A DNA stretch of 32,148 nucleotides from Nitrospirota bacterium. GTDB taxonomy: Bacteria > Nitrospinota > Nitrospinia > SZUA-224. Numbering within the stretch: the first letter of the stretch is position 1; each line of letters opens with the position of its first letter. The stretch is from NCBI GenBank assembly GCA_003229375.1, contig QIDP01000006.1, positions 1 through 32,148 on the forward strand. The letters are read 5' to 3'. The position numbers and the translations under genes are program-made. The notes beneath the pieces are model-generated. The model was not told the origin of the DNA. It made no database searches and saw only the letters and a list, made by a program, of their open reading frames with translations. This document shows positions 1-32,148 of the stretch, piece after piece.

Positions 1-95
1 ACTTTTTAATAAGTAATTCGCCAGTCCATATGTATGTAGGGTTTCAAAGGATACCCCCTTTGAGATAATCATTTCGTGCAAGATTCAGGTATAAC

Positions 96-1394
96 ATAGT
101 CAGTTTTATCGGGATCTTTTTATTACTTGCTTTAGCGTGGTTATTTTCCACTGATAGAAATAGGATGAATTGGCGGGTAATTCTCTGGGGCATCGGGCTT
201 CAGATAATTTTTGCCTTTTTTATATTTATTGTACCTGCTGGCGGCAAACTATTTCTTGTTATCAATGATGTTGTTGTCAGGATACTGGACAGCGCCGGTG
301 CCGGGACACGGTTTCTATTTGGACGGTTGGCCTTACCTCCGGGGACATCTAATTCCCAGGGAGAAACCTCCCTGGGATTTTTTCTGGCATTCCAGGCATT
401 ACCAACTATTGTCTTCTTTGCTTCATTGATGAGCGCCTTATATTTTATAGGCATTATGCCTTTGCTCATACGCGGATTTGCCTATCTTTTTACCAGATTA
501 ATGAGAATCAGCGGTGCAGAATCCTTGTGTGCTGCCAGTAATATCTTTGTGGGTATTGAATCTGCGCTTACCATTCGCCCTTACCTGGATAATATAACCA
601 GATCAGAACTATGCCTGATCCTTACAGCAGGAATGTCTACTATTGCCTCAAGTGTCCTGGCACTTTACGTCTTTATTCTCCATGGCCAGTTTCCAACAAT
701 CGCGGGGCATCTGGTCTCAGCTTCTGTCCTTTCTGCACCGGCAGCAATTGTTATGTCCAAGATTCTTCTTCCTGAATCTGATGTCCCCAGGACCATGGGA
801 GAACAGGTGGTCCCATATTATGAACGTGAAAGCAATCTGATCGAGGCTATTATCAATGGGGCTAATGCCGGGGTTAGGCTCTGTGTAGGGATTGCTGCCC
901 TTCTCCTGGCCTTTCTCGGAATGGTTGCCCTTGTAGATCTGGGACTTGGTTTTTTAGGTGGCTGGATAAACACCGGATTCGGCTGGAATATAGACTGGTC
1001 ACTTCGAAATCTTTTGGGATATTGTTTTTATCCATTGGGCCTTGTAATAGGAATACCACATAGTGATGTGTTAGAGGCATCTAGAATTATTGGTGAACGT
1101 CTGGTAACCACAGAGGTTCAATCATACCAGGATCTGGCCCATCTTATGACGACAAAGGGATTTCACCATCCACGTTCCTCAGTTATTACAGTTTATGCCC
1201 TCTGTGGCTTTGCCCACCTGGCTTCACTGGCAATCTTTATCGGAGGGATAGCAGCCCTTGTACCGGCCAGAACCAAAGATCTGGCTAAAGTGGGCCCAAG
1301 GGCCCTCCTGGCAGCTACACTTGCCTGTCTTCTAACAGCCGCAGTAGCAGGAACCTTTTTTACTACCAAAGGCTCAATCCTTTTGAATCCCTGA
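96..1394 (+). CDS. CNT-family nucleoside transporter (NupC-like), start uncertain
   Basis: Inner-membrane concentrative nucleoside transporter that would import nucleosides with H+ or Na+. From the first ATG (165) it is 409 residues, hydrophobic throughout, with the family-typical stretches LGFFLAFQALPTIVFFASLM (near residue 70), ISGAESLCAASNIFVGIESA (near 115) and the C-terminal gate helices. The frame stays open upstream to a TAA at 66-68 and encodes a further transmembrane-like stretch (VSFIGIFLLLALAWLFSTDR) that matches the usual first helix just before NWR. The ATG at 165 therefore seems too late. No ATG, GTG or TTG exists in frame between 69 and 164. An ATA at 96 is preceded by AGGT at 5 nt, so a non-canonical start or an upstream sequence error is possible. 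Function is confident; the start is not. Confidence 0.85.
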   Translation: MVSFIGIFLLLALAWLFSTDRNRMNWRVILWGIGLQIIFAFFIFIVPAGGKLFLVINDVVVRILDSAGAGTRFLFGRLALPPGTSNSQGETSLGFFLAFQALPTIVFFASLMSALYFIGIMPLLIRGFAYLFTRLMRISGAESLCAASNIFVGIESALTIRPYLDNITRSELCLILTAGMSTIASSVLALYVFILHGQFPTIAGHLVSASVLSAPAAIVMSKILLPESDVPRTMGEQVVPYYERESNLIEAIINGANAGVRLCVGIAALLLAFLGMVALVDLGLGFLGGWINTGFGWNIDWSLRNLLGYCFYPLGLVIGIPHSDVLEASRIIGERLVTTEVQSYQDLAHLMTTKGFHHPRSSVITVYALCGFAHLASLAIFIGGIAALVPARTKDLAKVGPRALLAATLACLLTAAVAGTFFTTKGSILLNP

Positions 1395-1402
1395 GAAACG
1401 TA

Positions 1403-1455
1403 GTAACGTTCACGGTTTACAGTTAACAGTTGATGAAAACAGAAAGTAAAAGGAA
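1403..1455 (+). repeat. Dispersed GTTCACGG repeat, copy A
   Basis: This copy shares the core GTTCACGGTTTACAGTTAAC, followed by a stretch ending in GAAAACAGAAAGTAAAAGGAA, with copies at 25867-25932 (plus) and 31883-31941 (minus). Here it lies after the transporter stop and directly before a truncated four-helix-bundle ORF, supplying that ORF's AAAGGAAG ribosome-binding site. Confidence 0.8.
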
Positions 1456-1458
1456 GTT

Positions 1459-1533
1459 ATGAGCACTTCTTTTGAGGATTTAGAAGTCTGGAAAAAATCT
1501 TGCAGGTTGTCAGTAAGTCTTTATGGATTTTAA
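1459..1533 (+). pseudogene. Truncated four-helix-bundle (S23/IVP-type) protein, N-terminal remnant
   Basis: A 24-codon ORF preceded by AAGGAAGTT. It starts MSTSFEDLEVWKKSCRLSV, which looks like the N-terminus of the 23S-rRNA-intervening-sequence or four-helix-bundle family (typically about 115-125 residues), then stops at SLYGF. The family's Q/S-rich central helices are absent downstream, so this is most likely a decayed fragment. Identification is by recalled family resemblance only. Confidence 0.55.
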
Positions 1534-1587
1534 TTTACTTTCTATGAACGGATATGAAACGTAATAGGTAACAGTTCATCCGAACAA

Positions 1588-1625
1588 TGTTTAAGAGATC
1601 AAATTTTTTTTTGATCTCTTAAACA
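1588..1625. terminator. Bidirectional terminator-like hairpin
   Basis: Perfect inverted repeat of 16 nt, with arms TGTTTAAGAGATCAAA and its complement, separated by about 6 T. The T-rich centre and flank allow it to serve the plus-strand transporter side and the minus-strand gene ending at 1643. Confidence 0.6.
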
Positions 1626-1642
1626 TGTCCCCTTAACTTAAA

Positions 1643-2026
1643 CTACAGTTTTGATAGTACTTTTCGGCTACTCTTTATTATCTTTTCTAAAAACGCAATA
1701 TCGGTGTCGTCAACCTTAGTGCTATCCTTTTTCCAATCCCCTATAGTCAAATCCATCAAAGATGTTGTCTTCTTTAATCTATAGTTCTTAACGAAGGTTA
1801 CCACATCTGCCCTGGTAAATCCTTTGTCGGATAGCTTTCCCTCTCCATCATCAAGCATCCGTGAAAACTTGGATTTGGCATGAGGATTAGCTTTGAGATA
1901 TTTCGTAAGGGTCTTCTCATATTTCTTTGCAGAGAAACTGCTACCTGCTATGGCATAATTTGAAGCTAAAACTACTACTGCCGTGACAAATAAAACAGCA
2001 ACGATTAAATGAACAGTCTTCCTCAT
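1643..2026 (-). CDS. Small secreted protein of unknown function
   Basis: 127 residues, not recognised. The N-terminus is a clear Sec signal peptide: KT followed by a hydrophobic run (VHLIVAVLFVTAVVVLASNY) and an AIA-G cleavage-like site near residue 28. The mature part, about 100 residues, is charged and lysine-rich with no cysteine. GGGGGTGA precedes the ATG at a normal distance, and a consensus sigma70 promoter lies at 2101-2129. It is a monocistronic gene with a terminator-like hairpin just downstream (1588-1625). Likely periplasmic or secreted. Confidence 0.75.
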   Translation of the reverse strand: MRKTVHLIVAVLFVTAVVVLASNYAIAGSSFSAKKYEKTLTKYLKANPHAKSKFSRMLDDGEGKLSDKGFTRADVVTFVKNYRLKKTTSLMDLTIGDWKKDSTKVDDTDIAFLEKIIKSSRKVLSKL

Positions 2027-2100
2027 AATATCTTCACCCCCTTCCCTAATCTTAATTTAAATAATATCATCTGGATAAAATTTTGAATTGAATGAGACCA

Positions 2101-2129
2101 ATTATATTATGCTCATATTTATTTGTCAA
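2101..2129 (-). promoter_or_regulatory. Consensus sigma70 promoter for the 1643-2026 gene
   Basis: Read on the minus strand, TTGACA (2129-2124), 17 nt, then TATAAT (2106-2101), preceded by an A-tract. Both hexamers are perfect consensus with ideal spacing. It faces the secreted-protein gene starting at 2026, with a leader of about 65 nt. Confidence 0.8.
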
Positions 2130-2145
2130 GTTTTTTTTCCCTTCT

Positions 2146-2247
2146 CTAATTCCTTTTTGATTTTGTTTCTTTTTCCTCACCTCCACATCCTTCAGGATTC
2201 AAACAGATATTGTCCTGAGCACACCATTTGCAATTGCATGAACTCAT
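2146..2247 (-). CDS. Tiny cysteine-rich peptide (33 aa)
   Basis: An ORF of 33 codons on the minus strand with an ideal Shine-Dalgarno, AAAAGGAGGTGATATAG, before its ATG. The peptide begins MSSCNCKWCAQDNICLNPEG and continues C-GG, with cysteines at residues 4, 6, 9, 15 and 21 followed by a Lys/Glu-rich hydrophilic tail. It has no signal peptide or membrane segment. The CxC-xx-C-x5-C-x5-C spacing suggests metal binding (Zn or Fe-S) or disulfides; function is unknown. The strong ribosome-binding site, the high cysteine density and the position immediately before the next gene's promoter argue that it is a real gene. A plus-strand ORF covering the same DNA (2088-2369) has no such support. Confidence 0.65.
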   Translation of the reverse strand: MSSCNCKWCAQDNICLNPEGCGGEEKETKSKRN

Positions 2248-2489
2248 CTATATCACCTCCTTTTCATTTTTTTTATTTTAAGGGATGCATTATTCATACC
2301 ATTATCCCTCCCTTTTCTCCTATATTTTATAATCCGTTTATTATTAACAGGTTAATTAAACCATACTAAAATCTTGGGTTACTCTTTGGTTGTTATTTCA
2401 GTTGTAATTGTCATATTATTGACATCTTTGGCATATAATTGACTTTCTCAGAAACAGAGACCATTTAAACCGAAGGATTTGACTATCTT

Positions 2490-2640
2490 ATGAAGCGATA
2501 TTTAGAAAAATATATTACAAGACAAGAGATTTTTTAAAAAAAATTGTTATTCTATCAGGACCAAGACAAGTTGGCAAAAAAGGGAACTACTACGAGACCA
2601 TCTAAAACCACGGTCTAATTTAACCGGTACTGTTCAGGTT
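2490..2640 (+). pseudogene. AAA-ATPase (DUF4143-type) N-terminal fragment, frameshifted
   Basis: Starts MKRYLEKYITRQEIF, then hits a stop. A second frame continues KKIVILSGPRQVGKK, a Walker A (P-loop) in the GPRQVGKTT style of the DUF4143 ATPase family. The poly-A/poly-T run at 2530-2543 is the likely site of the frameshift, and the rest of the roughly 400-residue gene is missing. The surrounding 2380-2770 region shows no other gene. Confidence 0.55.
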
Positions 2641-2770
2641 TACAATTTAGAGACCCGTTGTTGGTTTCAATCCGGGACATTCCAGGATACCAGGCCCAGT
2701 GTGAAGGTTCGTGTAACGAAGTGCCATACACCCCTATAGAGAGTTCCTGAATGGGATATCTATTGTAAAA

Positions 2771-3187
2771 TCAGGTCGAGCCAGGGGCGATTCGCTCTAT
2801 GCCCTGCACAACATCGAAGTGCGGGTCAGTTGAGAGTATCTTTTCGATCCCGTTATTGAGCATGGTTGCGGCATGTATGGCGTCCCTTGGGTTAATGGAG
2901 GGAGATTCCTTGAGCAATGCCAAAGCCTTCTCGACTTCATTTAATGTAACCGGATAGATTTCCCTGCAGAACGTCTTCATGGCAATATATGCCTCCTCCG
3001 CCCTGGTAGACATCCTAATGCTAAAGTACCGGTGCAATATCTCCTGTAATACCTCGGTATTGGTAACGACCGTTATCTCACCTTTCTTGATTTTCTTGAG
3101 GTACTTTCGGCATGGATTCCTCAAGGGGTGCTCTTTACCCAGAGCATACACTATGATATTGGCGTCTAGAAAGATTAAGTGTTTCAT
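2771..3187 (-). CDS. PIN-domain toxin (VapC-like ribonuclease)
   Basis: 138 residues from the ATG at 3187, which overlaps the antitoxin stop as ATGA; a longer reading from 3232 would run into the antitoxin. A PIN-fold Mg-dependent RNase is indicated by the acidic residues of the family: D8 in IFLDANIIVYA, E45 in TNTEVLQEI, D102 in NPRDAIHAATM and D121/D125 in STDPHFDVV. Such toxins cleave tRNA or rRNA until bound by their antitoxin. Translational coupling with the upstream antitoxin supports a type II toxin-antitoxin pair. It appears intact. Confidence 0.85.
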   Translation of the reverse strand: MKHLIFLDANIIVYALGKEHPLRNPCRKYLKKIKKGEITVVTNTEVLQEILHRYFSIRMSTRAEEAYIAMKTFCREIYPVTLNEVEKALALLKESPSINPRDAIHAATMLNNGIEKILSTDPHFDVVQGIERIAPGST

Positions 3188-3447
3188 TCGATATCGCATG
3201 ACCCTTTGAGCTTGGAATATTCTTTTTCCCATTCCTGGTAGTCCTCAGGGGCGGGCGTCGGAGGCAAGGAGAGGAGACGATCAACAGACTCTGCAATTTG
3301 TGATTTTTTCTTTTCCTCTACGTATACCTTTTCAACGGCCTCCCTTATAAGGGTACCAAGTTTTTTTTTGGTTTTGGCAGAAACTTCTTCAAGTATCCTG
3401 TATTCTTCTTCTGTAAGAAGTACCTGGGCCTTTCTAGTATAGGTCAT
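3184..3447 (-). CDS. Antitoxin of the PIN toxin (ribbon-helix-helix-like)
   Basis: 87 residues from the ATG at 3447. AGGAGGTG lies 6-7 nt before that ATG and fixes the start; a GTG at 3456 lies inside the Shine-Dalgarno itself. The N-terminus TRKAQVLLTEEEYRILEEVS fits a beta-strand plus helices of a ribbon-helix-helix DNA-binding domain. The acidic, proline-containing C-terminal third (LPPTPAPEDYQEWEKEY) is typical of the toxin-wrapping tail. It is likely to autoregulate the pair and precedes the toxin with a 4-nt overlap. Confidence 0.8.
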   Translation of the reverse strand: MTYTRKAQVLLTEEEYRILEEVSAKTKKKLGTLIREAVEKVYVEEKKKSQIAESVDRLLSLPPTPAPEDYQEWEKEYSKLKGSCDIE

Positions 3448-3541
3448 AAACAGCACCTCCTTTTAGAATTACAATACTATCATAATACGCTTTTGTCAAT
3501 ACTCTTATTGAAATACTCCATGGAAGTAGTATTAAGAGGCA

Positions 3542-3667
3542 ATGGAAAGAAAATATGGCCATCAGTTCAAAATAGTATTTGACGCTATCAAACAATTACT
3601 TGAGACACCAAAGAAGTCAGCAAGGAAAATTGGGTTTAAAAAAAATAGTTGTTCAAGGCGGCATTGA
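3542..3667 (+). pseudogene. ORF6N/KilA-N-type gene, C-terminal fragment
   Basis: 41 codons beginning MERKYGHQFKIVFDAIKQLL then ETPKKSARKIGF. This resembles the C-terminal end of ORF6N-domain phage or regulatory proteins (EKKYD-QFKVVFDAIRQLM-type). No N-terminal domain is present upstream in frame. It is related to the minus-strand remnant at 3865-4130 through an inverted repeat, so both are broken copies of the same family. Confidence 0.55.
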
Positions 3668-3730
3668 GCTTTGTAATGCATTGTTTTTGTTGTGACTATC
3701 TATGCAAGATCAACACATTAAGCTGACCAC

Positions 3731-4129
3731 CTAGTAGCGCGTTATAGGAGACCATATCCGGGTAGAAGCAATTGTTTGCCGGTCGCTCGTCAAGTAAGGA
3801 GAACTCCCAGTTGGAGTTCTCCTTACTTGACGCTGAGGGGGAGTAACAGGTGGTTTGAACTGATAGTCATATTTTCTTTCCATTGCCTCTATCTTTCTCT
3901 TTAGATCGGCATGGGTAGATAGCATTTCTTTTATTTTGATAAATGCCCGCATAATTTGGATATTGACCATAATGGCTCTTTTGCTGTTTAATACGCTTGA
4001 CAGCATTGCTACGCCTTGCTCTGTAAAGACATAAGGAAGCTTTCTGACGCCCCCCATCTTGACATCACAATTTATTGCCAATCGAGTATAACCCCGACAA
4101 GAAAGGTAAGAGGGGCCAAATACCATCAA
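3731..4129 (-). pseudogene. ORF6N-domain protein, truncated copy
   Basis: An open frame of 132 codons, of which only the middle part is recognisable: [20 protein letters not shown], then [20 protein letters not shown] and the ERKYDYQFK segment. These match the conserved C-terminal half of ORF6N (KilA-N related) proteins. The N-terminal DNA-binding part is missing, and after QFK the frame runs into unrelated hairpin-containing sequence. It is interpreted as a decayed gene of phage or accessory origin. Confidence 0.6.
3788..3832. repeat. Perfect 20-bp hairpin inside the broken ORF6N copy
   Basis: Left arm CGTCAAGTAAGGAGAACTCC, loop CAGTT, right arm the exact complement. It begins shortly after the ORF6N similarity ends (near 3856) and lies in unrelated sequence. 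It may be part of an inserted small mobile or REP-like element. There is no T-tract, so it is not a typical terminator. Confidence 0.75.
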
Positions 4130-4207
4130 AATACTTTACAGACAGTGCTGTTGAAATTTCAAAACTTTTTGAAAAGCGCGAACTACTAAGAACCATGGAT
4201 GAAAACA

Positions 4208-4231
4208 TCGGCACTTTTTAATAAGTGCCGA
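4208..4231. terminator. Short hairpin, terminator-like
   Basis: Inverted repeat TCGGCACTT/AAGTGCCGA with a TTTAAT-type loop, in otherwise featureless sequence between the ORF6N remnant and the AbiEi-like gene. It lacks a strong T-tract, so the terminator call is tentative. Confidence 0.35.
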
Positions 4232-4368
4232 TAGATTTATCCAAACCGAATTTTATGAAAGGGTCTGACCCACTGGTTAACAGAGATGGTTAAAAATTGG
4301 CAAAAAATTTGTTCATATGGTTTATGCGCACAGATTTGACAGATTATCCCGTTATTTTAAGCATAATA

Positions 4369-4385
4369 CCCTAAATAATTTAGGG
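4369..4385. promoter_or_regulatory. Inverted repeat at the abiE-type leader (possible operator)
   Basis: CCCTAAA-TAA-TTTAGGG is a perfect 7-bp inverted repeat ending right at the GGGGG ribosome-binding site of the AbiEi-like gene at 4395. AbiEi antitoxins are known to bind inverted repeats in their own promoter, so an operator role is plausible. It could equally be an mRNA hairpin that masks the ribosome-binding site. Confidence 0.4.
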
Positions 4386-4394
4386 GGATGTGCA

Positions 4395-5006
4395 ATGAAA
4401 CAGCTGTCTAAAGAATCTTTTCAAAGACTTTATGGAATTGCCGAAATGCAACAAGGGTTTTTCACTACCAAACAGGCAATAGCTGCTGGTTATGCTGATA
4501 AGACTCACTATTAAAATGTTCATGCCGGCAATTGGATAAGGGAATACCGCGGCATCTACCGCCTATCCAATTTTCCCCACTCCGAAGAATCAGATCTGGT
4601 AATATGGTCTCTATGGTCTCGAAATAGACAATATATCCCCCAAGGCATTTATTTTTACGAAACCGCCCTCAGCATTCATGACCTTTCCGATCTAATGTCC
4701 TCAAAACTCCATATGATTGTTCCACCCAGATTTCGCCGCAACAGTGAAATACCAGAAATAATAGTTCTCCACCGAGCTCAGCTACAGGAAAGTGATATTG
4801 AGGCAAGACAGGGTTTTCAAGTAACCACGCCGCTGCGTACTATTACTGATCTCATGGTAGAGCAAACGGTTACCCCCGATATTATTACGCAAGCCCTGCG
4901 TGAAGCTGTTGAGAAAGGACTTATTACTCGCGGCGCTATAAAACAAGTAAAGTCACAAACTATACAACTACAACTGGAAGCTATTTTTCAAGAGGTTAGT
5001 CTATGA
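4395..5006 (+). pseudogene. AbiEi-type antitoxin with in-frame TAA
   Basis: Starts at an ATG with GGGGG 7 nt upstream: MKQLSKESFQRLYGIAEMQQ, then a winged-helix-like region, GNWIREYRGIYRLSNFP, and a C-terminal domain ending LQLEAIFQEVSL. This matches type IV toxin-antitoxin AbiEi proteins of about 200 residues. A TAA at 4512-4514 interrupts the frame after residue 39 (DKTHY-stop-NVHAGNW). The same frame then runs 164 codons without another stop, so a single nonsense change is the simplest explanation. The final TGA overlaps the next gene's ATG (ATGA), as in intact abiE operons. Confidence 0.75.
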
Positions 5007-5152
5007 TTGAATCCAGGAAATATGCCACAGCGACCGCATTTCGCAGAGCGCTGGAGGAGCGCCTAAAACAACGAGCCCGCGAGGAACAAGTAGACTTGCA
5101 GCGTTTACGGAGACAGGTGGCCTTTGACCGCTTGTTGGCCAGATTATGTTGA
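5003..5152 (+). pseudogene. AbiEii-type toxin, truncated N-terminus (49 aa)
   Basis: Starts by ATGA overlap with the upstream antitoxin. The peptide ESRKYATATAFRRALEERLK and then VDLQRLRRQVAFDRLLARL is the usual N-terminus of the AbiEii nucleotidyltransferase toxin associated with this type of AbiEi. It stops at residue 49, before the GG-S-D-D nucleotidyltransferase motif. The remaining 200 or more residues are absent and the DNA runs directly into the end of the convergent intact toxin gene. Confidence 0.7.
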
Positions 5153-5189
5153 AGCGCGTGTGGATGGCCGTATTTTTGTAGCCAGTGAT

Positions 5190-6077
5190 TCATAAAACAT
5201 CAATAGCAGACCTCAAAATGTTATTGAAATTGTCTAATGTCCCCTGAAGGCTAAAAGATTCTCTTTCCCTGACAGTCAATACAGGAAACAGCTCATCATC
5301 AAATCTTGATTTCATTCCGTTAATCTCTTCTTTAGCTCTGCCTAAATTGTGGCTATACTTCCTCAGGTCAGAAGAAAAACCATCTTCTTTGAGTTTCATC
5401 TTAAAAAGAGTTATTAATTCTCTATCCTTAAAATCAAATCCTGTTTTAAGCAAATATCCTAAATCGTAAAAATCCCTCGGGGCAATTGTAATTCTCGTAG
5501 CAGCAGCCCTCATTTTTTCAGCCACAAGTTCCTTTAACGCAAGGCACATTACTCTACCAGAACTAAAAAGAGGCTTGCCGGTAAAAGGATGTAAAAAATT
5601 ATGGCTAATTTCATGGCTTTCTGCCGGCAAAACAGGATTAAATCTCAGTCCAATTTCCAGTTTAATAGATTCTTCTTTATCTAAAACAACCGAAATGTAA
5701 TTGAGATAATAAATATATTGAGCTGACTCCCTGTGTCCTGCTTTATTTTCATTTTTAATATTCATATCATAGCTTTCTGCAAAAGATTTTATTGATTCTT
5801 TTATTGGCCGTATTGCATTTCTTCGCATTGACCTGGTTGTATTATCCTTCGAAAGCTTAAGGGTAAAATCCAAATCCTCGCTTAACCGATAATAAGAATA
5901 ATAAATTTTATTTAAGCAGGTTCCTCCTTTCAGGATTAAATCGTTACTCAACCTCTTTATATCTGATAAGATAATCGTCAGGTAATAATCTTTTTCAAGC
6001 ATTCTAAGGGGAAAGCCTGTATTGGCAGAAGCTCTCTCTAAAATTTTAAGAAATTCATCTTTATTTTGGTGCAGCAT
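5190..6077 (-). CDS. AbiEii-family nucleotidyltransferase toxin
   Basis: 295 residues from the ATG at 6077; a TTG at 6083 gives two more. The nucleotidyltransferase signature is intact: LILKGGTCLNKIYY (residues 48-60) followed by LSEDLDFTL (65-73), with the two metal-binding aspartates D68 and D70. The family includes type IV toxins that add nucleotides to tRNA or otherwise use NTPs to block growth on phage infection. It overlaps the 3' end of the upstream antitoxin-like gene by about 17 nt, so the two are co-translated. It appears complete, unlike the convergent plus-strand AbiE pair. Confidence 0.85.
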   Translation of the reverse strand: MLHQNKDEFLKILERASANTGFPLRMLEKDYYLTIILSDIKRLSNDLILKGGTCLNKIYYSYYRLSEDLDFTLKLSKDNTTRSMRRNAIRPIKESIKSFAESYDMNIKNENKAGHRESAQYIYYLNYISVVLDKEESIKLEIGLRFNPVLPAESHEISHNFLHPFTGKPLFSSGRVMCLALKELVAEKMRAAATRITIAPRDFYDLGYLLKTGFDFKDRELITLFKMKLKEDGFSSDLRKYSHNLGRAKEEINGMKSRFDDELFPVLTVRERESFSLQGTLDNFNNILRSAIDVL

Positions 6078-6870
6078 TTTCAATAATACCCCATTTTTTA
6101 TTTATCCTGCCTTTTCTTGATTTTGTATTGTAAAGAGTAATTAAAGAAGTTCCTTTGATGCTCTTCCACAGGGGAGCTAATTTCCTGCTGTTCAAACCAC
6201 AACTATCAATTATAAAGCCTATTCTTTTTCTTGTAGAAACACTGGGAAAAATAGAGGCGTATTTGATAAATTTCCTTATATCTGTTTTTTTATTGCTTAT
6301 CTGATTTTTAACTATCTCAAAGGATTTCTTCAGCCCACCAACAGGATTAGGAAAATAGATAAGATCAACAAGGGTTCTCTCTTTATCACTTATAATCACC
6401 TCTGCATTGTTAGCCTTAATTTTTTCAAGCCCATACATCCTTTTATCTGAAACTTTGATGATTTTAAATTGTAAACCGCTAATAACTTTTTCCCGCTGCA
6501 TTGTTGTATTCAGGATAAACATGGTCTGATAAATCTGTTCAGTAAAACCATAATAATTATACATAGTAGAATATCCTATATAATAATTTCCATCTGGAAA
6601 AAGAACAGAAGCTATTAGAAATTCATTAATATTTCTGCCAGCAGGCCCTGATTCCAGAGGGGAGAAAATATATACCCCTTTTTTTATATTAGTAAGGATC
6701 CCTTTTTTCCTGAGCCTAAAGATTATCTGGTATCTTAGTTCAGGGGAAAAATTAAAAAAATCGTCAAACTGCTTTATTGTTATAATTGATACTTTTTCAT
6801 AAGACAGCCTGGCAATTACTTCTGTTTCCTTTGGGCCTAAATATTTCTTCGTTGTATTATTATTTTTCAT
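6061..6870 (-). CDS. AbiEi-like antitoxin/transcriptional regulator
   Basis: 269 residues, Lys/Ile/Asn-rich, with base composition more AT-rich than the core genes. The N-terminal 70 residues look like a winged helix (LRYQIIFRLRKKGILTNIKK), followed by the AbiEi-type core YYIGYSTMYNYYGFTEQIYQ. It is the partner of the downstream nucleotidyltransferase toxin, which it overlaps. No good Shine-Dalgarno precedes the ATG. A clear promoter lies at 6914-6941, 44 nt upstream. It is probably the neutralising and autoregulatory component of a type IV-like pair. Confidence 0.8.
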   Translation of the reverse strand: MKNNNTTKKYLGPKETEVIARLSYEKVSIITIKQFDDFFNFSPELRYQIIFRLRKKGILTNIKKGVYIFSPLESGPAGRNINEFLIASVLFPDGNYYIGYSTMYNYYGFTEQIYQTMFILNTTMQREKVISGLQFKIIKVSDKRMYGLEKIKANNAEVIISDKERTLVDLIYFPNPVGGLKKSFEIVKNQISNKKTDIRKFIKYASIFPSVSTRKRIGFIIDSCGLNSRKLAPLWKSIKGTSLITLYNTKSRKGRINKKWGIIENAAPK

Positions 6871-6913
6871 TTTTATTTACTAAGTAATTGTTGGAAATTA
6901 TTTTACAATATAA

Positions 6914-6941
6914 ATTTTACGCTTTTTTAGCTAATTGTCAA
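6914..6941 (-). promoter_or_regulatory. Promoter of the intact AbiE-type pair
   Basis: On the minus strand TTGACA (6941-6936), a 16-nt spacer and TAAAAT (6919-6914). The leader to the ATG at 6870 is about 40 nt. Confidence 0.65.
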
Positions 6942-6972
6942 GAGATAGGTATAATCATATTTATTATTTTGT

Positions 6973-7049
6973 CAAAAACCACCCATCAAAGATGGGTGGT
7001 ATGTTCGGCAAAGCCCAGTTAGCCATCCCATCGAACTGGGTGGTTTTTG
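6973..7049. repeat. Nested, mutually exclusive inverted repeats
   Basis: The outer arms CAAAAACCACCCA (6973-6985) and TGGGTGGTTTTTG (7037-7049) are exact complements. The left arm can instead pair with GATGGGTGGT (6991-7000) to form the hairpin 6978-7000. An inner CCCAGTT/AACTGGG pair is also present. Read on the minus strand, the 6978-7000 hairpin is followed by TTTTTG, terminator-like, just upstream of the AbiE promoter. Confidence 0.65.
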
Positions 7050-7539
7050 AGCACGCCAGCATACCACCAGTCAAATTGTTCCCACCCTTGACCTCCATCC
7101 CACCCACCCCACGGGGAGTTATCTTTATATTAAAATTTTGTAGTGTGATTATAAAAGTACAATAGCAAACATTAAAATCACAGGCTTCTAAGAATTTGGA
7201 ATTAGAAATAACATAGAATTAGAAAATGGATTAGGAAATCAGGGGTAATCAGCTGTAGCCAGAACCAATCTCCGGCGAACTATAAATTTACTTTAAAAAA
7301 GCGGTGTCCGGTTATTAAACTTGACACATCATATGCTTTTGGATATTGTTAGTATGATTATAATCCTGTGGCACTGTAGCCAAATTGTAGCCAACTCCGG
7401 CGGAATCAGCAGGAACCGGCAGGAATGCTCAGAATTAAAAAAACCATGTAACTTACTGTAAAATAAAAGTGACGGCCATAACAGGCAGCATATCAGGCAA
7501 TTGCAAAAATGTTAAAAATACCCCTTAATCTGAATGGGG

Positions 7540-7564
7540 TTCAGGGGGTCGGAGGTTCGAATCC
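7540..7564 (+). other. tRNA T-arm-like fragment, possible attachment-site remnant
   Basis: The sequence ends GGTCGGAGGTTCGAATCC, an exact T-stem/T-loop motif (GG-TTCGAAT-CC). The 3' half of the T-stem is not completed: ACT follows instead of the pairing TCC, and no acceptor stem or CCA follows. A tRNA 3'-end piece truncated in the T-arm is what integration or excision by tRNA-targeting tyrosine recombinases leaves behind. No integrase is visible in the window. Confidence 0.5.
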
Positions 7565-7649
7565 ACTTTAAATAATAGTTAATTTGACAATATTCAAAAA
7601 AGAAACCCTCATACCGATTGTTCGGCATAGAGGGGAATGAAAATCTAAT

Positions 7650-7760
7650 CCCCCCTAACCCCCCTTTATTAAAGGGGGGGAGCAGCAAATTCCCACCTTT
7701 TTCAAAGGGGGGAATTTTTAAAAATGGCTTGCAGTAATTCCCCCTTTAATAAAGAGGGGA
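7650..7760. repeat. CCCCCTTT/AAAGGGGG dispersed repeat block
   Basis: Several units of the type CCCCCCTTTATTAAAGGGGG and TTTTTCAAAGGGGGGAATTT form overlapping hairpins just upstream of moeA. Related units occur at 13705-13800, 20570-20590 and 21520-21560. They are a genome-wide palindromic repeat family by appearance. Confidence 0.65.
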
Positions 7761-7784
7761 TTTTCAGGTGAAAATCAAACAAAA

Positions 7785-8993
7785 TTGATAGATATTGTTA
7801 AAGCAAAAGAGATAATTGATAGAGAATCGCAAGGTTTAGGTGGTATGGAAGAGGTGTCTATAGTTAATGGCCTGAACTCTGTCTTATTTAGTGATATTTA
7901 TGCCAATACAGATCTCCCTCCTTATGATCGCTCTGCAATGGATGGATATGCTGTTCGCTCCGAAGATATTGAAAAGGCCTCTGAAGATATACCTATAGCT
8001 CTAAATATAATTGATATGGTTCTGGCAGGCAGTGTCTCTGAAAAAGAGGCAGGACATGGAAAAGCAATAAAGATAATGACAGGGGGAAAGGTCCCTGCAG
8101 GTGCTGATACTGTAGTGATGAAGGAGTTTACTGAAGAGGATGGTGATATTGTAAAGGTTTATAAGGGTGTCACAAAAGGAAAAAATATATGCTATAGAGG
8201 AGAAGATATAAAAAAAGGCAGAATTGTTTTGAAAAAAGGCTCTAAGATAACGCCTGCTGTAATTGCATTATGTGCATCCCTCGGGATTTCAAAGGTATCG
8301 GTATATAAGAAACCCAAAGTGGCAATTTTGACCCTGGGTAACGAATTACTGGATATTGATGAAGAACTAAGAGATGGAAAAATAAGGGATTCAAATAAGT
8401 ACGCATTGATAAGTCAGGTTAATGAGTGTGGAATATATCCTGTAATATTGGAAAGAGCTGATGATACTTTTGAAGATATCTATAAAAAGGTAATTGAGGG
8501 TTTGAATTGGGATCTTCTTCTTACATCAGGAGGGATTTCAGTTGGAGACTTTGATCTTGTAAAAAAGGTGTTTGAAGAAGCAGGTGTTAAAATATTCTTT
8601 GATAAGGTTGCTATTAAACCTGGAAAGCCTATTGTGTTCGGCAAAAAGGATAAGACTCTTGTATTCGGGCTTCCCGGGAATCCGGTATCTACCATGATAA
8701 CATTCTATGAATTTGTAAAACCTGTGATCCTGAAATTTATGGGAAGAGAGGATATATCTTTGAGAGAAACAGAGGCAATATTGGATGAAGATATCACCAT
8801 AAAACCAGGACGGGTCAAGATACTCAGGGTCAGGACCATAAAAAGAGATAACAAAATCTTTGTTTCAATGTCCGGCCATCAAGGTTCGGCAAATCTCCTG
8901 TCATTAGCCCTGTCAGATGCATTCTTAAAAATACCGGCAGATAAGACTGAAATAAAAAGAGGGACAAAGGTAACGATTCAGTTGTTAAGTTAA
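7785..8993 (+). CDS. moeA: Molybdopterin molybdenumtransferase MoeA
   Basis: Inserts molybdate into adenylylated molybdopterin, the last step of molybdenum-cofactor synthesis in the cytoplasm. 402 residues, the usual length. Conserved signatures are DLPPYDRSAMDGYAVR (residues 43-58), MTGGKVPAGADTVV (98-111), a C-terminal-domain LTLGNELLD, TSGGISVGDFDLVKK (near 245-260) and FGLPGNPVSTMITF. The start is a TTG at 7785, with AGGTG about 14 nt upstream; no better in-frame start is visible. It is the first gene of a plus-strand series moeA-mobA-mog-moaC. Confidence 0.95.
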   Translation: MIDIVKAKEIIDRESQGLGGMEEVSIVNGLNSVLFSDIYANTDLPPYDRSAMDGYAVRSEDIEKASEDIPIALNIIDMVLAGSVSEKEAGHGKAIKIMTGGKVPAGADTVVMKEFTEEDGDIVKVYKGVTKGKNICYRGEDIKKGRIVLKKGSKITPAVIALCASLGISKVSVYKKPKVAILTLGNELLDIDEELRDGKIRDSNKYALISQVNECGIYPVILERADDTFEDIYKKVIEGLNWDLLLTSGGISVGDFDLVKKVFEEAGVKIFFDKVAIKPGKPIVFGKKDKTLVFGLPGNPVSTMITFYEFVKPVILKFMGREDISLRETEAILDEDITIKPGRVKILRVRTIKRDNKIFVSMSGHQGSANLLSLALSDAFLKIPADKTEIKRGTKVTIQLLS

Positions 8994-9059
8994 AGGGGTA
9001 AAGAATCCGAAAAAGGTAACTATTAAGATTCAGTCCTATAGATTTTCATATAATAAATT

Positions 9060-9629
9060 ATGGAGATAACGGGAATCATATTAGCAGGTGGAAAGGCGGG
9101 CAGGATGGGAGGGATCGATAAGGCCCTGATAACGGTAAAAGGAAAGACTATTATTGAACGAACTGTTGAGACCCTGAGAGATGTTGTTGACGATATAATA
9201 GTTGTTTCAGGTAATGATTACGATTTCAAAGGGATCAATGTGACTATTGTAAGGGATATTGAAAAAGATAAAGGGCCGATTATGGGGATATATTCAGGAC
9301 TTATTGCAAGTAAGACTGAATGGAATTTTGTTTGCGGATGCGATATGCCCTATCTTAATTCCTCGATAATTTTGACATTGATAGAAAATATCAGGGAGAG
9401 TGAGGCTGTGGTCCCTGTTGCAGATGGCAGGAAAGAACCGCTTTGCGCCCTCTATTCAAAAAGACTGATTGAAAAGTTACAAGGCGCAATAGGAGAAAAT
9501 ATCTTAAAGGTATCTGATTTCCTCTCTAAGGTTAATGTTGAATATGTAAGTGATGATCTCATCAGAAAGACCAATCTTGAATACAACCCCTTTTTTAATA
9601 TAAATTATGCTACAGATATTAGGGACTGA
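9060..9629 (+). CDS. mobA: Molybdenum cofactor guanylyltransferase MobA
   Basis: Transfers GMP from GTP to the molybdenum cofactor to make the MGD form used by DMSO-reductase-family enzymes such as formate dehydrogenases and nitrate reductases. 189 residues. The N-terminal nucleotide-binding signature ILAGGKAGRMGGIDKAL (residues 7-23) is intact, followed by KGPIMGIYSGL and FVCGCDMPYLN. No Shine-Dalgarno precedes the ATG. TATAAT lies at 9049-9054, only 5 nt upstream, so a leaderless transcript is conceivable. It lies 66 nt after moeA. Confidence 0.92.
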   Translation: MEITGIILAGGKAGRMGGIDKALITVKGKTIIERTVETLRDVVDDIIVVSGNDYDFKGINVTIVRDIEKDKGPIMGIYSGLIASKTEWNFVCGCDMPYLNSSIILTLIENIRESEAVVPVADGRKEPLCALYSKRLIEKLQGAIGENILKVSDFLSKVNVEYVSDDLIRKTNLEYNPFFNINYATDIRD

Positions 9630-9726
9630 GAAATAATAGTCCTGTTATTTTGTTTATATTTTAATTCATCTCTGCGATCTCAGCGGGCTCTGCAGTGAAC
9701 TATTACAAAGGGAAGGAGGATAAGTG

Positions 9727-10206
9727 ATGATCAATGCGGGTATCCTGACCATAAGTGATAAGGGATTTGTTGGAGAAAGGGAGGATCTTAGTGGAAAGAC
9801 ACTGAAGACCATGCTGCTGACGGAGAAAGGTTATAATATAAAACAATATAAGATAATCCCGGATGAGATAAAGGATATAAAAGAGGAGTTGCTAAGCTGG
9901 TCAGATCAGGATAAACTCGATCTGATCCTAACCACCGGGGGGACAGGCTTCGGCCCCCGTGATGTAACTCCGGAGGCGACAAAAGAGGTTATAACTAAGG
10001 AGACAGTTGGGATTTCTGACATCATTCGTAATGAGGGGTGGAAGAGGAATAGACGTGCTATACTCTCCCGTGCTGTAGCCGGCATAAGGGGAAATACCCT
10101 GATAATCAATCTACCGGGAAGCGAGAGAGGTGCAAAGGAATCTCTGGAGATGATTATAGATATCATTCCTCATGCATTGGAGATGATAAGAGGCGGGGGA
10201 CATTAG
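9727..10206 (+). CDS. mog: Molybdopterin adenylyltransferase (Mog/MoaB family)
   Basis: Adenylylates molybdopterin before MoeA inserts the metal. About 159 residues from the ATG at 9727, which AGGAGG precedes at 7 nt; an adjacent GTG at 9724 is the alternative. The family signature TTGGTGFGPRDVTPEAT lies at residues 69-85, with the N-terminal INAGILTISDKG typical of Mog/MoaB. It ends 1 nt before moaC, and its terminal G-rich codons form moaC's ribosome-binding site. Family membership is certain; Mog versus MoaB is inferred from the lack of another copy nearby. Confidence 0.9.
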   Translation: MINAGILTISDKGFVGEREDLSGKTLKTMLLTEKGYNIKQYKIIPDEIKDIKEELLSWSDQDKLDLILTTGGTGFGPRDVTPEATKEVITKETVGISDIIRNEGWKRNRRAILSRAVAGIRGNTLIINLPGSERGAKESLEMIIDIIPHALEMIRGGGH

Positions 10207-10207
10207 C

Positions 10208-10705
10208 ATGAAAAGACTTACACATTTTGATGAAAAGGGTGGATCAAAGATGGTCGATGTAAGTGAAAAAGAGGAGACCATGAGGGAGGCTATTGCCAAA
10301 GGTAAGGTAAAGATGAGGAGGGAAACCCTCTCCATGATAGCTGATAAAAAGATAGCAAAAGGGGATGTCTATGAGGTGGCAAGGATAGCCGGTATAATGG
10401 CAGCTAAGAGGGTTGATTCCTTGATTCCTATGTGTCACCCCCTTATGATTACAGGTGTTGATATCTCTTTTGAGTCTTCCCTTGAAAAAGGTACTATTTC
10501 CATAAAGGGACGGGTCAGAACCATTGGTAAAACAGGTGTGGAGATGGAGGCATTAACAGCGGTTGCTGTTGCATCCCTTACCATCTATGACATGTGTAAG
10601 GCGGTTGACAGAGATATTATTATCTCTGATATAATGTTGGTGATGAAGGATGGAGGAGAGAGCGGAAGATATCTTAGAGATAAAGAATGCTTATCCTCCG
10701 ATTGA
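10208..10705 (+). CDS. moaC: Cyclic pyranopterin monophosphate synthase MoaC
   Basis: Converts the MoaA product to cyclic pyranopterin monophosphate. 165 residues, standard length. Motifs are LIPMCHPLMITG (72-83) and VEMEALTAVAVASLTIYDMC (111-130). The catalytic-type residues D128 and K131 in YDMCKAVD match the numbering of characterised MoaC proteins. Translationally coupled to mog. The 3' end overlaps the 3' end of the convergent moaA by 15 nt. Confidence 0.95.
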   Translation: MKRLTHFDEKGGSKMVDVSEKEETMREAIAKGKVKMRRETLSMIADKKIAKGDVYEVARIAGIMAAKRVDSLIPMCHPLMITGVDISFESSLEKGTISIKGRVRTIGKTGVEMEALTAVAVASLTIYDMCKAVDRDIIISDIMLVMKDGGESGRYLRDKECLSSD

Positions 10706-11692
10706 GGACATCGAGCCTTTGAATTCGTATTTACAGGATTCCATATTACCTGCAACGAGTTTATGTCTGGAAGGCTTGGCCATTATCACCTTTTTTATCA
10801 TGCGGGTCAATATCCTGTCAGATACCCCTTTTTGTAATGCCTCGCCCAGATAAAACTCCTTATCCTCCTGCAAGAGGCATAGCCTAAGCCGGCCATCTGC
10901 GGTCAGCCTAACCTTGTTACAGTTACCGCAAAAATGCTGGCTTATCGGACTAATAAATCCTAATCTCAATAAATCTCCTTTTATACGGTAGTAATGTGCA
11001 GGCCCAACCCCTTTTACAAGGGTCTGCTCAAGAGGGAATTCCCTTCTTATCTTTTTCTCGACCGCCTCCATCGGTATAAAATGCCTTGCGGGGAGAAAGG
11101 ACTTCCTGTTTGTTGGCATACATTCAATAAACCTGAGATTGATCGGTCTGCCCCTAAAATACCTCACCATCTCAATCACCTCATTGTCATTTATTCCCCT
11201 CATTACAACCATATTTATCTTCACAGGTTTAAGATCGGCTTTAAGGGCGCTATCGATCCCATCCAGTACATCCTTCAGATTACCCCCCCTTGTAATCTCA
11301 AAGAATCTTTCGGGATATAAAGAATCAAGACTTGTATTCACTCTATTTAATCCAGCCATCTTTAGGGGTTCTGCATATTCTGATAAAAGAGTAGCATTTG
11401 TGGTTATTGAGAGATCTGATATGCCTTTGATACTGGAGAGCTTATTTATAAGGTGTATTATATCTCTCCTCAGTAATGGTTCACCCCCTGTAATCCTGAT
11501 ACTTGAAACACCAAGGTGGACAAATGCCCTTGCTATCCTCCCTATCTCCTCAAATGAAAGGATATCTTCATGCTTTAAAAGAGGGACACCCTCCTGAGGC
11601 ATACAGTATATACATCTGAGATTACACCGGTCAGTGATCGATATCCTGAGATACCTTATTACCCTATTATATCTATCTATGAGTGGAGACAT
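10691..11692 (-). CDS. moaA: GTP 3',8-cyclase MoaA (radical SAM)
   Basis: First enzyme of molybdopterin synthesis: cyclises GTP using SAM and two 4Fe-4S clusters. 333 residues. The radical SAM CxxxCxxC is C23-C27-C30 in TDRCNLRCIYCMP, the SAM-binding ITGGEPLLR is at 67-75, and the second-cluster cysteines are C255, C258 and C272 in HFCGNCNKVRL and RLRLCLL. The C-terminal SSIGG carries the family's essential GG tail. It faces moaC tail to tail, overlapping it by 15 nt. No Shine-Dalgarno is visible; the ATG directly follows a TTTGATATTTGATATTTT repeat. Confidence 0.96.
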   Translation of the reverse strand: MSPLIDRYNRVIRYLRISITDRCNLRCIYCMPQEGVPLLKHEDILSFEEIGRIARAFVHLGVSSIRITGGEPLLRRDIIHLINKLSSIKGISDLSITTNATLLSEYAEPLKMAGLNRVNTSLDSLYPERFFEITRGGNLKDVLDGIDSALKADLKPVKINMVVMRGINDNEVIEMVRYFRGRPINLRFIECMPTNRKSFLPARHFIPMEAVEKKIRREFPLEQTLVKGVGPAHYYRIKGDLLRLGFISPISQHFCGNCNKVRLTADGRLRLCLLQEDKEFYLGEALQKGVSDRILTRMIKKVIMAKPSRHKLVAGNMESCKYEFKGSMSSIGG

Positions 11693-11850
11693 AAAATATC
11701 AAATATCAAATAGTTACTATCAAATATCAAAATTAAACACATTAAAAAGTAAAGCTTCATTATCTGTAGCAGATATTAACGATTGATAAAAGATATGTTT
11801 GCATATCAATTTACTTTTAAAATGTATATTTTGATATTTAATATTTATCA
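11693..11850. repeat. AT-rich palindromic element upstream of moaA
   Basis: Tandem AAATATCAAA units directly abut the moaA start. A unit at 11722-11753 (AAATATCAAAATTAAACAC, then ATTAAAAAGTAAA) recurs in inverted orientation at 11810-11839, and a third related unit lies upstream of the aminotransferase at 20388-20424. The inverted pair around about 55 nt resembles a MITE-like element that now forms the moaA leader. Confidence 0.6.
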
Positions 11851-11894
11851 TATTCTATGGGCTTGCCCAAAAACCGAGCATGAAAACTGCGAAC

Positions 11895-12344
11895 CTATTT
11901 TGGTGTGAGTCCTACTACCATTATATCATCACCCTTTTCTATCCATCCCCCTCTGTTTACCTTTGCAAAGATACCTTCCCTTGGCATAACACAATCTCCA
12001 AGGCGATGATATATTTCACAGCGATCATGACACTCCTTTCCGATCCGGGTTATCTCTATAATCACATCTTTTCCTATCTTGAGTGATGTCCCGATCTTTA
12101 TATCTGTAAGGTCTATCCCTGCGGTTGTCAGATTCTCGGCAAAATCTCCCGGCCTGAGATCTAAATCCCTTGCCTCCATCTTTTCAATACTCTCTTTTGC
12201 AAGCAAGCTGATCTGTCTGTGCCAGTCACCGGCATGTGCATCCCCTTCAATACCGAATCCCTTTTTGACAAAAGCCTTCCCCACCTCAGTCTTTTTTGTG
12301 CCCTTGTTTTCACTGATATTTATAGATACTATACGTCCCTTCAT
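11895..12344 (-). CDS. MOSC-domain protein
   Basis: 149 residues, a single MOSC domain (the sulfur-carrier fold shared with the C-terminus of molybdenum cofactor sulfurase). Visible motifs are the N-terminal GRIVSINIS, GFGIEGDAHAGDWHRQISLL (residues 30-49), RPGDFAENLTTAGIDL (63-78) and the conserved cysteine in IGKECHDRCEIYHRLGDCVM. Stand-alone MOSC proteins next to Moco genes are thought to handle or deliver sulfur for molybdoenzymes; the exact role is unknown. It sits between the polyferredoxin and moaA, all minus strand. The only ribosome-binding-like AGG comes from the CACTTTAGG repeat in front of it. Confidence 0.88.
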   Translation of the reverse strand: MKGRIVSINISENKGTKKTEVGKAFVKKGFGIEGDAHAGDWHRQISLLAKESIEKMEARDLDLRPGDFAENLTTAGIDLTDIKIGTSLKIGKDVIIEITRIGKECHDRCEIYHRLGDCVMPREGIFAKVNRGGWIEKGDDIMVVGLTPK

Positions 12345-12348
12345 ATGT

Positions 12349-12432
12349 AGTGCCTAAAGTGCCTAACGTGATCTAAAGTTAAAAGTTATTTTATTATCAA
12401 TAACTTTAGACACTTTAGCTCACTTTAGGCAC
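12349..12432. repeat. CACTTTAGG palindromic repeat, copy 1
   Basis: Left half AGTGCCTAAAGTGCCTAACG and onward; the right half carries AACTTTAGACACTTTAGC and then CACTTTAGGCACT. The two are near inverted copies built from a 9-nt unit (CTAAAGTGN). It fills the gap between the polyferredoxin stop and the MOSC start. Copy 2 is at 16391-16490. Confidence 0.8.
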
Positions 12433-13611
12433 TTATTTTATATATCCTCCTGCCCTATCAGATATCTTTGAGCATATCGGGCATATATCTCCTTGTCCGG
12501 AGATAAATATATCCCCGCATGTACTGCATATCTTATACTTAGTTCTGACCAATTCTGTTTCATTGTCACATAAGATATTTTTCAGGTTGATAGCTGTATC
12601 ATTATCAATCTCAATAGCCTTTATTATACATGCATCCCTGCAATTTTGACAGTTAACACATAGTCTTGAATCAAAGCTAATGGTTAAATATCCATTATCT
12701 TTAACCCTTTTTATTGCATTGACCGGACAGATTGTTTCACAGACATTGCAGCCAATACATTTATCATTGATATTGATCTTACCAAAAGGGGGCTTGATGG
12801 CCGAAGAAGTAACTAAGGCAGGATGCAATTCATCAAAATTACTAAGTAATTCTAATAGATATAACCTTTTTGGACTCTTCTTGTGTTCCCATTTAAATAC
12901 CTTTTTTTCTTTCTTTTTTTCAGATACATCAGGTATTATACTTGCTGTTGTTTTAACCGCCTGTCTTCTAAAAATTTTGAAGAGACCTCTACGACTCAAT
13001 GATTCCTCCGAAGGTATCGGCCCTTGACAGGAGTCTATATTTTCTTCAAAATCTTCGACTTCTTCAATACTATCTCCTGATCTCCCGATAAGATTACACA
13101 ATTGTCCGGTCAACCTGAGGGTATTGTTAATATATGGAAAATCTCTCTTAAATTCACATTCATTACAATCAACCTTTTTGATTTGAACCCTTTCTGCGCC
13201 ATTTACAAATGCAGCTATCAGAAGATTTTCTGTTATGCGGCTCAGACAGGGTATCGAGATAGAACTCCCTTCTCCATTGTCATAATCACATTTGAATCTT
13301 ATGGTCTTACCAGACGATATCTTAAGCATCTCCCTCATACGGGATATGATTTTAAGATCATTATTCTTTTTGTCTTCAAACACCCCGTTTGGGCATACAG
13401 AAAGACATATCCCGCAACCTGAACACCTCGAGGCATCTATCTTGATCCCATGTTTAGCGGTCAATTCTATAGCATCCCGGGGACACCCTTCAATGCACTC
13501 CCTGCACTTTGATCTCGCATACCTGACACTGCTGCACAACATCGGATCAATATCTATATACTCAGAATCGGGACATTCCGGCACCTTGCCGGTGATAGTA
13601 TTATTTAACAT
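12433..13611 (-). CDS. Polyferredoxin with zinc-ribbon tail, in the Moco cluster
   Basis: 392 residues, cytoplasmic (no signal peptide or membrane segment), not recognised as a named protein. Two 4Fe-4S motifs lie at the N-terminus (CRECIEGCP at 36-44, CSGCGICLSVCP at 63-74). A middle domain has C122, C149, C152 and C172. A mid-protein SRRGLFKIFRR (206-216) is followed by a charged linker, and two more 4Fe-4S motifs follow (CIGCNVCETICP at 285-296, CVNCQNCRDAC at 318-328). A Cys4 zinc-ribbon (CSTC and CPIC, 362-380) ends the protein. It is probably an electron carrier or maturation factor for a molybdoenzyme, inferred from its position beside MOSC and moaA. GAGGAG precedes the ATG. Confidence 0.8.
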   Translation of the reverse strand: MLNNTITGKVPECPDSEYIDIDPMLCSSVRYARSKCRECIEGCPRDAIELTAKHGIKIDASRCSGCGICLSVCPNGVFEDKKNNDLKIISRMREMLKISSGKTIRFKCDYDNGEGSSISIPCLSRITENLLIAAFVNGAERVQIKKVDCNECEFKRDFPYINNTLRLTGQLCNLIGRSGDSIEEVEDFEENIDSCQGPIPSEESLSRRGLFKIFRRQAVKTTASIIPDVSEKKKEKKVFKWEHKKSPKRLYLLELLSNFDELHPALVTSSAIKPPFGKININDKCIGCNVCETICPVNAIKRVKDNGYLTISFDSRLCVNCQNCRDACIIKAIEIDNDTAINLKNILCDNETELVRTKYKICSTCGDIFISGQGDICPICSKISDRAGGYIK

Positions 13612-13691
13612 AACTCCTCTTTTTGCAGCAATTCCAGGCGAATTGCAACATACTGTTAATTAAGGCGTTGCAACAAATACATTAAAATAAT

Positions 13692-13813
13692 GTAACTATT
13701 CGGATCTCCCCCTTTGAAAAAGGGGGATTAAGGGGGATTTTATAATTATAAGTTCTACAAATCCCCCCTCCCCCCCCTTTGCTAAAGGGGGGGATGAATA
13801 GCTGAATAGTTAC
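13692..13813. repeat. 122-bp palindromic element with GTAACTATTC ends
   Basis: Exact 10-bp terminal inverted repeats GTAACTATTC (13692-13701) and GAATAGTTAC (13804-13813) enclose two CCCCCTTT/AAAGGGGG hairpin units. It occupies most of the 296-bp gap between the aspartate kinase end and the polyferredoxin start; nothing else is visible there. A MITE-like or REP-cluster element is plausible, and it could also act as a bidirectional terminator. Confidence 0.65.
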
Positions 13814-13907
13814 AAAATAATTTCGTACGGTTAGAGTATACCGGTATCTCGAACAAAGAGTCCAAAGAGGAAGAAGGTAGGATAAAACATTTATTATCCG
13901 GCAGACC

Positions 13908-15119
13908 CTAACCCAATTCAAATGCATCATGAAGCACCCTGACTGCCAGCTCTGTATACTTTGATTGAATAACACATGATACCTTTATCTCAGAGGTGCT
14001 TATCATCATAATATTTATATTATCCTTTGCCAGGGCAGCAAACATCTTTGAGGCAATACCGGAGTGACTCCGCATCCCCACACCGATTATAGAAACCTTG
14101 GCAATGCTGTCATCGACATTAACATCGACTGCGTCGATCTCTTTTGCCACATCTGACATCAGATTCATTGCCTTCTTTGTATCCTCCCCCGGAATAGTAA
14201 AGGATATATCTGTCAATCCATTTTCACTGATATTCTGAACTATCATATCGACTACCAGACCGGCCTCAGCAATCCTTCCAAAGATCTTTGCTGCTATACC
14301 GGGTCTGTCCGGAACACCAATAATAGTGATCTTTGACTGTTCCTTGCTATAGGCAACTCCCGAAACAACAACATCTTCCATCTCTGGGTCCTCCATTGTA
14401 ACCAGCGTGCCCTTCCCCTCCTCAAATGACGATTTTACTAATAAAGGGACATTATATTTTTTGGCAAATCCAACTGACCGGATCTGTAAGACCTTTGCCC
14501 CCAGACTTGCCATCTCGAGCATCTCATCATAGGATATCCTGTCCAGCCTCCTTGCATTGTGGACAATACCGGGATCAGTGGTATATACACCATCAACATC
14601 TGTATATATCTCGCAGAGATCAGCCTTCATGGCTGATGCCAGTGCCACGGCCGTTATATCAGACCCCCCTCTCCCGAGTGTGGTGATGTCCTCCTGCTCA
14701 TTGATCCCCTGAAAACCGGCCACAACAGGGATCTTGTCCTCCTTTAAGGCCTTGTGTATCCTGTCAGCCGTGATCTTCTTTATCCTCGCCCTCGTATGGA
14801 AGGCATCTGTTATTATCCCGACCTGAGGCCCGGTAAATGATTCTGACTTATAGCCCAAGGAATTAAGCGCCATGGCCAAAAGGGCAATAGATACCACCTC
14901 ACCTGATGAGAGGAGCATATCCAGCTCCCGATCATCTGGCTCATCTGTGACCTGATGAGCCAGACTGATCAGCTTATCTGTCTCCCCGGCCATTGCAGAG
15001 ACCACTACCACCACATCTTTACCGCTCCCCTTCCCTGCTGCTATTATATTTGCTACTATCTTTATCCTTGCAACATCTGCTACAGAGGTCCCACCATATT
15101 TCTGAACTATGAGACTCAT
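13908..15119 (-). CDS. lysC: Aspartate kinase
   Basis: Phosphorylates aspartate, the entry step to lysine, methionine and threonine. 403 residues, typical of monofunctional enzymes. The N-terminal kinase motif is [14 protein letters not shown] (3-16), with [15 protein letters not shown] near 150-165. Two ACT domains follow, recognisable at [17 protein letters not shown] (near 275) and [19 protein letters not shown] (near 345), implying allosteric control by lysine or threonine. AAGGAAGGG precedes the ATG. It is the last gene of the minus-strand threonine operon, 41 nt after apgM. Confidence 0.95.
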
Positions 15120-15160
15120 CTCAATCCCTTCCTTTTAAATTAACCGCAGACACACGCAGA

Positions 15161-16369
15161 CTAACGCAGATTTTTCTCCTTTATAAAGTAATCCATCAAT
15201 TCATATCCCTTCTCAAGGTGGATAGAACCGCTCTTTAGTATTGATTCATCAAATCTCTCCACACCATCTGGATCTCCACTGCATGGATAGATAGCAAAAG
15301 GAACAGGGTCTGCAGTATGTGTTCTGATACTCAAGGGAGTGAAATGATCGGTCATGAGCAATATCCTCAAATCTCCAACCTCCTGCATCCCCTTTATTAT
15401 CTCACCTACGACAAGGGAATCAAAATCCTCTATGGCCCTGATCTTATCATCAAGATTTCCATTATGGGATGCCTCATCAGGCGCCTCTACATGGAGATAG
15501 ACAAAATCCTTTTTCCTGAGTTCAGATAAGGCGTATCTCACCTTCCCTCTATAGTCTGTATCCAGATAACCTGTGGCGCCCGGCACATTTATGCTCTCCA
15601 GACCGGCATATATCCCCATCCCTTTGAGGAGATCAACAGCAGAAATGACTGATCCGGAAAGACCATACTTCTCTTTGAAGGTCGGAAGATGAGGCCTGCT
15701 CCCATGTCCCCACAACCAGATGCTGTTTGCCTGCCTTAGCCCCTCCTCAGCACGCCTCTTGTTTACCTTGTGATTGCTAAGGATCATCTGCGAATCATTC
15801 ATCAGTCTTATTATCTCTTCCCTCTCCCTTCCGGAAGGGAGATGTTCTCTTATCCCCCGCCCTGAGATATCGTGCGGAGGGATAAGTTTAAGATCAATTG
15901 AGTCCTTTTTCCAGACCATGAGATGCCTGTAGCTGATCCCCGGGTAAAACCTTATATCCTCTGAACCCAATCTCTTATCTATACCGGTTATTAACTGGCT
16001 TGCCTCCTCGGTGGAGATATGCCCTGCACTGAAATCCTCCATTATCATATCATTCCCAACCGGTCTCAGGGTGACCAGATTACAGCGAAAGGCAGTGTCC
16101 ACGGAGTTTAACTCAACACCCATGCTTGCCGCTTCAAGAGGAGCCCTCCCTGTATAATACCTTGCCGGGTCATACCCCAGTATAGAGAGGTTTGCAACAT
16201 CACTTCCAGGGGGAAAGTCATGCGGTATTGTCCTGACAGATCCGGTAATCCCTTTACAGGCAACAAGATCCATATGAGGCGTCTTCGCCTCTGTCAGAGG
16301 CGTCCTGTTATTAAGCTCAGGTATAGGATAGTCAGACATCCCATCTCCAAGGAGGACTATGTATTTCAT
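15161..16369 (-). CDS. ApgM-family protein (archaeal-type iPGM), probable homoserine kinase
   Basis: 402 residues of the alkaline-phosphatase superfamily, annotated by similarity as cofactor-independent phosphoglycerate mutase. Visible are the metal site D9 in LLGDGMSDYP, the nucleophile serine S62 in GSDVANLSILGYDPARYYTG, VEAPDEASHNGNLDDKI and LMTDHFTPLSIRTHTADPVP. It lies between threonine synthase and aspartate kinase in an operon lacking a GHMP-type ThrB, the context in which subsystem annotators proposed this paralog as the missing homoserine kinase. That function is an inference here; mutase activity cannot be excluded. Its last codons (NLR-stop) come from a CTGCGTTAG-type dispersed repeat. 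Confidence 0.85.
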   Translation of the reverse strand: MKYIVLLGDGMSDYPIPELNNRTPLTEAKTPHMDLVACKGITGSVRTIPHDFPPGSDVANLSILGYDPARYYTGRAPLEAASMGVELNSVDTAFRCNLVTLRPVGNDMIMEDFSAGHISTEEASQLITGIDKRLGSEDIRFYPGISYRHLMVWKKDSIDLKLIPPHDISGRGIREHLPSGREREEIIRLMNDSQMILSNHKVNKRRAEEGLRQANSIWLWGHGSRPHLPTFKEKYGLSGSVISAVDLLKGMGIYAGLESINVPGATGYLDTDYRGKVRYALSELRKKDFVYLHVEAPDEASHNGNLDDKIRAIEDFDSLVVGEIIKGMQEVGDLRILLMTDHFTPLSIRTHTADPVPFAIYPCSGDPDGVERFDESILKSGSIHLEKGYELMDYFIKEKNLR

Positions 16370-16390
16370 TAGATTACCTCTTCCTCAATA

Positions 16391-16490
16391 AAAGTGCCTA
16401 AAGTGTCTAAAGTGAACTAAAGTGCCTAAAGTTAATGGAATAATCTTTTAACTTTAGCTCACTTTAGGCACTTTAGACACTTTAGGCACT
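16391..16490. repeat. CACTTTAGG palindromic repeat, copy 2
   Basis: The left arm AAGTGCCTAAAGTGTCTAAA and onward is answered by a right arm ending in CACTTTAGACACTTTAGGCA, giving a long imperfect stem around ATGGAATAATC. It is built from the same 9-nt unit as copy 1. The end of thrC lies inside it: the last codons GTA AGT GCC TAA are repeat sequence. Confidence 0.85.
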
Positions 16491-17825
16491 TACCATACGC
16501 AGTATCGTATCCCTTACATCATCATACCTGGCAGGCAACTCTACAGGGAGGTTAGAATATCTCGACTCCACTCCCTTCAGTCTTTTTTCATGGTATTTGA
16601 TCTGGAAATCGGTAAATTTAAGTCCATTGGCTGTTGAGATCACAACGACCCTGTCTGAAGATACAATTTCCCCCCTCTCCGCCAATTTGAAGAGGACTGC
16701 AAGGGCAACACCGGTATGTGGACAATTAAAGAGTCCTGTCCTGTCGGCCCGGGCAGCAGCATTTGCCAGTTCATCCTCGGTGGCCTGCTCCACTATTCCA
16801 TTGAACATCCTGAGTATAGTGATAGCCCTGTTAATACTTACAGGATCCCCGATCTGGATTGCACTGGCAAGGGTCTTCCCTGCATGGATCGGCTTATACC
16901 TCTTAAATCCGGTCATGTAGCTCCTGTAAAGCGGATTTGCCCTCTCTGCCTGTGCACATACTATCCTGGGGAGTCTATCTATGATCCCGAGATCCTTCAT
17001 AAGCAAGAATCCCTTACCAAGAGCGCTTACATTCCCCAGATTACCTCCCGGAATAATTATGACATCCGGAACCTCCCAGTCAAACTGCTGAACCAACTCG
17101 ATGCTCATGGTCTTCTGACCCTCTATACGTAGGGAATTCATAGAATTTGCCAGATATATGTTATTCCTTTTACAAACCTCCCGGACGATCTTCATACACC
17201 CATCAAAGTCTGTATCCAGCGAAATGGTGATAGCGCCATGCGCGAGCGGCTGTATCAACTGGGCATTCGATACCTTGTTCTTAGGGAGAAAGACTATTGC
17301 CTGAATCCCGGCAACTGCACAATAGGCTGCAAGTGAGGCCGAGGTATCACCGGTCGATGCACAGGCCACCGCTAATATATCCTTACCCTCGGATATCATC
17401 TGCTTTACCATGGAGACAAGGACGGTCATCCCCAGATCCTTAAATGAACCTGTATGATTGCTCCCGCACTGTTTTATCCATAAATTCTCTACCCCGATCT
17501 CCTTACCCAGCCTCTCGGCCCAGAAGAGGTTGCTTCCACCTTCATAGGTAGAAACAACATTCTTAGTATCCACATCCGGACAGACTATCTCCTTCTTACC
17601 CCAGACAGAACTCCCATAGGGCCATTCTGATCTCCGGTAGCGGAAATCAAAGAGGGCCTTCCATTCAGATGCACTCTTACCCTTCAACCTATCTATGTCA
17701 TGTCTGACCTCCAGGAGATTACCGCAATCCGGACAGTTGTAGATTATCTCATTAAGATTGTATCTTGTATTACATCCACTGATACACTGAAACCATGCCC
17801 TGTAGGCCTTCTCATTGCTTTTCAT
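16482..17825 (-). CDS. thrC: Threonine synthase
   Basis: PLP enzyme converting O-phosphohomoserine to threonine. 447 residues from the ATG at 17825, chosen because AGAGGA lies 7 nt upstream; a GTG at 17843 would add six residues. The N-terminal Cys4 zinc ribbon (CISGC near 14-18, CPDC near 31-34) is typical of this threonine synthase class. The PLP lysine is K129 in [14 protein letters not shown], and the phosphate-binding loop is [15 protein letters not shown]. Second-last biosynthetic step in the operon order hom-thrC-apgM-lysC. The final VSA-stop is encoded by the CACTTTAGG repeat. Confidence 0.95.
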
Positions 17826-17881
17826 TCCAAAATCCTCTTTCACCCTAATTCACGGACAAACTTGTTTGTCCATGCCACCCT

Positions 17882-19204
17882 TCACCTTCCACCTTTCACC
17901 CCATCTTCCACCCTGATCAGAACCGTCTTTTCCAGAACCACATCAAGCCTGTCAATCTCAGACAGGGCAGATTGAATATCACGCTCCACAGCAGAATGGG
18001 TCATTATAACAAGAGGTACGGCCTCATTCTCCCTTCTCCCCTTCTGTATAACAGATGCAATACTTATAGAACGGTCCCCCAATATCCCTGATATCTTTGA
18101 TAATACCCCGGGTCTATCCAGCACAGAGAATCGCAGGTAATATTCAGAGGTAATATTACTGATATCCTTTATCTTTGCATCTTTTATCCTTTCCGGCAGA
18201 TAGGATCGGGAAGGGAGACGATACCCCTCACTCCCTCTTATCATGTCCCTGGCAATCTCTACTATATCGCCAACAACAGCGCTGGCTGTCGGGAAAGAAC
18301 CTGCCCCTTTTCCTATCAGCATATTCTCACCCACAAAATCCCCTGTAACCCTGATAGCATTAAAGACGCCATTCACCCTGGAGATCGGATTATCCTGGGG
18401 GATCATTGTAGGATGGACACGTATATCGATCTCGTCTCCGCTGCTTTTGGCAATGGCCAGCAACTTGATCCTGCAGCCAAATTCCCGTGCGTAACTTATG
18501 TCTGTCTGGGTAATATCCGAAAACCCCTCGGTATATACATCCTCAAGGGAAACCCTGGTTCCAAAGGCCAATAATGCCAGGATAACGATCTTATGAGCAG
18601 AATCTATTCCCTCTATGTCAAGGGTCGGGTCAGCCTCTGCATATCCCTTGTCCTGGGCCTTTTTCAGGATATCACTAAAATCACCGCCCTCATCAGTCAT
18701 CTTACTCAATATATAATTCCCTGTGCCATTTACAATACCATAGATCGACTCGATATTATTTGCAACAAAACCCTCCCGTAACGAACGTATAATAGGTATA
18801 CCTCCTCCCACACTTGCCTCAAAGCCTATTGCTGCCCTCTTTCTGTCTGCCATACCAAATATCTCCTCCCCGCTCTTTGCAAGGAGGGCCTTGTTGGCCG
18901 TTACCACATGCTTCCCATTATTCAGGGCCCTGAGTATAAAACCCTTTGCCGGTTCATACCCGCCTATCAACTCAATTACTATATCGATCCCCGGATCATT
19001 AAGTATCTCCTCTGCATTGGTTGTCAATATACCCTTATCGATCTCTATCCCCCTATCACTTTTGATATCAAGATCAGCGATCTTTGCCAATCTTACAGGT
19101 ATACCTAGCCTGTCCTCTATCAACCTTGAATTCTTAGTCAGGATACTGACAACACCTGTCCCTATTGTACCAAGACCTATTAGACCTATGTTTATATATC
19201 TCAA
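17882..19204 (-). CDS. hom: Homoserine dehydrogenase
   Basis: Reduces aspartate semialdehyde to homoserine with NAD(P)H. 440 residues. Rossmann motif GLIGLGTIGTGVVS (7-20), NKALLAKSG near 103, catalytic region FEASVGGGIPIIRSL (near 130-145), GIVNGTGNYILSKM, and AEADPTLDIEGIDSAHK. A C-terminal ACT domain (SVLDRPGVLSKISGIL near 360) implies threonine feedback inhibition. The start is TTG: the aminotransferase stop TAG is part of TAGGAGGT, which sits 7 nt before TTG. The last residues VEDGVKGGR are encoded by a purine repeat of GGTGGAAGGTGAA type. Confidence 0.95.
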   Translation of the reverse strand: MRYINIGLIGLGTIGTGVVSILTKNSRLIEDRLGIPVRLAKIADLDIKSDRGIEIDKGILTTNAEEILNDPGIDIVIELIGGYEPAKGFILRALNNGKHVVTANKALLAKSGEEIFGMADRKRAAIGFEASVGGGIPIIRSLREGFVANNIESIYGIVNGTGNYILSKMTDEGGDFSDILKKAQDKGYAEADPTLDIEGIDSAHKIVILALLAFGTRVSLEDVYTEGFSDITQTDISYAREFGCRIKLLAIAKSSGDEIDIRVHPTMIPQDNPISRVNGVFNAIRVTGDFVGENMLIGKGAGSFPTASAVVGDIVEIARDMIRGSEGYRLPSRSYLPERIKDAKIKDISNITSEYYLRFSVLDRPGVLSKISGILGDRSISIASVIQKGRRENEAVPLVIMTHSAVERDIQSALSEIDRLDVVLEKTVLIRVEDGVKGGR

Positions 19205-19216
19205 TATCTGTACCTC

Positions 19217-20386
19217 CTACAAAACATTCCTTATCCCCCTCACAGCCTGTCTGGTGCGGTGTTCGTTTTCCACCAATGCAAATCGGACAAAATCATCACC
19301 ACCCTCTCCGAATCCGATCCCGGGGGATACAGCTACCTTTGCCTCTTTGAGGAGAAATTTGGAAAACTCAAGTGAGCCCATCTTCTTGTATTTATCAGGT
19401 ATCTCTGCCCAGACAAACATAGTGGCCTTAGGCTTTTCTATCCTCCATCCAACCCTGTTTAATCCCTCAACAAGGACGTCCCTTCTATCCCTGTATATAT
19501 CCCTTATCTCATTAACACAGTCCCGTGAGCCATTGAGCGCAATAATGCTCGCAATCTGTATCGGCTGAAACATCCCGTAGTCAAGATAGCTCTTTAGCCT
19601 TGTAAGGGCACCAATGAGTTCCCTGTTTCCAACAGCAAACCCTACCCTCCATCCGGGCATACTATAGCTCTTTGACAAAGTAAAAAATTCTACCCCTATA
19701 TCCTTTGCACCCGGAACCTGCAGCATACTTGGCGCCTTATACCCATCAAAGACGATATCTGCATAGGCAAAATCATGAATAACTATAAGATTATGTTCCC
19801 TGGCAAAAGCTACAATCTTCTCAAAAAAGTCTATCCCCACACATGCGGTCGTTGGATTGTGAGGAAAATTTATAATCAGCAACCTGGGACGCGGCCAGTG
19901 CCGGTTAAAAGAGGTCAGAAGGCTCTCAAAAAAATCACCATCCCTGGTCATGGGGAAATGTACTACATCGCCATTTGCAATGATAACCGCATAGTTATGG
20001 ATAGGATAGGTAGGGGTGGGGACCAAAACCGTATCTCCGGGACCTATAATGGCCAGAGCAAGATGGGATATCCCCTCCTTTGACCCTATAGTAGCGATCG
20101 CCTCTGATTCATAATCCAGATCAACATCGAAATTCCTCTTATACCAATCAGTGATAGCCGATCTCAGCTTCTTTATCCCCTTTGAGGCAGAGTAACGGTG
20201 GTTCTGGGATTTCTGTGCAGCCTCACAGAGCTTATCAACAATGTATCCTGGCGTGGGTTGATCAGGATTCCCCATCCCGAAGTCAATTATATCCTCCCCC
20301 CTCTGCCGTGCCTCGATCTTTAGATCACCGATTACATTAAAGACATAAGGAGGTAATCTCTCTATCCTCTGAAAACTCTGCTTCAT
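19217..20386 (-). CDS. Class I/II aminotransferase (AlaC-like)
   Basis: 389 residues, PLP-dependent fold type I. N-terminal [10 protein letters not shown] (37-46), [12 protein letters not shown] (173-184), the PLP-contacting D205 in [13 protein letters not shown], and Schiff-base lysine K239 in [16 protein letters not shown]. It is closest by recall to alanine/glutamate-type transaminases (AlaC). In related anaerobes it heads the hom-thrC operon, where it may also supply aspartate or another amino donor; substrate is not determined. First gene of the operon. The ATG follows a TTTGATATTTGATATTTT repeat without a Shine-Dalgarno. Confidence 0.9.
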
Positions 20387-20387
20387 A

Positions 20388-20424
20388 AAATATCAAATAT
20401 CAAAATAACCATTTAAAAAGTAAA
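20388..20424 (-). repeat. TTTGATATTTGATATTTT leader repeat
   Basis: The stretch immediately before the aminotransferase ATG repeats the unit found immediately before moaA (ATATCAAATATCAAA plus AAAAAGTAAA on the plus strand). No other ribosome-binding signal is present at either gene. Confidence 0.65.
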
Positions 20425-20475
20425 TTTAAACCTTTTGTTAACCCCTGAAAGCTGACGGCTAAACACCTATTTTTT

Positions 20476-20504
20476 ATAATAACAAATATATGCAGGCGAG
20501 GCAA
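20476..20504 (-). promoter_or_regulatory. Candidate promoter of the threonine operon
   Basis: Minus-strand TTGCCT (20504-20499), 17 nt, TATTAT (20481-20476). It lies 90 nt before the aminotransferase ATG. The leader contains no obvious leader peptide rich in Thr or Ile and no recognised riboswitch. Confidence 0.45.
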
Positions 20505-20591
20505 ATATCAAATTTTTACAAATTTTTACTTTTTACAGGATTTTTTGGATTTCTCTAACGCATGTTTTTCCCTTTGAAAAAGGGGGCTATT

Positions 20592-20687
20592 CAGGGTCAA
20601 GTCATAGTGAGTGAGGACAGGCGAGACGCCTGTCCTACTGATAAGGGTTGATAATTCAGCCAAAGTAGGTCGGGCGTCTCGCCCGAC
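20592..20687. repeat. 96-bp double-hairpin (REP/BIME-like) element, copy 1
   Basis: Starts CAGGGTCAAGTCATAGTGAG, then hairpin 1 GGACAGGCG-AGA-CGCCTGTCC, a spacer ending AATTCAGCCAAAGTAGG, and hairpin 2 GTCGGGCG-TCT-CGCCCGAC. It is the same length and nearly identical to copy 2 (26234-26329). Hairpin 2 differs between copies by paired changes that preserve the stem. Confidence 0.9.
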
Positions 20688-20716
20688 ATGAAAGAATCTC
20701 TCAATTTAGGTTTCAA

Positions 20717-21127
20717 TCATTTCAACAGAATAGCAAATCCCATTTGCTCAAAATGATGGTCATTGGTAAACGCTTCCTGTAAGTTCAATTGTTGCATCAC
20801 CACAAACGAAGCACAATCCGTAAAAGAGAATGTTTTGTCAGCATACTGCTTAAATAGTTTCCATGCCTCTTTTTCAATCTCTTCGGTGATATGAATAATT
20901 TGAACTGTCTGTGCACGGTGAACCTTTTCGCCAAAATCAACTGCTGCAAAATGTCCGACTTTGATCAGCAAGCCAGTGTAAGATTCGTCCAACACAAAAT
21001 TGGTGGTAACATAACGATACCCTTTTGAGAGTAACTCCTTGTTTGTTTTTACCGCGGTATTCTGCCATTTGTCTCGCTTGCTGTTTAATGCAATCCAACC
21101 GTTAGCGTCGGCAAAAATCTGTCTCAT
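20717..21127 (-). CDS. PIN-domain toxin (VapC-like)
   Basis: 136 residues. Four acidic positions of the PIN active site are visible: D7 (IFADANGWIAL), E48 (NFVLDESYTG), D104 (SFTDCASFVV) and D123 (FTNDHHFEQMGF). The closing FTNDHHFEQMGF matches the classic VapC C-terminus. It starts by overlapping the upstream antitoxin by 4 nt. A probable RNase toxin of a type II pair, intact, unlike the closely spaced remnants in the 2.5-5.2 kb region. It ends 30 bp from repeat copy 1. Confidence 0.88.
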   Translation of the reverse strand: MRQIFADANGWIALNSKRDKWQNTAVKTNKELLSKGYRYVTTNFVLDESYTGLLIKVGHFAAVDFGEKVHRAQTVQIIHITEEIEKEAWKLFKQYADKTFSFTDCASFVVMQQLNLQEAFTNDHHFEQMGFAILLK

Positions 21128-21369
21128 GTCGGGAACTCTTCCCCGTAAAGATATTTATCAAGGTTGCTCGATAAATCTTCAGGAGCGTTAGACTCATATC
21201 CTTCCATCTGATAGACAGGGTCCTGAGTAACATCAAAAGACTCGTCGACTTCAACTTTCTCCAAAGGTAAAATAATCACCTCCACCATTTCGCCTTTTTC
21301 TATAGGGAGCTTGGGAAGGTCTAGCTTTCCATCCTCATTTACCTCTGAATAATATTTGTAGGCTTTCAT
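21124..21369 (-). CDS. Antitoxin of the second PIN pair
   Basis: 81 residues from the ATG at 21369, chosen because CAGGAG lies 7 nt upstream; the frame extends to 21411 without such a signal. The sequence is acidic: a short N-terminal region with LPKLPIEKGEMVEVIILPLE suggests a beta-rich SpoVT/AbrB-like or DUF2281-like fold, followed by a flexible acidic tail ending DKYLYGEEF. Translationally coupled to the PIN toxin. The exact family is not certain. Confidence 0.72.
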   Translation of the reverse strand: MKAYKYYSEVNEDGKLDLPKLPIEKGEMVEVIILPLEKVEVDESFDVTQDPVYQMEGYESNAPEDLSSNLDKYLYGEEFPT

Positions 21370-21411
21370 GGTAGTACTCCTGATTAGTAACGACTTAAGT
21401 GAGTCCTTCAC

Positions 21412-21790
21412 CCTCAGTTGGAGACAAGTAACCCCTCTTGCATAACTGGTAGTAGGAAAATTTTCATATCCTTATTTAACCATGCAAAAAGGGGAGAAGT
21501 CAAGAGTATTTTAATTGAAAAAGGGGACAGCAGCAATTCCCCCTTTTTTGCAGGGGCAACCCCCCCGTGGTTACCCGGCAGGAATAGCAGCGCTATAGTC
21601 ATTAATTTAGCTATTCACTAATAGCCTGAAGATGAGATGCGAGAATGTTAAGTTATTTTTGTATAAACCCTTAGGTCGAAAACAGAAAAAAACAGAAAAA
21701 AAGGTTGTTATTTTCCAGGTTTTTTGTTATACAGCTTAAAAAAGCGGTTTCATATCTAATCATCTCATCTAAATAAGGAGGGACAAAGAA
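21412..21790. other. 379-bp gap upstream of the LamG gene
   Basis: No gene is supported. Contents: a G-run/C-run repeat unit (CAGCAATTCCCCC..., about 21520-21560) with an adjacent imperfect hairpin (GGGGCAACC/GGTTACCCG), an AAACAGAAAAAAACAGAAAAA tract near 21680, and the AAGGAGGGAC ribosome-binding site at the end. No clear -35/-10 pair was identified. Confidence 0.5.
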
Positions 21791-24700
21791 ATGGGCAGGA
21801 GATTATTGTTTGTGATAATAATAGCTTTTATGTTATTCGGCCCTGTTGATTATGCATCCTGTGATGGCCTTTATGTTGAGCCGGCAGGATTTTTTTCGAC
21901 ATACTGGATGGAGTATCAGAATTACCCGGATAAACAGAGCTGGGCCGAGCTGGATACCTTACGTGAGGCAGGCGGCACATGGGCACAGCCCTGCTGGCCA
22001 TGGACAGCTATCGAAAAGACGCCTTCCGGTTCTATGGAGGAAGGCATTGTGCATGATTATATATATTTTGATGATAATGGTAACCGGGCTGGTTTGAACC
22101 TTCTGTCAGAACAACTCACTTACCTTAATGGCCTTGGCTACCGGATAGCGCTAAAGATCGATCCTCCATTTGAAATTTCGAAGTGGAATAGTCCCTGGAA
22201 AGCCAGGGTTAAAACCGGCGATGATGATGCCCGGCAGGTCTTTTATGAAACCATGAAAAAACTTGCCATTGAGTATAATCATCTGGTCGATGCCTGGCAG
22301 ATCGATCAGGAGCCCAGTGACATCGTGGGTGGTACCTATTATAGTTACCAGGCCTATGCCAGGCTTCTTAAGGCCGGCTATTCAGGCATCAAGGATGGCT
22401 ATGCAGAGGCAGGCCGTGACCCTTCTGATGCCTTCGTGTTTTCTAGTTACTGGATTAGCCCGTCATGGATAAAAAATGTCTTTGAGTACCAGGCAGAGAC
22501 ATACGGCAGGGTCTTCCTGGATGGTGTGTCATTGCATCTGTTCCGGTCTAACGGGCCCGAGAACGATCAGGGCAATAGGAGCTCCGGTCAATTTACAGGG
22601 ACCATGGCCGATGCCATCACGCTGGGCCATTTGTATGGCCGGGACCATGGCATATCCTACCCGGTAGATGGAAGGGATACAACGCCGGTCGGGATGCTGC
22701 AATCGGCTTACTCGACTGATACTGAAGACCCTGAAAATGGTTACGGGGCAGCCCAGGTGCTTACCGGCGAGAATGAGCAGGCTAATTACCGTGCCCGTAA
22801 GGCAATTATCGAGCTGACACTGGGCTATGTGTGGTCAGGCTGGTCAAGACATTCGGTTGAGGGAGTGCCTAACAATGATCCTGACTGGTATGGGTACAGT
22901 ATATACTGGGGGGGAGGAGGTATCATTGATAGGACACCAAGAAATGATTCGAATAATGCTTACCCGCCTTTGAAAAAGAAAGAGGCCTTCTGGGCACTCA
23001 ATACCATAGGTGGCAGCATAGGCAGTCTTGACGATGGCACATCAATAAGGGCAGGAATATTGGCCGGAAAGCGGTTTCTGAGCCGCCTCAGTTTAAATGA
23101 TAACACCCGGCACGGGTACCGTTTTCTTGGTCCCGGACCGGATGGGCTTGACGGGATGGTCACAGCCCTCTGGGACGCAGACGGAACCAGTCAGGTAAAA
23201 CTCAAAACAGATGCGACTTCTGTTGAACTGGTTAAGCGGGGAGGAAAAGGGGACACTATTTATCCGGCAAACGGGGAAATCACCCTTGATCTTAGCCAGT
23301 CGCCCCGGTACATAATCGGTTCTGTGCTGGAACCTAATCGGGCAAGGATACACCAGATTTCTAACAGCGGACTAGACGCGCCCCGATTAGATAAAAATAT
23401 CTATGTCATTGATTTTCAGAGCGAGCAGGACGCCCCGGGCAGGAGCCTTATAGTGACCGTGCCTGATGGATGGACACCCCCTCAAACGACCTACAGCACA
23501 AGAGAGGGATTTACCACTGTAGAGCCCGGCCCGCATGTCGGGGCAAGCGTTACTGCCAGCGGCAATCAAATCATTGTCAGCCTCAGGACAATGCCTGCCG
23601 GCGGAACATTGCGCATCTATTACGGGGATGCCCGATCATATGCCATGCTGCTCGACCCGGGACACAACGGGGTCGTTGACGTGGGGGGAATAGCGAATAT
23701 TGCTCCTCCTGACCATGCATACCATAAACCGGGCGGAAGATCGCTTTACAATGATTTTATCGGTTACGGGTACACTGACAATGAATATGGGTCTACATGG
23801 TATAATAAAGATAGCCCCCGTAACGGTATCTTCGCAGATACTGGCTACCGCATAGAAACCACCAAACATAGATGGGGATTGAAAGCTAAGGTGGATCCGT
23901 GGTTTGACAAGTATAATGTCTTGGTTTACCTGGACTCCCCTGATATCTCAAAAGATGACTATTTAAGCGGACAAGTGGTATTAGCAAACGGGCAGACACC
24001 GGACAAGAAGGACAATGCAGCAGTATTCCACAATGTGGTCCCGCAGGACGGCCAAATAGAATTGGAGTTCACCTCAGCGCTGAATCCTAAGGGAAGGTAT
24101 ACCTGTGGTCTCTACGGAGTGGACATCTGGCCATCCGGGTTGGGAGCAGGTCCCGGGCGCAATGCTGCACTGAATGAACCCAATCGGTTTATAGTTAAAC
24201 TGGATAATATAGAAGTTTCCCATCTTTCACCTGATTTGACAATAACAGTAGTTAAGCCCACCTGGTCACCACCTGTTGTCTACTTGCCAATGGATGAAGG
24301 TAATGGCACTATCGCCTATGATGCAACCGACAACCATAACAACGGCACCCTTTCTGATCCTGCCATGTGGACAACAGAAAGCAAGGTTGGTGACTTTGCC
24401 CTTGATTTTGATGGGGATGATTATGTGGAGATTCTTCCCGGTGAGAGCACGAATTTCACCACCGAACTTACTGTGGAGGCATGGGTAAAATCCGATTCCT
24501 TTACCTATGGAAGTAGCTCTCAGATAGTGAGCAACTTGTCTTCGGATAACCCGGAGGACTATAAAGGATTCGAGCTGGTATTAGAGTATTATGATGGCGG
24601 TGGTGTTGATCTCAAGTTTAGAGTAGCAGATGGAGTATATGAATATACTGTTACTTCCTCAGAGACTCTCACCACAGACGAATGGTATCATATACTAGGC

Positions 24701-25861
24701 ACCTTTGACCAAGGGGTTATGAACATTTATGTAAATGGAGTGGGGAGTGAGCCAGAAACCATTGATTCTGAGACTATAGTTATGGATGACACAACCCCGA
24801 TTATGATTGGATCAGGGTTTGACGGCACTATCGACGAGGTCAAGCTTTATGATACAGCCTTAACAGCCGGGGAGATTTACCGGGAGCATCAAAGGTTTAC
24901 ATCGCTCACTGCACCGGATAATCTTGGTGCTGAGGTCTTATCGACTAACCAGATTGACCTGACATGGCAGGATAATTCCGACAATGAAGAGGGGTTCAGG
25001 ATTGAGCGGAAGATAGGGGAAGACGGGATTTATGTTCAGATAGATTCTGTAAAGGCTGGTGTAGAGAGCTATTCAGATACAGGTTTGTCCCCGGGTATAA
25101 CCTACTACTACCGGGTAGTGGCATACAATGCCGGTGGAAATTCACCTTACTCCTATGAATATGAAGCCAGTGCTACTACAGATAGTGTATCATTACCTGT
25201 TGCCTACTGGCCCATGAATGAGGGTGGAGAGAATATTATCTCCGATGTTGTCAATGGCAACATCGGCACTATCAATGGCGCTGCCTGGGTCACAGGTAAG
25301 ATTGGTTCAAGCCTTTCAGGCCTTACAGGCCTTGAGTTTGTTGACAACGAAGTTCCTGACTATGTCAGGGTTCCGGATAACAATACACTCGATATTAGTG
25401 GTTCCCTGACCCTGGAGGCCTGGGTAAATCTAAATCAGGAAGAAGGTGGCTGGGCCAAAAACAGATTTATTATTGCCAAACCCGGCGCTTATGCGTTTGG
25501 TCTGGCCAAAGGCAACCCCCGTCTGAAACTGCTTATCGCTGACCCTAGAGGGAGTAAGTATGATTATTGGCAGATACATACTGCTGATGTCTTAGTCTCC
25601 AAAGATCAATGGCACCATCTTGCAGCCACCTACAACACCGGCACCAACCTGGTTAAAATGTACGTGGATGGGGTTGAGGTCTATAGCGGGGCACAGAGTC
25701 GCGGCATTGCTATCAGCAACTCGGACCTGTACATAGCCCACGACTACGACCCCGAGACCAACAAGCACAGGTATTTCCACGGCAAAATCGATGAGGTCAA
25801 GCTTTATGATACAGCCTTAACAGCCGGGGAGATTGACTATAAGTATAAGACGACAAGATGA
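21791..25861 (+). CDS. Large secreted glycosidase-like protein with two LamG and one FnIII domain
   Basis: 1356 residues, preceded by AAGGAGGGAC at 8 nt. A signal peptide spans residues 1-25 (RRLLFVIIIAFMLFG, cleavage near YASC-DG, possibly a lipoprotein-like Cys24). Residues 30-370 look like a TIM-barrel glycoside hydrolase of clan A type: LKIDPPFE, AWQIDQEPSD with candidate acid/base E174, and TGENEQ with candidate nucleophile E327. A beta-sandwich region extends to about 820. LamG/concanavalin-like domain 1 spans about 825-1030 (YLPMDEGNGTIAYDATDNHN), FnIII about 1036-1130, and LamG domain 2 about 1133-1356. No membrane or sorting anchor at the C-terminus. Probably an exported polysaccharide-binding or -degrading protein; the enzyme activity is inferred. 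Confidence 0.8.
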   Translation: MGRRLLFVIIIAFMLFGPVDYASCDGLYVEPAGFFSTYWMEYQNYPDKQSWAELDTLREAGGTWAQPCWPWTAIEKTPSGSMEEGIVHDYIYFDDNGNRAGLNLLSEQLTYLNGLGYRIALKIDPPFEISKWNSPWKARVKTGDDDARQVFYETMKKLAIEYNHLVDAWQIDQEPSDIVGGTYYSYQAYARLLKAGYSGIKDGYAEAGRDPSDAFVFSSYWISPSWIKNVFEYQAETYGRVFLDGVSLHLFRSNGPENDQGNRSSGQFTGTMADAITLGHLYGRDHGISYPVDGRDTTPVGMLQSAYSTDTEDPENGYGAAQVLTGENEQANYRARKAIIELTLGYVWSGWSRHSVEGVPNNDPDWYGYSIYWGGGGIIDRTPRNDSNNAYPPLKKKEAFWALNTIGGSIGSLDDGTSIRAGILAGKRFLSRLSLNDNTRHGYRFLGPGPDGLDGMVTALWDADGTSQVKLKTDATSVELVKRGGKGDTIYPANGEITLDLSQSPRYIIGSVLEPNRARIHQISNSGLDAPRLDKNIYVIDFQSEQDAPGRSLIVTVPDGWTPPQTTYSTREGFTTVEPGPHVGASVTASGNQIIVSLRTMPAGGTLRIYYGDARSYAMLLDPGHNGVVDVGGIANIAPPDHAYHKPGGRSLYNDFIGYGYTDNEYGSTWYNKDSPRNGIFADTGYRIETTKHRWGLKAKVDPWFDKYNVLVYLDSPDISKDDYLSGQVVLANGQTPDKKDNAAVFHNVVPQDGQIELEFTSALNPKGRYTCGLYGVDIWPSGLGAGPGRNAALNEPNRFIVKLDNIEVSHLSPDLTITVVKPTWSPPVVYLPMDEGNGTIAYDATDNHNNGTLSDPAMWTTESKVGDFALDFDGDDYVEILPGESTNFTTELTVEAWVKSDSFTYGSSSQIVSNLSSDNPEDYKGFELVLEYYDGGGVDLKFRVADGVYEYTVTSSETLTTDEWYHILGTFDQGVMNIYVNGVGSEPETIDSETIVMDDTTPIMIGSGFDGTIDEVKLYDTALTAGEIYREHQRFTSLTAPDNLGAEVLSTNQIDLTWQDNSDNEEGFRIERKIGEDGIYVQIDSVKAGVESYSDTGLSPGITYYYRVVAYNAGGNSPYSYEYEASATTDSVSLPVAYWPMNEGGENIISDVVNGNIGTINGAAWVTGKIGSSLSGLTGLEFVDNEVPDYVRVPDNNTLDISGSLTLEAWVNLNQEEGGWAKNRFIIAKPGAYAFGLAKGNPRLKLLIADPRGSKYDYWQIHTADVLVSKDQWHHLAATYNTGTNLVKMYVDGVEVYSGAQSRGIAISNSDLYIAHDYDPETNKHRYFHGKIDEVKLYDTALTAGEIDYKYKTTR
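24836..25834 (+). repeat. 42-bp identical direct repeats within the LamG gene
   Basis: The stretches 24836-24877 and 25793-25834 are identical over 42 nt. They encode the LamG-ending motif EVKLYDTALTAGEI in both copies, while the rest of the two LamG domains has diverged strongly. Confidence 0.9.
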
Positions 25862-25866
25862 TATTT

Positions 25867-25932
25867 GTAACCGTTCACGGTTTGCAGTTTACAGTTAATG
25901 AAAACAGAAAGTAAAAGGAAATTGAAAAAACT
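25867..25932 (+). repeat. Dispersed GTTCACGG repeat, copy B
   Basis: Begins GTAACCGTTCACGG just after the LamG stop and ends GGAAATTGAAAAAACT. Apart from a 7-nt insertion it is the same sequence as the leader of the radical SAM gene (copy C, 31883-31941), including that gene's ribosome-binding site, but no ORF follows here. Confidence 0.85.
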
Positions 25933-25978
25933 GTAATAGTTCACCACGGAAAGACACGGAATATCACTGGAATTTATT

Positions 25979-26010
25979 AATGGGACTTCATCTCACGATG
26001 AAGTTCCATT
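25979..26010. terminator. Hairpin between convergent genes
   Basis: AATGGGACTTCATC-TCAC-GATGAAGTTCCATT is a 14-bp stem with one G-T pair. It lies between the end of the LamG gene and the end of the orphan antitoxin gene. A T-run is absent, so termination is plausible but unproven. Confidence 0.5.
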
Positions 26011-26017
26011 AACGATT

Positions 26018-26209
26018 TCAAAGGAGTCCACCGGCCTTCAACTTTTTCTTCAGGTCGTCAAAACTAACAGTTGCCTCATCCTTTCGTTCGGCAATGACTG
26101 ATAGATCATGAATATCTTCAAGAAGTTCCTCATATTCTTCAAGTGCCAGAACAACAGCGGTTTTTTTGCCTGATTCATCTACTATGAACTGTTCGTGTAA
26201 TCGTCCCAT
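26018..26209 (-). CDS. Orphan antitoxin-like protein (Phd/YefM type)
   Basis: 63 residues from the ATG at 26209, with GAGGAGGG 5 nt upstream. The frame is open further upstream, but that part (MAELSTLPGRTGVSPVL...) is the translation of the 96-bp repeat and should be discarded. The protein MGRLHEQFIVDESGKKTAVV, then LALEEYEELLEDIHDL, matches short antitoxins of the Phd/YefM or prevent-host-death kind that pair with RelE/ParE toxins. No toxin gene follows: the stop at 26018 faces the end of the LamG gene. Either an orphan antitoxin or one acting on a distant toxin. Confidence 0.72.
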   Translation of the reverse strand: MGRLHEQFIVDESGKKTAVVLALEEYEELLEDIHDLSVIAERKDEATVSFDDLKKKLKAGGLL

Positions 26210-26233
26210 TTTTCCCTCCTCTATATTCTCATG

Positions 26234-26329
26234 CAGGGTCAAGTCATAGTGAGTGAGGACAGGCGAGACGCCTGTCCTACCGGGAAGGGTTGATAATTCA
26301 GCCAAAGTAGGACAGGCGTCTCGCCTGTC
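26234..26329. repeat. 96-bp double-hairpin (REP/BIME-like) element, copy 2
   Basis: Same architecture and length as 20592-20687. Hairpin 1 is identical. Hairpin 2 reads GACAGGCG-TCT-CGCCTGTC, whereas copy 1 has GTCGGGCG-TCT-CGCCCGAC; each change is matched in the opposite arm. It lies upstream of the orphan antitoxin gene and overlaps its spurious N-terminal extension. Confidence 0.9.
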
Positions 26330-26757
26330 TAATAATAGATTGTTGAGTATGGTATGTTACTTAGGAATCACTCTACTAGTCAGCTAAAAAAACATTTGAC
26401 AGGTTATCCAGATACATGCAATGGTTTATAGATATTTACGAAAGGAAAATCAGATTAACAGATGAACGGCTTCAACATATCGAGAGTTATAATGGACCCC
26501 CAAATTAGGACTGGTAGTTAAGCTACATTTTGCATCTCATCTTCAGACCATCTTTGACCAATCTTCATTCACAAAACCTTCAAAATAGCCCAACTATTCC
26601 TCAGGTTTTGTTCAATCAGATCAGCCAAATCTGGCCTAAATCTGAGCGTATAATGTAAAAGTTATTACTTTACAGTCCGTTAGAAAACAAAGTTGCATAA
26701 TTTTTACAGGAATTAAGTACCGCAGAGAGTAATATTTCTTAATCAGTGTCTCAATAA
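26330..26757. other. Gene-poor gap with remnants
   Basis: Apart from a short nuclease-like fragment (26416-26508) nothing is convincing. The stretch from about 26493 (TGGACCCCCAAATTAGGACT) looks like the end of a degenerate insertion sequence, by appearance only, and no transposase frame survives. Confidence 0.35.
26416..26508 (+). pseudogene. Fragment of a small phage-Barnase/RelE-like (PBECR/DUF4258-type) protein
   Basis: 30 codons: MQWFIDIYERKIRLTDERLQ followed by HIES. This resembles the start of small proteins that begin with R-(I/L)-T-x-E-R-x-x-H-I and belong to the barnase/RelE-like nuclease superfamily. It breaks off after residue 24 into unrelated codons. Tentative. Confidence 0.35.
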
Positions 26758-26790
26758 AAAAAGGGGAGTACTTTTCGTACTCCCCTTTTT
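26758..26790. terminator. Strong rho-independent terminator
   Basis: AAAAAGGGGAGTAC-TTTTC-GTACTCCCCTTTTT: a perfect 14-bp stem with A/T tracts on both sides, so it works in both directions. It lies 78 nt beyond the stop of the minus-strand rhodanese gene, which it most likely terminates. Confidence 0.85.
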
Positions 26791-26867
26791 AAAAACTCTA
26801 TTTCAAACTTCAGGAATTTAACAGCCTGAAATCAGTACCCCGGATAGATCAGAGTACGATTTATCCC

Positions 26868-28130
26868 CTATTGATACCACCACGGCTGCCCCAGACCATT
26901 GCAGATATTATCACCGGTAGGTTTACACCCTGTGCCCTCACCAGAACAAGGATAGTCAGTTTGCGTTCCCGCCCCAACTTCTCCCCATTCATTCCATGAA
27001 GGTGAATAGTTAGAGACATTTGCATATCCAAGCATCTTGAGTACCCAATAGGTCAAACTTGACCTGACCCCGGCTTGTCAATATACAGATATATATTTAT
27101 CACGTGTAACACCATTGTCCATATATAGGGTTCCCAGTCCGGCAGGAGGCTGAAATCTCCAGTCATTAGTTCCCCCATAAGTATTAGAAGAGATAAAATT
27201 CTCTTCAAAATCTATCTGTGTAGCGCATGGTAGATGATGATCGGTAAATTCACCCAGAGGTTTTGTCGCGTTCCAGGTTCCATAATCACCAATAGTAGCC
27301 ACCCACGCATAGGCAGGGTCAGCCTGAGCACCCTCGGCCAGATGCTCGTATATAAAACATCCGGTACCATATATTGAGTCATTGACGAGTTGCTTATTGT
27401 TAGGATCATATGTTACTGTGGGTGCTGCCCCTTTTGCACCAGAGGTACCACCATCTTTAACCCACTGCTTCCATTGACCATTGAGCAGATGAAGCTTTGT
27501 GATGTCGTGACCCACCATCTCCAGAACCCACAAGACATAGGTTGCAAGATCACCCCGGCCAAAAATATTTGTTGAATAATCATATACAACCAGATTATCA
27601 TTCTCGGTTATACCTACCGCTGCAAGTTTGTTCTTTATTTTTCTCACATCTTTAAGAACCCACTTTACTATTGAATTTGAAGTCGCATGACATTCTCCAT
27701 TGGTTGGAGCGGTAGGACCGGTCCCCAGGGTAAGTTTGGTCGCAAAGTCTTTAAATAGAAGTGCGCCCGGGATAATCTTGGTAGTATCCACACCGGTCCC
27801 TGAAATAGCCACAATGACTTTTGCATCAGGGTGCTGATCTATCCATGCCTTATCCACAAGGCGTCTTGTCACTGTAACGTCATGAACTCCGTATATTTGC
27901 TTTTGATTCACTGTTGCCCCGGCTGTTATCTGAGCCTCACCCTCACTCACACCTGATACAAGACCGTCTGAATCGACTTTAGCTATGGTGTTATCGTCAG
28001 AAGCGGTCCATGTCCAGGCAGGGCTCTGACCGGCACATCCCGCACCTACCAGGGTAGCTGTATATGGGGTATCAACTGTATAATCGATCGTGGAAGCAGT
28101 ACCTATATTTACAGTAGGGAGTAGGGGCAT
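26868..28130 (-). CDS. Secreted tandem rhodanese with predicted selenocysteine (TGA at 27078-27080)
   Basis: Reads as 350 codons, TGA, then 69 codons to TAG in one frame. An Ig-like (Big-type) domain (AWTWTASDDNTIAKVDSDGL) precedes two rhodanese domains. The first (LVDKAWIDQHPDAKVIVAIS, later LLNGQWKQWVKDGG) has aspartate (VVYDYS) where Cys would be, so it is inactive. The second has ATQIDFEENF, then KYISVY-TGA-QAGVRSSLTYWVLKMLGY. Rhodaneses carry the catalytic Cys in a C-x-x-G-x-R loop exactly where the TGA stands, so selenocysteine is predicted; a SECIS-like hairpin follows at 27050-27065. Probable role: extracytoplasmic sulfur or selenium transfer. The frame lacks its own signal peptide and good ribosome-binding site, and is probably the continuation of 28072-29169 after a one-base frame change. 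The alternative is a pseudogene with a Cys-to-stop mutation. Confidence 0.8.
27050..27065 (-). promoter_or_regulatory. Putative bacterial SECIS element
   Basis: Twelve nt after the TGA the minus strand reads AGGTCA-AGTT-TGACCT, a perfect 6-bp stem with a four-base apical loop whose second base is G. The distance from TGA to the loop is 18 nt. A G in the first two loop positions and a spacing of roughly 16-37 nt are the known features of bacterial SECIS elements. Flanking CC/GG can extend the stem below an internal loop. Confidence 0.65.
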
Positions 28131-29169
28131 ATCCCTTCTTGGGCGCTACAACTACTGCACAATCCAATTCAAATTTTACAGCATCAGCAACAATAACTGA
28201 ATCTTTACTCCTGCCACTGCTATCATCATTATCCGTAATTGTTACGCTTCCACCCTGTCCTTCTACAAATGTTCCGCTTCCTATCGGGACCCATGTCTCA
28301 CTCTGTGATTGTATGTCAACAGTATATGAAATATCTGGATACAGATCAGAGATAATATATTCCGCAGTATCTGCCCGCCACCAGGTGACACTGCCGCTTG
28401 GCCAGTATCCATATACATTATAGAGCCCTGTCACAGGGAGATAGGGTGTCCAGACAGCCTCGTCTGTTATCCCATCCGTGGTGCTTGCCTGGAGATAACT
28501 ATATCCGTAGTAAGTCCCCCAAAGCCAACCTCCTGTTCGTGTTTTCCAGGCACCTGTTAAAGCCGCCTCCTCGGTATCTGCTATAATATCAGTAGGAATC
28601 GACGCAGCGTTTAGTAATGTAAACCTTACCGAATCTGCTATTACAATCTTTGTATCCGCACCCTCATCTGTAATCTTAACACTTCCGCCTGTACCTGCAT
28701 TAAAATAGAATGTCCCGAGTGATACATATCCATCAACCGGTGGCGTTGTTGGCCGGTAATATTGATTACGGACTACTGTAGCCCAATCAACCCCGCCCTG
28801 TTCATTAACATATGTTATCTCATATTCCGCATTTTTTGTACGCCAACCTCTCAAACCATCTATCCAGCATGCCTCTACCTCATAGAAACCTGCCACAGGG
28901 AGATCAGGGATCCATGTTAAGGTATTTACCGCGTCAGTAGTAGAGGCCTCAAGATAATCTGTTCCCTCACAGGGTGCCCCCCCTATATGTGATCCGTCTC
29001 TCGTGTTCCATGCACCTGTTTTTTCAACCCGGCCTGACCCTATAAAGGGGCCAATGCTATCGTCATTATCAACTATTATCGGAGCAAATGCATGGACAGG
29101 CTCTCCCCCTGTTATTACCATGCCAAACATTACTGCCACAACCGCTATTATTGCTATGAAACGACTCAT
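28072..29169 (-). CDS. Secreted protein with two golvesin C-terminal-like domains, N-terminal part of the rhodanese gene
   Basis: ATG at 29169 preceded by AGGAGGAATAAG. Signal peptide residues 1-27 (FIAIIAVVAVMFGMVI, VHA-FA cleavage). Two copies of a beta-rich domain of the golvesin C-terminal/xanthan-lyase-associated type follow, each with GAW...YL-AS-TTD, W-P-LPV-G-Y-V, AEYEI, GSVKITDE and I-ADSVRF (roughly 32-200 and 205-330). Such domains bind carbohydrate or serve as extracellular modules. The frame then reads VVVAPKKG and enters 20 unrelated codons, while the plus-one frame from 28130 continues with an Ig-like domain. The 59-nt overlap and the lack of a usable ribosome-binding site for the second part suggest one gene of about 766 residues with an indel near 28132. 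Confidence 0.8.
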   Translation of the reverse strand: MSRFIAIIAVVAVMFGMVITGGEPVHAFAPIIVDNDDSIGPFIGSGRVEKTGAWNTRDGSHIGGAPCEGTDYLEASTTDAVNTLTWIPDLPVAGFYEVEACWIDGLRGWRTKNAEYEITYVNEQGGVDWATVVRNQYYRPTTPPVDGYVSLGTFYFNAGTGGSVKITDEGADTKIVIADSVRFTLLNAASIPTDIIADTEEAALTGAWKTRTGGWLWGTYYGYSYLQASTTDGITDEAVWTPYLPVTGLYNVYGYWPSGSVTWWRADTAEYIISDLYPDISYTVDIQSQSETWVPIGSGTFVEGQGGSVTITDNDDSSGRSKDSVIVADAVKFELDCAVVVAPKKGYAPTPYCKYRYCFHDRLYS

Positions 29170-29330
29170 CTTATTCCTCCTTTCTGTTTTAAAAGGTTTA
29201 AATAAACCACAAGAGGACGCAGAGATTTGCTCTGAGTCTCCAGCACGACTTTTTTACAGGATTCTATCCTCTCCATCCTGTTAATTCTGTCTGAAAAAAC
29301 GGAAGTTCTTCTCCTATTAAATCATGGAAT

Positions 29331-29360
29331 AGTATAACCTGTATAGTTTTAATTTGTCAA
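29331..29360 (-). promoter_or_regulatory. Promoter of the golvesin-rhodanese gene
   Basis: Minus-strand TTGACA (29360-29355), 18 nt, TATACT (29336-29331), with an A-tract upstream. It lies just beyond the radical SAM gene stop (29378) and gives a leader of about 155 nt that includes an ACAGGAT/ATCCTGT hairpin. The gene can therefore be expressed apart from its upstream neighbour. Confidence 0.65.
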
Positions 29361-29377
29361 GTTTTTTTTAAAATTTT

Positions 29378-31882
29378 TCAGCAGCAAACATCTGTATCAC
29401 TATCACAACATGGCACACCTTGTGTCTCGCTTATATCCTTGTCCGGCTCTTTGATAATAAACAAATCTTTGTAGGGTGGCCTCTTTAACTTCTCTGCAGT
29501 ATCGGTGCAGATCTCCACGGACTCATTCCTCGGGAAAATATGTCCTTCCTCGTCAATAATAGCCTTGAACGGACCTAGATACATCCCCTTCTCTCCCCGG
29601 TATACGCACCCTGCCCTCTTCTCAAACTTATAGCCCCGGATTGTTACCGAATAGAATCTGTAGCCTTCAACATCCTTCCAGTATGTCTTTTTCAGGATCG
29701 ATAACCCATAAAAACCTGCCTCTTCGAGGTAAGAAAGAAACTCCTCCTCTGTAAGTGCACCGGTCAGACATTCCCCCCAGAGCCTCTCATTCGAGCGCAG
29801 ATGGTGGGGCACCTCTCTTTCCGATACAATATCAGAGATCAGTATCCTCCCCTCATTCCTCAGCACCCGCCACATCTCTCTGAATACGGCCTTCTTATCC
29901 GGCGAGAGATTGATAACACAGTTGGAGGTTATCAGGTCAACTACCTTATCTTCTACAGGTATCTCCTCGAGAAATCCCCTTCTGAACTCTACTACATCAT
30001 AGCCCAGATTTTTTGCCACCTTAACCTTACACTCCTCTGCAACCTTCAACATCTGATCCGTCATATCTATCCCTATGACCTTACCTGCGGGACCGACCTG
30101 TTTTGCGGCTATAAAGCAGTCTATCCCTGCGCCCGAGCCAAGATCTACGGCTATCTCTCCCTGCTGAAGACCGGCCAGATTCATAGGGCTGCCACACCCA
30201 TAAAACCGCTCAAGGACCTCTTTGGGAATATGATCTGTATCTGCCCTGTCATACACGGTCGGACAACAAAGGTCTTCTTGCGGCTCCTCGGCAGCCTGTC
30301 CATAAAATTCCCTTACCACCTCCCTTGACCTGTCTATATCAATAGATAATACACAGGTAGAATGAAGAGTCCCTACCTCCATAACCGCGGGTGTCCCCCT
30401 GTTTCCATTAAGGGTACTGCAGAATGGAAGGGCCTTACCCATTGCCGTATAGATAATAGGGCTGTTAAACCCGGATTTTTTATTAAAGGAGTCCCTCTTA
30501 TTATTAGCAAGGTCAAAGAGTGTACTGAGGATGATCTCCTTATAGAGCTCACAATATGGATCTTCACCAAGTACATTTCCAACCCCATGTATTGCCGATG
30601 CATAAAAATAGCTGTGCTCGATATCACCACCACCGCAAAGGAATTTCAGATAGCAATCACGGCACCCTGCCTTCATCTGAACTGTTGCATCTCTGAAACT
30701 ATTGATGATCTTACTCTCAAGCCATATCTCTTTTAATCCTTGTTTGAAGACATCCCCGCATTGCAATGCCTCATATCCTGCAAAGGAGGCAGAGGGATAG
30801 ATCATGCCATCTGAATAGAGACAAAGGCTTTCCCAACCTGCATTGCTCAGATCATATTTAAACCCTCTCCCGTTTATTATCCTGTTCTTTATAACCTCCA
30901 GATTATCCAGGGTAATCCCTCTCTTTTCAGCCTCTTTACCTGCCTTCTTTACTGCTGTGATCAACCTTTCAGGTGAGAGAAATGAACCATTCTTATTTTC
31001 TAAGACACGTCCCCTCCTGTGCAGCCAGAGGAAGTGATGATTTTTTACACCCAGATCTGCAACAAGGTTGACTATATCAGGAAGGTCATCCACATTGTCA
31101 GACATGAGGACTGTTGTAACTGTTGGCGAGAATCCTGCATTTATGGAGTTTTTGATCCCGTTTATGATTTCCGTAAAGGTCCCCTGACCCCGTATCGGGT
31201 CATTTATCATGGGAGTAGAACCATCCAGGCTGATCTGTAACTTCAGCTTGAGGGGATCAAATCCTGACAGTTTCTTGATCGCCTCTCCCCTCAGGAGGGT
31301 GCCATTTGTGAGGAGAATAAGCTCTGCATCCTTAACACGGATTACATAGTCTGTCAGGTCAAATATATCCTTACGGATCAAAGGCTCTCCTCCTGTAAAG
31401 AAGAACCTGAACACACCCAATTCGCATGCCTCATCAATGATCTCCCTGATCTTATCAGTAGATAGGCTCTCCTCCTTTACAGGGGCAGAGTCGACCAGAC
31501 AGTGCGAACAGGAGAGGTTACATGAATTGTTGGTGTGTATCCATAGTTCATGCAGACCCGAGGGTTTCAAAAAACTCCCTCTCCCCGGGTAGTAGGTCCT
31601 CGCGGCAGGACTAATAGATGCAAACTCCTCATTTATCGCCTGCTTCAGGAAGGTATTGACATCAAGCCACCCTTTTGCAATATCGATATTAAAATCTCTG
31701 GTATATCCAATAACAATATCTCTGAAGGTCTTGTGTCCATTTATATAGCTTAATATCTTTGCGCCCCTCTGGTCCGTAACTGCCCAGTTCGGGCGTTCAG
31801 GGTCTATCAGGAGAAATATATCCCCCCTCTCCATCTGGGAATAGTTAGGGATATTAAGTATTGTCTTTTCAGTCAGTTCCAT
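29378..31882 (-). CDS. PqqD-like / radical SAM-SPASM / ArsM-like methyltransferase fusion
   Basis: 834 residues, cytoplasmic. Residues 10-95 look like a PqqD/RRE-type winged fold (LLIDPERPNWAVTDQRGAKI). Radical SAM domain about 110-330: C121-C125-C128 in NNSCNLSCSHC and FFTGGEPLIR. A SPASM-like Cys cluster follows at C354, C375, C407, C410, C416 and C444. From about 500 an As(III) S-adenosylmethionine methyltransferase-like domain: SAM motif AVDLGSGAGIDCFIAAKQVG (578-597), SNCVINLSPDK (653-663), GECLTGAL (703-710). The four ArsM cysteines have equivalents: C539/C540, C563, C655, C704. It ends PCCDSDTDVCC, two vicinal cysteine pairs. Probable substrate: arsenic, or a peptide or metabolite to be methylated; unproven. 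The weak ribosome-binding site comes from repeat copy C. Confidence 0.85.
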   Translation of the reverse strand: MELTEKTILNIPNYSQMERGDIFLLIDPERPNWAVTDQRGAKILSYINGHKTFRDIVIGYTRDFNIDIAKGWLDVNTFLKQAINEEFASISPAARTYYPGRGSFLKPSGLHELWIHTNNSCNLSCSHCLVDSAPVKEESLSTDKIREIIDEACELGVFRFFFTGGEPLIRKDIFDLTDYVIRVKDAELILLTNGTLLRGEAIKKLSGFDPLKLKLQISLDGSTPMINDPIRGQGTFTEIINGIKNSINAGFSPTVTTVLMSDNVDDLPDIVNLVADLGVKNHHFLWLHRRGRVLENKNGSFLSPERLITAVKKAGKEAEKRGITLDNLEVIKNRIINGRGFKYDLSNAGWESLCLYSDGMIYPSASFAGYEALQCGDVFKQGLKEIWLESKIINSFRDATVQMKAGCRDCYLKFLCGGGDIEHSYFYASAIHGVGNVLGEDPYCELYKEIILSTLFDLANNKRDSFNKKSGFNSPIIYTAMGKALPFCSTLNGNRGTPAVMEVGTLHSTCVLSIDIDRSREVVREFYGQAAEEPQEDLCCPTVYDRADTDHIPKEVLERFYGCGSPMNLAGLQQGEIAVDLGSGAGIDCFIAAKQVGPAGKVIGIDMTDQMLKVAEECKVKVAKNLGYDVVEFRRGFLEEIPVEDKVVDLITSNCVINLSPDKKAVFREMWRVLRNEGRILISDIVSEREVPHHLRSNERLWGECLTGALTEEEFLSYLEEAGFYGLSILKKTYWKDVEGYRFYSVTIRGYKFEKRAGCVYRGEKGMYLGPFKAIIDEEGHIFPRNESVEICTDTAEKLKRPPYKDLFIIKEPDKDISETQGVPCCDSDTDVCC

Positions 31883-31941
31883 AGTTTTTTCAATTTCCTT
31901 TTACTTTCTGTTTTCATTAACTGTAAACCGTGAACGGTTAC
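31883..31941 (-). repeat. Dispersed GTTCACGG repeat, copy C, forming the radical SAM leader
   Basis: Minus strand GTAACCGTTCACGGTTTACA to GGAAATTGAAAAAACT, ending immediately before the ATG of the radical SAM gene. It is nearly identical to copy B at 25867-25932, and the ribosome-binding AGGA lies within it. Confidence 0.85.
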
Positions 31942-31958
31942 CATATTTTCACCTATCT

Positions 31959-32148
31959 TTAATCAGGTATCTTATAAAACATCACTGCGTCTGCATATAC
32001 ATTACTTGTGCCGGCACGTAACTCCACATAGCCATTACTCTCTTTGCGGATATACGGATCCCTCAGGTTATAGGAATTATATTTTTCAAAGGTATAATAT
32101 TTATAGTCTAAATTTCCGATCGTCTTCTCCTTTGCCCTGAGACCGCTT
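31959..32148 (-). CDS. Partial secreted protein, C-terminal golvesin-like end
   Basis: The last 62 codons of a gene that begins beyond the window. The frame from 32147 reads SGLRAKEKTIGNLDYKYYTF and ends YVELRAGTSNVYADAVMFYK-IPD with a TAA at 31961-31959. The closing R-A-G-T-S-x-V-Y-A-D-A-V-x-F motif is the end strand of golvesin-like or galactose-binding-like extracellular modules, similar to IVIADSVRF in the neighbouring rhodanese gene. Full domain content is unknown. Confidence 0.6.
   Translation of the reverse strand, partial: SGLRAKEKTIGNLDYKYYTFEKYNSYNLRDPYIRKESNGYVELRAGTSNVYADAVMFYKIPD

Follow-up and report, generated by a model that had tools for sequence, protein, structure and literature searches.

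The window analysed here is a 32,148-nucleotide stretch of the assembly of an uncultured Nitrospirota bacterium, GCA_003229375.1 (contig QIDP01000006.1, positions 1 to 32,148). On its reverse strand, a single frame of 420 residues runs from an ATG at 28130 to a TAG at 26868, provided that an in-frame TGA is read as a residue. This TGA, the only one in the frame, falls at residue 351, with 350 codons before it and 69 after it. It lies in the second domain of a double rhodanese that is preceded by an Ig-like domain, and an open reading frame encoding golvesin-type domains is found further upstream (Table 1).

Table 1. Features of the rhodanese locus and of related loci (L numbers) elsewhere
Feature	Position	Strand	Evidence or remark
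Promoter-like TTGACA-18-TATACT upstream of golvesin ORF	29331..29360	-	Consensus match only
Strong Shine-Dalgarno AAAGGAGG 5' of ATG 29169	29176..29183	-	Read from sequence
Golvesin ORF: signal-peptide-like start MSRFIAIIAVVAVMFGMVITGGEPVHA (judged by eye) and two Golvesin_C stretches	28072..29169	-	E 7.7e-40
Perfect 7-bp tandem duplication CCCTACTCCCTACT (CCCTACT CCCTACT)	28113..28126	-	Breaks frame between golvesin and Big_2/rhodanese parts
Big_2, bacterial Ig-like domain	27852..28130	-	E 5.9e-6
Double-rhodanese region 5' of TGA; first domain without catalytic Cys, loop VVYDYSTNIFGRG	27081..27851	-	
Predicted Sec codon, in-frame TGA, at C-terminal rhodanese catalytic position	27078..27080	-	Frame, Pfam, structure/homolog alignment
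69 post-TGA codons finishing rhodanese domain, then TAG	26868..27077	-	
bSECIS-like hairpin AGGUCA-AGUU-UGACCU, 6-bp stem, loop begins 18 nt past TGA	27050..27065	-	
Terminator-like 14-bp inverted repeat and T run, 3' of TAG (not TGA)	26758..26790	-	Absent from list of separate pattern scan
YUxUEG double-TGA rhodanese family, genus-specific	L039:2013-3818 and 3894-5255; L042; L043; L044; L040:2192-3988; L045; L046		
Cys-Cys version YCSCEG, Asp-rich repeats and choice-of-anchor U domain	L040:2-1858	+	G001 contig 3

The sequence-only reading had placed the TGA at the Cys of a rhodanese C-x-x-G-x-R loop, had described the frame as open for 69 further codons, and had proposed an alignment with Cys-containing double rhodaneses. 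All of this is borne out. At residues 334-383, the Pfam Rhodanese match (E 5.8e-10) spans the TGA, and the catalytic Cys of PDB rhodaneses falls opposite it, with YCRIGERSS in 3aax aligned to YUQAGVRSS in the window protein, whose loop reads U-Q-A-G-V-R. The same column is Cys in 33 of the 33 Cys homologs from the same class. The protein has the two domains of a COG2897-like double rhodanese (PF00581), the second with a C-x-x-G-x-R loop in which the predicted Sec replaces Cys, and the in-frame UGA aligned with the Cys of homologs is flanked by conservation on both sides, the pattern by which selenoproteins are recognised. With no catalytic Cys in the first rhodanese domain, Sec351 would be the sole catalytic residue. 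An AlphaFold2 model built on a four-row alignment was of low confidence (mean pLDDT 33).

If the TGA were a true stop, as standard annotation would have it, the product would be a 350-residue protein ending before the active site, perhaps a non-catalytic binding protein in keeping with a first domain that likewise has no catalytic Cys. However, such a stop would sever the rhodanese fold at its active-site strand, and the downstream frame itself scores as rhodanese (E 0.0015 for the post-TGA part alone, slightly below the family gathering score). The terminator-like repeat, moreover, comes after the TAG. Codon usage is gene-like across the 69 codons in frame and ceases to be so beyond the TAG, and an open stretch of 69 codons occurs in 1.7% of composition-matched shuffles. 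We consider termination at the TGA very unlikely.

The machinery for Sec insertion, whose presence in the same genome had been proposed as a check, is complete, an outcome that favours the sequence-only reading. On contig 74, selA, selB and the gene for tRNA-Sec (anticodon TCA) lie side by side, and selD is on contig 14, with all matches exceeding curated cut-offs. The selD gene carries a TGA of its own (motif HGAGUACK) followed by a strong hairpin. Within the phylum, selA was detected in just 4 of 77 genomes, which include both of those whose rhodaneses contain TGA. A changed code or readthrough, by which the TGA would be read as Trp or Cys, would also leave the frame open, but TGA ends other genes in the window normally, and the TCA-anticodon tRNA beside selB is tRNA-Sec; such a reading is extremely improbable. 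The molybdopterin oxidoreductases of the genome were considered as additional selenoproteins and rejected, as none has a convincing in-frame TGA.

Just downstream of the UGA lies a stem-loop with a G within the first two loop bases, as in a bSECIS element. By energy it ranks in the top 3.9% when compared with random TGA contexts, so that its stability alone is unexceptional, and an AGUU loop on a stem at least as good as that in the window, within the spacing range, occurs in 2 of 9216 TGA contexts including the window's own, both criteria having been picked after the sequence was seen. A hairpin with an AGUU loop recurs 21 nt past the second TGA in each sequenced copy of a paralogous family with two TGAs (UxU), and it has been lost from the Cys-Cys (CxC) copy. 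Among four divergent paralogs, synonymous identity at the hairpin codons is 32 of 32 comparisons, compared with 62% elsewhere. Because one additional stretch is equally conserved in the same four paralogs, gene conversion may account for part of this conservation.

This paralogous family is found in the genome itself and in that of a congener. The former has four or five further rhodanese genes on contigs 79, 83, 96 and 170, where the piece on contig 83 and one of those on contig 96 may represent opposite ends of a single gene, and the latter has three more rhodanese genes containing TGA. Each paralog has two in-frame TGAs in the motif Y-U-x-U-E-G, within the same active-site loop, and a frame that is otherwise open. 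The N-terminus of some looks, by eye, like that of a lipoprotein or like a signal peptide, and in some Golvesin_C is located after the rhodanese; the UxU proteins are predicted to be exported double rhodaneses. In the congener, the YCSCEG gene sits immediately upstream of a UxU ortholog that is 79% identical, and the YCSCEG protein shares 43% identity with the protein at the corresponding position, a possible ortholog. The search for relatives with TGA or a Cys codon at this position, which the sequence-only reading had recommended, was thus answered in part: TGA is present in paralogs and a Cys-Cys version in the congener, but an ortholog of the window gene was not found. A scan of a collection of genome contigs with the window protein gave no relative, a class-wide search of 77 genomes returned Cys homologs and own-genome paralogs only, and the best matches in a plasmid search were ordinary sulfurtransferases of 25-32% identity.

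Two observations were made alongside. The last translated codons at the 3' end of L045 (CAJVYE010000216.1) read QIGRAHV, which is consistent with leftover Illumina adapter. In addition, contig 130 of G000 encodes a Cys-type rhodanese (YCWTSTRIGE; L041:1532-2455, reverse strand) with a C-terminal stretch resembling a membrane segment, adjoined by a carboxypeptidase-regulatory-like repeat protein.

The architecture of the window gene is complicated by a break in its frame. The golvesin ORF, in all probability the gene's own N-terminal part, does not share the frame of the Big_2/rhodanese part, and the break coincides with the 7-bp duplication, whose seven extra bases shift the frame by one; a version with a single copy of the repeat would join both parts, reading GYAPTVNIGTAS. 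The protein had been described as secreted and joined to Ig-like and golvesin modules. The Ig-like domain is indeed in the rhodanese frame, but as assembled the duplication parts the export portion from the enzyme portion: the golvesin domains and the signal-peptide-like start lie in the other frame, and no signal peptide shares that of the enzyme. A programmed frameshift from golvesin to rhodanese was considered and rejected because the perfect duplication explains the break. The duplication may be an assembly error, a recent mutation or a repeat-based switch, and as it shifts the frame, the window copy could be misassembled, or recently damaged and decaying.

The frame break invites the explanation that the TGA is itself a chance nonsense mutation, arising in a pseudogene already broken by the duplication. 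A single substitution would suffice to turn a Cys codon (TGC or TGT) into TGA, and with no ortholog found in the class-wide search, none is at hand to show selection on the window copy. Yet 46 codons of the frame could become TGA in one step, and 117 could become a stop of some kind, and it was the one catalytic codon that was hit. Besides the duplication and the TGA, everything else is open with gene-like codon usage, and the paralogs with TGA in the same loop, the Sec genes and the SECIS-like hairpin all stand against decay. We consider a pseudogene unlikely.

The TGA in the window thus most likely encodes selenocysteine, and the prediction of the sequence-only reading to that effect gains support from the Sec genes, the hairpin and the paralogs with TGA in the catalytic loop. 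Frame, domain, position, Sec genes, hairpin and paralogs are each supported by the sequence. Taking these together, we hold with considerable confidence that the TGA would be decoded as Sec by the organism's own SelA, SelB, SelC and SelD, and that the product would be the catalytic domain of an exported seleno-double-rhodanese.

Our model of how Sec is inserted, and of export, substrate and surface role, is inferred and runs as follows. SelA, SelB, SelC and SelD would insert Sec at the TGA under the direction of the adjacent downstream hairpin. The original protein would have comprised, in order, a signal peptide, two golvesin-type domains, one Ig-like domain and the rhodanese pair. On the model of sulfurtransferases, sulfane sulfur from thiosulfate, a polysulfide or a persulfide would most likely be taken up by the selenolate, outside the cytoplasm, as a Se-S intermediate and then be handed to an acceptor, with substrate and acceptor both presumed. 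The golvesin and Ig-like domains may keep the enzyme attached to the cell surface or to a ligand. The window enzyme would be one of a group of extracytoplasmic seleno-rhodaneses specific to this lineage, the double-Sec (UxU) family among them.

Most rhodanese selenoproteins are known as predictions only. At least five predicted exported seleno-rhodaneses occur here in one genus, with Cys versions alongside. Since one genus holds both Sec and Cys versions, the value of selenium in extracellular sulfane-sulfur transfer is directly testable. In automatic annotation, such genes would come out split or truncated at the TGAs.

The type of enzyme is not new. Five forms of rhodanese selenoprotein have been catalogued, UxxG included (PMC13188914, PMC9312934; GOS survey, PMC2398784). 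Sec at the catalytic Cys in a UxxG loop defines the rhodanese-related sulfurtransferase selenoproteins of forms 2 and 4 (cd01449/COG2897 in the GOS survey), and form 4 is named after COG2897 (SseA), a double-rhodanese group (PMC2398784, PMC13188914, PMC9312934). The window protein resembles these forms in having Sec for the catalytic Cys of a CxxG loop, and differs, as judged from the descriptions in the reviews, in that its gene has Big_2 and, past the frame break, Golvesin_C and a signal peptide. The same reviews name no golvesin or Big_2 architecture (PMC13188914, PMC9312934), and a library search turned up no paper that mentions golvesin together with selenoproteins. The architecture that the sequence-only reading had called unusual applies if the 7-bp duplication is discounted; the replacement of Cys by Sec in a rhodanese was already known. 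The novelty lies in the golvesin/Ig-like architecture outside the cytoplasm and in the family of UxU paralogs; the probable location, the combination of domains and the growth of the family are out of the ordinary. The UxU loop is absent from the rhodanese forms in a 2026 review (PMC13188914), and the UxU family is probably a greater novelty than the window gene itself.

The window protein and its paralogs were also compared with profiles and solved structures. The UxU paralogs match NF041203 (rhodanese_LYCAU; form 3, CxU) weakly and share with it an L-Y-x-x-U-like motif, but they reach no more than 28.9 bits where the cut-off is 115, and they carry U-x-U instead; the window protein does not match this profile. 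ExtH (NF040901), the outer-surface rhodanese-like lipoprotein of Geobacter, is likewise extracytoplasmic and is weakly matched by the protein from contig 130 as well as by the UxU paralogs. However, its 200-bit cut-off is not approached, no porin-cytochrome neighbours were seen, and the window protein gives no match at E 0.01; ExtH is a functional precedent for location and not a family match (PMC6148476, PMC5877670). The double rhodaneses 3aax, 3hwi and 1uar have, by sequence, the same two-domain fold with a C-x-x-G-x-R loop in domain 2, but they have Cys rather than Sec and are devoid of golvesin or Ig-like domains.

A broader scenario, which we offer tentatively and regard as somewhat doubtful, is that a Sec-decoding lineage built golvesin-linked extracytoplasmic rhodaneses whose active sites each contain either one Sec residue (UxxG) or two (UxU). 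Where two are adjacent, they could make up a diselenide or Se-S-Se centre serving surface sulfur or metalloid chemistry, and the 7-bp repeat in the window may be an on/off switch.

The window contains other genes of note. A 1356-residue protein, probably secreted, has fn3 and laminin-G-like domains (21791-25861, forward strand), and its N-terminal half has no Pfam match. A pair resembling the type IV toxin-antitoxin AbiEi/AbiEii lies at 5190-6870 on the reverse strand. On the same strand, at 29378-31882, an 834-residue fusion of a radical SAM/SPASM domain with an ArsM-like methyltransferase ends in a Cys-rich C-terminus (CCDSDTDVCC).
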